A stretch of 64,000 nt of DNA from Phytopythium helicoides. Its lineage: Eukaryota > Oomycota > Peronosporomycetes > Pythiales > Pythiaceae. Positions within the stretch are counted from its first letter, which is position 1; every line of letters begins with the position of its first letter. Both the position numbers and the translations under genes were made by a program. The DNA lies in the NCBI GenBank assembly GCA_024867545.1, contig JANFNE010000003.1, forward strand, positions 496,001 to 560,000. Reading direction: 5' to 3'. The notes below the pieces were generated by a model, which saw nothing but the letters and a program-made list of their open reading frames with translations, was not told the DNA's origin and searched no databases. Positions 1-64,000 of the stretch are shown here, one piece after another.

Positions 1-2309
1 GCGGCGAACACTGGCTCGTAGATGGTCGAGTCGATCGGCATCTGCCAATACGTCCGAGCAGCACGCGACTCCAACGTCAGCAGCAGACGGCCGATATGCT
101 CAATCGGCTTGACTCCAAACGCACGGCCAGCCAGAAACACGCCGTAGTAGGCGTTCACAGCCTCGCTCACACTCTCTTGGGACTTGCCACCTTCGAGAGT
201 GTACACACCACTAGCGAAAGAGTGGCCATCGAACCACGAAAAGTGGCGAGCTAGCGGGAAAAAGCGGCTGCAGCAGAACATGACGTCAGACTACCAGTAA
301 ATGCATGGCAGGCAAAAGGAAAATGTCGTAAACGTACTCGTCGTGGACCGGACTGGCGATGTCACGAGCAATCGACATGACAGCAGCTCGGTGCGTCTCG
401 GCAAACTCGGGACGGAACTTGGCGACGACAGCCACTGCGTACAGGAAGTAGCCATAGTGGAAATGCTGCACCACCATCAAAACACTTGCGTCAAACATTC
501 TGATTCCCCCATGGATTTTGGAATCAGTCGGCTTGAACTTACATGATCGTTGTACCAGCCATTGCCGAAATCCGTCATCCAGAAGACACCCTTGAGACCG
601 TTCAGCGAGCACAGACCACCCCAGCTACGCTCGTACACAAAGTGGTCGCCGTTGGCACCGACCAGCCATGGAGTCACCCACTCCTCAACCTGGTCGATCA
701 ACGTTTCACGGGCGGTAGTGTTGCCCAACTTGTCGGCAATCAGCGCGAGACGAATCTGGCGAGCAATTTCCTTGCCAAAGTAGTACGGATCCTGCGCCTC
801 GGGGGTGTAGTTTGAGTCCAAAATGAGCGCAGCGGCGATCTCTCCCTTGAGGCGGTCAGGCACGGGAGCCATCGACGAGTCATCCGCCGCATCGAACGTC
901 GTGGTGGGCAGCTGCTCCGTCAAGCGCCAGCACGAACCACGCACCGCTGTCATGTACGACTTCAACGTTCGGTATCCAAGTGTTGAAAGCACCTCGAAAG
1001 AATCGTCGGTCGCAAAAGTTGCCACATGATGCGGGTTGGCCAGCATCAGCAATGCTGGACTGACGTTGCTGCTAACTGGGCGGAACTTCGACGTCGTCCA
1101 GCAGAATGTCACATCACCTCGAGCCTGGCTGTCATCAGCATCATCCACGGAGAACTCGAGCGTAGATGAAACCGGGTAGACGTGTGCAGATTCGTCCAGG
1201 AGACGGATTGTCTCCTCTGCCTTGTCGCCGTTCGGCACCACAGCAAGACGCGCCGCACCTGAGTAAAAATTCGAGTCCACAAGGCGAATATTGGTAGGCG
1301 TCGTCAGCTCTCCGCGGAAGTTGTACGGACGGTAGTCCTTCTCATTCGCAAACTGCAGACGCAACGTCCGCGGCTCGCCAAAGTAAAGCAGCCACTTCTG
1401 ACGCGCTAGCCCAGCAGGAACCGAATCATCTGCTGACCTGGTGCTGTTTTCGCTGTGAGCACCGTACACAAGCACGTCGAGCTCAAAGCGTTGCGACGTC
1501 CACTGCTGCAGCTCGGCAGCGGGAGCCGCAGGGTCTTTGTCCACCACTTGGTCGCCATTCACGCTCAGCACGGTCGCGTTGAATTCGAGCACCGGGATGA
1601 TGCGCTGGTACTCGACCGTCACGTACGGCGCTCCTCGCACGAGCAGCGCCTTCATCCACTGGTCGGGGTCGCTGCTGAAGTGGTACTTCACGGTCACCGA
1701 CAGCGAGTCAAAGGCTTCAACATCTCGCACCGTGCTGTTTCCATCTCCGAGCAGCGCCGTGGAGTGGTTGGCCTGGTCCACGGCCTGGCTGTATCCCGCA
1801 AAGCTGGCGTCCACGTTGAAGTACTCGGTCACGTCGTCCTTGGTGGCCACTCTCCGCGAGTCGCCGTACGAGATCTCGAGCCTCTTGGGCATGCTGCGCA
1901 CCGTGTACGGGCTGAGCGTGACCTGCCCCGCCCCAACGTTGAGTCCATGCCCGTCGCCCACGAGCAGGTTGGTCCAGAACGCGTTCGTGGGGATCGCGCG
2001 GCCATGCACCGACACGAGCCGCGGCGGGATCGGGTGCAGCTTGGAGATGAACGGCGGTGCGAGCGTCAGCAGCTCCTCGTCCGTCAGCCTGGCGGTCTGC
2101 GGCGCGGGCGCCGCCTTGGCCTTGGCCGCCTGCGCCTTGCGATGACCCGCAGCCGCCACGTGCCAACTGAGCAAAACGAGCAGCACGACGGCCACCGGCA
2201 CCGCCACGAACAGCGCGCGGCGCCGGCGGTTCTGGCGGCGCACGGCGTCTCCAGGCTCGGCGTCTGCGCGGCGCGCGGGCAGCAGCGGCGACGACTCGTG
2301 CGGCGCCAT
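1..2309 (-). CDS. GH81 endo-1,3-beta-glucanase, membrane-anchored (3' end outside window)
   Basis: Hydrolyses 1,3-beta-glucan, the main oomycete wall polymer, so a role in wall remodelling is likely. Exons on the minus strand are 2309-543, 465-338 and 267 to beyond base 1; both introns (77 and 70 bp) have GT-AG ends and keep frame. The N-terminus is basic, followed by one hydrophobic anchor (about residues 32-54), giving a type II membrane or cell-surface topology. Next comes the GH81 beta-sandwich (NAFWTNLLVGDG, SPYTVR). The first intron falls inside NDH|HFHYGY, the segment with the family's catalytic Asp; SQESVSEAVN, carrying the paired acidic residues, lies in exon 3. The remaining C-terminus is off the window. 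No frame damage is seen. A 5'-truncated inverted copy lies at 6940-7794. Confidence 0.93.
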
Positions 2310-3279
2310 CGGCGGCGGAGGGAGGAAGCAGAAGTGCCCTCCATGAGTTTGGACGCATCAAGAGAAAGATACCAAGAGCTACGGTGAGGGTTTTGGCCAA
2401 TGGGAGGGAGGGATTGGAGGATTCGAGGGAGATGATTGGAGGAAAAGATGGTCACTGAAGCGAATTGAGACTAAATCAGGCGACAGAGTTCCATTTTTTT
2501 TGCGCTCGCGACGACAGACCGGAATCTGGTTTGCGTGCTTTGGCTGCTTGGCGTGCGACTCCCGTCGCCAGTCATTTGCCGCACGTACGTGGCGTCATCT
2601 GTTGAGGCGACGAGACTCGACAGATGCTGCACACTGCTTTGAGTGTCAGGGTGGCGCCGCCTTGATTCACGACACCAATGCACACAACGAAAAGTGAGAG
2701 CTATCCGGATAACTTTTTCGCTCACGAGGGCAAGCATTTTCGAGTGGTTGCAGCGGTGATACCTGTGTCCACGGTCGAGCACCAGATGTGTCAGTTTTCC
2801 GACACAGACGTCGAACTGCGGTCACGTGGACCTGGAGTGGCGATTGATATTGATGTGGGGGCATTCGCTGCGTGGCGAGCGTTCATGAGCCACAAATGAC
2901 CAAGAATCGGTTTGAATATTTCTTATGTGTATTCAGGACATGTCTGTGTTGCACGCAGTACCTGATCGCGCTGGATGCGACACATTTCACTGCATGCTGC
3001 TTCACTTTGGTATGACTAGTGACGCAAAATCAATGATGCAGGCGGATTCGGACGAAATCGTTGATCATCTCGACAGAAAGTTTGATTTTTCGAGTGCGCT
3101 AGCTCAGGGTCAATCGATACGCTGCTTATCAACTTCATCGGCCCTGCAAATGATCAGTCACTTCAAGATGTTGTTGAGAAATGCAACATCTAAATGAACA
3201 CCTGTGAATTGGGAGACAATGGAACGGAACCCAAGGTGGAAGTAGAGGTACCGGTACTGAAGATTAACATGCCTCCCAA
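2310..3279. other. Intergenic: upstream region of GH81 gene, no convincing gene
   Basis: The first ~200 bp form the upstream region of the minus-strand GH81 gene and include a pyrimidine-rich stretch with CCCATTGGCC on that strand. The rest has only short unrelated reading frames (for example 2925-3197 and 3194-3379, plus strand) without recognisable motifs. Part of it may belong to the decayed copy that follows. Confidence 0.5.
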
Positions 3280-3530
3280 AATCTTTGGATATTGGGTCCA
3301 TCGTTCTTGGGCATTAGAGCTGATTGGAGACAATTTGTCAAAGCTCATTCTTGAGGTGCCACCTGAAATGATGCGATGACAATTTGAGTGCTAGTATTCT
3401 GCTGCAGTTTCAAGACGCTAGTCATTCGCGGAAGCCCTATCAGCTTTCAGAAACCTATTCGCTTGAGCATTGAGCAAGCCCCTCCTGCAACCTCGAGTCG
3501 GCCAGCTTTCATGAGTGTGTGTTAGTCTAC
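3280..3530 (+). pseudogene. Possible decayed fragment of the F gene family
   Basis: Translated with frame changes, this stretch gives ALELIGDNLSKLILE and then, in another frame, KTLVIRGSPISFQ. These resemble the LRR-like segment of intact family members (FLQLIGPPLTSLSIE and CPNLKTLVVKNVTIN in F1/F2) in the same order and at similar spacing. Stops lie between the pieces. Similarity is short, so this is a tentative call. It sits just upstream of intact member F1, in the same orientation. Confidence 0.35.
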
Positions 3531-3937
3531 GTGAAAGCATAGCGGCCAGCGCAAAGCATTTCAAGTCAACAGATATCAATGTTGTTGTCAGATTTCCTGA
3601 TCGATCGACTTGCGTCCTCGACAAAATTTCTTGTTTGCGCACGCATACCTTTGACGTCGAGTAGGAGCGCTCCTGGTTCACGTTTCACTTCAGCGAAGTT
3701 TCTTCATTTGACTACAGCCGCTCGGGCATTTTTTTCTCTTGACAAGAATGCTGACGTGATTCTTGCACCCACCCCATATGATGAAATGTGTGAGGTTATC
3801 ATGTGTTGTGCTTGCTTTGCGGGTGATAATACGCAATGAGTTGATATGTCTTGTTACAGAGCAATCATGTTTTAGCGCCATTTGCTGGGTGAACCTCCCC
3901 CGTTGCAGGGATTCTCGGTCAATCCAAGAAATCGGCG

Positions 3938-6172
3938 ATGGCCCCAGATCGGTACGAGTTTCTCCGCCCGTGGATGTGGCCTCTGAGCGGTCAGCTCCAT
4001 CCAGGAGCTCACCACCACCTCATGCATCGAGTTCCCGATTCTAAACACTTCAATCTCGTTCTGAGGCTCCCGGGACGTGGCCACCAACAAGAAGGTTTTC
4101 GCGCAGTTCGCGATGCGTTGGTATTGCTCACGTTACTTGCGCACGTCGACATCAACAACTGGCTCAACGTTTTGCGGGTGCTCTGCGGGCTACGGACTGA
4201 CCTTCGCCCAATGTTGGGGTGGCTCGCGGACGGCACATTTGAAAAGTTGCGGTTTGACATTGTCTTTGACACTGAAGATGAGATGGCGAACCTCCCAAGT
4301 CTTGAGTGGTTACTTCTTGAGCCCGTAAGTGGTTCGGGAAATCCTCGCGACTTGGTTAATACCATGCAACGAGTGCTTTCGCAGGCTCCAGAATACTCTC
4401 GATCGATCAAATATACTCACATGAACGTATTTGTCTCTGTGGCTTGTACTAGTCAGTACAGTTGGTGGAGCAAATTGAAGGCACTCTCGACGCGCAACAG
4501 AGGATGGGAGTTTGCGATTTGCCTTCCGCAGCAAGGAGGTTTCTCGCCCAAATGTTCAATTATTCTTGAGCCTCGCTTAAAAATGGGCATTGTGCGGGAC
4601 CTCCATGACTACCCACGCGCGGTGGAGAATGTTGCTACGGACAGCGGTGGGATTACTATCGAAAATTTTGCCTTTAAAGTGAAGCATGTAGATGAGAACA
4701 ATGGCGATGGAGGCGGAGAAAATCAAGCGATTAGTGCGTACAATTTGGGACGCGTCTTTGAGCGGGTATTTTGCGCTAGTGGATGCACACAGGAACGACT
4801 ACCTTTCCTGAATGTGATTGATGTCATCAGCACGCAACAAACTAAACTTGTGCCAGCGCAATTTGCTCGATTGTGCTCCGCTATTGCTAATTGCCAGCGC
4901 ACTTCACGATTCAAGGTACGCATGGATGATATTGAATACAACAATGACATGAACGAGGATTCAACATCGAGAACCAGAAGCTGGACCTGGCAATGTATGG
5001 CTTATGCACTCTTTTCGCCGTATGCACGTTTACATTCAACTATCACGAGTGTAGATATCGTTTGGAATCGCATGACGCAAGAAGACATTGCAGCAATTGC
5101 TGCCATTTTGAACTCGACTGATGCAACTCAACTCGTTTATGATAGGGAAAGTCGCTTCATCAGCAACCGTGACCAAAGTCTCCGGATGCTGAAACAGGGA
5201 GCAAAACTCACGGCGAAGCTGCTACATGGAGAGTACGAAGAATTTCGCGAACACCCCGCAAGCTGGGAGCTCGGAACGGATGTTTATGGCGTCCAAGTGC
5301 TCCATGATGAGCATGGGAGCTCGGAAATTATCGTAGTAGTCCCAGGTTATGGAGTTTGCTCAGTAGCTCGTGATGAGTTGATACCAACTCTAATGGTATC
5401 TGAAACATACAATCCTGTTACTGCCCTGGACATCCATTTGCCATGGGGAAGTGAGCATAGGTGCTTGCCAGAGTTTCTGCAACTTATTGGACCACCGTTG
5501 ACGAGCCTCTCAATCGAAGCATTTGCTGTTAGCCTCCCAATATCAGCAATCCTCCAATTTTGCCCGAATCTCAAGTCCCTTTCTCTCAAATATGCCAGAA
5601 TCAATACTAAAGTATTCCTTCAAGCATACGAGGCAGGTGGTCTGCGACTCGAAGACTTGGATTGCTGTTTTGACGATGAATTCATGCTCATGGACGAGCT
5701 GAAAGACAAAACTAGGCCCTTGGGGAAAACATTGAAGGGGTTAACATGCTATACGCATCTTTGGGAGGATGTCAAGCATTCACTAGCATATGCCTGGAGA
5801 ATGATGGAGCTGAACACTGTTCTTGAGTTCTTCCATCTAATTGTCAGCCAACACGAGTATCTCTCCGAAATTGAGACAGACTTTGTAGCAGAGTTTCACA
5901 AAGTGCCGCTCGCAGTAGCACGCTCCCCGTTGCCTCTAGAGTGCCGCATCGCGTTTATCAGCGTCTTTACACCCTCCTCTCAACCGAATCCAGCAAAGCG
6001 AGCGAAGCCAAACCCTGCGTGTCAACTGATGCAAGCCTCCCAAGATTGCCCAACGAAGGGACCACGATTGTTGACGACTCCGTCTCCAGATGTTATGTTC
6101 CGGATCTTTGATTTCGCAGCACAAAATGTGTTTCGTCGAGTGTATGCTTCAAAGAATTACCGGTACATGTAG
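3938..6172 (+). CDS. F-family protein F1 (744 aa, unknown function, LRR-like)
   Basis: Single-exon gene, intact. I do not recognise the family; eight members lie in this window and define it. F1 starts with a Trp-rich motif (YEFLRPWMWPLSGQL), then an RDALVLLTLLAHVD helix. A central block has ARLCSAIANCQRTSRF and WQCMAYALFSPYARLHS, followed by VPGYGVCSVARDEL. The C-terminal third looks like leucine-rich repeats (CPNLKSLSL, LEDLDCCFDD, TLKGLTCY). A basic patch (NPAKRAKPNP), possibly a nuclear-localisation signal, precedes an F-box-like end (PDVMFRIFDFAAQNVFRRVY). No signal peptide or membrane segment is visible, so it is probably intracellular. Closest relative in the window is F4. It lies between the two inverted GH81 sequences. 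Confidence 0.85.
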   Translation: MAPDRYEFLRPWMWPLSGQLHPGAHHHLMHRVPDSKHFNLVLRLPGRGHQQEGFRAVRDALVLLTLLAHVDINNWLNVLRVLCGLRTDLRPMLGWLADGTFEKLRFDIVFDTEDEMANLPSLEWLLLEPVSGSGNPRDLVNTMQRVLSQAPEYSRSIKYTHMNVFVSVACTSQYSWWSKLKALSTRNRGWEFAICLPQQGGFSPKCSIILEPRLKMGIVRDLHDYPRAVENVATDSGGITIENFAFKVKHVDENNGDGGGENQAISAYNLGRVFERVFCASGCTQERLPFLNVIDVISTQQTKLVPAQFARLCSAIANCQRTSRFKVRMDDIEYNNDMNEDSTSRTRSWTWQCMAYALFSPYARLHSTITSVDIVWNRMTQEDIAAIAAILNSTDATQLVYDRESRFISNRDQSLRMLKQGAKLTAKLLHGEYEEFREHPASWELGTDVYGVQVLHDEHGSSEIIVVVPGYGVCSVARDELIPTLMVSETYNPVTALDIHLPWGSEHRCLPEFLQLIGPPLTSLSIEAFAVSLPISAILQFCPNLKSLSLKYARINTKVFLQAYEAGGLRLEDLDCCFDDEFMLMDELKDKTRPLGKTLKGLTCYTHLWEDVKHSLAYAWRMMELNTVLEFFHLIVSQHEYLSEIETDFVAEFHKVPLAVARSPLPLECRIAFISVFTPSSQPNPAKRAKPNPACQLMQASQDCPTKGPRLLTTPSPDVMFRIFDFAAQNVFRRVYASKNYRYM

Positions 6173-6939
6173 CTCACGCTGGCTGCTTACCTGGAGCAGT
6201 CGGAAGTGCGGCTTTGCCGAACCTTGTCCTCTACTTCAAATCGTGGTGGAGCATTTCGACTCGACACCCAGTTTTATTCCAGGCTTGACTTACCTATTTT
6301 GTTTTTTGTTTTTTGTTTTTTTTTTTTCTCGAGTAGCACTTGACAATTCTCGCCACATATCAAACAGAAGTGGTGTCCGATTGCGAGTGCCACTTCTCCA
6401 CTCTCAAATACTCGTGCCTGCATAGGAATGCCCGCAACACAATCGCGATAACTAAGGAATAAATGAATAACTCGTTCCTTTACCAAATGTGCATGGGTTT
6501 TTGGAAGTTGACGACTGTAAGCAGAGCGAGTATGTTAAGCAGCGAGGGTGATGTTTTTGTAGGAGAAAACACTAGCATACGTGGTAGCTCTGCATTTTGT
6601 TAAGCAGCCTGGCTGTGTCGATTCGAGCTCTACAGCAGAGATGTAGTGCGCGTGACGACCGATACTTGGGTGTCACGTTTACAACTGTCGCCATCGCGTA
6701 CTATTCACTCGCACTGCTCTCTGCGATTGGTATGATCGAGGGCTGAATCTCCGATTTCCCTGATTTTGGAGCATCTATGAAAAAATCGACTCCTACACAA
6801 AGTGTGCAATTATGGCAATTCAAAGTCGTAGAATCATAACAGGGAGCTCAGTGTCTCCATCTATGAGCAGGCTGCTTGCATCCATGCTGTCACGGGGATC
6901 CTTAGCGTTTTCTTGAGATGTAATATTTGAGGTTGCTGC
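6173..6939. other. Intergenic, T-rich tract, no gene seen
   Basis: Downstream region of F1. Contains a T-rich tract at about 6297-6330 (TTTTG units, then a T run), possibly part of the F1 3' end. No reading frame with recognisable motifs. Confidence 0.5.
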
Positions 6940-7794
6940 ATGAAGCACAACGGCTACTTCCTGTACGCAGTGGCTGTCGTCGCCAAGTTCCGTCCCGAGT
7001 TTGCCGAGACCCACCGAGCTGCTGTCATGTCGATTGCTCGTGACATCGCCAGTCCGGTTCACGACGAGTACGTTTACGAACTTTTACTTTGCTTGCGATG
7101 CATTTACCGGTAGTCTGACGTCATGTTCTGTTGCAGCCACTTTTTCCCGCTGGCTCGCCACTTTTCGTGGTTCGATGGCCACTCTTTCGCTAGTGGTGTG
7201 TACACTCTCGAAGGTGGCAAGTCCCAAGAGAGTGTGAGTGAGGCTGTGAACGCCTACTACGGCGTGTTCCTGGCTGGTCGTGCGTTTGGAGTCAAGCCGA
7301 TTGAGCATATCGGCCGTCTGCTGCTGACGTTGGAGTCGCGTGCTGCTCGGACGTACTGGCAGATGCCAATCGACTCGACCATCTACGAGCCAGTGTTCGC
7401 CGCCAACAAGATGACAGGCCAGGTGGCTGCTACCAAGGTGTCGTACACGACGTGGTTCGGCCCGCAGCCTGAGCACATGCACCTGATCAACATGATCCCG
7501 TTTACGCCGATCACGCCGGTGTTTATCACCCCAAGCTACGTGCGTGATGAGTACCCTGTGCTTCAACAGCAGGCGTTAGACCGTGTGTCGGATCCGATCG
7601 AGGACCGCTGGCTCGGATACGCCGATCTGGATCTTGCCATCATCGACCCGGCACGCGCGTGGGACGAAGTGCGGAAGCTTACATTCTTCGACGACGGCAG
7701 CTCGCTCACGAACTCACTGTACTGGATTGCGACGAACGCGGCTGCGTCGGGCATTGACGTTTCGCAATGGGCGATCGCTTCGTCGGCAAACTGA
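6940..7794 (+). pseudogene. 5'-truncated GH81 glucanase copy
   Basis: Nearly identical on the opposite strand to the 3' part of the GH81 gene at the window start (7355-7403 matches 1-50 reversed with about one difference). Homology begins at GYFLYAVAVVAKFRPE, preceded by an ATG at 6940 in frame. The same intron is kept (7068-7136); exon 2 runs 7137-7794 to a stop. The SQESVSEAVNAYYG catalytic segment is present, but the N-terminal beta-sandwich and the NDHHFHYGY segment are missing, so activity is unlikely. It could encode about 261 aa. Because the window cuts the intact gene, this copy also shows what the missing C-terminus probably looks like (it ends DVSQWAIASSAN). Confidence 0.85.
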
Positions 7795-7836
7795 AGCAGG
7801 GGACTCAAGTTTTGATGCAGTTTTTGGAGCGGAGAA

Positions 7837-7876
7837 AGAGAGAGAGAGAGAAGATGAAAAGGAGAAAGAGAGTTGT
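7837..7876. repeat. GA-rich simple repeat
   Basis: AGAGAGAGAG-type purine tract just after the truncated GH81 copy. Confidence 0.8.
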
Positions 7877-8055
7877 GTGTAGGGACGCAAAGAGCCCGCA
7901 ATAACAGCACGGTTGCATGCTTGAGTCTTCAATGCAATACAGGGGCCTTTGCTGGTCGAGTTGTTGGTTGGTAAGAGGATTGTGAGACCCATCACACTCG
8001 CATTCAGTGAGCTTCATTCTGATCCCTTTCATCCGCTTTCTGGCTGGTTCAGCCG

Positions 8056-8367
8056 ATGATGGTGGTGTCCCGGAAGCTGCTGACCTTGGCGTATGTTGTT
8101 CGCGAGCGCACGGCTGCCCGCGGCTTTGGAGGAGGCATGCACGAAGTGCTGCTGGGCAAGAAGATACGAGGCATCGGGGTCGGGAAGTGGAACGGCTTCG
8201 GCGGAAAAGTTGAGAGCTCGGACGTGAGCATTGCGGCCGCTGCAGCCCGCGAGTTGCAAGAAGAAGCCAACGTGAAAGTGCACGAACGCGACCTAGAGTC
8301 ACGCGGGGTGATCACCTGGGCAAGTGAGGGTGGGCAGCCAATTACGAAAAAAGTGCTTTTGAAATGA
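8056..8367 (+). pseudogene. Truncated Nudix hydrolase, MTH1 (8-oxo-dGTPase)-like
   Basis: 103-residue frame resembling the N-terminal half of MTH1/NUDT1 (about 156 aa): EVLLGKKIRGIGVGKWNGFG is followed by GGKVESSDVSIAAAAARELQ and EEANV. These enzymes clear oxidised nucleotides. The Nudix box (GX5EX7REUXEEXGU) is imperfect: the helix-leading Glu is replaced and spacing is one residue longer, and the final Gly is Asn; REL.EE is kept. Translation stops after ITKKVLLK, so the second half of the fold is missing. A splice site joining a further exon was not found. Either a decayed duplicate or a gene with an unseen 3' exon. Confidence 0.6.
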
Positions 8368-8419
8368 AGAAAACTAGCATTCAATGATTCATAGCTATGC
8401 GTGGAAAGAGAGGGAAAAG

Positions 8420-10311
8420 TCAGGACGTCGAGCCGTAGTCGGTGGTGATCACAGTAAAACCCAATGGCTGGGGCGGACGCTGGTAGCGGCGCCAGACTAG
8501 ATAGATGACCGAAATGACGAGATTGAACGACCCACAAAAGAGCCAAATACGCGAGCTCTGAGCCAGCAGCACTCCAGCGAGAACAATGATCTTGGGGATG
8601 GTGATGGCCCAGGCGCCAGTATTGCCAAATGGCACCTGGAATGGACGCTCCGTGTCCTTCTCAATGTAGCGTAGGCGAAGAAATGCAAAGAACTCGAGCA
8701 GCAGCGTAAGACTGGACATTTGGATACATCAAACGTTAGCAGACAACCCAATAGAAGCAAGAGGTCATATACAACGCACTTGTTGAAAAAGGTGTCCAGC
8801 ACCACGAGAAACTCGAAAGAGAAGTTCATGAGGATACCAGTGGTGACCGTCTGGAAAATGACAGCTGCGATTGGTGTCCCAAAGCGCTGCCATTCAGTTG
8901 TGAGGAAAGAGGGGAGCATCTTGTAGTCGGCAACAGCCCACAGCGCGCGTGAGCTGCAGGCCATTACCACATTAAACTCGCCAAGCGTTGCGATGACGGC
9001 AGCCGCCCCGACCCAGACCCCAAGCCAAGGAGCTACGGACATGGCGATTGTCTCGAGAGAGCCCTCCTCCCAAGTCGAGTAGTCCGAATTCACCATGATA
9101 CCCGCGCCAACTACAACAGTTCACGCACAGTGAGTCCATCGTACAAATTTGCAGTTGTGGTCTCAACCATCAGCATCCTACCAGGAAAAGCGTAGTTGAT
9201 CGTGATCAAAAACATTGCAATCCCAATCGCAATCGGGTAGGTGCGGCCACCATCCTTAACTTCACCCGCGACACATCCGAGAGAGTCCCAGCCTTTGAGG
9301 ATGCACAATTATATCAGCACGACGTCCAGCTGGAAGAACACCTTGTGAGCATGTACCTTGGTAGTTCCATAGAATGGTTGATAAAAACAGCGACCAGTCA
9401 ATCTGCGGAGCTACGCTCCCCCACGTCGCTAGATTGAAAGTCTCAATGCTCATGGGCTCGAGAATAAACGGAGCAAGCACAAACAGCGACATTGCAACAG
9501 AGGCGAGTGCCACCGCACGCATCCCAACTGCGTTGGCTGTAAACACGAGCAGCAATGCAGACGCCTTGACAAACCAGCGCTCAATCCCTGTCAGCGTGTA
9601 GCCGAATCCTGACGCAAGGAACGCTTCAACGTAGCTAAACAGCCAAACTCAAATTATTAGCATGGCGCAGCAGCGAAGGAAAACAATATCGAATTCACAC
9701 TCATACCTGCAGAACAGCACTGGGTACGTAGGCAGATCGCAAACATTGCTGCCAATCGAGTTGAAGGCGTTGATCCAGCCCGCGTACTCACCGAGTCCGC
9801 GCCTCACCCACAGAATGTACCCGCCGTTCTCGTCAATCATCGAGCTCAGCTCCGCCGTCTACAATCATAAACTCACTTCAATCAGCTCACAGCTTCATCA
9901 CCAGCATTATGCTGCGGTTAGCTCCCTCACCATGAGCGCCTGCGGCAGTCCCCACGTGAACGGCAGCAGCACGACCGCGAGCAGCACCGGGTACGCTCCT
10001 GCCGCTCTGACGGCATCCTCCACTCCGAACGGGCCGGCCGCGACGGCAAAGTAGGCGATGAAGCCCAGCGTGATGTGGTTGATGGTGCGGTCCTTGCGGC
10101 GGTGCGCGCCGGGGTCTCGCTGCTCTGCCTCTGCCTCGATGCGCGCGTACTCCTCCTGGCTCTCGAGCAGGTGGTGGTGGCCCACGGGGCTCGGCAGGTT
10201 GCGCCAGCTCTTGAGCGGCGAGCGGTCGGCCGACGACGGCGGCACCAGGTGCAGCGCGTGCAGCTCGTCGCGCGAGTCGAAGCGCGTGCGGATGGTTTGC
10301 GGCTGCGTCAT
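8420..10311 (-). CDS. Amino-acid/polyamine permease, APC superfamily (LAT/PUT-like), 514 aa
   Basis: Integral membrane carrier taking up amino acids or polyamines. Six exons on the minus strand: 10311-9931, 9858-9707, 9634-9357, 9292-9182, 9110-8780 and 8711-8420. The introns are 64-72 bp, GT-AG, and phases fit to give exactly 515 codons including the stop. After a hydrophilic N-terminus (~80 residues), AAGPFGVEDAVRAAG and TWGLPQALMTAEL followed by SSMIDENGGYILWV are hallmarks of the plant PUT/LAT branch of the APC superfamily. Later segments include WNYQGWDSLGCVAGEV and the late-helix motif FLRLRYIEKDTERPF, and several hydrophobic spans consistent with ~12 helices. No frame damage. Substrate cannot be told from sequence; polyamine uptake is inferred from the PUT-like motifs. 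Confidence 0.92.
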
Positions 10312-11368
10312 GACTTCAACTTGGCACGTTCGCGGCGGTTACGGGGCCAATTCGAGGCCGTTCGAGCTCGTTTTTGAGCGCGCGCGTGGCTGACGGAGCT
10401 GCACAGGCCTGGAGAGCGGTGGGGAGCGGCGGCGGGCGCCAGGAAACGCAGCGCGAGGCGCGGCGCAGCGGATTATGGGACGCCTTGGCGTCCGGCGAGC
10501 TTGATGATGAGGTGGTGGCTGCAGCAGCTACAGATGACCTTCACTCTCGCGACTGCTGGGAAGGGGCGTCTCGCTGCGTATGTAGCCGCCGTTTGAAGTT
10601 TAATTACAGTTTTAAGTGGGTAGAAGAAGGTAAAATACGACTGTGGGCGATGGTTTTTACGCGTAATTACGGAAGAGGGCGGGGGCTGGCAGCCAGTCGT
10701 TTCGCAGCGGCGTAACGGTCAGAGCTGCTCGCTTGCTGGTGATGGCAGCGGCTCAGTAGCACTCTTGCAGCACGCCAGGCTCCAGCATCTCGCCGTCATC
10801 GTCGTTAGCAGCGTCCATTGGCACGCTTGTGTGGAGTTTGCTCATCCAACAGCCCGCTGGCGTCTTGCGGGCTTGCTCGAACGTGCGCGAGTGGGTATAG
10901 TATGCAGCAGAGAGCAAAGTGGCGGCTTGCTCTGCGCCGCCTGCACCGGTGAGAGCTCTGCTCTCGGGCGTCAGACGAACGCGGACGAGTCGCCCTACAT
11001 GCCGACAGACTCGCCTGTATGTGTTTGTGCGTTGCATGTTGCAAGATACACTCTGTGCTTGGCCTCTTAGTGGTCGATGTCCAATTTTTCACCTTGCTAG
11101 AACGAACCCGCGCTTACTCACCGCCACGCCGCACAACAGTCGGCGTGTTGGTCTTTCGTGTCGGAACAGTACAATCAACAAATGCATGTTCATGTTGACG
11201 TCGCTTATGCGTCGGAATCGAGGTGAGGAAGAAACTTCGTGGTGGAGATCTTTGATGAAACCAACACAATGACTACAATTCTCTGATCGATCCGAACAAT
11301 ACCCATGCAATGTAATGCACGTACAAATGCATAAAACAATCATGGCTGGAAAACAAAGTACACCGGTG
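10312..11368. other. Intergenic, no gene seen (upstream of permease, downstream of K+ channel)
   Basis: About 1 kb of GC-rich sequence. Short frames on both strands have arginine-rich, non-conserved translations typical of shadows. It serves as upstream region of the permease and 3' region of the channel gene. Confidence 0.5.
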
Positions 11369-13247
11369 CTACATGCTGCTGGCGACTCGCTCCAGCGTTG
11401 CTAGTGCATGTTGGAAGTCCTGCCGGGCGACAGTCTGCTGGGTCTTGATGCCGGAGAGCAGTTGTTCGAGTTGCTTGGCGACACTCCCTCCTGGAGTCCC
11501 TGCAAAGGAGCTCGAGTTTAACGAAGAGTGAGCGCCTGCAAGCTCGGGGGACTGCATAAACCGCAGCAGACGCGACGCCTCTGCGGCTGCGTACATCTTG
11601 CTCTTCAACCGGTCGACTCGTGACCTCGATGCGCGATGCCATCTCCATGTGCACTGGATCAAAAAAGCCGCGCTCACTTTCCGCTTGCGAGCATAGTCGT
11701 AAAACTCAACGACGTCAAGCACGATCTTCTCTTGCGGCGAGATGAGCAGTGCATCAATGAGCACTACGCGGAGTAGACAAGTAATGATTGTCCCGCCGAT
11801 AATGGCTCCGAACACAATCGTGAGCTTGCCGTTCAGTGTGGTAGGCGACACCTCGCCATAGCCGACACCCGTGATCGTGACAATTGTCATCCAAATCGCC
11901 TCGTTCACACTGGGCAAGCGCGCATTGCTCCCTCTGGAAAAGACAACCACCATTAGATATCAGTCGCGACGAAATCACATCAAGCATGGCTATACCTCTC
12001 AAAGAAATTGAGAGCCGAAGCTGTCAGGATCCAGTCGATGACAAGAATACCAGCTGTGCAAACGAATGGCAGCTTTTGAAAAGCGTACTTGGCAGCAAAC
12101 CAGACGGATGATACGTCCACTTGATGGAGGCGTCCTGATTTCATGCGTGAGGTTAGCGACACATTCCACACAGAACTGCTGCCAACAAACTCACCGATCA
12201 GCCGTGCATCATGTGAGCGCGACCCGTAGCCAATTGTATTCCGAAGAAAGCGAGCAATCAGATAGATGCGGATGAATACTACAACATCTGAGCATGATGA
12301 AAACCGTCAGTTGTCGAAAGTCAGAGTGTAGTTGCCACAAATGCTTCCGACCTAGTTGATCCAGGTGCTCGAGATAGGAGTGGTGGAGAGGCAAGATTCG
12401 GTGGCTCGACCCAAGCAATGGAATATGAACTGTACAGATCACGGCCTCGACAAGAAAGCGCCTGACAAACCAAACAAAAAAGAAAACGCATTGGTGAGTT
12501 GTGCCGCAGCGAAACCATAGTGATCAACAAGAGTCACCGACACTAGCAGCCCTGATGAAGGCTGGAAAAACAATGTTCCCGGCGGGAGCTGTTTGGTTTC
12601 CACCAGAATCCTGCACCGTAAATCTGAAATACAAGAACAGCATAAGCTCGACACGCGAGTTTGTACAAGCGCGGCGTGCCAATTCGACGTACAGTATCGC
12701 CATGCGAGTCCCACCAGCAGCAAGAACGAGCAGCTTGAGAGCACGATCTTGAGGGCAATGAAGGTTGCCGAGTACGGAAACTCCAGATTGGCGTCACTCT
12801 CTGCCTCATAAGACTCCCACTCGAGCCAAAAAAGCTCACTCTCAACAATCACGCAGACAATAGAGACCAGTGCGACGTAGAACATAAAGTTCTCCGCCAA
12901 CTGCTGCGCACGCCACAGCTAAAATCCCACCGAACTGTCACCAACCAGTCTCAAATCTGGCAAAATATCTCATCAACACACATGCCTGGCGAGCGCGATC
13001 AATGATCTGGAACGTCTCGACCGTCGCTTTCCATTGCGCGCCGCCTTGCTCTCGCTGCCGGTCGAGCTGTCATCAAATATATCAATTCAGTTTGTGCGCA
13101 ATTTCCAGGCTCAGGAAGCCGCCGCGGTCTCACCTGATAGCTGTAGACACTGCGATTTCGTGTGGCTTGACCGGGAGCTGCTCTGGAGTCGCTTAGGGCG
13201 GGTGGGGAGCCCAGAACGGCGCCGCTCGCGCCGCCATGGAGCGGCAT
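11369..13247 (-). CDS. SK-type (calmodulin-gated) potassium channel, 471 aa
   Basis: Six-helix K+ channel. Eight exons: 13247-13134, 13066-12980, 12918-12693, 12623-12542, 12461-12352, 12287-12195, 12134-11996 and 11933-11369; introns 60-80 bp. Phases agree and total 472 codons. S1 is MFYVALVSIVCVIVESEL and S2 ALKIVLSSCSFLLLVGLAWR. The S3/S4 region (FIRIYLIARFL, ARLIGRL) matches small-conductance Ca2+-activated channels. The selectivity filter is ITGVGYGEVSP. After S6 comes YDYARKRKVSAAFLIQCTWR, which lines up with the SK calmodulin-binding domain, so gating by Ca2+/calmodulin is inferred. Start chosen at 13247 (first ATG in good context); an upstream ATG at 13499 would add ~84 residues. Two donors begin GTCGG, less usual than GTAAG. 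Confidence 0.88.
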
Positions 13248-13817
13248 GGCGAGCAGATTCCTGAATGATGCGATCTCAGGTACAGCAGGTGCTTGATTGG
13301 ATGAAAAGGAGGAAAGCCAACGTTTGATTGGGTGTAAATATATTGAACCTAGGGTGATAGGCAATATCGCTGATGATTTCACAAAGCGTTCGTCGCTATC
13401 AGTGAGATAGAGGCATTCACGAAAAGGTTGACGCGTTCGTGCGCTCAGAGAACCTCTTCCTCTACAGGTATCATCCACACTGAGCCGGTGTTTCGACACG
13501 AGAAACCATTATAGCCCGCTCAAGATATTTGGATCTCTAACCGCTTTGATTCAAGTCTCTTGGCCAAAGACGAGGACAATCAATACAGACGCAGATCAAT
13601 ACGATAAAGACAGGTGGTTGGCTTAGAGGCATTGACATCAAGACTACCAGCAAATATTCACACCAACAGCAAGATCTGCAGGTGCGAACATCTTGGTAAA
13701 GCATTTTCATCGGGCAATCATTCGTCCACTCTCGGCTTTATCGCCTCAAACATTCGAGCGCGGGTTGTAGCAAAACTAATTGTGATCCGCGCTCACGAAT
13801 CCCTCCCCCATGGCGAT
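13248..13817. other. Intergenic, no gene seen
   Basis: Upstream region of the K+ channel gene and 3' flank of F2. No conserved frame recognised. Confidence 0.5.
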
Positions 13818-16067
13818 TCACCACTCTGACCACACAGGTTCATGGTCGACGTATACGCGACGAAGGCGACACTCTGCAGCGAAAGCAAAGATCAGCGAGA
13901 TCACATCGCGATTCAAGAGGAGTGTCGCATCAGTGAATCCACTCCCTCGCGAATTTGTAGACACTCGCACTCGCTTCGACTGTGGTTCTAGGTGAGAGTC
14001 AGGGGTGTACAAGATGCTTAGAAAAGCCAGTCGGCACTTGAGGGGGAGACTCTTTCGAACTAATGGAAGTGGCTTTCGATGAACCTTGTCCAAGAACGGC
14101 TTGACTATAAACTGGATACGACGAGGAATCAGGACATGTAGAAACTCGAGCACTTTGTTTGAAAGAAGCATTTGACGGATGTAGGCGAACTTTTTCCCCA
14201 AGGGAGCCCAATTGGCGGAATCAAATGTCAGCCCCTTTAGAGTTCGAACCAAACGACTTCTCGGATTTTTCATGTATACCATGAGCGGAACGATATCATC
14301 AAAGCGCCCGTCCACGTCTTCGAGGTTCACGCTACTGGAGTTGTAGGCATCGATAAATTCGTGAGCGTTGATTGTGACGTTTTTCACGACGAGAGTCTTG
14401 AGATTGGGGCACGACGCCAGAATAGCAGATGCCGGAAGATGGTTGGTGTACGTTTCGAGTGACAGATAAGTGAGCGGAGTACCAATGATGCGAAGGAATC
14501 CTGGAACCCCCACACTCGCGTTGTCCCCATTCTTGCATATCAGGCTCAAATCAGTAATAGGAGCCGTAGTTGGCAACGATATTGGACTTGTTGGGATGAG
14601 TGCATCACGTGCCACGGAGCAAAGTCCGTATCCAGGAATAATCACAATGGCATCAGATGTTTTCTTGTTGTTGCGAATGATCATCACATCAGATACATCG
14701 GTTGCCAGTGTCCACTGTAACGATTCCGACGAAAACAACTCGAATTCTTCCTCGTTTACTGGAACCAGTTTTACTGCTGCACCTTGCTTTAGCATCATTG
14801 GAGTGGATGTTTTGCAGTTTGTTCGTCCATATACTTTTCGTAATGGATCCGTTGAAGCCATTACCTCTGCGAGCGCTGCGACATCGTCAGTTGTCATCGT
14901 ATCCCATGTAAGCTCGAGGCTCGTTATCGAAGAGTTGGAGCGTGCATACGTAGAAAAGAGTCCGTAGGCAATGCTTTGCCACATTCGTTGAGCTCCTCGC
15001 ACATCAAGCGTCCCGTCATCCAGTTCTAAATCCATTGGTTCAACATCAAGCCCAAACTTTGTGGTCCGCCGACAATTCGCGACGGCGGATATCATGCGAG
15101 TAAACTCTTCAGTTGACTGGTCGCAACAACGGATTTTGACTGAATCCAATTGTGGAAGTTGTTCAGGCAGGCAGTTGCTGGCACATAACACTCGCTCGTA
15201 CAGCCTGCCCAGTTCTTGGATCAAGGCAGCTGAATTGACCTCGTCCTGGTCGTCACACTCGAACACTCCTAAACCAAACTGGACGGACGAAATATTCATT
15301 TCCCCGCTGGTTGTTGCGATCTCCTCCGTTCGGCTTGCAAGCCAGCGTGTTATCTCTGCACCTGTGAAAGCCGGCTCCAGGTCGAGGACAATTGCACATT
15401 CAAGAGGTGCGCCGCCTTCTTGAGATAGCATAGGCATTGGAAAGCGCCAGCCCCCGTTGTGTCGCCGATATCTGCCCAACGCGCTCCAGTAATCTGGTTC
15501 GTCTTCGGGGCTGGCTCCCATAATCAAAACTATCGCATTGACGATGATATCCAGCGAAGCTTCCTGTTTAAGCCGAGAGCCTGCAACTGAATGTGCCAGA
15601 ACTCGCTGTATAGCATCGACAAGAGCAGGAGTGCTTGGTGGAAGTGGTTCAGCTTCAACCACTAAATCTTCCAGAACGCGATGATACACCCGTTCATTCT
15701 CCGATGCCGACCACAAGTCGCACTGCACTTCGAAGCACAACTCTTCAATGACGCAGTCGTACAGGTAGTCCATTTTTAAGATTTGTAGCACGTCGACTTG
15801 GCAATACTTCTGCACGACGTATCTCCATCCTTCCATGTCGGCTCGCGCAACCAACGTCAGCAATAGCATTGCGTCTCGAAAGGCTTGGATCTGTTCAGCG
15901 CTCGGGGGCGGTTCATTTTGTGGGGATTGGATATTGACGTGCATGACGAATCGGTTGACCTGCACAACGCGCTTCTGAAGATGTGGCTGGTCCCTAATCG
16001 ACACTCGTCCGACCAACGGCGCGAGCCACGGCCGCAGGAACGACCACTTCGCCTCCAGAGCTTCCAT
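13818..16067 (-). CDS. F-family protein F2 (749 aa, unknown function)
   Basis: Intact single exon. Start set at 16067 (MEALEAKWSFLRPW), because every family member begins within ~15 residues of the W.FLRPW motif; the same frame stays open to 16583, but the extra residues are low-complexity and overlap divergent F3. Contains the family blocks in order: FRDAMLLLTLVARADMEGW, ISAVANCRRTTKF, MWQSIAYGLFSTYARS, VIIPGYGLCSVARDALIP, CPNLKTLVVKNV, LEDVDGRFDD and LPLKCRLAFLSILY. It ends with a basic patch (PQSKRVRVS) and an F-box-like tail (RDVISLIFAFAAECRLRRVY). It is the most divergent member around the acidic central segment. Shares a 109-bp intergenic region with F3, so joint regulation is plausible. 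Confidence 0.84.
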   Translation of the reverse strand: MEALEAKWSFLRPWLAPLVGRVSIRDQPHLQKRVVQVNRFVMHVNIQSPQNEPPPSAEQIQAFRDAMLLLTLVARADMEGWRYVVQKYCQVDVLQILKMDYLYDCVIEELCFEVQCDLWSASENERVYHRVLEDLVVEAEPLPPSTPALVDAIQRVLAHSVAGSRLKQEASLDIIVNAIVLIMGASPEDEPDYWSALGRYRRHNGGWRFPMPMLSQEGGAPLECAIVLDLEPAFTGAEITRWLASRTEEIATTSGEMNISSVQFGLGVFECDDQDEVNSAALIQELGRLYERVLCASNCLPEQLPQLDSVKIRCCDQSTEEFTRMISAVANCRRTTKFGLDVEPMDLELDDGTLDVRGAQRMWQSIAYGLFSTYARSNSSITSLELTWDTMTTDDVAALAEVMASTDPLRKVYGRTNCKTSTPMMLKQGAAVKLVPVNEEEFELFSSESLQWTLATDVSDVMIIRNNKKTSDAIVIIPGYGLCSVARDALIPTSPISLPTTAPITDLSLICKNGDNASVGVPGFLRIIGTPLTYLSLETYTNHLPASAILASCPNLKTLVVKNVTINAHEFIDAYNSSSVNLEDVDGRFDDIVPLMVYMKNPRSRLVRTLKGLTFDSANWAPLGKKFAYIRQMLLSNKVLEFLHVLIPRRIQFIVKPFLDKVHRKPLPLVRKSLPLKCRLAFLSILYTPDSHLEPQSKRVRVSTNSRGSGFTDATLLLNRDVISLIFAFAAECRLRRVYVDHEPVWSEW

Positions 16068-16176
16068 CAAGCCTCGCTCTCCACAAGTAATTGAAAAGTA
16101 AGTGATTGGTCCAAAATGCGCAGCGACGAGAATGGGGGCAGTCTGGTGCTGCTGCTTCGAAGATCTGGGGGGATCC
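16068..16176. promoter_or_regulatory. Putative bidirectional promoter between F2 and F3
   Basis: Only 109 bp separate the two inferred start codons. The interval includes ATTGG/CCAAT (about 16107-16112). On the minus strand GCGCATTTTGG resembles a weak oomycete initiator for F2. Any promoter elements for both genes must lie here or inside the coding ends. Confidence 0.5.
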
Positions 16177-18396
16177 ATGGCCTTCCGCGCCGACAGGTGG
16201 GCGTTCCTTCGCCCGTGGCTCGCGCCAGTGCGCGGCCGGCTATTCGTTGAGCCGCAGGAGCATTTGCAGCAGCGCAAGCCCAGGTCCAAGCGGATAGAAG
16301 TGGTACTTTTGCTGCCTGGAAGGAATGAAGTCGTAACGCCGAAGCTCGTGCGAGGCATGCGAGACGCGCTTGTGCTGCTCTCGCTAGTGGCTCGAGTTGA
16401 TTGCCAAGCCTGGGCGCATGTAGCTACGGTCCATTGCGGGGTAGGAAATGAGCTGGGATCGGCAATGACGCTGCTGGAGGACGGACAATTTGACGAGTTG
16501 TCGTTCTCGATCGCTTTGCCGCACGCGGATGGATTTGAGAATGAGAGCATGGCCGAGATGATCACTGAGCTGATCGACAACACGCAGACATCTTCACATG
16601 ACGGACACCTTCTATCGGTGGCTGTGAGTCAACTCTTGATGCGAGCTCCTCCAGATTCGCCACTGCGGCAGGAGCCGCGAGTCGACATCCCGATGGGTGT
16701 GTATCTGAACGTGTCAAGGTTTTCATCCTTCTCCCGCATCTTGTGGTCAATGCTTGTGGCTCGACACGACAGAGCTGGGTGTTGGCGCTTTCCTGTTCGA
16801 CTGGCTACAGCAAACGCTTTTCGAGACCTTGGGCTGGACTGCGGCTTTGTTTTAGGCCCACTGATCGTTGGAACCTCGGGCGGGAGTATCTCAACCAGCC
16901 TAGCGCAGCTGCTAGATGACATCGCCACTAAACATGGAAGCGTTGTCGTCGATAACATGGCGATCACAACTGGCTTACCGGAAGATGAGCGAGAAGACAA
17001 TGCGAAGAACGCTCAGGCGCTTGGAAGGCTCTATGAACGATTACTGTGTGCTGGGACCTGCCCCCATGAGCAGCGAGCAACAAACCGATCCATTGAGCTC
17101 TTCATCGGAGAGAACAATGAGTTTGAGGTTGCACGTGTCCTGACAGCTGTTGCTCTAACTCGCACTACAAAGAGATTGTCGTTGCATTTTGACGACCTGC
17201 TGAATGATGGCAGTGAGGAATCGCGGCGACGGATCTGGCAGAGTATTGCTTTCGCCGTCTTCTCGAGGTTTGCGCGCGCAAACTCATCAATAACAAATGT
17301 GGAACTGACTTGGCCTTCATTCACCCATTCTGACGCTAGCGTAGTTGTGGAGATGTTGGAATCATTGGATCCAGTCAGATTTTTGCTTGGACCTTCGATT
17401 CTACCCAACAGTGAACTTACACCCGATTACGACCATCTGACGGTGAAGCTAACCAGAGGCACCAGCGTTACGCTTTTGCCCTTGAATGACGTCGAAGATA
17501 TGCCTGAAGAGTCAGCTACGTGGAAACTCACAACTGACGTGATCGGAGTACTGCTCGATGACACAGACAAGTCGACGGTGCTTGTGCTACTTCCTGGATA
17601 TGGTCCGTGCAGAGTGGGACGCCTCGACTTGGTTTCTTTTTCTCCATTGAAGATTCATAGCAATGGTGTCGCCGACTTGAGCATTGTTTGTGTGAGTGAG
17701 GACGATCCAAATGCGTGCAGTGGCTTGACGCGCCTACTTCAATTTGTTGGGAAACAACTGACGAGGCTTTCACTTGATTTTATTTCTGCTCAACCGCCAC
17801 CTCTGCAAGATGTTTTGATGTTGTGCCCCAATCTCGAGGTGCTGGATATCAAAAGTGACTTTGTCAGCTCCGATTCGTTGGTGAAGGCAAGTTTGACAGC
17901 TGAAGCAAGACTCAGTGACATCAGTTGTGTGTTCGATGAACCATTCGCGCTCATGATTGAGCTCAGCAAAACCCACTCGAAGCTTGCACAATGTTTAAAA
18001 GGGCTAACATACACCATCCCTGAACATTCAGTGCCATGGTTAGACCCAGAATTCGAGATTGTGAGCACGATGCTGCGGTACAACCAGACATTGGAGTATC
18101 TCAAGTTTATTGTGCCTCTCCATTTCGTTCAAGATTTCGAGGCGTCCTCTATCACTTCCTATCACATGGACCGACTTCCTGTAATTGGTGAGCCTCTTCC
18201 ATTATCTTGCCGACTCGCACTTCTCAGCGTTTTGTCTCCGTTGGTTCAAAGCGTAGGGAAGTCGAAGACAAATCGGACGCGTTTAGAGGCACTCGCGTCC
18301 CTGACACCACTTGATCATGGGGTGATCAAGAATATTTTTGATTTCGCTGCTTCCCGAGCGTATCGTCGCGTGGTCATCACGACAAGAGAGTGGTAG
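16177..18396 (+). CDS. F-family protein F3 (739 aa, unknown function)
   Basis: Intact single exon. Start taken at 16177 (CCATGG; MAFRADRWAFLRPWLAPVRG); an upstream in-frame ATG at 16102 would overlap the shared promoter. Family blocks are recognisable but diverged: MRDALVLLSLVARVDCQAW, a central LTAVALTRTTKRL in place of the usual SAVANCRRTSKF, and IWQSIAFAVFSRFARANSS. Then LLPGYGPCRVGRLDL and the LRR-like LTRLSLDF and CPNLEVLDIKSD. The end is VIKNIFDFAASRAYRRVVI. It lacks the extended basic patch of F1/F2 (only KSKTNRTR). Convergent with F4, whose stop is 464 bp downstream. Confidence 0.84.
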   Translation: MAFRADRWAFLRPWLAPVRGRLFVEPQEHLQQRKPRSKRIEVVLLLPGRNEVVTPKLVRGMRDALVLLSLVARVDCQAWAHVATVHCGVGNELGSAMTLLEDGQFDELSFSIALPHADGFENESMAEMITELIDNTQTSSHDGHLLSVAVSQLLMRAPPDSPLRQEPRVDIPMGVYLNVSRFSSFSRILWSMLVARHDRAGCWRFPVRLATANAFRDLGLDCGFVLGPLIVGTSGGSISTSLAQLLDDIATKHGSVVVDNMAITTGLPEDEREDNAKNAQALGRLYERLLCAGTCPHEQRATNRSIELFIGENNEFEVARVLTAVALTRTTKRLSLHFDDLLNDGSEESRRRIWQSIAFAVFSRFARANSSITNVELTWPSFTHSDASVVVEMLESLDPVRFLLGPSILPNSELTPDYDHLTVKLTRGTSVTLLPLNDVEDMPEESATWKLTTDVIGVLLDDTDKSTVLVLLPGYGPCRVGRLDLVSFSPLKIHSNGVADLSIVCVSEDDPNACSGLTRLLQFVGKQLTRLSLDFISAQPPPLQDVLMLCPNLEVLDIKSDFVSSDSLVKASLTAEARLSDISCVFDEPFALMIELSKTHSKLAQCLKGLTYTIPEHSVPWLDPEFEIVSTMLRYNQTLEYLKFIVPLHFVQDFEASSITSYHMDRLPVIGEPLPLSCRLALLSVLSPLVQSVGKSKTNRTRLEALASLTPLDHGVIKNIFDFAASRAYRRVVITTREW

Positions 18397-18859
18397 TCTG
18401 GCTGCGATTGGAAACCGATAGCCTTATACCACTTCGTGGCTAGAGGACATGCGCGGATATTTCACGACGGATTTCGCCTTGTCGCTTGCTGCAATTAAGG
18501 TTCCTTACACGTGATCGAAGAGTAGCCCTCCGCGGAAAAGTTCGCCGAGCGTTTCGATCACAGTTGCGAAGACAAGTTCCCTACATTGCGCTCTTATGCT
18601 GGAGACGTCATTGCGCACGCTGCATGGTCCCGCGAACAATCAACATTAGCTGATGTAGCTGAGCAGCAATTGAGAAACAGTTTGGGAATCAGCAGATACG
18701 TCGACTAAACATCCGTGACAATCTGAGCGCCACTGGCACTAATGTATCAACCGATGGCTGTAATTTGGAAGGCAGCTTATCCCTTGGGGGTTGTGAGTTG
18801 TCTCGGATGTGATTTGATTTTGATGCATGACTACTACTCACATCAATACCACTGCGTTG
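18397..18859. other. Intergenic between convergent F3 and F4, nothing recognised
   Basis: Shared 3' region of two convergent family members. Only short frames; no motif seen. Confidence 0.5.
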
Positions 18860-21112
18860 CTATGTCTCTCTTCCTGCACACACGCGACGCAGCACATTCG
18901 GTGCTGCAAAGTCAAAGATTCGGGCGAAAACATCGGGAGGCAACGTTATACCACTAAGTGGCGCTAACGAGCGCAATCGCGTTACTGGGCGGTTTCTGAA
19001 AGCAAGCAAGAGCGGATAACCCGAACTTCGCCGCATCCGCTTTGCTGGGTTTCCAATGCTTGGTCGGGAGCTTGGTGAAAATAAGCTAATAAATGCGAGG
19101 CGGCACTCCATTGACAATGGGGAGCGGGCAATTGGTAGCGACTTATTGTGGACGTCAGGGATAAAGTCAATCTGAATGTTGACGAGGTGTTCGTCCAGAT
19201 AAACGGCGATATGCAAGAACTCGAGCACCTCGTTCACCTTCAGCATTTCTCGAAGACTCTCCAGAGATCGATCATAATCTCTCCACTGGCTGGTGTAGCA
19301 GGTCAAACCCTTCAGTGTTCGACTAAGGGATTTTGTCTTGTCTTTTAGCTCATCCATCAGTAGGCATTCATCGTCGAAACAGCAATTCAAGTCTTCAAGG
19401 TGCACACCACTAGTTTGATATGCTTGGAGAAAAGTCTGCGTATTGATATCTTTTCCTTTGAGAATCAGTGTCTTGAGATTGGGACAAGCGTTCAGGAAAG
19501 ATTGAACGGGGATCTCATCACTGAAGTATCTGATCGAAAGATACGTCAATGGTGACCCCACGACTTGAAAGAAGTCAGGTAAGCAGCTGAAATCATTATA
19601 CCACTCTGAACGAATTGCCAGTCGAGTCACTGGGATGTCCATTTTGAGAACCGGAGGCGATGGCATCAGCGCATCCCGAGCGACTGAGCAAACTCCATAA
19701 CCTGGAACCAGGGCCATCACATCAGAATTACCAGGCTCATCGTGGAGTATCTGAACACCATGGACGTCCGTTCCGACCTCCCATCTCGCTGTTCCTGCAC
19801 TAATGTCTTCGTAGTCTTCATCTAGAGGTTCCACCTTTAGGTTCGCTCCTTGTTTTAGCATTTTGACGTCTTGGTCACCATTGCTGATGAATCGGCTGTT
19901 TCTGTCGTATACAAGTCGAGTTGCATCTGTAGAGCTCAAAATGGCAGCGACTCCTGCAACGTCGTCTAGCGTCATGGAATTCCACACAATCTTAGCACTT
20001 GAGATAGCAGAGTGTGCTCGAGCATACGGCGAAAACAGTGCATAAGCCATGCATTGCCAGATCCATTTTCTGTCCCTGGTCGTAGATTCGTCGTCTTCAG
20101 ATTCATACCTGATATCACTCATGCGAACTGTGAATTTCGAAGTCCGCTTACAATTGGCAACTGCGGAACACAGGCGTGCAAATGACGATGGTGTTGGATA
20201 GTTTTCGTGGGTTATTTCGACCTCATTCAAAAATGGCAATCTTTCTAGGGAGCACCCACTAGCACAAAACACCCGCTCGAACACCCGGCCGAGAGTTTGC
20301 ACAACGATCGCCTCGTCTTCTTCGCCGCCTTCGGGTGAGCCATTTAGCTCGATATTAGTACCTGCATCAAAGTGGGCAACGTTGAACGCGAAATTGTTTA
20401 TTGTGAACCCTCCGCCATCTGTTGAGGCTCTTTCCACAACGCATTGATAATCTTGTGGCTCGCGTACCCTGCCTAATGAAACCCTCAGCTCCAACACAAC
20501 TGAGCACTCGAGTGAGAATCCTTCGTGGCATGGTAAGAATATCGGAAATCGCCACCCTCCGTTGCGCGCCGCAAAAGCCTTTAACTTGCCCAGAATCTCT
20601 TGTCCGATGCAAAATACGGACACAAACACTTCCACTCGAGTGTCTTTGGACGCTCGAGACAATTCTGGTGCTCGATCAAGCACACTTTGAAGGACATTGA
20701 CTAGCTCATGAGAAGTCGCCGAACCCTCCTCAGGCTCGAGGAGCAACCACTCGAGATCTCGAAGCATCGCGTCGTCATTCAAAGACTCAAACTCCAAGTC
20801 GAACCGCAGCTTGTCAAAAGTGCCGAGCTCAAGCCACCTCAGCTTTTGCCTGAGATAATCTTTCAATTGACAGTGCCTTCACATCACACCCAACCAGTCG
20901 CTCATGTCGACCCTCGCGATCAGCGTTAGCAACAGCAGTGCGTCTCGAACACCACGGAAATCTTCGCGTCTTGAGTCTCCACGTGGCAGTTTCAGGATGA
21001 AATCGAAGCGCTTGGACTCAGGGACGCGGCGCCTGATGTGCTTGTTGTAGTCGGGTCTCAGTTGGCCCCTCACGGGCAACAACCACGAGTGCAGGAACTT
21101 GTACGAGCTCAT
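18860..21112 (-). pseudogene. F-family member F4, one in-frame TGA (otherwise intact, 751 codons)
   Basis: Starts at 21112 (MSSYKFLHSWLLPVRGQL) and runs in one frame to 18860, apart from a single TGA at 20881-20879. The stop follows VDMSDWLGVM and precedes RHCQLKDYLRQK, at the point where F1 has NVLRVLCGLRTD. The downstream 668 codons are undamaged: ARLCSAVANCKRTSKFTVRM, WQCMAYALFSPYARAHS, LVPGYGVCSVARDALMPS, CPNLKTLILKGKDIN, basic NPAKRMRRSS, and PPDVFARIFDFAAPNVLRRV. A single stop in an otherwise open gene suggests a recent nonsense mutation or a base error. Restart at a downstream start would remove the conserved N-terminal module. Closest paralogue in the window is F1. Confidence 0.82.
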
Positions 21113-21370
21113 CGCGCTTGAGCTCTTGGAAAAATCAAAGGCTGGAAATTGCGCTGTTCCCCGATTGGTTGAAATGCATGCAGGTTCGTGGACAAGCGAC
21201 AGAACTCCAAATGCGAACAAAAATTGTCAAGATCACGTTTGTCCTGTTAGTGACCTGTGCTGCATCAAGATCTCTGTCACCGTAGCGGTAGTACGCAATC
21301 AGACTAAAGTGCTAGTGAAAAGTGGCATGAAGCAACATGAAAGTGTCGTGCCGACGAAAACGAAGCTCAC

Positions 21371-23758
21371 TCAGTCCTCCTCTTCGTGGTCGCTCGTGAC
21401 ATACACGCGGCGGTGCCTGCAACTGGCTGCAAAGTCAAAAATCCTTTCGAGGATATCACGGAAAAATGCCACACCACTCATGTTTATCGACCTCTCTCCT
21501 CCCAGCGACTGGCATGTCCGTTTTGGCTCGCGCTCCAATCCAGAAAGGAATGGCGCCGTGAAAATACTGAGAAATGCCAGCCGGGACTTGACTGGCAACG
21601 GAACACGCACACCGTCTAGCCTCTGGTTGTGAAATCTCTCGACGAGCGTACGCGAGAATTCGTCGGTGTCGTATCGATCAACGACCAAATGAAGATATTC
21701 GAGAATCGTATTCGATTCAAGCATGGTAGCAATGCTGGACGCAACGCTATCAGGTGAGCGACTGTACTTTAGACAGCACGTGAGGCCCTTCAGCGTCTGG
21801 GATAGGCTGTTGGTTGTGTCGCTCAATTCTTCAATGAGCGGAGTTGGATCGTCAAATCGACATTCCAAGTCTTCAAGGCGAACTTGATTTAAAGAATACG
21901 CTTGCAGGAAGTCATTCGCGCTATTGACGCATTTTCTCAAGATCAATGTCTTTAGATTGGGACACGAGCTAATGATTGCTGGTAGAAACGTGAATCGGCC
22001 AACACAGGCGTTAATTGACAAATATGTCAATGGCGTCCCAATCAGCTGCAGAAAGCCAGGGATCCCAGCGCAGTCCTCTTTGTCCACACACTCCAAGCAA
22101 AGACTCAACCTGGTGATTTGCTTGGGCTCTGGGCTTGCATGTTTCACCGTCGGTACTGTACTGCTGGCCATAACACAGGATCCATATCCAGGAACAATCA
22201 CCACAGCTTTGTCCTGCTGGTACTCTATTACTTGAACTCCGCACACATCTGCATCCAACTCCCATTCCTCAGTATCACCGAAACCTTCATCGTCATCAAG
22301 AGGCTGTAGTTTCAACGCGGTTCCCTTCGTCAGCGTAACTACGTTAGTGCCACGTTTCTCACCGTCACTAAGACTACTGTATCCAAAAATCATTCGGGTT
22401 GGATCATCAGATTCTAGTAGCTCCGCGAAATCTACGATATCAGATTCCAACATGGCATCCAATACGAGCTCGACACTTGTGATTGTTGAATAAGAGCGTG
22501 CAAACGATGAGAATAGTGCGTATGCCATGCTTTGCCAAGCACGCTGGCGTGAGGGGAAAACGCCCTCTTCTTCGTCTTCAAATTCAGATAGGTCTGAACC
22601 ACTGGAATAACTGGCACCTCGACGTCGGCGATCCTTGGGGATGTAGTCGCAATCGCTATCACTGTAGATTGGTCGATCTCCGGCATCTACCTCGAGTTGG
22701 TCCATTTGAAGTGTGAGTTTGGCAGTACGCCGACAATTTCCAACGGCAGAGCACAGTCGAGCAAACTCTGCCGGGGTTTGGAGAGTAGCGCAGATTCTAA
22801 TCTCCTCCAGCGTAGGGACTGTTGCGTCCGGATAATTGCTAGCACAGAGCGCTCGCTCAAAAAGTCTCCCCAACAATTGAGCCTGTGCTGCGAGGTCTTC
22901 ACTATCTTCATTGTTGTCGTTGCTGCTGTCATCGCTATAGTCATCATCGTCGCTGATGACAGACTCCTCAATGTGACCTTCGACCTCGAAGTGAAGTAAT
23001 GGAATGGTCAGGTTGCCACTAGCTTCGGTAATATGCTCCATTGACTGCTCCATTGACTCTAGTGTTTTGAGAGAGACATCACATTGAACATCAAAACTTG
23101 GTAGTAGTTCGAGAACAAAACCACAATTAAAGTCACTGTCTTCACACGGTGGTAGAAGAATCGGAAAGCGCCAGGCTCCATTTTGGTCGCGAATTCTCAC
23201 AAGCTGTGCCCACAAGTCAACGTCTGAGCTCTCAGAAATTGAGAAGAAAATGGCTATTGGAATGTCGACTCGACCAAAGCGAGTCCGACGACATCCAGGA
23301 GCCACTTGTGTACTAACTTTTCGAACTGCATTTTTCAGGTGCTGATCTCTTGTTGTGCTACTTGCAGGTTGTAGCAAGAGTTTCTCTAGAGTTTCTCCTT
23401 GGTTGGTGCCGTTTTCGAATTCCAAACCAAAGCGCAGTCCATCAATTGTACCACCGCCCAGCCAGTTGAGCAACTGATCAAACGGAGCTTCAACCTTGCA
23501 TAGTGTCCTCATGGCATACGCCCAACCTCTTGTGTCGGCACGTGCGACGAGTGAAAGGAGCAGCAGGGCATCGCGGATAGCATTCATTTCTTCGTTGTCG
23601 GGCTCCTCAGCGCATGAGAGGGAAAGAATGACAGTGACATGCTTGGACTCGAGTACGCGCTGCTCAAAGTGGTCTTGGGGATCAATCCGTAGCTTCCCGC
23701 AAACCGATTCACACCAGGGACGCAGCCATTCCCATCGATCAGCAAGATCTCTACTCAT
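21371..23758 (-). CDS. F-family protein F5 (795 aa, with acidic insertions)
   Basis: Intact single exon and the longest member. Start at 23758 (MSRDLADRWEWLRPW), supported by the family N-terminus and by an initiator-like sequence just upstream; the frame continues open to 23896. Carries all family blocks: IRDALLLLSLVARADTRGW, ARLCSAVGNCRRTAKLTLQM, AWQSMAYALFSSFARSYS, VIVPGYGSCVM, CPNLKTLILRKCV, LEDLECRFDD, TLKGLTCCLKYS and LPVKSRLAFLSIF. Two extra low-complexity acidic segments set it apart: an Asp/Ser/Asn-rich stretch near residues 295-320, and a Ser/Asp/Glu segment with an RRRR patch near residues 385-425. Ends DILERIFDFAASCRHRRVYV. Tandem with F4 (258 bp between), same strand. Confidence 0.85.
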   Translation of the reverse strand: MSRDLADRWEWLRPWCESVCGKLRIDPQDHFEQRVLESKHVTVILSLSCAEEPDNEEMNAIRDALLLLSLVARADTRGWAYAMRTLCKVEAPFDQLLNWLGGGTIDGLRFGLEFENGTNQGETLEKLLLQPASSTTRDQHLKNAVRKVSTQVAPGCRRTRFGRVDIPIAIFFSISESSDVDLWAQLVRIRDQNGAWRFPILLPPCEDSDFNCGFVLELLPSFDVQCDVSLKTLESMEQSMEHITEASGNLTIPLLHFEVEGHIEESVISDDDDYSDDSSNDNNEDSEDLAAQAQLLGRLFERALCASNYPDATVPTLEEIRICATLQTPAEFARLCSAVGNCRRTAKLTLQMDQLEVDAGDRPIYSDSDCDYIPKDRRRRGASYSSGSDLSEFEDEEEGVFPSRQRAWQSMAYALFSSFARSYSTITSVELVLDAMLESDIVDFAELLESDDPTRMIFGYSSLSDGEKRGTNVVTLTKGTALKLQPLDDDEGFGDTEEWELDADVCGVQVIEYQQDKAVVIVPGYGSCVMASSTVPTVKHASPEPKQITRLSLCLECVDKEDCAGIPGFLQLIGTPLTYLSINACVGRFTFLPAIISSCPNLKTLILRKCVNSANDFLQAYSLNQVRLEDLECRFDDPTPLIEELSDTTNSLSQTLKGLTCCLKYSRSPDSVASSIATMLESNTILEYLHLVVDRYDTDEFSRTLVERFHNQRLDGVRVPLPVKSRLAFLSIFTAPFLSGLEREPKRTCQSLGGERSINMSGVAFFRDILERIFDFAASCRHRRVYVTSDHEEED

Positions 23759-23770
23759 GGTCGCAAGACG

Positions 23771-23788
23771 TGAATCGGGAAATGAATG
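23771..23788 (-). promoter_or_regulatory. Initiator-type core promoter of F5
   Basis: On the minus strand CATTCATTTCCCGATTCA resembles the oomycete core (TCATTYYNCAWTT). It lies 12 bp before the F5 start codon. Confidence 0.5.
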
Positions 23789-23837
23789 GCTTGCAGAGAA
23801 TCTCAATCGCACCAAAGCGGGAAAGGGACCTCGGTAA

Positions 23838-26032
23838 TTACTCGATATCACAAGCGGAAATATGCCAGAATCGCACTTGAAGCAACCGTGGGTCATCCAG
23901 TCGGAGAACTTGTGGGTCTAATTGTTGCAATCTGCGGCGCCGCGTTTGGTTGCCTGGAAGTGAATCGCCCTCTGAATGTTCGCTAGCATCTTGCAAAATC
24001 CAAATTGTTGCGCGGTAATTCCACAAGTGAAAAAAGGAGCGTAGTATCGCGCAGGACGATATGATATCCCAATCGTCAAATTTCATCACAAATTTCCCGC
24101 CGTACACGATGTATCCTAGTCGAATGAGCTCGTAGCTCTCAAGAGCATGAGTCATGTGATATCTAGATCTGTCCGGTATGGTATCTGCATTCGCGCTAAC
24201 GATGTTTACAGCAGTGGGACCTACCGGATGTGGCCGCTGCACCTTGAACCAGTTACCAGGCCTCAATAATGGTGCGTCAAGCCCCCCTACGTTCCTGTGA
24301 TTGATCGCCATGCTTTTCTCTATTAACGTGGACGCATGATTTTCATTTCGAAATACTGGTAAGGGCTTGGCAAACACTAGCGGTATGATATTGACGCCAA
24401 GCAGCATGAGTTTCCCGAGAAAGAGTTCGCGTACGTTACCATTCAGCTTTAATGAAATACCAGAGGTGAAGAAGTCCAAGAGATTTAGTTCTTCGACGTC
24501 ACTTGAAAACACAACAGTTGTCACACGCCCTTGGATGCCTTTCAGCAGTCCACTGTTTGCTAGATATGTTCGAGAGTAGTGTGTTATGCAGAGTACAATA
24601 ATGGTCGGTGCGAACAAGCAGTCAGAGATACGACGTCGAAGCACTTTGGCTGCGATATTCAACAGACTAAAATATAACAGGGTGAACTCGACGATCGCCG
24701 GGTAAACGACAAACCAAGCTTGAGCCATACCTAGCTGTTGACCTTCAAAATCGCAACCGACAGTGCAAATTGCACAAAGAACTATTTTCAGGTGAGGCAA
24801 CACACTAAAGGGTAGACAAAGGAAGCTTTTGGCGCCAGCAAGGCACCCAATTCCTCCATTGTGCCACTTGGTCTCGCCACGCAAGTAACCGTGGTGCAGT
24901 GCCAACATCGAGAACATCCACCGAGCAAGCAGCAGAATGATCCACGCGTTCGAAAGAAACGTCGCCCAATTGTACTTGGCAGTAACCGTGCGGTCACGAA
25001 CAGATTTGTACGCAAACAATCCGCATTGAGTCTCGTTACCCACATATACAGACAGAAGGCTCTTGATACTTTGCTGAACGATAATGTTCGGTGCTCCACG
25101 AGTAGGAAGCACCTTTGCTTGTGCTGCACGCACTCGGCAGCTGGCTGCAATTGGTTTCTTTTCCCGTCCACATATCAAACTGACGGATCATGACATCCAG
25201 CTCTGACACTGGGTATGAGCTCATCACTTCGCCGCTCCACCTTCCTCCACTCCTGTCTTCGTACCACCCATTTTTCCATGATCCACCAGGCTGCTTTAGC
25301 CATTCCTCGAATCGTTGATGTTTCACAGATCGGTTGATACCTCGGAAAAGTGCGCTCGAATCAGAAGGGTCTACGTAAGCGCCGTAGAGTCGGAACATGC
25401 ATGCACTCCCGTCTTCCGACGGAACAGCAAAGCGAGCAGTTTGAGCGTTGTCGTAGAAAGGGAGCACAACGACAGGAATCGAGTCGGTAATCGCATACGC
25501 CTTATCATCAACGACAATCCGAGTGTAATCCTTGATCAAATCGACATATCCCAGCGCAGTGCAAGCATCCATGATGGCTGGTAGTGTTTTTGCTATGACG
25601 CTGCACGTTTCCTCGTAAACAGTGTATGCGAGCGCATCAATATTGAGGTTTTTGAGTCGATCGAGCAACCTGTAACCTGTTTGAAAGCTCCCGGACGCAT
25701 CGATCAGAGTCCATTCGCCTGAGGAAGCAATCTGGCTGACCAGCATCGGCTCATATCCCCCTCCTCTAATCATACAAGCCACTGCTCGATCGATGAATGG
25801 TGCATCGTTGGAGCTGACAATCGGGGCAACTCCGAGCCGTGGATCCCGACCGTAAGCAGATACGACCTTTGTTGTCATAGAGTCGTGGACGATACACAGA
25901 AACTGAGAGAACACCATGAACACAATGAACAGCCACGTCGCCCAATGGTAAACTAGCGCCGGTAAGCTGTATCCATGTTAGTTGGCGGGGTCTGCGTACC
26001 AAGACACCACCGTCGTTGGCATGCACTTTCAT
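23838..26032 (-). CDS. Multipass membrane protein, unknown family, copy A (~730 aa, two frame breaks)
   Basis: Starts at 26032 (MKVHANDGG), the same MKVHA start as copy B at 42638. An N-terminal helix (WATWLFIVFMVFSQFLCIV) is followed by a ~300-residue hydrophilic domain with conserved GYEPMLVSQ, VVVLPFYDNAQTARF and GSWKNGWYEDR. Several helices follow (LSNAWIILLLARWMFSML, YPAIVEFTLLYFSLLNIA, KLMLLGVNIIPLVF). It ends RLDDPRLLQVRFWHISACDI. Comparison with copy B shows two breaks, each fixed by removing one base (near 25978 and near 25080), leaving 731 codons. I do not recognise the family; the layout suggests a surface-exposed loop between the first and second membrane spans. Damage may be base-calling error, since the rest is well conserved. 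Confidence 0.72.
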
Positions 26033-26125
26033 GTGTCCTAATATCGAAAGGTGGAAACGAATTGTACGTGGCCATTTTCAAGAACCTGGTATTTTTACCT
26101 GGTGTCCAACTTGGCTTTCAACATC

Positions 26126-27272
26126 CTATTGCTCACTCATTTGCTGCCGAAACTGCGCCGTGACGAAGCGCGCGAGTCTTTGCTGTGCAACGGTGGCATG
26201 GGGCATCACGGCTGGAGGGAAGACCATAAAGTCGTGCGGCATCAGCGCATGCTCATCAAGAATCCACTCTCGAGGGCCTCGCTCAGCCAATTTTCTGCTT
26301 TGAACGAGCAAATGATCGAGTGATCCAACCTGAATGATGGCAGGTGGTAGCCCGGTCAGGTCGCAGTGCACTGGGGACGCATCGCACTCTCCATCTCGAG
26401 TATCTCGATCTCCGATATACGCCTTCGCGCAGCCTCTCACGAACGCAGCCGTCAGAAAACAGAACGGTGTTAGACCGTCACGCTCTTGATCGCTCAGCCT
26501 CTGCGTCTCTTTGTCCTCTGTCATATCTGCAAACGGACAAAGGAGCAGCGCAGCTCTCGGCATTGGCCTCGACTTCGACTTCTTCGTTCGCAGTAGCGTT
26601 GACAAAACGAGTCCGGCTCCAGCGCTGTCCCCTGCCAGCACAATGTACGAAGCCGGCTGTCGCTCGACGTCCAGAAGATACTCGTACATGTCCATGGCGT
26701 CCTCAGCTGCCGCAGGGTAGCTATGCTCTGGCGCCTTGCGGTAGTTCGCGAGCAGCACCTCAACTCGGAACTTGCGATCTGGCAGCTCATCCATCTTGTG
26801 CTGGATGTGGGCTCGCAGCAGACACGCGAATTGCAGGAACATACGTGGGCTGAGCGTCGTGAATCCCCCGCCATGGTAGTAGAGCACGACGACTCGCTGC
26901 TCGTCTTCCCCCTCTCCAAGCCGCTTAGGCTTCACCCACAGATGCTCGCGTCCGGCATGCTCGAAAGTCTCGATCCCCACTTGCAGCCTCCAGGCCTCCA
27001 CGTAGCCCGCCAGGGAGCCGAAAACCGCCGACAGGCAAGCGCAGAGAGGCCGCCGCGTGCGCGTTGCGGGCCAGTTGAGCGCCAAAGAGCCTCAAAACCA
27101 ATCGGAAGAGCGCGGTCGCAGCCGCAAAAGTCCGCGGCCAGGCCGCCGACGGCCGAGGCGAGCGAGTTACGAGCACGAAGCCGAGCAGAAGCAGCGCCGA
27201 GAGGCCCAGGAGCGTCGAGAAGGAGGCGCCGAGCGCCAGCAGCAGCGCCGGCGGCACCAGCAGGGCGAGCAT
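26126..27272 (-). CDS. Alpha/beta hydrolase, HSL/AADAC-type esterase (one frameshift)
   Basis: Carboxylic-ester hydrolase. The 26126-27085 frame holds the whole catalytic core: oxyanion motif YYHGGGF, ANYRKAPEHSYPAAAEDA, nucleophile elbow GDSAGAG, acid in QVGSLDHLL and a His in MPHDFMVF. These define the hormone-sensitive-lipase (HGGG) branch. An N-terminal hydrophobic segment (MLALLVPPALLLALG and following leucines) is in another frame from an ATG at 27272. The two join if one base is removed at about 27010-27080, giving ~381 aa, as in membrane-anchored AADAC-type enzymes. Substrate unknown. Lies 93 bp upstream of the membrane-protein gene on the same strand. Confidence 0.83.
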
Positions 27273-28931
27273 TTGGCCCGCAACGTGGGACTCGCCACCT
27301 TCTGGAACTGATATCCTGGGATCGCCGGTGACTTGGAGATGACAAGCATGCAGGGTCGGCGTCCGGGCTCTGGCGGCGCACTCGTTTGGGCGTGTGCGGC
27401 CATGTTGAACATCCTGACGGTGCGTCATCACGCGGTTTGTTGCTGCCGACGGACGGTGTCCTGCTCCGATCACTTCACTCGATGGAGCGGGGGCTGAAGC
27501 AGAGGGACGCAACGTGGAGACCTCAAGAGCTCAAAGGCGTGCAGGCGAGCAGCGCCAGCTTCAGCTTTTGCATTGGCTCGTGCCACTCTAGTGGCCGAGG
27601 ACCAAGCAGAGGCTGAAGTTGATTCATGGCCCGCGTGCGCTTGCTCCGGACCAACTGCAAGCCCACGCTTCGCTTTCGCGTTGCGACGCGTCCAGCCATT
27701 CAGCTAGCAGCTTCAAGCTTCGGTCACGACTGCTGTCATCGCCAGCAACGCAGTGCTCGAAGGTCGAGTGGCATGGACGCGAGAGGTCCGAGTGGGAAGA
27801 CTGCAACTTGATACAAATCTCAGAGTGGTGGATGGCGAGTGCATGGAGCGAACGCAGAACGCACACGACACCTTCAGTGGCTCAGCATTCCGCGTCGTCG
27901 CTGTCCAAGTTGCAGTCCGCGCTCAGCATAAACAGGAGCTGCGAAAGCTGATGCGGACCTGCCACAACTTATGCCTGTCGACTCGACCTGCCCTGCGCAA
28001 TGGAGGTGCTGCCACGGGTCTCCGTGGCACTGGTGAGGCTGCATGTAGGCCATGGGGACCCAGGAATCCAGTGTGTACTTCGTTCACGTGAAACTGGGTG
28101 TGCGAATGGGAGCTTTTCGCTGCTCTCGCTGCGAAATGGACAGTTTGATTCGTGGAGTCAGCATCGAGTAGCCATGCTCCTTACAGTGGCAGCGCTGCTT
28201 GGCAGCCGCAGTGCGATCTCCTCGCACAGTAAACTCGCAGCTCTGCAAACTTCAGAAATCGTCGGGTCTCGCGCGACTGGAGCAGTGGCCGTGCTGATTC
28301 CATGGCGCAAGGAGTCATCTCCGTGCCACGGCTTCAGAATCCCGACCGCCTCTCGCGGCGGTGATGCGTTGACGAGAGAAACACTGAGCAGTTGAACACA
28401 CCCAGAACGCGGCGCGTGAATGTCGGAAGCAAGCACACTCTGCGCGGCCCTGAAAGTCTCTGAAAGCCGAGCTGAGCAATGCCACAACGGCCCAGCAAGC
28501 GACCCTGCAGGCCGCGTGAGAAGCCTGATCGGGGCCGAAAGTTCAATCAGGCAGCCCACAGCGAGCCCGCCACGACATCCACATTGGCAGCAACTCTCTC
28601 GCGGCTGTAGGATAGTCGGTGGCGCGCAGAGGAGGAGTGGCGCAGGACACGCATTGTAATCACTCGGCGCAACTTGAAGTTGGGCAACAATCGATCAGCT
28701 TTTGCAGGTCAATGGCTCTTGTAGAGGTTTGCTCATCCCCTTTAGGCTCTTGTAAAGGGACCTGTAACGGTTCGGGAGCCCCTGGCACCCTACGGTACAA
28801 ACGGCTGACGAGTCCGACGTGACACTTGAAGCGAGTCACAACAAGTCCTGCGTGGCGTGGCACTTTGTCACATCTCCTCGCGCGGCTGCCGCTGCGTTCC
28901 AAGCAACCAGCCAGTGGAGGAGGCGGCCGGA
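27273..28931. other. Long intergenic region, no gene seen
   Basis: About 1.6 kb between the divergent hydrolase and galactokinase genes. Overlapping frames on both strands have no motif, no consistent splice structure and arginine/serine-rich shadow composition. Only the galactokinase core promoter at its right end is recognised. Confidence 0.5.
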
Positions 28932-28948
28932 GCTCATTGCAGCATTCT
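28932..28948 (+). promoter_or_regulatory. Oomycete core promoter of galactokinase
   Basis: GCTCATTGCAGCATTCT matches the oomycete 16-nt core (GCTCATTYYNCAWTTT) closely at its initiator half and partly at the flanking half. It ends 54 bp before the inferred ATG at 29003, a typical distance, and supports that start over the upstream frame opening at 28826. Confidence 0.7.
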
Positions 28949-29002
28949 CGAGCTCCCCCACAAGCTTCCCACCCACACCCAGCCACCAGCCACCAGCCAG
29001 CC

Positions 29003-30244
29003 ATGAGCCAGCAGTTCGCCGACGTCGTCGAGGAGGCCGTCGCGCTCTTCTACGAGAGCTTCAAGCAGCACGCAGACGTCCCGCGCTCGGCACTCACCAT
29101 TGCCGTCGCACCAGGACGCGTCAACCTCATCGGAGAGCACACCGACTACAACGACGGCTTCGTGCTGCCGCTGGCGCTCGACAAGCTCACGGCCATCGTC
29201 GGTGTCAAGGCCCCTGAGGGCGAGACCGCGTCCAAGATCGCATCCGCCAGCTTCCGTGGACAGCTGCTCGAGTTCCCGGCCGACAACACGGAGCAACTCC
29301 CCGCCGACCAGCCGTCGTGGGGCAACTACGTCAAGGGCGTTACGGCATGCTACCTCAAGCACACCAAGGTCGCCGCGCTGCCTGTGCACGTGGCCATCGT
29401 CAGCCGCGTGCCGTTCGGCAGTGGCCTCAGCAGTTCGGCCGCCATCGAAGTCTCCTTCGCCACCTTCCTCGAGGCCTCGTACAACATTGAGGGCATCTCC
29501 AAGGTGCAGAAGGCGCTGCTGTGCCAGCAGGCCGAGCACGAGTACTGCAACGTGCCGTGCGGCATCATGGACCAGTTCATCTCGTCCTGCGGACAGAAGG
29601 ACTGCGCGCTGCTCATCGACTGCCGCACCAAGGAGCCGACCCCGGTGGCCTTCACGGACCCGAACCTCGTGATCGTCGTCTCCAACTCGAACGTCAAGCA
29701 CGAGCTGAGCGGCGGAGAGTACAAGGAGCGCGTCGAGCAGTGCCATGCCGCCGTTGCCGCGCTTCAGACCAAGTTCTCGGCCATCACGCACCTGCGTGAC
29801 GCCACCATGGAGCAGTTGGACGCCGTAAAGGACCAACTCTCGGAGCTCGTGTACCGTCGTGCGCGCCACGTGATCACCGAGGACGACCGCACGGTCGAGT
29901 GCGTGAAGCTTGTCGAGGCCAAGCAGTACGCTGAGGCCGGTCAGCTTATGTTCGCTAGCCACGAATCCCTACAGAAGGACTACGAGGTGTCGACTCCCGA
30001 GCTCGACTACCTCGTCGAGGTCGCACGTGCGTTCCCGGGTGTCTACGGAGCTCGCATGACGGGCGGTGGGTTCGGCGGCTGCATCGTCGCTCTGGTGCGT
30101 CGTGAGAACGCTCCGGGTCTGCTGGCCAAGCTCGGTGAGGGCTACCCTGTCGCCCGCTTTGGCAAGGAGCTACCGAGACCCGAGAGCTTCATCACGGGTA
30201 TTGGCGACGGCGCTCACGTGGTGCAGGTGGGTGCTCAGCCGTGA
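29003..30244 (+). CDS. GALK: Galactokinase (413 aa)
   Basis: Phosphorylates galactose to galactose-1-phosphate with ATP, the first committed step of the Leloir pathway; cytosolic. Intact single exon. The galactokinase signature APGRVNLIGEHTDYNDG is near residue 35, the GHMP ATP-binding loop PFGSGLSSSAA near residue 140, and the third motif MTGGGFGGCIVALV near the C-terminus. Length fits eukaryotic and bacterial galactokinases (380-430 aa). Start at 29003 is preferred because the core promoter lies just before it and the family motif sits at the expected distance; the frame is open further upstream to 28826. Strong codon bias (C/G third positions) marks a well-expressed gene. Confidence 0.96.
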   Translation: MSQQFADVVEEAVALFYESFKQHADVPRSALTIAVAPGRVNLIGEHTDYNDGFVLPLALDKLTAIVGVKAPEGETASKIASASFRGQLLEFPADNTEQLPADQPSWGNYVKGVTACYLKHTKVAALPVHVAIVSRVPFGSGLSSSAAIEVSFATFLEASYNIEGISKVQKALLCQQAEHEYCNVPCGIMDQFISSCGQKDCALLIDCRTKEPTPVAFTDPNLVIVVSNSNVKHELSGGEYKERVEQCHAAVAALQTKFSAITHLRDATMEQLDAVKDQLSELVYRRARHVITEDDRTVECVKLVEAKQYAEAGQLMFASHESLQKDYEVSTPELDYLVEVARAFPGVYGARMTGGGFGGCIVALVRRENAPGLLAKLGEGYPVARFGKELPRPESFITGIGDGAHVVQVGAQP

Positions 30245-30390
30245 GCTTTGAGCGTCACCTGCGAAGACGAGCTTTTGTAAGTGCAAGTGCGTGAGTGAGT
30301 TCCGAGTGCGTGAGTGAGCGTCTTCGACGCCTCAAAGATAGGAGCGCGCTATTCAGTATGAAAACCCCGACGGCCAAGTGCATGCTTTTT

Positions 30391-30412
30391 GTTGTTGTTG
30401 TTGTTGTTGTTG
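30391..30412 (+). repeat. (GTT)n microsatellite
   Basis: Seven GTT units just after a T run, in the 3' flank of galactokinase. Confidence 0.9.
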
Positions 30413-30478
30413 ATTTTTGAGATTGTGTTGGTGTGCGGTCCTTGTTTTGATCCTACTTTGAAGAAGCAGACTGAGTAA

Positions 30479-31526
30479 TTATTTATTCATGCCTGCACCA
30501 TATTCTCCCACGAGATAACGAAGCATTTCCGCCTGCGCATTGTGAGCGGCCCACATCATCGCAGTCTGTCCGTAATTGTCCGTCGTGTTCGCATTTGCGC
30601 CGCGTTCTTCAGCGAGATATCGCACGATGTCGATGTGTCCATTGAAAGCTGCCTTCATCAGCGCCGTCACTCCGTCGTTATCTTTGTCTTTCATATCTGC
30701 GCCGTGTTCTTCAGCAAGTGACCGAATCACGTAAATGAGTGCATTACAAGAGGCCAGCATCAGTGCTTTATTTCCGTTCTTAGTCTTGGAATCCACGTCT
30801 GCACCGTGTTCTTTAGCAAGATACCGAACGATGTTGATGTGTCCTCTGCAAGCAGCCTTCATTAGTGCGGTTTGTCCGAGTTCATCTTTGGTATTGACAC
30901 TCGTGCCGCATTCTCCAACGAGATTCCGGACGATATCGACATATCCACAATCAGCAGCCATCATCGTCGCTGTACATCCATAAATGACCACTTCAACTTG
31001 ACCTTTCGAAGCAGTCCACATCAATGGCATTCCTTGTTCCTTCCTCCGAGCATTCACATACAAACCGAGTTGTCCAATGAGAAATCGAACAAATGGGGTC
31101 GTGCCCTCTCCAAACAGCCCTCATCAGTGCTGTGACCCATAGTTGTCCTTCACTTTCACATCTGCTTCGAGTTCTCCAGCGAGAAACCGAACCATTTCCA
31201 CAGAACTATGACTCGCAGTCAACATTAACACTGTCTCTCCGCTTCCATCCTTAGCATTCACGTTCTTCACCCAGATAGCGAACCACTTGCATGTGTTCAT
31301 TTACTGCTGCCTTCGCCAATGCTATGCGTCCGGTTTCGGTCTTGAAATTCACATCTGCTCCATCACAAATCGACTCTGCCACCATCTTGAGGTTGCCTTC
31401 ACTCGCGATTTTTAGAGACGAGCAGCCAGCTTCCGCCGCTACCTTCAAGTTCTTATGGCATTGCCTCATTTTCTTTACGTGTGTGCGCCTAATTGACAAA
31501 GTAGACAAAGCCATCGAACAGAACAC
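30479..31526 (-). pseudogene. Decayed ankyrin-repeat gene
   Basis: The 3' part (31063-30479, 194 codons) is open and holds ~5 ankyrin repeats (GQTALMKAACRGHINIVRYL, GVTALMKAAFNGHIDIVRYL, GQTAMMWAAHNAQAEMLRYL). The 5' part continues with ankyrin-like units, but only across three frames: NLKMVAESICDGADVNFKTE (31526-31251); then GSGETVLMLTASHSSVEMVR; then TALMRAVWRGHDPI; then the open 3' frame. At least three frame changes plus an apparent deletion within a repeat (VEVVIYG joined to CTATMMAAD) argue for a real pseudogene rather than single base errors. Units carry the unusual HGAD./RYLAEE spacing seen in recently duplicated ankyrin arrays. Confidence 0.75.
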
Positions 31527-31654
31527 TAAAGGTGTATCCGCAATGGTGTGGTCAAGCTTCTCGAGCTTTGCTTTACTCTTGGCAGGATAGTTCTCGGTAT
31601 CTCCTCGGTATTTCCGGGGACTTTCCTTCCTGGGTAGGAATGGTCGATTTTGAG

Positions 31655-31668
31655 ATCATTCGTCTTTG
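31655..31668 (+). promoter_or_regulatory. Initiator-type core promoter of F6
   Basis: ATCATTCGTCTTTG is close to the oomycete initiator/flanking element. It lies 15 bp before the ATG at 31684. The same block precedes F7 and F8, and placing transcription start here excludes the upstream alternative start at 31666. Confidence 0.5.
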
Positions 31669-31683
31669 ATCAGTGCACAGACC

Positions 31684-33903
31684 ATGGCAGACACCAGTGA
31701 GTCCAAGTGGGCTTTCCTCCACCAGTGGTGCGCACCCGTGCGTTCCAGACTGAATCTTGGCAAGGTATGGCGCCTCCAGTCCCGCAAACCTGAGGCGAAA
31801 ACCTTAGAGATCAATCTAAAGCTACCGGAAAATGGCTTTTGTCCTGATCACCTACTCGACATCCGAGATGCTTTGGTGCTGCTCACACTACTTGCACGAG
31901 TTGATATGAAGGCGTGGGTATACGTCATGACGGCGTTCTGCAACATCCCAGCCGCCAAGTTGGAAAATACATTGGCCTGTCTTGAGAACGCTTCTTTCGA
32001 TAAGCTGCGATTCGAAGTGTGGGTTGATGACAATGAATTGGCGGATATAACCTTCATCGAAAAATTGGAGTTCCCGACAGCAGTATCGATCGAATGGCTG
32101 CTCATTGGGCTCGAAGCGAAAGTGTATCGTACGAAGAAGCTCGAAATGGCGATCCAGAATATTCTTTCACACACACCGCCCAATGTTGCTGTGGACCCTC
32201 TCGTCGATGTGTGTGTGTCTCTGCGTTGCAAGGTTCCGTCGGGTCTGTGGGCGAAAATGAAGCAACTCTGGGCGAACAATGGAGGATGGCGCTTTCCGAT
32301 TCCAGTAGAGTGTGAGGTGGCGTGCTCAATTGTGTTGGAGCCCAATCCACGTTTAGCTGCTATGGATACCATCGACGAGATTGCGCGAGTGCTGGTGGGT
32401 CTTGTCACTGAATGTGGCGATTTCACAATCGAGCAGTTGAAAAGTTTCACCGAACCCACCTGGCTTCAAAAGCACCAACGGCTAGACGAAGCATCTCTCA
32501 TTCAAACCTTGGGTCGAATCAACGAGCAAGTGTTTTGCGCTGGTGGCTCCTCGCCGGAAAGTCGAGCAAATCTGAAAGCTGTTGATATAAATGGTCCCAG
32601 CCATACGCCTACTCCGTTCGTGCGTGTGTGCTCTGCCATCGCAAACTGTCGACAAACCTCGAAATGCACAGTTACGTTGTTCGAAAGTGTATTCGAGGAC
32701 GAGGAGGAAGCTTCAAGAGCCAGGAAATGGGTGTGGCGAAGTTTGGCTTATGCACTTTTTTCATCCTACGCACGAGTCCACTCCACGATCTCGAGTGTCG
32801 CTATTAAGGTGTTCATGATGAACCAGGAAGACATTGAAGCTATAGCTGAGCTGCTGAGCTCATCTGACCCAACGAGTCTGCTGTACGACAGGCATAACAG
32901 CTTTGACAATGTTCGTGACCAAAGCCTCAAGATGCTGAGAAAGGGAGTGATGCTGAAGGTGGAACCACTAGGAGACTCGTTTGAAACAATTTCTGAAGAC
33001 ACCGCAGTCTGGGAGCTCACAACGGATGTGGATCACGTTCAAGTACTCCACGACGACCCTGAACAATCGGAAGTATTAGTGGTGGTTCCTGGCTATGGCG
33101 TTTGCTCGGTCGCTCGTGAGGCATTGCAGCCGACAACATCTGCACCCCTTGCTGACAACCCTGTCACCAGTTTGGAGCTGGACTGGACTGGATTTGATCC
33201 TATTGACTACGGGTCCATTTCTCAATTCCTGCAGCTTGTCGGGTCACCATTGACGCGTCTAGTAGTATTTTCCGGGCCAGATGTCGACGAATGTCCTATT
33301 GCAGCTATTTTGAGTTCGTGCCCAAACCTCAAGACACTAAATGTTGGATTGGGATCTATCTGCACTGAGTCATTCCTGCAAGCTTATCACTCCAGCAAAG
33401 TTTGTCTTGAAGATCTGGACTGCCGCTTCGACGATGCTATTCTGCTTATGAATGAGCTGAAGGACACAACCAATCGTCTGGGACAAACACTCAAAGGCTT
33501 GAGGTGCTATGCTCGCGGGTGGCAATCTGCTGAGCTAGCACTCGCATCCATCCGAGAAATGTTGGCGTTGAACAAGGTGCTCGAGTTCTTTCATCTAGAA
33601 GCTGACGGTATGAACACAACCGTTACAGGAGGCTTTGCCATCCCAGAAACCTTTGCCGCCGAATTCCACAACGAGCCACTTCCTGCTGCTCAGTCGCCGT
33701 TGCCAGTTGAATGTCGTATCGCGTTTATCAGCGTATTCTACTCGTATGGGCGATCAAAGATTGGCAATCCCTTGAACAAGCGATTGTGCACGTTGTCGAC
33801 GCTGAGCAGTCTGGAGTTGCCTCGCGATGTGATGGAGCGCATTTTTGCCTTTGCCGCGCCGCGTGTGCTTCGCCGGGTGTATGTATCGCCCCACGAATAT
33901 TAG
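31684..33903 (+). CDS. F-family protein F6 (739 aa, unknown function), intact
   Basis: Intact single exon starting ACCATGG (MADTSESKWAFLHQWCAPV). It belongs with F7 and F8 to one closely related subgroup and is its only undamaged member here. Family blocks: IRDALVLLTLLARVDMKAWV, VRVCSAIANCRQTSKCTVTL, WRSLAYALFSSYARVHSTIS, VVVPGYGVCSVAREAL, CPNLKTLNVG, LEDLDCRFDD and TLKGLRCYARGW. It ends LPRDVMERIFAFAAPRVLRR. A short basic patch (NPLNKRLC) takes the place of the NLS-like patch of F1/F4. The stop is 133 bp from the convergent kinase gene; the same F-kinase arrangement recurs in the palindrome. Confidence 0.86.
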   Translation: MADTSESKWAFLHQWCAPVRSRLNLGKVWRLQSRKPEAKTLEINLKLPENGFCPDHLLDIRDALVLLTLLARVDMKAWVYVMTAFCNIPAAKLENTLACLENASFDKLRFEVWVDDNELADITFIEKLEFPTAVSIEWLLIGLEAKVYRTKKLEMAIQNILSHTPPNVAVDPLVDVCVSLRCKVPSGLWAKMKQLWANNGGWRFPIPVECEVACSIVLEPNPRLAAMDTIDEIARVLVGLVTECGDFTIEQLKSFTEPTWLQKHQRLDEASLIQTLGRINEQVFCAGGSSPESRANLKAVDINGPSHTPTPFVRVCSAIANCRQTSKCTVTLFESVFEDEEEASRARKWVWRSLAYALFSSYARVHSTISSVAIKVFMMNQEDIEAIAELLSSSDPTSLLYDRHNSFDNVRDQSLKMLRKGVMLKVEPLGDSFETISEDTAVWELTTDVDHVQVLHDDPEQSEVLVVVPGYGVCSVAREALQPTTSAPLADNPVTSLELDWTGFDPIDYGSISQFLQLVGSPLTRLVVFSGPDVDECPIAAILSSCPNLKTLNVGLGSICTESFLQAYHSSKVCLEDLDCRFDDAILLMNELKDTTNRLGQTLKGLRCYARGWQSAELALASIREMLALNKVLEFFHLEADGMNTTVTGGFAIPETFAAEFHNEPLPAAQSPLPVECRIAFISVFYSYGRSKIGNPLNKRLCTLSTLSSLELPRDVMERIFAFAAPRVLRRVYVSPHEY

Positions 33904-34036
33904 CACTGGATGATGCGCTTTGCCAGCAGCTAACAAGTTCAGTTCTTTCGTCAGCAGCGTTTTATTGCTCCGTAATAGAACGAGTGGTTGCTCAATTGAA
34001 TAAATCTAGTTCTACTTTCTTCCTTCCATCCATCTA

Positions 34037-36415
34037 TTACACTGCAATCACCCCTGCGGTCGAACTCCGTGTACCAGACGACGCAGCCGTCGCCGATCGG
34101 CTCGACGACCGAGCACTAGACACACCGCCGTCTTCGCTCTCGCCACTTTGCCGCAGCGATGGTGCGATGATGCTTTTCAGGGTAAACGCGATTTGCATGG
34201 CACTCGGTCTGCGATCCGGGTCCAGATCGGTGCACTCCAATGCGAGTGTCTTGAGCGCCAAAGGACAATCGTCCCGAAAGCCAACGCGCGCTTTGCCCTG
34301 CTTGACGAGCTGCGCAATTTGCATCCCCGGTAGACGCTCGCTGCCATCACGTCCACTGCCAGTAGGGTCAGTCACGTGAGCAAAAGGCGGAAGGCACGTG
34401 TCCAGCTCTGAGAGCACCACACCAAACGAGTACACATCTGCCTTCTCTGAGTACTTGCGGCCCTGGATGATCTCCGGCGCCGTCCACAACAAGGGTGCCA
34501 ACACCCGAGGTCATAGTCTCGTTGATCTGAGCCTGACGACTCACACCGAAGTCGGAGAGCTTAACATGCCAGCTGCGAGAGAGCAGGACGTTCTTGGACT
34601 TGAGATCGCGATGGACCACGACAGGACGCAAGCAATGGAGGTAGACTAAGCCCTCTGCGACGCCCATCGCGACCTTCATCTTCTCCTTGCGCCACGTCAT
34701 CTTGGTTCCAAGCTTACGGATGACTGCATCCAAGTCCCCTGCATCCATGTACTCGACAATTGCGCTGAGATTCTGCAATCGGTCCCATGTTACACCGACA
34801 AAGCTGATAATGTTGGCGTGCTCCAGACCAGCCATGAGCTGGATCTCCGCCGCGAATTGCTCCAAGTGCGGCGTTGCATGTTGCCGCTCCGGGTAGTAGC
34901 TTCTTGATGGCAACGTGTCGCGTCTCGAGCTGTCCGAGCCATACCTCGCCGAAAGCTCCTTTCGACAAGCAAGCGAAGGAACGTCAGGTCCTCGTACGGA
35001 AGACGGTTGGCAGAGATATTGGGGTCGGCAAAAAATGCAGATAGCGCCTCTGACTCGGAGCAGTACTCCTCAACAGACTTTGCCCCACCCTGTCCGCGGC
35101 GTGTAGCCGACGATCGTCGGCGATCCAATGTTCTTGGGTCCATAGTTGTATCTCGACCTCCGCCAACAATGGATCCCAGCCATGTCTGTCGCCACGAACG
35201 GCCTCGAGGCTGGTTGTTGGTGTCTGGAGCTCCTTGACCCGCAGGAGTTGGCCGGGCTCCAACTGCTCGCGACTGCCAGTGGTTTCCAGAGTCCCCGCTC
35301 TGCCCAGGGTCCTTGTGCGCGCGACGGCTCTGGCGGCAGCGACGCACGACAAGTGAGAAGGCGACAAGGAACACGACGGCCCCGCACACTGCGAGAATCA
35401 CAGCAAGAGTCGGCGGAGACGAGTCCTCGGCAGTTGACGTTGTTATGGTCGTCACCTCGCCGCTGCTGCTCGATGAAGAGCTCGCTGCGTCAATGAGGCT
35501 GACGGTCGCTATGAACGCGGCGATGCGGGAGCTGTTGACTGCTGGTGGGCAGAAAGAAGCTGCTGCTGCTACTGCGCTGCTGTTGGCGGTTGAGGAGCCG
35601 CTCAACCTCCGGCAGGGGATGATCATGTCGCCTGAATTGTAGCACTCGACGCCCGAGTCGGATGCGCGCATGTGGATGGCGGCCACCTCGATCGCGTCGC
35701 CAGCCGACCCCGACGCCGAGTCCTCCGTCGTGAGCGCGTGGAGGTAGGCCTGCGGGTACGGGATGGCGCTGCTGGAGCTGGCCGACGTCCACGCAGATCC
35801 GCTGCTGAACGGCAGGCTCTCGTCTCCGTCGACGATGGCGCACCGGAAGCCTGCGACCGCTTGGTCTGCGCACTGGGAGTTGGTGGCCTGCTCGAAGGCC
35901 CCGCAGTTGGCCGCTCCGCACTCGAACTCGTCCGCCGCCAGTCCAATGGCCCGCATCTCGACGCCCAAGCCGCCCTCGCACGCCGTGAACACCTGCACCA
36001 CCGCGTCGCCAGCCACACCCGTCGAGCCCTCAAGCCCCGAGAGCACCAAGCCGTGCTCCCACAGCAGCGCGACCTTGGCGACGTCCGGCAGCCGCCCCCA
36101 CGCGTCTGCACCGCCAGCAGAGCGCAAAACCTCCGCCGGGACGGCGGACGCCGCCGGCGCGCTAAGCTCCGAGTCGACGGCCGACGCGAGCGCCAGCGCC
36201 TGGCAGCGGCCCAGGACGTCGGAGCTGGCGCCGGAGCTGGAGCTGGACGCTGGAGCTGGAGCTGGAGCTGGAGCGGGAGCTGCGCATGGCGTCGAGTTGG
36301 CGAGTGAGGAAGCGGCGAGTTTCCCCCGGGATGGCGCCATGATGGGGCGGCGCATAGTGAAGCCAAGGTACTCGCGGATCGTTGAGGCGCGCCGCCCATC
36401 ATCGTAAGATATCAT
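34037..36415 (-). CDS. Receptor-like TKL protein kinase (~790 aa, three frame breaks)
   Basis: N-terminal ~300-residue presumed extracellular domain rich in Ser/Ala with several Cys, one membrane span (LAVILAVCGAVVFLVAFSLV) and a cytoplasmic TKL-type kinase domain. Kinase motifs are spread over frames: SKGAFGEVWLGQLE and HVAIKKLL, then EIQLMAGLEHANI, VVHRDLKSKNVLL and LSDFGVSRQ, then LLWTAPEIIQG and DVYSFGVVLSELD. Removing one base at each of three points (near 34965, 34885 and 34497) restores a single 792-codon frame. All catalytic residues (VAIK Lys, HRD, DFG) are present. The C-terminal tail is Ser-rich. An Ala-Pro hexamer run sits near the N-terminus. Convergent with F6; its 3' part is copied several times in the palindrome. 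Start could also be the ATG near 36340. Confidence 0.8.
36231..36283 (-). repeat. GGAGCT hexamer repeat coding Ala-Pro/Ser
   Basis: Tandem GGAGCTGGAGCT units, within the kinase N-terminus; read on the minus strand they encode an AP run next to a Ser run. Confidence 0.85.
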
Positions 36416-37074
36416 GTGTCAGGAGGCGGTTGCGTGGCTGTGGGACTGCAGGATCGCTTAGTTTGTATAGTGGATTTAGTGATGGATAGGATGTGGGAGG
36501 GGGATACCGCGACAGACTGAGAAGGATGGGTGCATTTGTGCCACCCACTCATGGTTTTTCTGAAGCCGAATCCGGCACATCGCTTAGCGACGAGAGGGAT
36601 GCTGGCGGCAGCGGCGACCGCACGAGCGACTGGCACCAGCGGCGGAAGGTCCGACGCTCCGCACGCTTCGGCCCCAGCACGACGAGGCGAAGAGCTCGCG
36701 CATCTTTCGATGGAGAGGCGGGAGCGACGATTGACACGCAGTAACTGCCGATCGACAACTTCAACCGTGAACATCGTGACCCCGACGCTATCTACACGCA
36801 GCTCATCGCTAGGAGCGCCTATACCTCGAACGTCTAGCGATGGCAGAGCTTTGGTGGCTGCAATTGTAGTAGTGGGCGACTGACTGCATGCAGCAGCTTC
36901 TTCCTGCCAACGAACGGAATATCCTGAAATCAGCGCCTCAGCACCCAGTCAGCCCAAGCAGCGTCAGTCTGTCGCACTAGTCACCATCATTTCATCCAAT
37001 CAAAATCCCCAACACCCCATTTTCCACCAATCAAACCGTCCCCGACACCTTCCACCTTCCAGGCATGCGCCAAT
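36416..37074. other. Intergenic, no gene seen
   Basis: Divergent upstream region between the TKL kinase (-) and the DUF4460-like gene (+). Frames here lack motifs. Confidence 0.5.
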
Positions 37075-38344
37075 ATGCGGGTGGCCATGCTGCTGCGCCG
37101 CCTGTCGAGCTCCACCGCGCGCCGCGCTGCGCCGCTGCGCCTCACACCGCTGGCGTCGCCGCTGCTGCTCGTGCTGCACCCCTGACACACTGTTGAGGCG
37201 GGCGCCCAGGCGCTCGCGGGCGACAACGAGCAGGCGCTCAAGCAGCTCAACGCGTTCCTGCAGCTGGCGGCGCGCGGCTGCAACAACGACGCGCACGGCG
37301 CTCGCTCGCAGCTGCAGGAGCTCTCGACCGCGAGCGGAGGCGCCGACGTGCGCTTCCCGCTCGCCTTCCACGTCCAGCGGGCGCCCAGTGACGACTTCTG
37401 CGCCTGCGAGTATGTGATTCAGGTGCCAGCGCAGCTGGTGCGGCGCACGCTCGCCAGCACGTCGACGGCGACGAGGCGCACGCATGCGGACCCCACGCAG
37501 GCGCCGCTCGCGCGCGCGTGGCAGGGACTCACTAGACGAGTGCTCAAGGACCTGTTCCACGTTGCGGGCATTGAAATCCCGCCGCCGGGAGCGCCAGGAG
37601 CCACCCCAGCCATGCACGCGCTCGCGACGTGGCTCGCGCAGACCTCGGGGGACGACGGAGAGCTCATGCGCGACGGAGTCAACGTGGCAGAGCACAACCG
37701 ACGCAAGCAGCGAGAGCACGCGCAGTTCGACGAGCAGTTCCACGCCATGCTCACGCGCGAGAAGAACGTCGTGCACACGTTCACCACCGGCCTCGAGGAC
37801 GGACCAAGTGCGTTCGCAGTCTCTGGGAGCTGCGAGATTGCAACTTCTAACATATTGCTATGCATGAACAGCCACGCAGCACGTGGTGCTGACGGACCTG
37901 CTGAAGCACCGACTGCTCATGCCCAAGTTTGACGACCCAGAGCAGCGCAGCGCAGCCTTCCGCTGGATCGCGGGCTTCCTGCTGACCAACTTCATGGAGC
38001 TGCGGCTGCACGCGCTCGTGTGGAACAAGGTCGCGCTGCTGGTGACGCACAACAGCGCGTCAGCCGATGGTGAACCTGCAGCGTTCGACGTGCAGTGGGA
38101 CCGCGAACGCCCCGACGAGGGCATGGGTGTGCTCATTCCGCTCGGCTGCGACCCCGAGGAGCTGCTCGACTACCTTTACGAGCAAGTAGACGAGCTCGAG
38201 CGCACCCTAGACGACTACCAACAGCGCCAGCAGCGCGGGAGCAGCACTTCCACCGGCGCTTCCACCGCCTCAGCCAAGCAGCGGGGGCCCAGACGGTCGC
38301 ACTTTTACCAGCAAGAGCTCAACGCCATGCACCGCAAAAGGTAG
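37075..38344 (+). CDS. DUF4460/DUF4461-like mitochondrial protein (TCAIM-like), in-frame TGA
   Basis: Two exons, 37075-37807 and 37872-38344 (64-bp intron). The N-terminus (MRVAMLLRRLSSSTARR) looks like a mitochondrial presequence. A J-domain-like start follows: LLLVLHP, TGA, HTVEAGAQALAGDNEQALKQ, LNAFL. In DUF4460 proteins the pattern is HPD then NE.AL..LN.FL, so the TGA at 37183 sits at the Asp of HPD. The frame before and after it is the same. The C-terminal part (GMGVLIPLGCDPEELLDYL) resembles DUF4461. Function of the human relative TCAIM is only loosely known (mitochondrial). The stop may be an assembly error made of two offsetting indels (an extra T and a missing C would do it). Confidence 0.55.
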
Positions 38345-38479
38345 CCATCCAACAAGTTGAAGTTACCATCATTCCCTCCATCTACCTCAACCCCCCCGAA
38401 TAGAGGCCCTTGAATCCTCGTCACTTAGGAATATTTCCCCATTTCCCACTCGAGAAAGGCCGAGAAAGGCCGCGTCGCC

Positions 38480-40120
38480 ATGGCGCCGCCGCTGCGTCGC
38501 CTCCTGCTGCTCCTCACGTCCCTGGCAATGCTGTACGAGTCAGGATACGCAACCGCCCCCATGCGCCTGGAGGTGCTGCAGTACAACGTGTTCGGGCGGC
38601 CGTCGGAGGTGTCGAGCGACGGCCAGGCCGACCGCCTGGCGCGCATCCCCGCGTCGCTCGCGCGCCTGTCGAGCGCCATCGACGTGGTGACGTTCGCGGA
38701 GGCCGACGTCAAGGGCCAGCGGGACCAGATGCTCGCGCAGTTCCGCGCGCGGGGCTTCAACTTCTCCACCAGCGTGCTGCACGACCCCGACCCGTTCACC
38801 AGCGCGCTCAATGGCGGCGTGCTCGTCGTCTCGCGATGGCCCATTGTAAGAGAGGCGCAGCACGTGTACCGCAACGCTTGCCACTACTCGGACTGCCTCG
38901 CGGCCAAGGGTGTCAAGTACGCGCGCGTGCTCAAGACCGTCGACAAGGTCTCCAAGATATTCAACGTCTTCGCCACGCACATGCAGGTGAAGCAGAAGCA
39001 TCAAGGGCTGGGGCAGAGATCAGAAGGTCGCTGACATCAAGTGACGTTGGTGGGCACAGGCGTGGTCGACGGAGCAGGGACGAGCAGACAGGATTCTTCA
39101 GGCGCAGCAGGTACAAGTGGCTTATGGAGAATGCAGTCACGTCTGTGCATTCAAGAAGCTCACCGTTGTTGATTCTTCAGATGCGGGCGTTCGTCGACGC
39201 AATGGAGATCCCGCACCACGAACCATTGATTTTTGCAGGCGACTTCAACGTCGATAACCACTCGTACGCAGCTGAGGTCGCGAACTTGGTCAAGCTGCTC
39301 AAGGCGACCTCGCCAGTGCCGGTCGGCTCGCAGCAATTTACAAGCGAGTACGTCCAGCAGATCTTGACCCTGATTATACCAGCGCCTAACTCACGTTTTT
39401 TGCGCAACAGCCCTCAGACAAACCTGCTTGTCGGTCGCGACGGTGCTGCAAACAGTAACAAATGCTCGTCGCAGTATGTTCAGAGCTGGGGCATACCCAA
39501 GGTATTTTGTCTCTCGTGAGTTTTGCTCATGATGTCGGCTAACTGAGCTTTATGATGTGACCAAACGTTGCGTAGAACAATACGTTCTACCCAAATCTGC
39601 TCACGCGAGTCCCGTGCACCGTTCATCGCCCCCATGGTTGGGTTGATGACAGTGTGTACATTTCACCAGGACAATATGTGCTACTGCCCATGTTGTCCAC
39701 TTGAGTGGCTCGACTACGTCTTATACGGCAATGCTCCGTACCAGCAGCCCATCGGGAAGCCAACCTTACAAGCATTTGTGAACCAAGTTGGGCATTTCTC
39801 TGTCGACTGGACCGCTGCGGAGAGCAACATGAAAATGGAGCTGATCGATCTGTCGGATCACTACCCAGTGCTAGCTCGTTTTGAGTTTCCCATCAATATC
39901 GCACCGGGCAAGGACAACGATCCATCAATGTTCCATTTAGATGGATGCTCGACCGATGCCGACTGCCGATTCCACAATTTTCCACTGCTACTGCTCTGGA
40001 GAAGATTGCTACTACAAAGGCAAGCACGTCAACGGGATGGACTACTCTCCAACCCACGAAGTCAATCGCAACTGTTTGTACCAGAAAACGTCGTTTCGAT
40101 GCCTTTGTGGCCCCACATGA
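38480..40120 (+). CDS. Secreted neutral sphingomyelinase-type phosphodiesterase (~452 aa, two frame breaks)
   Basis: Endonuclease/exonuclease/phosphatase-fold enzyme that cleaves sphingomyelin-type lipids. Signal peptide MAPPLRRLLLLLTSLAML. Exons 38480-38986, 39060-39110, 39181-39347, 39411-39501 and 39576-40120; phases agree. Motifs: LQYNVFGRP, FAEADVKGQ, NGGVLVVSRWPI, FATHMQ|AWSTEQ, PLIFAGDFNVDNHSY, PHGWVDDSVY, LDYVLYGNA and DLSDHYPVLARFEF (catalytic Asp-His). A Cys-rich C-terminal tail follows. One extra base near 39674 and one near 39980 break the last exon; with both removed the frame closes at 40120. Initiator-like CCCCATTTCCC lies at about 38437-38447. In pathogens such enzymes act on host or own membranes; the role here is not known. 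Confidence 0.85.
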
Positions 40121-40230
40121 TAAACTTTCAAGCTCAATAGACGCGCAATGCGAGATCTCATATTGATTTTATGCCTTGAGACGACCTTGCGGTGGGTAAC
40201 ACAAGGTCCCGGTGTGTCTGTAGCTGTGCT

Positions 40231-41939
40231 TCATGAAAGCGTTGCGAATGGGTCGGATGGCATCATTGTTGGTGGCCTCTGACCTACTCCTCCAGCGGGT
40301 GGTGCTGCAGTCATGAACTGGTACGCGTTCGGTGCTCCCATCGCACCACCAGTTGGGTATCCTCCGTATGCCTGCGGAGGCTGGACGATCATGCCACCGT
40401 ATCCAGGCATTCCAGCTGCCGTCGCGTACATTTGCTGCCCACCGTTATAGTAACCAGCCTGAGCAACCTGCGACGGTGTGGCATAGTAGCCCATTGGAGC
40501 TACTGCTGGCATCGTGGCCATAGGCATAGCTGCCTGCGGTGGCGGTGGCGGGAGCACGGCTACCTTCTCTTTAGGTGCCTGTAGTCGAGCTTGCTCAAGC
40601 GTTTGGTAGCTCTTCGCTGGGCGAGACTGCAGCTTCTTGTCCTCAGGCCGCAGGTTCAGGTCAACGATGTTGGAGTCCCACAAGTCGCTGCTGTTAGTCT
40701 GCGGAAATCAACCAGAGTCAGTTATCGTGTGCAGAATCTTAGTGTCAGCGAGAGAAAAATCGTACGCGGGGGTCCGAGTTTCCATCCTCAAGCTGTGAGG
40801 CTCCTGTTGGAGCAGCAAACTCCGGAGGTGCGACCTCAGTTGTGGGCGGCGCGGTAGGTGTGAAATCGAGTCCCGCAAGCATCGATGAGATGTTCTGCTC
40901 CGACTTCTTGCGCGTGGCGACTGGAGGCGCTTCAAAAGCATCAAACCCTTTGTTCGTGTTGATATCTGCGGTGGTCGTCGCAGTGAAGCTGGAAGAAAAA
41001 AAGTCTCCCGAAGGTGGAGGCGCAGCGGACTTTGACGGTGGACGAGAGGTAGAAATGGCAGAGGCAGGGGAACGATTTTCCGCTGCCACCGTCTTGGCAC
41101 GCATACGGGCTTCGGGTGCTGTTTTCGTATAAGTTAGCTCGCTTGAAAATTCCCTCGTTGATACCAAGGATGTCACTTACAGATGCAATCGGGCTTGGGG
41201 CCACCGCATGCCTCGCATATCGGTGCAAGAGGCTTGTCATTGACGAGTGTGCATCGCGGACATTCCCATGGACCGAAAGACGACTCTCGAGACCCACCAC
41301 CACTGCCTTTTGAGTAATTTCCGTTGCTGTACGAGAATGTGCTGTTTGCCTTGCGTGAGGTGCTGGAGGGATTAGTGGTGCCTGCAGTCCCTGCTGCAGC
41401 CTTGGCGCGATTCGGGTCAAGACGGTCAGGTAGACGCCTGAACGATACGCCATCAATAATCAAGTCTGAAAAAGTTGGAGGAGTCAGTATCGAGCTCGTC
41501 TGACCTTGGATTGGAGCACAGTGCGCCACTCTGGGACTTACCATACATATCGTTGAGCTCTACGGAGGGCTTAATGATGATGTGAACGCAATGCCCGCCA
41601 GGTAAGTTGAAGACGTAGTCCCAGTCCCCAAATGATAGCTATTGGATGAATGTGCACGACGAGCGTCAGTCACATATCAACAATACACCGAAAACTTCTT
41701 CCTCGTACCGACTGTGAAGTATACTTGACAATGCTGTCGACGCGTAGCACCTTTTTGCCAGACGCAAGCGAGTGGGTGAGCGAGATTTCGAACTCGCGGC
41801 CTTCCTCGACCTTAAGCCGCCAGATGACGCGTTTCTTCGAGCTCTCGATGGTCTTGCCGACATTCGCAATCTCATAGTACAGCGCGCAAGCCTTGGCGTT
41901 CGTCGCCTTGACTGTTCCCCATTGACTTTGCCACGACAT
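40231..41939 (-). CDS. FAIM-like domain plus RanBP2-type zinc finger protein (477 aa)
   Basis: Five exons: 41939-41709, 41638-41542, 41465-41181, 41118-40766 and 40698-40231; phases agree, 478 codons, intact. The N-terminal ~125 residues resemble Fas-apoptosis-inhibitory-molecule beta-sandwich repeats (RLKVEEGREFEISLTHSLAS, GKKVLRVD, then LSFGDWDYVFNL, DLIIDGVSFRRL). A RanBP2-type zinc finger follows: WECPRCTLVNDKPLAPICEA with CGGPKP (C-X2-C-X10-C-X2-C), which typically binds ubiquitin or RNA. The C-terminal half is disordered, Pro/Ala/Met/Gly-Tyr-rich, and ends SDPFATLS, a DPF motif of the kind bound by clathrin adaptor appendages. I do not know a named protein with this order, so the function is open; the tail points towards vesicle traffic. 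Confidence 0.82.
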
Positions 41940-42637
41940 TCCTTAAGGAGCTTCGCTGGGGAAGAAAGCTTTCAAGAGCGAGAAAAGGCGAGCGGGAAGT
42001 CGACTGAGCGAAACAGGAGACTGTGGAGCCGCTTGAGCAAACTCCAAATAGATGCAACCAAAAACGAAACCAACCCTCAGATGTGGTCAACACCTCTTCT
42101 TGAAATAGACTTGACTGGTGCAAATACCCTCGCATGCAATATTACAAGACCCAGGAAAAGTGTCTGCTTCTTTTGTTGTTGTTGCATCGTATCTCACAAT
42201 CATCTCGATATTGAAGCTGTGTCAATAGGAGGCCTCATAGCTTCTACACAACTCTCATTGAGTAAGACTGAAGCATTAGGAGCTATATGTTGGGTGCCGA
42301 TATCTTCCAAGTAGACAGCCAACCCGAAACAGGTAGCCGCATCCAGTCGTGTGGTATGCATCGTGAAGTTACCTATATGTAAATCGTGGAAGCCTGGATT
42401 TGATGTGCATGGATGCCTCTTGATCCTTGAGTGTGCCCAGGAATTCTATCACACGCATGGAAGCGATTGTGGTGGAAATCAATCTTGACTCTGTCTTTGG
42501 GCTTGTATTTGCACTAAATTAGCTCTGTTGTGTGTACGGATACTTTCGCGGGATTATGCTATGCTGCTACTGGTGACAGAAATAGTAAGACACTCTCGAC
42601 ATAGGTGTCATGCCAGTGGTGACGAAGTCGAGTCGCC
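41940..42637. other. Intergenic, no gene seen
   Basis: Divergent upstream region between the FAIM/zinc-finger gene (-) and membrane-protein copy B (+). Only short frames. Confidence 0.5.
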
Positions 42638-44812
42638 ATGAAAGTGCATGCATCTTCCAACGCAAGCGCATATCGCCGACAGCAGCTCTCTATACTCCAG
42701 GCAGCGGGAGCGATTTACCACTGGATGACATGGGGATTTGTCGGGGCAATGACATTTTCCCAGTTTCTCTGCATCTTCAATTATTCAACAACGACATTTG
42801 GTCATTCAGCGTTCGGTCAGGATCCACGACTTGGCATAACTTCAATTATCGGCCAAAATGACATTCCATACTCGGATCGAGCGATGATATGTGTTCTTGG
42901 TCCCGACGGATACGAACCAAGGCTAGTGAGCCAAGTCATTTCTTCTAGCAGCGGCAGCAGCAAACTAATTGACTCGTCAGGCTCCTATGTCGGTGGGTAT
43001 CGCTTTGTCCCACGACAAATTAACACCGCAATCGACCCACTAGCGTACAAAGTATATTTGAACACGTGCAGCCGGATTGAAGCCACCTTGTCTTCCATTG
43101 TTAAAGTCTGTAACACTCTCGGGTATGAGAACGTTGTACCAGACGTTGGTCGTGCTGTTGCCGGAAACCAGGCATATGAGATTCCATTCTCGCTTCCTGT
43201 TCTGATTATTCCGTTTTATGATAACTCTCAGGCGGCTCGCTTTATCGTACCAACAAGAGGTGGTGACTCGTGCGCTTTTCGCTTATACGGGAATTATGCC
43301 GATGCCTCTGATCCCAAATCTTCCCTTGGAGCAATCAACAAATCGGTTCGCCACTATCGAGTTCAAGAGTGGCTTGGGAGACCAAACGGTGTATGGCGAA
43401 ATGGTTGGTACGAAGATCGTCTCGGTGATCGCTGGAACGCAGACTTCTTGAGCACATCAACAACAGATCTTAATATTACTCAACGAATTTTCGACATGGA
43501 CAAGAATGGACAAGAGATTGACTGCAGGTACAATGTCTGTTATTCTCAACCTTCTTCAGGTGTTTCCTGGAGCTCAAAAATCGCAATGTCAGTGAAAGCT
43601 ACCGATGTCGTGGCCGTTTATGTTGGCAACGCTACTCAACACGGACTTTTTACATTTCGATCGAGTTTCTACTGGGTGGTGGTAGCAAAATATGACTGGC
43701 AAACACTTCTCTCAAACGCATCTATCGCACTTACTTCTCTTTACGATGGATGCTTGCTATGCTGGCACTGCATCATGGATACTTTCGAGGAGAAACACAG
43801 TGGCGTAACTGCGGTATATCAAGCATATCTGGATCAACGAGCTTCCAGTTACTGCTATTTAGGATACTCCCACATCTCAAAATGGTTCTATGCGCAATCT
43901 GGACAGTTGGATGTGATTTTGAAGGTCAGCAACGTGGTATGTCCGCCTCTTGGTTTACTGTATACCCCGCGATTGTCGAGTTTGTACTTGCTTTCTTCAG
44001 CGCGTTAAGTCTTATTGCGCAAAATCACTCGACGACGCATGTCGGATGCCATGTTTGTACCAACTATTGCTGTGCTCTGTGCAATGCATTACTGGCGAGA
44101 AGAACTTGCTGCAAGTGGGTGGCTGCGTGGGGTTGACGGTCGGGTGACGACTGTAGTGTACTCTAACGACGTCGAGAAATTGCGGCTAACTGACATGTTT
44201 ACTTCGGACATCGCACTGCGGCTTAATGGAAACGTTCGCGAACTGTTCATCTCCAAGTTAGTCCTATTTGGGGTGAATTTGCTACCATTGGTTTTCGGAA
44301 GGCCAATACCAGGAAAAAAAGCTGGTGCTCAGTTCGAGACGGAAATTGAAAAAGCTTTAGCCGTTTCTCATCGTAATGTAGGGGGTCTAGACACGCCTCT
44401 GTGGAGATTCTGGCGGTGGTGCTCATCCAAGCGATCCTCGAGGGTTGAACCCTCCGGACTAGCAATTTGCCGCACCAAAGTAGTCGCTGGATCTCAGGAA
44501 ACCACGATGGGGTATCTCTCGAGTTATGAACTCATTCGGTTGGGTTACGTCGTATTTGGAGGGAAATTTGTCATGAAGTTCGATGATTGGGATATCATCT
44601 CCTTATTTGAGCCTCTGCGGCAGTTTTTCCATTTGTGGAACCACAGAGTGACCGTGTGGGCATTAAAAGACGAGACAATGAGTGGGTCTAAAGCAAAGTG
44701 TGGAGCCAAGTCGAGACGATTGGAGAGTTTGCACCCAGAACTCCTTCGTTTGGATGACCCACGTCTCCTTCAAATCCGATTCTGGCACATTTCCGCGTGT
44801 GACATTGAGTGA
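42638..44812 (+). CDS. Multipass membrane protein, unknown family, copy B (two frame breaks)
   Basis: Paralogue of copy A at 23838-26032, in the same order: MKVHASSNASAYRRQQ, helix WGFVGAMTFSQFLCIF, hydrophilic domain (GYEPRLVSQ, VLIIPFYDNSQAARF, GVWRNGWYEDR), helices (RWMLAMLALHHGY, YPAIVEFVLAFFSALSLIA, KLVLFGVNLLPLVF) and the shared end RLDDPRLLQIRFWHISACDI. Breaks: two extra bases near 43741 and one extra base near 44015. Most family-conserved residues persist on either side, which argues for recent damage or sequence error. Function not recognised. Nucleotide divergence from copy A is substantial, so the duplication is old compared with the palindrome. Confidence 0.72.
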
Positions 44813-45484
44813 GCCGCACGATTACATATTCATGGTCTATCGTGTTCTCGGTATGAAATCTTCTCAGGTGCAGAAATTTTGAGCGCGCACGGCCAGAAGC
44901 AAAAAAAAAAAAAAAATAATAATAATAATGTGGAGAAGTTTGGTGTACCCACTTCTTCGCTTGTTCTGCACTCGTCAGCTGAGCTCAGGCAGTTCAACAG
45001 CTTCATAATTCAGCGTATTGATGTTTTCACACAATGGACGAATCCAAGTATTCTTGCTGCAGTAGAGCGCAGGATTCAGGTGAATATTGCCACAGCTAAG
45101 GTATATCCACGAGAGTTTCTCAAGTGCAGCGAATCAAACTCCAAATGCTGGAGTTGCACAGTCTGAGGACTTGTCGCTAATGTAAGGTGGTGCTCTGCGT
45201 CCTGCTAACTTGGCACTCACGAGCACCGTAAATGTTGACGGTTCTGCTACCAGAGTCTACAGGTGCTAGTTTCACATAGACCGCTGTGCTTGGTTGAAAG
45301 TGACAATAGTGCACATATCGTTGTCGTGAAGAGCGTACAAGCATCATCAGACTTGGAACCAAGTCCATGCCGGGAGTGACCTGGATCCACGACACGTAGG
45401 TGACGTTCAAGCGGTGATGAAAGCGAGTAGACCTCGAATGTGCATTTGTGTCTATGGGTGAATCGCGAGTGGTGAAAGCGCCCT
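44813..45484. other. Intergenic, poly-A and (AAT)n tract
   Basis: Contains a 16-A run at 44901-44916 followed by AAT units to about 44929. No gene recognised. Confidence 0.5.
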
Positions 45485-46121
45485 TCACTCGCTGTCTGAG
45501 CGGCGGCGCTTACTGCTGCTCTTCCTGCTCTTGTCGTGGCGGCTCCTGCTCCTGCTCCGACTCCTGCTCCTGTCTCTGCGGCTGCGCGACTCCCGCTTCC
45601 GCTTTTTACCGCTCCTTCTATCGTCCCCGCTGCTCTCGCTGTCGCTGTCTCCGCTGCTCTCTCCGCTGCTGCTCTCGCTGTCATCTCGTCTCCTGCTCTT
45701 CCTGCGCTTCTCCTTCTCGCCGCTCTTCTTCTTCTTGCTCTTCCTGCTCTTCTTTTCGCGCTTCCTGCTCCTCCGCCCGCCGTCGCTGTCGCTGTCGCCC
45801 CCGTACGTCGCCGCCAGCGCCTGCGGGTTGAGTCCGCTGCCCGCCACGCCCGCGTCCGCCAGCTTGGAGCGCTTCTTCGCCTGCTTGCGCAGCGACTTGG
45901 CGCGCGACTCGTCCAGCTGCTGCCGGAACGCGCCCGCGTGTCGATCGCCGTCCTCCGAGCGCCGCCTCGGCCCGCAGTTTCTGCAGCTTGGCGCCCACCA
46001 GCTGGTCGTACATCTTCTGCAGCGTGTCCTGCGCGTTCGACGGCCGCGCGGCAGACCGCCCGTGGTCCTGCGCCGCGTGCCGCTTGCACGTGCCCGTGTA
46101 GCACTGCGGACACTGCGACAT
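45485..46121 (-). CDS. RS-rich nuclear protein (~211 aa, one frame break)
   Basis: Starts at 46121: MSQCPQCYTGTCKRHAAQDH (CxxC followed by CxxxC, possibly zinc-binding), a helical segment (LQKMYDQLVGAKLQKLRAEA), then a basic helix (SRAKSLRKQAKKRSKLADAG). The C-terminal half is a Lys/Arg/Ser/Glu/Asp low-complexity region with repeated RS dipeptides (RDRSRSRSRSRSRHDKSRKS). One extra base near 45950 joins the two frames (212 codons). RS domains are typical of splicing-associated nuclear proteins; exact family not recognised. GC-rich with strong codon bias. Confidence 0.65.
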
Positions 46122-46369
46122 GGCCGCTAGGAAAGTGGCAGCTTGGTGGCGGGGATAATGGAGGTGTGGCCCACATAGGAGGCATGGGCGGCATTTTGCT
46201 CTTGCAACATGATGAGGTGAGTTTTGATGAGGCTTCCTGCTCTCAGACTCTCTACAGGGCAATGCAGGACTGCATGTATTGGAGTTGTTGGGCTGGTTGT
46301 CATGTGCGGTGGTGCTCGCCCACGCCACGAGATTTTTTTTTTTTTCTTCTCCAACTAAAGCGATGCGGA
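46122..46369. other. Intergenic up to the left palindrome boundary
   Basis: Upstream region of the RS-rich gene; a T run lies at about 46331-46344, 25 bp from the palindrome edge. No gene seen. Confidence 0.5.
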
Positions 46370-46371
46370 TC

Positions 46372-46505
46372 GCATCATCGCACCATCGCTGCATCAAAGT
46401 GGCGAGAGCGAAGACGGTGGTGTGTCTAGTGCTCGGTCGCCGAGCCGATCGGCGACGGCTGCGTCGTCTAGTACACGGAGTTCGACCGCAGGGGTGATTG
46501 CAGTG
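46372..46505 (+). pseudogene. TKL kinase 3' fragment (outer, left arm)
   Basis: Matches the last ~45 codons of the kinase at 34037-36415 (APSLRQSGESEDGG region and Ser-rich tail to the stop). Cut at the palindrome edge. Confidence 0.75.
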
Positions 46506-46642
46506 TAATGGATGAATGAAAGGAAGAAAAGTAGAGCTAGATTTATTCAATTAAGCAACCACTCGTTCTATTACCGAGCAATAACAGGGTGCTGACGAAA
46601 GAACTGAACTTGTTAGCTGCTGGTAAAGCGCATCATCCAGTG

Positions 46643-48846
46643 CTAATATCCGTGGGGCGATACATACACCCGGCGAAGCACACGTGGCGCGGCAAAGGCA
46701 AAAACGCGCTCCACCACATCGCGAGGCAACTCCAGACTGCACGATCGCTTGTTCAAGGGATTGCCAATCATTGATCGCCCATACGAGTAGAATACGCTGA
46801 TAAACACGATACGACATTCGACTGGCAATGGCGACTGAGCAGCAGGAAGTGGCTCGTTGTGGAATTCGGCGACAAAGCTCTCTGGGATGGCAAAGCCTCC
46901 TCTAACGGTTGTGTTTATACCGTTGGTTTCAAGATGAAAGAACTCGAGCACCTTGTTCAACGCCAACATTTCTCGGATGGATGCGAGTGCTAGCTCAGCA
47001 GATTGCCACCCGCGAGCATAGCACTTCAAGCCTTTGAGTGTTTGTCCCAGACGATTGGTTGTGTCCTTCAGTTCATTCATAAGCAGAATAACATCGTCGA
47101 AGCGGCAGTCCAGATCTTCAAGACAAACTTTGCTGGAGCGATAAGCTTGCAGGAATGACTCAGTGCAGATAGATCCAACTCCAACATTCAGTGACTTGAG
47201 GTTTGGGCACGAACTCAAAATGGCTGCAAAAGGACATTCGTCGATATCTGGCCTGGACATTACTACTAGACGCGTCAACGGTGACCCGACAAGCTGCAGG
47301 AATTGAGATATGGACCCGTAGTCAATAGGATCAAATCCAGTCCAGTCCAGCTCCAAACTGGTGACAGGGTTGTCAGCGAGGGGTGCAGCTGTTGTCGGCT
47401 GCAATGCCTCACGAGCGACCGAGCAAACGCCATAGCCAGGAACCACCACTAATACTTCCGATTGTTCAGGGTCATCGTGGAGTACTTGAACGTGATCCAC
47501 ATCCGTTGTGAGCTCCCAGACTGCGGTGTCTTCAGCAATTGTTTCAAACGAGTCTCCTAGTGGTTCCACCTTCAGCATCACTCCCTTTCTCAGCATCTTG
47601 AGGCTTTGGTCGCGAACATTGTCAAAGCTGTTATGCCTGTTGTACAGCAGGCTCGTTGGGTCAGATGAGCTCAGCAGCTCAGCTATAGCTTCAATGTCTT
47701 CCTGGTTCATCATGAACACCTTAATAGCGACACTCGAGATCGTGGAGTGGACTCGTGCGTAGGATGAAAAAAGTGCATAAGCCAAACTTTGCCACACCCA
47801 TTTCCTGGCTCTTGAAGCTTCCTCCTCGTCCTCGAATACACTTTCGAACAACGTAACTGTGCATTTCGAGGTTTGTCGACAGTTTGCGATGGCTGAGCAC
47901 ACACGCACAAACCGAGTAGGCGTATGGCTGGGACCATTTATATCAACAGCTTTCAGATTTGCTCGACTTTCCGGCGAGGAGCCACCAGCGCAAAACACTT
48001 GCTCGTTGATTCGACCCAAGGTTTGAATGAGAGATGCTTCGTCTAGCCGTTGGTGCTTTTGAAACCAGGTGGGTTCGCTGAAACTTTTCAACTGCTCGAT
48101 TGTGAAATCGCCACATTCAGTGACAAGACCCACCAGCACTCGCGCAATCTCGTCGATGGTATCCATAACAGCTAAACGTGGATTGGGCTCCAACACAATT
48201 GAGCACGCCAGCTCACACTCTACTGGAATCGGAAAGCGCCATCCTCCATTGTTCGCCCAGAGTTGCTTCATTTTCTCCCACAGACCCGACGGAACCTTGC
48301 AACGCACAGACACACACACACATCGACGAGAGGGTCCACAGCAACATTGGGCGGTGTGTGTGAAAGAATTTTCTGGATCGCCAATTCGAGCTTCTTCGTA
48401 CGATACACTTTCGCTTCGAGCTCAATGAGCAGCCATTTGATCGATATTGCTGTCGGGAACTCCAATTGTTCGATCCAGGTTATATCGGCCAATTCATTGT
48501 CATCAACCCACACATCGAATCGCAGCTTATCGAAAGAAGCGTTCTCGAGACAGGCCAATGCATTTTCCAATGTGGCAGCTGGGATGTTGCAGAACGCCGT
48601 CATGACGTATACCCACGCCTTCATATCAACTCGTGCAAGTAGTGTGAGCAGCACCAAAGCATCTCGGATGTCGAGTAGGTGATCAGGACAAGAGCCACTT
48701 TGCGGTAGCTTTAGATTGATCTCTAAGGTTTTCGCCTCCGGTTTACGGGACTGGAGGCGCCATACCTTGCCAAGACTCAGTCTGGCACGCACGGGTGCGC
48801 ACCACTGGTGGAGGAAAGCCCACTTGGACTCACTGGTGTCTGCCAT
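46643..48846 (-). pseudogene. F-family member F7 with +2 frameshift in a GT tract
   Basis: Starts at 48846 (MADTSESKWAFLHQWCAPV). It is closely similar to F6 except for two extra bases in a GT run near 48312-48329 that shift the frame after NVAVDPLVDVCV. Downstream 558 codons, from VSVRCKVPSGLWEKMKQLWA, are open and undamaged. Six residues near the C-terminus present in F6 (between KRLC and SLELPRDV) are missing. As it stands it could make only a ~190-residue N-terminal protein, or a C-terminal product from a later start. The identical break in F8 shows the insertion preceded, or was copied by, the palindrome. All other family blocks are as in F6. Confidence 0.88.
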
Positions 48847-49064
48847 GGTCTGTGCACTGATCAAAGACGAATGATCTCAAAATCGACCATTCCTACCCAG
48901 GAAGGAAAGTCCCCGGAAATACCGAGGAGATACCGAGAACTATCCTGCCATGAGTATAGCAATGGATGACACAAAGTAGAGCGAGGTGCTGGTCACAAGC
49001 ACGATCATTCATTGCGGATATACATTCAGCGCTCTATTTGCTTTCCAATCCCTCCATCCATCTA

Positions 49065-49700
49065 TTACACTGCAATCACCCCTGCGGTCGAACTCCGTGT
49101 ACCAGACGACGCAGCCGTCGCCGATCGGCTCGACGACCGAGCACTAGACACACCACCGTCTTCACTCTCGCCACTTTGACGCAGCGATGGTGCGATGATG
49201 CTTTTCAGGGTAAACGCGATTTGCATGGCACTCGGTCTGCGATCCGTGGCCAGATCGGTGCACTCCAATGCGAGTGTCTTGTGCGCCAAAGGACAATCGT
49301 CCCGAAAGCCAACGCGCGCTTTGCCCTGCTTGACGAGCTGCGCGATTTGCATCCCCTGTAGCCGCTCGCTGTCCCCACACTACACATCGGCCCTGGATGG
49401 TCTCCGGCGCCGCCCACAACAAGGCGTCTCCTCCACCCAAGGTCATGATCTCATCGATCTGAGCCCGACGACTCGCACCAGAGCCCGAGCGCTCGACGCG
49501 CCAACTGCCAGCCTCAATGTCGCGAACTCCCGCATCACCTCGCGATGCAGCCCCAAACCAGCGCACGCCACGCGCGTGTCCACCCACTCCTCCCTCCCGA
49601 CTCGACAGCTTCTCCCTTGGCAGTGAGGTGACGCCTCCCCTCCATTCCTCCACTTGTGTCCAGCGGTCTCTCTCCCCTCAACGCGAGCCCCTCGACTTGT
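49065..49700 (-). pseudogene. Decayed TKL kinase 3' fragment (inner, left arm)
   Basis: Homologous to the kinase at 34037-36415 from just after the HRD region to the end: SRRAQIDEIMTLGGGDALLW (for SRQAQINETMTSGVGTLLW), APETIQG, then in another frame MQIAQLVKQGKARVGFRDDC and DRRPSAMQIAFTLKSIIAPS and the Ser-rich tail. The HRD, DFG and DVYSFG parts are lost or unreadable. Repeated almost unchanged at 51862-52497 and 55054-55690. Confidence 0.78.
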
Positions 49701-50037
49701 CAACTTGCCCTCGAGAGAAAACGAGACTGGCGTCGACGGATCCAGCACCGCGCGCGGTCGTGGTCTGTTGTTGCTGCTGCCTCCATCGACGCTGGTTGTC
49801 ATGACAGCCACGATCTCCTGCAGCTCCACCGCCTTTGGAGTGTCGTTCAAGTAGAATAAAAGCGGCGTGCATGTGAGTTTACATGTTTATCAGAGGAGAG
49901 GAGGCCGATACTTTCTGCCAACCCGCTCCACCTCGAGAAAGCTGCTTCGAGGGCCAGGAAAGAGGATCACGTTGCTCGAGCGATGCTGTTGCGGTTGGTG
50001 GCGCGGGACTCGAATGTGACGAGCGGACAGTGGCACA
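49701..50037. other. Arm sequence between kinase fragment and nuclease relic
   Basis: Frames here have no recognised homology. Part of the palindrome arm, mirrored at 51525-51861. Confidence 0.5.
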
Positions 50038-51015
50038 TCAATCGATTACACGAAATTGTATCGAACCAAGATCAGTACACGCAGTACCCGAGCTACTGTA
50101 ATAATAATAATAAAAAACGACCTGAACTCGGACGGTTCTCAATGCTTCATCAACAGCGTCAGCAAGCGAGAATGCTCGTTCCAAATACTCTGTGACTACC
50201 ACCGTAGTCTTGTCCAGCATAGCAGTAACTCGCTCCCGTCTTCGATGTACTCGTCAGGGTTGCATCGTATGAAAACGCATGGAAGCACAAGAAGCTCTTG
50301 TATCTTGCGCATGCGTGCATCTTCGTCAGCTATCTTGTATCTTGCATGCTGTCTCTCATCTACCTCGATGAGTACATAGTGTGTGCCGGCCCAAATTAAT
50401 ACGTCAGGCCGCAAGAGGGAATTCCCAACCCTCTTGTCAAGCACAATCATCGGGTAGAGCTCGAGCAGAGGTATCATAAGCAGCGTCTCTTTCTTCCGCG
50501 CTCGCTCCTTGGACAGATGCTTCAGTAGATCGTCAACAGTCTTCTGCTTGAGCGCGCGCGGTCTCGGCGGCCGCAGCCTAGCTCTGTGTCTGGACCTGAA
50601 CATATTCACCCATCCATCACCAAATCTTGGACGCTTCGCTGGAGGTATCATCATGTCCTCCGCGACTTGCTGGCCTGCACGGACAATCTCCTCGGGCGTT
50701 TGCGTGGTGTTCCTATTAAGCTTCGCCAATCAGCCAGCTCAAATTCCAAAGTCCTCACTCCGCGCAGCGTCTTGGCTGACCGCACCTCCACGGGATTCTG
50801 CGCAGTATTTCACTCTCGGGCAAGATCTTCGTTACCGCCCCTCAGAGCGGGATCGCAAGCCCATGATACTGAAGGCACTTCGACTTCTCCTGAAAGTACG
50901 TCGTGAGCTCGTGTACCGCTAATCCATCCTTGTTGTGCGCGTCGCACAGCTTGATCTTGTATCAGATGGTCAGATACACGTACTTCTTGTGCTTGCGTCC
51001 GTCGTCACTGTGCAT
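50038..51015 (-). pseudogene. Relic of a psq/CENP-B HTH + PD-(D/E)XK-like nuclease gene
   Basis: Read on the minus strand from ATG 51015. First, a pogo-transposase psq-type helix-turn-helix (KYVYLTI, TGA, YKIKLCDAHNKDGLAVHELT, TYF, then AVTKILPESE after another TGA). Next VRSAKTLRGVRTLEFELADW and, after a frame change, LAKLNRNTTQTPEEIV...FGDGWVNMFRSRHRARL, a CENP-B-type HTH. The same 177-codon open frame (50729-50196) continues into LDKRVGNSLLRPDVLIWAGT, HYVLIEVDERQHARY and CVFIRCNPDEY, which resembles the RPD..(V/I)IE(I/V)DE.QH..Y...FIRFNPD pattern of giant-virus endonuclease-like proteins and Vsr/DUF559-type PD-(D/E)XK folds. A further frame (to 50038) seems to be its C-terminus. No DDE transposase core is visible. 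Confidence 0.7.
50098..50115. repeat. (TAA)n microsatellite, left arm
   Basis: ATAATAATAA units; mirrored as TTATTATTA at about 51448-51463. Confidence 0.85.
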
Positions 51016-51091
51016 GGCCAGCTCCTCATGTGGCTGTGAGGCAGCGCGCTACTTCTTGCGCTGCATATCGTGGGGCGGGGATGCCACACTG
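50471..51091. other. Palindrome spacer (~620 bp, single copy)
   Basis: The only part of 46370-55192 without a mirror image. Holds the DNA-binding half of the relic gene on the minus strand. Arm similarity starts at CTCGAGCTC..CCCGATGATTG on both sides. Confidence 0.85.
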
Positions 51092-51524
51092 CTTTGCTCG
51101 AGCTCAACCCGATGATTGTGCTTGACAAGAGGGTTGGGAGTTCCCTCTTGCGGCCTGATGTATTAATTTGTGCCGACACACACTATGTACTCATAGAGGT
51201 AGATGAGAGACAGCATGCAAGATACAAGATAGCTGATGAAGATGCACGCATGCACAATATACAAGAGCTTCTTGTGCTTCCATGCGTTTTCATCTGATGC
51301 AACCCTGACGAGTACATCGAAGACGGGAGCGAGTTACTGCTATGCTGGAAAAGACTACGGTGGTAGTCACAGAGTACCTGAAGCGAGCATTCTCACTTGC
51401 TAATGCTGTTGATGAATCATTGAGAACCGTCCGAGTTCAGGTCGTTTTTTATTATTATTATTACAGTAGCTCGGGTACTGCGTGTACTGATCTTGGTTCG
51501 ATACAATTTCGTGTAATCGATTGA
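51092..51524 (+). pseudogene. Second copy of the nuclease domain, 5'-truncated
   Basis: Encodes PMIVLDKRVGSSLLRPDVLI, HYVLIEVDERQHARYKIADE and CVFI followed by a TGA where the left copy has Arg, then in another frame LEKTTVVVTEYLKRAFSLAN. It begins in mid-gene at the arm/spacer junction and lacks both HTH regions. Differs from the left copy at several residues (for example ICADTHY against IWAGTHY). The nuclease signature RPD..IEVDE.QH is unchanged in both copies. Confidence 0.75.
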
Positions 51525-51861
51525 TGTGCCACTGTCCGCTCGTCACATTCGAGTCCCGCGCCACCAACCGCAACAGCATCGCTCGAGCAACGTGATCCTC
51601 TTTCCTGGCCCTCGAAGCAGCTTTCTCGAGGTGGAGCGGGTTGGCAGAAAGTATCGGCCTCCTCTCCTCTGATAAACATGTAAACTCACATGCACGCCGC
51701 TTTTATTCTACTTGAACGACACTCCAAAGGCGGTGGAGCTGCAGGAGATCGTGGCTGTCATGACAACCAGCGTCGATGGAGGCAGCAGCAACAACAGACC
51801 ACGACCGCGCGCGGTGCTGGATCCGTCGACGCCAGTCTCGTTTTCTCTCGAGGGCAAGTTG

Positions 51862-52497
51862 ACAAGTCGAGGGGCTCGCGTTGAGGGGAGAGAGACCGCT
51901 GGACACAAGTGGAGGAATGGAGGGGAGGCGTCACCTCACTGCCAAGGGAGAAGCTGTCGAGTCGGGAGGGAGGAGTGGGTGGACACGCGCGTGGCGTGCG
52001 CTGGTTTGGGGCTGCATCGCGAGGTGATGCGGGAGTTCGCGACATTGAGGCTGGCAGTTGGCGCGTCGAGCGCTCGGGCTCTGGTGCGAGTCGTCGGGCT
52101 CAGATCGATGAGATCATGACCTTGGGTGGAGGAGACGCCTTGTTGTGGGCGGCGCCGGAGACCATCCAGGGCCGATGTGTAGTGTGGGGACAGCGAGCGG
52201 CTACAGGGGATGCAAATCGCGCAGCTCGTCAAGCAGGGCAAAGCGCGCGTTGGCTTTCGGGACGATTGTCCTTTGGCGCACAAGACACTCGCATTGGAGT
52301 GCACCGATCTGGCCACGGATCGCAGACCGAGTGCCATGCAAATCGCGTTTACCCTGAAAAGCATCATCGCACCATCGCTGCGTCAAAGTGGCGAGAGCGA
52401 AGACGGTGGTGTGTCTAGTGCTCGGTCGTCGAGCCGATCGGCGACGGCTGCGTCGTCTGGTACACGGAGTTCGACCGCAGGGGTGATTGCAGTGTAA
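51862..52497 (+). pseudogene. Decayed TKL kinase 3' fragment (inner, right arm)
   Basis: Mirror of 49065-49700: the same kinase remnants (AQIDEIMTLGGGDALLWAAP, then the C-terminal MQIAQLVKQGKARVGF frame and Ser-rich tail). Ends about 200 bp before the F8 start, in the same direction. Confidence 0.78.
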
Positions 52498-52686
52498 TAG
52501 ATGGATGGAGGGATTGGAAAGCAAATAGAGCGCTGAATGTATATCCGCAATGAATGATCGTGCTTGTGACCAGCACCTCGCTCTACTTTGTGTCATCCAT
52601 TGCTATACTCATGGCAGGATAGTTCTCGGTATCTCCTCGGTATTTCCGGGGACTTTCCTTCCTGGGTAGGAATGGTCGATTTTGAG

Positions 52687-52700
52687 ATCATTCGTCTTTG
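52687..52700 (+). promoter_or_regulatory. Initiator-type core promoter of F8 (mirrored for F7 at 48862-48875)
   Basis: ATCATTCGTCTTTG, 15 bp before the ATG at 52716, identical to the F6 element. The ~100 bp upstream of F6 (GGATAGTTCTCGGTATCTCC onward) is also conserved. Confidence 0.5.
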
Positions 52701-52715
52701 ATCAGTGCACAGACC

Positions 52716-54919
52716 ATGGCAGACACCAGTGAGTCCAAGTGGGCTTTCCTCCACCAGTGGTGCGCACCCGTGCGTTCCAGACTGAGTCTTGGCAAAGTAT
52801 GGCGCCTCCAGTCCCGTAAACCGGAGGCGAAAACCTTAGAGATCAATCTAAAGCTACCGCAAAGTGGCTCTTGTCCTGATCACCTACTCGACATCCGAGA
52901 TGCTTTGGTGCTGCTCACACTACTTGCACGAGTTGATATGAAGGCGTGGGTATACGTCATGACGGCGTTCTGCAACATCCCAGCTGCCACATTGGAAAAT
53001 GCATTGGCCTGTCTCGAGAACGCTTCTTTCGATAAGCTGCGATTCGATGTGTGGGTTGATGACAATGAATTGGCCGATATAACCTGGATCGAACAATTGG
53101 AGTTCCCGACAGCAATATCGATCAAATGGCTGCTCATTGAGCTCGAAGCGAAAGTGTATCGTACGAAGAAGCTCGAATTGGCGATCCAGAAAATTCTTTC
53201 ACACACACCGCCCAATGTTGCTGTGGACCCTCTCGTCGATGTGTGTGTGTGTCTGTGCGTTGCAAGGTTCCGTCGGGTCTGTGGGAGAAAATGAAGCAAC
53301 TCTGGGCGAACAATGGAGGATGGCGCTTTCCGATTCCAGTAGAGTGTGAGCTGGCGTGCTCAATTGTGTTGGAGCCCAATCCACGTTTAGCTGTTATGGA
53401 TACCATCGACGAGATTGCGCGAGTGCTGGTGGGTCTTGTCACTGAATGTGGCGATTTCACAATCGAGCAGTTGAAAAGTTTCAGCGAACCCACCTGGTTT
53501 CAAAAGCACCAACGGCTAGACGAAGCATCTCTCATTCAAACCTTGGGTCGAATCAACGAGCAAGTGTTTTGCGCTGGTGGCTCCTCGCCGGAAAGTCGAG
53601 CAAATCTGAAAGCTGTTGATATAAATGGTCCCAGCCATACGCCTACTCGGTTTGTGCGTGTGTGCTCAGCCATCGCAAACTGTCGACAAACCTCGAAATG
53701 CACAGTTACGTTGTTCGAAAGTGTATTCGAGGACGAGGAGGAAGCTTCAAGAGCCAGGAAATGGGTGTGGCAAAGTTTGGCTTATGCACTTTTTTCATCC
53801 TACGCACGAGTCCACTCCACGATCTCGAGTGTCGCTATTAAGGTGTTCATGATGAACCAGGAAGACATTGAAGCTATAGCTGAGCTGCTGAGCTCATCTG
53901 ACCCAACGAGCCTGCTGTACAACAGGCATAACAGCTTTGACAATGTTCGCGACCAAAGCCTCAAGATGCTGAGAAAGGGAGTGATGCTGAAGGTGGAACC
54001 ACTAGGAGACTCGTTTGAAACAATTGCTGAAGACACCGCAGTCTGGGAGCTCACAACGGATGTGGATCACGTTCAAGTACTCCACGATGACCCTGAACAA
54101 TCGGAAGTATTAGTGGTGGTTCCTGGCTATGGCGTTTGCTCGGTCGCTCGTGAGGCATTGCAGCCGACAACAGCTGCACCCCTCGCTGACAACCCTGTCA
54201 CCAGTTTGGAGCTGGACTGGACTGGATTTGATCCTATTGACTACGGGTCCATATCTCAATTCCTGCAGCTTGTCGGGTCACCGTTGACGCGTCTAGTAGT
54301 AATGTCCAGGCCAGATATCGACGAATGTCCTTTTGCAGCCATTTTGAGTTCGTGCCCAAACCTCAAGTCACTGAATGTTGGAGTTGGATCTATCTGCACT
54401 GAGTCATTCCTGCAAGCTTATCGCTCCAGCAAAGTTTGTCTTGAAGATCTGGACTGCCGCTTCGACGATGTTATTCTGCTTATGAATGAACTGAAGGACA
54501 CAACCAATCGTCTGGGACAAACACTCAAAGGCTTGAAGTGCTATGCTCGCGGGTGGCAATCTGCTGAGCTAGCACTCGCATCCATCCGAGAAATGTTGGC
54601 GTTGAACAAGGTGCTCGAGTTCTTTCATCTTGAAACCAACGGTATAAACACAACCGTTAGAGGAGGCTTTGCCATCCCAGAGAGCTTTGTCGCCGAATTC
54701 CACAACGAGCCACTTCCTGCTGCTCAGTCGCCATTGCCAGTCGAATGTCGTATCGTGTTTATCAGCGTATTCTACTCGTATGGGCGATCAATGATTGGCA
54801 ATCCCTTGAACAAGCGATCGTGCAGTCTGGAGTTGCCTCGCGATGTGGTGGAGCGCGTTTTTGCCTTTGCCGCGCCACGTGTGCTTCGCCGGGTGTATGT
54901 ATCGCCCCACGGATATTAG
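52716..54919 (+). pseudogene. F-family member F8 with the same +2 frameshift as F7
   Basis: Mirror copy of F7; the only protein difference noticed is Ser for Ala near residue 21 (PVRSRL against PVRARL). The extra GT dinucleotide lies at about 53233-53250, after VDPLVDVCV. The downstream frame (558 codons from 53243) contains VRVCSAIANCRQTSKCTVTL, VVVPGYGVCSVAREAL, CPNLKSLNVG and LPRDVVERVFAFAAPRVLRR. Ser for Ala at residue 21 agrees with F6, so this arm is nearer the parent at that site. Followed by a convergent kinase fragment, as F6 is followed by the intact kinase gene. Confidence 0.88.
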
Positions 54920-55053
54920 CACTGGATGATGCGCTTTACCAGCAGCTAACAAGTTGAGTTCTTTCGTCAGCACCCTGTTATTGCTCGGTAATAGAACGAG
55001 TGGTTGCTTAATTGAATAAATCTAGCTCTACTTTTCTTCCTTTCATTCATCCA

Positions 55054-55690
55054 TTACACTGCAATCACCCCTGCGGTCGAACTCCGTGTACCAGACGACG
55101 CAGCCGTCGCCGATCGGCTCGGCGACCGAGCACTAGACACACCACCGTCTTCACTCTCGCCACTTTGACGCAGCGATGGTGCGATGATGCTTTTCAGGGT
55201 AAACGCGATTTGCATGGCACTCGGTCTGCGATCCGTGGCCAGATCGGTGCACTCCAATGCGAGTGTCTTGAGCGCCAAAGGACAATCGTCCCGAAAGCCA
55301 ACGCGCGCTTTGCCCTGCTTGACGAGCTGCGCGATTTGCATCCCCTGTAGCCGCTCGCTGTCCCCACACTACACATCGGCCCTGGATGGTCTCCGGCGCC
55401 GCCCACAACAAGGCGTCTCCTCCACCCAAGGTCATGATCTCATCGATCTGAGCCCGACGACTCGCACCAGAGCCCGAGCGCTCGACGCGCCAACTGCCAG
55501 CCTCAACGTCGCGACCTCCCGCATCACCTCGCGACGCAGCCCCAAACCAGCGCACGCCACGCGCGTGTCCACCCACTCCTCCCTCCCGTCTCGACAGCTT
55601 CTCCCTTGGCAGTGAGGTGACGCCTCCCCTCCATTCCTCCACTTGTGTCCAGCGGTCTCTCTCTCCCCTCAACGCGAGCCCCTCGACTCT
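55054..55690 (-). pseudogene. TKL kinase 3' fragment (outer, right, extends past the arm)
   Basis: Same remnant as the inner fragments, convergent with F8: C-terminal frame 55341-55054 (MQIAQLVKQGKARVGFRDDC onward) and SRRAQIDEIMTLGGGDALLW in another frame. Continuous with kinase-derived sequence to about 55690, where it departs from the inner copies (after CTCAACGCGAGCCCCTCGAC) into unrelated GC-rich DNA. Confidence 0.76.
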
Positions 55691-55692
55691 TC

Positions 55693-56725
55693 GACTTGCA
55701 GCCGCAGGACCGGAACGCGCGCCGTTGGGACACGCTGGAGCCCGCGCCTTTCTCCGCGCGGAGCTTCGCACCGGCACGAGCGCCCCGCAGGCCCAGCAAG
55801 CAACCGGCGGCCCCGCGGCCATCGCCAGGCGGCCGACGGCGTTGAAGTTTCCTGCGGAATGGCCAAACAGGAGTCAGCGCGCATCCCTCCGCCAGGATTC
55901 CGGTGGCGGGCGGTGATTGGCTTGACGCGCCGCGCGTCACGCGCTCACCCATTACAGCGTCAGAGGTGGCGGAGTGTATGGAATTGTATTTTGTTCAGGG
56001 AGGATGATTGATATCGGATTAGGAGGGGTATGATGGATAAAGGGGAGATAGCTCAGACCAGCAGTCGAGCGTCCCACGGTTATCTGCGGCGCATCACGGC
56101 GACGAGTGGAGGAGCAGTGCCGCCCGCGAGGAGGCGCCGCGTACCGTAGGGGATGGAAAGCCACGCACCGCATTGACTGCGTGTACCGTAGCGGCCCTTG
56201 AGCGTTCCGACACTGGGCGTCAACTGCTCAACACCGAACTCGGCGCGCATTGAGCAAACCCGCTGCTGGTCAATGCGCGTCAAGGCTGTTTCCGCAGTCG
56301 GGCGTGTTTTTCCGTCGCGCTCGGAACTGACGGTGCAAAGACAGGCGCGCAGAACAACGGGGCTATTTTCGTGACGAGCTCGAAAGACTTGGCACGCGCG
56401 TGGGTGGCCGGGTGTTGGGTGAGACGTCTGCGAGCGCTGGAGCGATCGACGCCTGTTGAGGCGGCTGGCAGCAAGCAGCAGCATGTAAGAATACAGCTGA
56501 CACGTACTCGCTCAGCTATATCTCAATCGCATCCCTAGCGCTGCTTGGTGTCGCCGCCTCCTCGAACACGGCACACACTTCTGCCTACTACAGTACTTCT
56601 CGCGCTCCTCCCCGTCCATGTTTAAAACCACTTCTGTCGCGTTTAAAACACCTCCCCCAAGTAGAAGCCACCACGACGTCGCCCAGCCGCCGCCTTTGGG
56701 CGGATCTTGCGGCATTGCCGCCCGA
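55693..56725. other. Intergenic, GC-rich, no gene seen
   Basis: Between the palindrome flank and glutamine synthetase. Frames are Arg/Ala-rich shadows. The last ~150 bp, with CACCTCCCCC-type blocks, precede the core promoter. Confidence 0.5.
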
Positions 56726-56741
56726 GCTCATTGCGCGATTT
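56726..56741 (+). promoter_or_regulatory. Oomycete core promoter of glutamine synthetase
   Basis: GCTCATTGCGCGATTT matches the GCTCATTYYNCAWTTT core at 13 of 16 positions. It ends 55 bp before the ATG at 56797, the same spacing as in the galactokinase gene. Confidence 0.75.
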
Positions 56742-56796
56742 GAGTCCCAGCCGCCACCTGCTCCACCTCCAGCTCCCACGCCCAAGCTCCACGACC

Positions 56797-57871
56797 ATGA
56801 GCAAGCTCGACCGCGCCGTCTACGACAGCTACATGGCCCTCGACATTGAGGACGGCCCCACGCTCGCCGAGTACGTGTGGATCGGCGGCTCGGGCGAGGA
56901 CCTGCGCTGCAAGACCAAGACGCTGACCAAGCCCGTCAAGTCGATCGCCGACCTGCCCGTGTGGAACTTCGACGGCTCGAGCACGGGCCAGGCCCCCGGT
57001 GAGGACTCGGAGGTGCTGCTGCGCCCCCAGGCCATCTTCAAGGACCCTTTCCGCCGCGGCAAGCACATCCTCGTGCTCTGCGACTGCGTCAAGCCCGACG
57101 GAACTCCCATCGCCAACAACACGCGCCACGACGCTGCTCGCGTCATGGAGGCCGCCAAGGCCCACGAGCCCTGGTTCGGCATTGAGCAGGAGTACACGCT
57201 CTTCGAGGCCTGACAAGGTCACCCCCTACGGATGGCCCAAGGGCGGCTTCCCCGGACCCCAGGGACCCTACTACTGCGGTGCCGGCGCCCACTCGGTCTT
57301 CGGACGCCTCATCGTCGACGCCCACTACCGCGCCTGCATCTTCGCCGGCGTCAACATCTCGGGCATCAACGCCGAGGTCATGCCCGGCCAGTGGGAGTAC
57401 CAGGTCGGACCCTGCACCGGCATCGAGTCGGGCGACCACCTCTGGATCTCGCGCTACATCCTGCTCCGCGTCTGCGAGGACTTCGGCGTCAACGTGTCGT
57501 GGGACCCCAAGCCCATCCCGGGCGACTGGAACGGTGCTGGCTGCCACACCAACTACTCGACCAAGGAGATGCGCGAGGACGGCGGCATGGCCAAGATCAT
57601 CGAGGCCATCGAGAAGATGAAGCTCAAGCACAAGGAGCACATCGCCGCCTACGGCACGGGCAACGAGCGCCGCCTCACGGGCCGCCACGAGACCGCCAGC
57701 ATTGACCAGTTCTCGTACGGCGTTGCCAACCGCGGTGCCTCGATCCGTATCCCGCGTGTGGCTGAGGCCGAGGGCAAGGGCTACTTCGAGGACCGCCGCC
57801 CGGCCTCCAACATGGACCCGTACGTCGTGACCTCGCGCATCGTCAAGACCACGATCCTCAACGAGGCTTAA
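56797..57871 (+). CDS. GLN1: Glutamine synthetase type II (357 aa, one extra base)
   Basis: Joins ammonia to glutamate with ATP; central nitrogen assimilation, usually cytosolic. Conserved eukaryotic GSII features: [31 protein letters not shown], the metal-site segment [61 protein letters not shown] (ammonium/ATP site) and ASIRIPR. A single extra T at 57211 (GAGGCC-T-GACAAG) creates a TGA right after TLFEA; without it the frame runs to 57871 with 358 codons and no gaps. Given such conservation, I treat this as a sequence error or very recent mutation. Strong codon bias and a consensus-like promoter suggest high expression. Confidence 0.93.
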
Positions 57872-59331
57872 GCGTCCGTCGACACTTGGACGAGCTAGCC
57901 AGCCTGCTAGCCCACGTCGTGTAGGTGTGCGTGCACCAGATCGTTTGGCTCGTGCCAACTCTGTGGAGCTCGCCGACGTCCAGGGTGGGAGGAGCAGACC
58001 GCCATGCTCCTTATGTATGCCGGACCAGCACAGAGTCCTCTCCATGCTGCCGGCACTGTGTGTGAGGTGAAGAAAACAGGAAGAAACAAAAGACAAGCGT
58101 CGAGCAATCACCCATTTTTTGGACTAGGAAAGAAAAAAATATATGAAAGGCAGCTCTCGGGCAGCTCTTTTTTTCTCTTGGACGTTGTGGCGTTGGCAGT
58201 CTGGCGATGGAGATCGCAGTCCGCGGATCTTGGAATGAGAACAGCGGCACCGCTCGCGATTCTTTTGCTCTCACTATGCTCGAGCGAAGCCACTTTCACG
58301 GTTTCGTCTCGCACGTGGGAATCCTGAGGGAGTCGGCGGTGCTCTGCCACTCAATGATGCAGTCAAATGGAGAAGAAGGAAGGAGCCGCTGGCTCCTCCC
58401 CGTTCCCTCCACGCACCACGCAGCAGCTCCATCAATGCGCAAATGCGCAAGCAATCAGGTGAGCCGAGGTTGATGCGCGTCAGTGCGCCCATCCCCTCGC
58501 TTGTCCGCCGTTTGGGGTGGGTGGAACAACTTTTCGGCCTATCGGGGCGAGCGTCGTATAATTTTGACCAATCATGTTAAATCAAGTGGTGATTGGCTGG
58601 AAATAGGAACAAGACCGAGTGATTGGGCGTTATCAGATATGGCTACACAAGTTGCAGTCGGCAGCACCAGGAGGAGGTTTGATGTCGACGACGCCGTGAA
58701 AATCGCTCTGTCGACTCTTGAGAATGGCCTCCCATGCGAATTTCAGCAGTAGATGCAGTGTGCTCGCTTCGTGGTGGTCAGGAAGCCAAGCGTGTTCTAG
58801 TTGAACCCTGGGCTATAGTTCTTTACAACATCGTTGGCCGAGCCGAGTTGATATCCATCGGCAGCGTCCACCCGGCTCACCCGCTTCAACCAGGACAGGT
58901 CTGTTCTCACGGCGGCTGTGATGTTGCTTGGTCTACTGTTCATCAGCTATACACGCCGTACGGTGGCACGTTCGTGGGCTGCATGACCTACCACCGCGAG
59001 CCTACGCTGCCAGCGAGTCGATCACGGGACCATGCTCGCGGTCGGACTAATACGCCGAGGCCCCTGGCTCACCACGATGCCCACTACAGGTTCCGACGAG
59101 CGCTGCATCATGACGACCACTTGCAGTCAAAGGAACCCATGGCGACACCGCGTGTCTTTGGGTCCTTCTGCCACGGGAAGAGCTGCGACTGTCGGGTTTG
59201 TCGCGTGGCCCGAAGCCGCCGCGATCGACGGTCGACGGCCACTTCGCATCTAACGCACCAGCCCTCAGTCATCGCTTTACTGCCAGCTTCATCCTATCCA
59301 AGCTTCGGTCGCCATCATCTACGCCCGCACC
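57872..59331. other. Intergenic, no recognised gene
   Basis: About 1.5 kb. The open frame 58734-59435 (+) has no motif, changes character repeatedly and overlaps the FATP start, so it is not accepted as a gene. Upstream of FATP copy 1 the sequence is not TATA-like; no initiator was picked with confidence. Confidence 0.5.
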
Positions 59332-61367
59332 ATGCTCAAGCTCGCGGAGTGGAGGATTCCGATGCCGGCGCTGTTCCAGGTCGACGCGAGACCCGAGCGA
59401 CAGCATCCGGATCTCGGCACTCTCGACGCTCCTAGTCTGCTTCTCGGCGCTCGTCATGAGTCTCTCTGCTCCCCGTGGCCGATCTCGCAGCCGATCTGCC
59501 CATCATGAACCTAGTTGTGCTAGCGGGGATCATCACGCTCGTCTGGACCATCGACAGGAAGCTGCTGATCGTGTCCGACCTGCGTCACTACGGTAGCCTC
59601 GCAGTTGCGCTCGCGCAGGCCAAGCTGTTCGTCCGCATGCGGAAACTTCGTGCCCGACATGTTCGAGGACGCGGTGCGCGCATGGCCCAAGAAAGTCTGC
59701 ATGCAGTTTGAGGATCGAGCCATGACTTTCGCCGAAGCAGACGCGCTGGCCAACCGAGCCGCGAACTGGGCGTTGTCCCTCGGGCTCAAGCCTGGCGACA
59801 CGGTGGGGCTGCTCATGGAGAACTGCCCCGAGTACGTCGCCGTCTGGCTGGGGCTATCGAAAGTCGGTGTCGTCTCGGCGCTGCTCAACACGAATCTGCA
59901 AGCGAGTGGACTGGTGCACTGCTTGAAGGTAGCTGGCTCAACGCACCTGATTGTCGGCCACGAGTTGGCCACAAAGATCCCCGAGATCGTCGGGCAGCTT
60001 CCAGGGACCCAAGTTCACGTGTTTGCTCACAAACAATCCGCGTCGTTCAACAAGGAGCTCGAGAAAATGAGCGCTTCAGGTCCCCCAGCATCCCTGCGTC
60101 GCGAAGCAAACATCACGTCCGGCAACATGTGTCTGCTCATCTATACGAGCGGGACTACTGGCCTACCTAAGGCGGCACGAGTCAGCCATTTCAGCATCAC
60201 TTTGCGCGCTCTAGCGCTTCGTCACGACATGCATCTGGGCAAGCACGACCGCATTTATTGCGCTTTGCCGCTGTACCACACGTCAGGTGGCAACCTAGCG
60301 GTCGGCATGATGCTCTCCTCTGGGGCGACACTGTGCATCTCGCGCAAGTTCTCGACCTCGCGCTTCTGGGACGAAGTTCGCAAGTTTGACTGCACGGTGG
60401 TGCATTACATCGGCGAGATGTGCCGCTATCTGCTGAATGCGCCAGCCAAGGCGAATGACAAGGACAATCGCGTTCGAGCGGCGTTCGGCAACGGCCTTCG
60501 CCCCGACGTATGGGCCACGTTTCAAAGCCGTTTCGGCATTCCGGCCGTGTACGAGTTCTACGGCTCGACAGAGGGAGTGCTGGGCATGGTCAACTCGTGC
60601 ACGAGCAAAGCTGATCAGGGTCATCTCGGCAAGCGCGGTTTCTTCGTGAATCACATTACGGGCACTCGCATTATCAAGTACGACGTGGAGCTCGACGAGC
60701 ACATCCGAGACAGCCGCGGGTTTCTTCAAGACGTCGACGTGAACGAACCCTGGAGAGCTCATCTACCGCATCAACCCCAAGGACACGGCTCGCGAGTTTC
60801 AGGGGATATTACAAGAACACGACCGAGACAAGGAAGAAGGTGCTCAAGGATGTGTTTTCCAAAGGAGACATGTACTTCCGCACCGGCGACCTACTCAAGA
60901 TTGACGAAAACTCCTGCTGGCACTTCGTAGACCGCGTTGGCGACACCTTCCGATGGAAAGGAGAAAACGTCTCCACCAATGAAGTCGCCGAAGCCATCAC
61001 CAAGTTCCCCGGACTCAGCGACGTGTGCGTGTACGGCGTGGAGGTTCCCGGCGCGGAGGGTCGTGCGTGCATGGCTGCGATGGTGTTTGAGGACGCGGAT
61101 GCGTTCGACATGAAGGGTTTTGCTGTTTTCGTGAAGAAGCAGTTGCCTTCGTACGCGATGCCTCTGTTTTTGCGTGCGCTTCCGGAGATGTCTGTGACTG
61201 GTACGATGAAGCACGAGAAGGCGAAGCTTCGTAAGCAGGGTGCGGATCCAAGTGAAGTAGTGGATCGTATGTGGGGGTACGACAAGTCTGCGGACACGTA
61301 CGTGCCATTGACGGTCGACCTGTATCGCAGCCACGGCAGCAGCATGACCTCAGCCGCAAGCAGCTAA
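59332..61367 (+). CDS. FATP-type very-long-chain acyl-CoA synthetase, copy 1 (~676 aa, five extra bases)
   Basis: Activates fatty acids to acyl-CoA, coupled to uptake; membrane-associated (SIRISALSTLLVCFSALVMS, then NLVVLAGIITLVWTI). AMP-binding motif YTSGTTGLPKAARVSH, then YHTSGGNLAVGMM, EFYGSTEG and the FATP signature TGDLLKIDENSCWHFVDRVG and DTFRWKGENVSTNEVAE. Frames join after removing one base near each of 59389, 59472, 59647, 60751 and 60806, giving 677 codons. The first two corrections, and the start at 59332, are less certain: they rest on comparison with copy 2. Tandem with copy 2. Both lack a C-terminal peroxisomal -SKL; this one ends SSMTSAASS. Confidence 0.85.
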
Positions 61368-61810
61368 ACTCTTTGGTAGTATCATTAGTAGCATCTCGAT
61401 GCAGAGAAGTTCATGAACACCCACTTTATTTCCAATCCAACGTCCTTCATGACGCGGACGAAAGACGAATCCTCGGTCACCGAGTGCTCGTCGTCGGACT
61501 AATACCAAGTTGAAGTAGTCGTCGGGGTTTCCTGGTCAAAGTGCGCTCCGTCGTCTCAGTTGAAGTGTCTTTCCCGTCCACGGCGCGTGCATCACGTCGT
61601 GCACTTGCAGTTTTTTTCCGAGGGTATCCGCTTTCAACCAGCCTCCCAACCCACTTCAAAGTAGCCTCTCTTTCACCCCTCCTCTCTTGCCTCCACTATC
61701 CCCACCTGCTTCGCACCCCTTTTTTTCCTCGAAAAAACAGCCGCCCCTCCTTCTCCCTCCTCCCCATTTGACCGCCGCTTGGCTCGCGACGTAAGCGGCG
61801 GATCGCCGCC
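61368..61810. other. Intergenic between the two FATP genes
   Basis: 443 bp; pyrimidine-rich block (CCTCCTTCTCCCTCCTCCCC) at about 61743-61765, likely promoter of copy 2. No gene. Confidence 0.5.
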
Positions 61811-63876
61811 ATGTCATCGGCCGCCGTGCGCCTCACTCCGCTTCCTTCCAGGCCCCCCACAGCCCTCGGCGCGCCGCTGCTGCTGCTGCTGCTCGCGCTG
61901 CTGCTCGCCGCCATGAACGCGCTCGTCCCGCGGCTCCAGGAGGCGCTAGGGCGACCTGCCGACGCCCGGCCACATGTGGGAGCGCACGCCCAAGAAGCTG
62001 CTGGCGGCGGCCGGCGCCGCGGCGCTGGGGCTCGCGGCCGACCGCTCGCTGCTGCTGTCGAGCGACCTGCGGCGCTACGGGAACCTGGCGGTCGCGCTGC
62101 TGCAGGCCAAGCGCTACGTGCGCGCGGGCAAGCTCGTGCCGGATCTGTTCGAGGACGCGGTCGCCAAGTGGCCGCAGAAGCCGTGCATGCAGTTCGAGGG
62201 CCGCACGCTGACCTTCGCGCAGGCCGACGCGGCAGCCAACCGAGTGGCCAACTGGGCCACCGCCGTGGGGCTTGGCAAGGGAGACACGGTCGCGCTGCTC
62301 ATGGAGAACCGACCAGAGTTCATCACGGTATGGCTCGGACTCGCCAAGGTTGGCGTCGTCACGGCGCTGCTCAACACGCACATACAGGCGGACGGACTCG
62401 TGCACTGCGTCAAGGTCGCGGGCTCCAAGCACCTCATCGTCGGAGAGGAGCTGGTCGCCAAGCTAGCGCAGGTCGTCGACCAGCTGCCTGGCATGAGCTT
62501 CCACGTCTACGGCAACGGCGTCTCGGCGCTCACGACGCTGCCGGCTGACGTGCTCGCGTTCGCGCAGTCGCTCGACGAGCAGCTGGAGAAGGTGAGCCCA
62601 GAGGCGCCGCCAGCAGCGCTCCGACGCGAGTTCACGTCGGCCGATATGTGCCTGCTCATCTACACGAGCGGGACGACGGGACTAGCCCAAGGCGGCGCGA
62701 GTCAACCACTTCAGCATCATGCTGCGCGCGCTGGCGTTCCGCCATGCCATGCGACTGAGCAAGCACGACCGCATCTACTGCGCGCTGCCGCTGTACCACA
62801 CGTCTGGCGGCAACCTGGCGGTCGGCATGATGATCTTCTCTGGAGCAACGCTGTGCATCTCGCGCAAGTTTTCGACCTCGCGCTTCTGGGACGAAGTTCG
62901 AGCTTTCGACTGTACCATTGTGCAGTACATCGGTGAGATGTGCCGCTACCTTGCTCAATGCTCCTGCCAAGTCCAACGACAAGCAGAACAAGGTGCGCGC
63001 TGCCTTTGGCAATGGCCTTCGTCCCGATGTGTGGGTGCCATTCCAGGATCGCTTCGGCATTCCAGCCGTATACGAGTTCTACGGCTCGACCGAGGGTATT
63101 CTAGGCATGGTCAACTCGTGCACGACTAAGGAGGACCAGGGTCATCTCGGCAAGCGCGGCTTCATTGTCAATCAAGTTACAGGCACTCGGATTGTCAAAT
63201 ACGATATCGAGAACGATGAGCTCGTGCGGGACAGCAATGGATTTTTGAAAGACGTTGGTGTGAAACGAACCCGGAGAGCTCATCTACCGCATCAACCCCA
63301 AGGATACTGCTAGGTCGTTTCAAGGGTACTACAAGAATGAAGCTGAGAGCAAGAAAAAGGTTCTCACTGATGTCTTTACGAAGGGCGACACTTACTTCCG
63401 CACCGGTGACCTACTCAAGATTGACGAAAACTCCTGCTGGCACTTCGTAGACCGCGTTGGCGACACCTTCCGATGGAAAGGAGAAAACGTCTCCACCAAC
63501 GAGGTCGCCGAAGCCATCACCAAGTTCCCCGGACTCAGCGACGTGTGCGTGTATGGCGTGGAGGTTCCCGGCGCGGAGGGTCGTGCGTGCATGGCTGCGA
63601 TGGTGTTTGAGGATGCGGATGCGTTCGATATGAAGGGTTTTACTGGTTTCGTGAAGAAGCAGTTGCCTTCGTACGCGATGCCTCTGTTTTTGCGTGCGCT
63701 TCCGGAGATGTCTGTGACTGGTACGATGAAGCACGAGAAGGCAAAGCTTCGTAAGCAGGGTGCGGATCCTAGTGAAGTTGTGGATCGTATGTGGGGGCTA
63801 CGACAAGTCTGCGGACACGTACGTGCCATTGACGCCAGAGCTCTACCATCGCATGGTCACCTCATCGCGGCTGTAA
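61811..63876 (+). CDS. FATP-type acyl-CoA synthetase, copy 2 (~686 aa, five extra bases)
   Basis: Paralogue of copy 1 with the same layout: hydrophobic N-terminus (LGAPLLLLLLALLLAAMNAL), LVPDLFEDAVAKWPQKPCMQ, YTSGTTGL, YHTSGGNLAVGMM, EFYGSTEGILGMVNS and FVDRVGDTFRWKGENVSTNE. One base too many at about 61948, 62684, 62951, 63264 and 63798; with all removed the frame is 687 codons, ending TSSRL at 63876. GC content and codon bias are higher in the first two-thirds than in copy 1, while the last ~380 bp are almost identical to copy 1, pointing to gene conversion. Function as for copy 1. Confidence 0.86.
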
Positions 63877-64000
63877 GCTTTTGCTAAAGTGGAAATGCAT
63901 ATTTTCTCGATTTTCATGAACCCGGCATGGTAGTTATGTATGATCTCCTGCGTCCTGTGAACTCCGTTTCGTCACGGCGCTTTGTGCGTAACGTCACCCC
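63877..64000. other. 3' flank of FATP copy 2 to window end
   Basis: 124 bp, nothing recognised. Confidence 0.5.

Follow-up and report, generated by a model that had tools for sequence, protein, structure and literature searches.

Giant-virus endonucleases of the kind treated here resemble nucleases of homing type or ones used in competition, their DNA-binding parts being exchangeable, and carry DNA-binding or zinc parts N-terminal to the nuclease domain. In the EDxHD (Vsr-like) homing endonucleases of phages, e.g. I-Bth0305I, a nuclease is tethered to modular DNA-binding regions including HTHs and zinc fingers, as described in PMC3943268. Pogo-type transposases (Tc1/mariner) are described as carrying an HTH together with a CENP-B-like domain (PMC7325037). 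The EsV-1-7 zinc motif is reported from giant viruses (PMC12477816, PMC12993054), and the Ectocarpus protein TcMar-2_Ec32 is presented as a transposase whose N-terminus carries an EsV-1-7 domain (PMC12477816).

The window analysed here is a 64-kb stretch (G000:C24:496001-560000) within a 49-Mb genome of 100 contigs. As stated in the preliminary description, it contains a stop-free frame of 177 codons on the minus strand (50729-50196) with the motifs quoted there. This ORF shares the nuclease domain and its invariant residues with the giant-virus 'Endonuclease' proteins and an N-terminal HTH of the CENP-B/Tc5 type with pogo-type transposases. It differs from the giant-virus proteins and their relatives in combining the nuclease with such an HTH, which none of 30 database relatives (up to about 620 residues) shows, and in having no zinc part; unlike pogo-type transposases it has a PD-(D/E)XK-type nuclease and not DDE/DDD as its catalytic part, and no terminal repeats were seen around its siblings. 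The likeness to EDxHD homing endonucleases lies in I-Bth0305I being the first solved fold found for the relative P0008, whereas the DNA-binding part of the family described here seems to come from a eukaryotic transposase and a PDB sequence search gave no match. TcMar-2_Ec32 resembles two sibling loci (L006 and L008, see below) in mixing the giant-virus-associated EsV-1-7 motif with part of a transposon protein, but it is the reverse combination, in which the transposase was kept and the zinc motif added. We consider it fairly probable that the window locus belongs, as a decayed copy, to a small gene family in which a pogo-type HTH stands N-terminal to a giant-virus-type PD-(D/E)XK endonuclease, with an EsV-1-7-like zinc motif between the two in L006 and L008, and that the ancestral protein bound and cut DNA. 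The features of the locus are as follows.

46372-50470, no strand: left palindrome arm, from arm comparison
50038-50253, minus strand: nuclease gene, probable C-terminal end, read in a different frame (by eye against relatives)
50196-50729, minus strand: open frame of 177 codons, a partial Tc5/CENP-B-type HTH followed by a giant-virus-type PD-(D/E)XK nuclease
50211-50507, minus strand: nuclease domain, ORF residues 75-173, from sequence comparison and structure model
50471-51091, no strand: unique 621-nt spacer, in which the HTH lies and the nuclease domain begins
50583-50717, minus strand: Tc5/CENP-B-type HTH, ORF residues 5-49, its first helix missing from the ORF frame
50651-50809, minus strand: likely first helix of this HTH (LEFELADW), one frame off the ORF, by eye against the transposases of the genome
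50840-51015, minus strand: proposed psq HTH pieces, broken by stops and without statistical support
51040-51297, plus strand: second nuclease copy in the palindrome, with homology starting at 51092, without HTH and without the motif-I Glu
51092-55190, no strand: right palindrome arm, from arm comparison

Stop-free frames of such length number 68 in the window, compared to a mean of 10 per 64 kb (range 5-19) in 20 first-order Markov simulations. Open frames of 177 codons are thus unremarkable here, length alone means little and the weight rests on similarity.

The C-terminal half of the ORF belongs to the giant-virus endonuclease family. Two alignment searches (20 and 13 relatives) yielded 30 distinct database relatives of the nuclease among proteins of up to about 620 residues, few of them with a known source. 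A profile was built from 26 of these (P0015, P0016, P0019 and P0020, without the motif used for trimming, were left out). With this profile of database proteins only, the window ORF ranked first among the 1908 frames of the window (E = 1.4e-23), followed by the palindrome copy (rank 2, E = 1.8e-14), which is ended by a TGA at 51298-51300, and by the continuation of that copy past its stop (rank 3, E = 0.21). All invariant residues of the nuclease family are retained in the pattern E..RPD..ExDE..H..R..RxNPD, the residues kept being E81, RPD107-109, E122, D124, E125, H128, R139, R155 and NPD157-159. An alignment of seven places of the family in the genome shows E, RPD, E-x-D-E, H, Y and R-x-N-x-D as invariant.

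The structure model of the ORF (pLDDT 71, the nuclease part being better) matches models of giant-virus endonucleases. It gave 22 viral fold matches with E ≤ 1e-3, and the organism, named in 18 of them, was a giant virus each time; matches in BFVD include 'Endonuclease' entries of Pithovirus, Marseillevirus, cedratvirus and Faunusvirus, and one viral match is named DUF559 domain-containing. For P0008, a better-modelled relative, the solved folds listed are mainly nucleases of the PD-(D/E)XK kind, I-Bth0305I coming first and Vsr among the first, and these two are the nearest by a modest margin. The ORF model and P0008 together place the domain in the PD-(D/E)XK (restriction-endonuclease-like) fold. 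A Pfam scan of the ORF showed no nuclease match, DUF559 (PF04480) included, and the latter reached only E = 0.17 against the sibling L009; the ORF, compared as a single sequence with 5.8 billion proteins, returned no matches. No DDE family appeared among the Pfam matches of 11 chosen frames of 46643-53294. Profile, conserved residues and fold matches bear out the earlier proposal for the C-terminal half, namely a nuclease of giant-virus type with PD-(D/E)XK character in place of a DDE core. A zinc part (EsV-1-7 or CxxC) before the nuclease is absent from the ORF by reading and by Pfam; such a part is frequent in the family and does not define it, since P0012, L007 and L009 are without it (by reading).

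The N-terminal half of the ORF is similar to the Tc5/CENP-B HTH, the second of the two HTHs in pogo-type transposases. Pfam PF03221 (HTH_Tnp_Tc5) aligns with ORF residues 5-49 at positions 17-61 of the 66 of the model (E = 0.0021), its 18.4 bits lying below the cut-off of 22.2, and the frame with LEFELADW has no Pfam match. The genome holds at least 37 Tc5-type matches, the 37 all above the Pfam cut-off, and N-termini were read from 20 fetched loci. A profile of these 20 ranked the window ORF first among 1908 frames (E = 0.0055); a separate profile of the six with psq plus Tc5 did the same with E = 4e-4, the next frame having E = 2.4. The CENP-B-type HTH of the preliminary description is thus upheld by the pogo profiles from the same genome, while in Pfam it stays below cut-off. 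The psq-type HTH which had been placed upstream of the ORF found no such backing: pieces of it are readable in broken frames, but the best stretch reached E = 20 at rank 26 of the 4260 windows searched, and Pfam gave no match. The siblings L007 and L005 do match the psq profile.

A search of the ORF against its own genome revealed, besides the palindrome copy, eight other places with 32-42% identity within residues 66-168. The weakest, L012 (E = 0.69), was confirmed via L008 at E = 7e-21. With L007 and the L005 HTH region as queries, three further places were found, all decayed (one on contig C26, two on C16), which brought the nuclease family to 13 places in the genome. Stops or frame breaks are present in the window copy, the palindrome copy, L005, L006, L008, L010, L012, L051 and both C16 copies; only L007, L009 and L011 have unbroken nuclease frames. 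L007 is an unbroken frame of 246 codons in which a psq-like half is combined with a nuclease that retains every invariant residue. Tree support was weak.

For the regions next to the nuclease, 830 nt on each side were translated in six frames at 11 loci (window, L005-L012 and the two C16 copies; L051 and the right-arm copy were left out), giving 132 frames. This survey was done after a scan of wider flanks had already shown its five HTH matches. All five matches above the HMMER inclusion threshold lay in the 33 upstream frames of the same strand and none in the other 99. The Tc5 profile matched L008 (3e-6), the window (1e-4) and L006 (2.6e-3), and the psq profile matched L007 (5e-5) and L005 (8e-4), while no HTH match was obtained for L009-L012 and both C16 copies. 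In both C16 copies, however, a decayed nuclease (E = 9e-5) is present together with a match to the L005 HTH part (E about 2e-4, 41-42% identity). By one method or the other, the pair of HTH and nuclease is found in 7 of the 11 loci.

In L006, the clearest case, the Tc5-type HTH shares a single frame with an EsV-1-7 motif (28.9 bits, above the Pfam cut-off), and the nuclease follows after one TAG. The order of HTH, zinc motif and nuclease is the same in L008, with the HTH in another frame. The two HTHs are 43% identical over 35 residues (E = 5e-6 in a two-sequence comparison), and the zinc and nuclease parts 49% over 204 residues. The L006 motif, between the pogo-type HTH and the nuclease in the minus-strand reading of positions 889-1953 (G000:C90), is the sole EsV-1-7 motif above cut-off found in the genome. 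The wider flanks also contain pogo-type HTH remnants near L007 (2792-3330, plus strand) and L051 (2367-2636, minus strand), neither of which lies upstream of the nuclease on its strand, and at L060 an HTH without nuclease was seen.

With pogo transposon fragments so common in the genome and two of them lying close to L007 and L051 but oriented otherwise, with weak HTH scores and with 177-codon frames that are not rare, fragments could have landed upstream of old giant-virus-type nuclease genes and the frames could have been joined by accident. Nevertheless, we regard such a chance neighbourhood as unlikely, as the five HTH matches among 132 frames are all upstream and on the same strand, L006 and L008 have the order of HTH, zinc motif and nuclease in common, and L005 shares its HTH region before the nuclease with the two C16 copies. 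The fusion recurs, directly upstream in five of 11 loci by profile and in one unbroken frame in L007, so that in this genome HTH and nuclease are not always separate genes; judged from the sequences it has the look of a small family of largely decayed genes and not of an accident.

The window ORF lies at the centre of a palindrome with arms of 4.1 kb around the 621-nt spacer. Only 28 of 4099 arm sites differ, and 21 of these fall into the 326 nt adjoining the spacer (50145-50470); the likeliest reason is that the outer arms were homogenised by recent gene conversion. A repeat of the nuclease half lies at about 51092-51417 on the plus strand, and the HTH half is found in the spacer only. Since the arm boundary (ORF residue 86/87) lies inside the nuclease domain, whose homology begins at residue 75 and whose motif-I Glu (81) is in the spacer, the fused left copy predates the right one, which is a truncated duplicate. 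In both copies the C-terminal end seems to be read in another frame, the break behind the ORF being placed by eye somewhere in 50196-50253. The gene was thus probably already broken when the palindromic duplication copied its nuclease half, and the window copy is a pseudogene.

A 629-nt arm segment (51885-52513, mirrored at 49049-49677) occurs again inverted at 55038-55666, at and beyond the end of the right arm, with 98% identity, so the palindrome is nested in a further duplication. A second locus of the family also sits in a palindrome, an inverted duplication on C16 whose 2.66-kb arms are 98% identical and which holds the two decayed copies of the L005 type.

L063 678-3336 and 5915-8562 (G000:C16:26877-29535 and 32114-34761): arms of the C16 inverted duplication, copies head to head like the window pair

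Any terminal repeats at the window locus would be masked by the palindrome. No flanking inverted repeats were found in 1.5 kb around L005-L012 and L051 by a search that would miss short ones. In the two stretches checked, L007 DNA is single-copy and window DNA is single-copy apart from its palindrome partner. Nothing therefore favours recent transposition.

Within the preferred reading of a decayed fusion family, the nuclease family with its kept residues, the resemblance to the Tc5-type HTH and the recurrence and order of the pair are directly supported. The DNA-binding part may have been acquired from pogo transposases. The ancestral protein would have bound particular DNA via the HTH, and its nuclease domain would have cut adjacent DNA by metal-ion catalysis, as phage modular homing endonucleases do. 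The family could then have persisted as a homing-type selfish gene or have been kept for a while by the host. Its likely role is that of a homing-type or domesticated nuclease aimed by the pogo-derived HTH, with activity, mobility and target as predictions.

Lasting domestication, in which captured giant-virus nucleases would serve genome defence against viruses or transposons and the borrowed HTH would aim them at transposon ends, would fit the unbroken L007 with all its invariant residues as well as the divergence of the copies and the lack of amplification of the two checked stretches. It appears rather improbable to us, as most members (the ten listed) are broken and unbroken nuclease frames remain in L007, L009 and L011 only. 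A similarly doubtful proposal is that these genes form a type of eukaryotic selfish gene not described so far, in which a homing-type nuclease of giant viruses would repeatedly take up pogo DNA-binding modules and home on satellite DNA or the ends of transposons; the palindromes at two loci would then be scars of its own cutting. That the loci are plain remnants of endogenised giant-virus genes, with the fused HTH already present in the virus, is very unlikely: nuclease and EsV-1-7 motif do occur in giant viruses, and zinc repeats of this type (PF19114) accompany the nuclease in 7 of the 30 database relatives, but neither pogo-type HTH profile matches any of the 30 (best E = 0.4; proteins of up to about 620 residues, few with known source).

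The same nuclease stands behind a KilA-N domain in P0029 and, by weak matches, behind C2H2-like fingers in P0028. It thus pairs with several DNA-binding modules. The fusion family suggests that, within one genome, the targeting module of a giant-virus nuclease was taken from a eukaryotic transposase, and this in several related members. If true, parts of viral and of transposon origin would have a concrete way of recombining into novel sequence-specific nucleases, and the unbroken frame of L007 could serve for measuring binding and cutting. Elsewhere in the window, at 480-2357 on the minus strand, a frame was observed with strong matches to glycosyl hydrolase family 81 (PF03639, E = 1.4e-30; PF17652, E = 4e-12).
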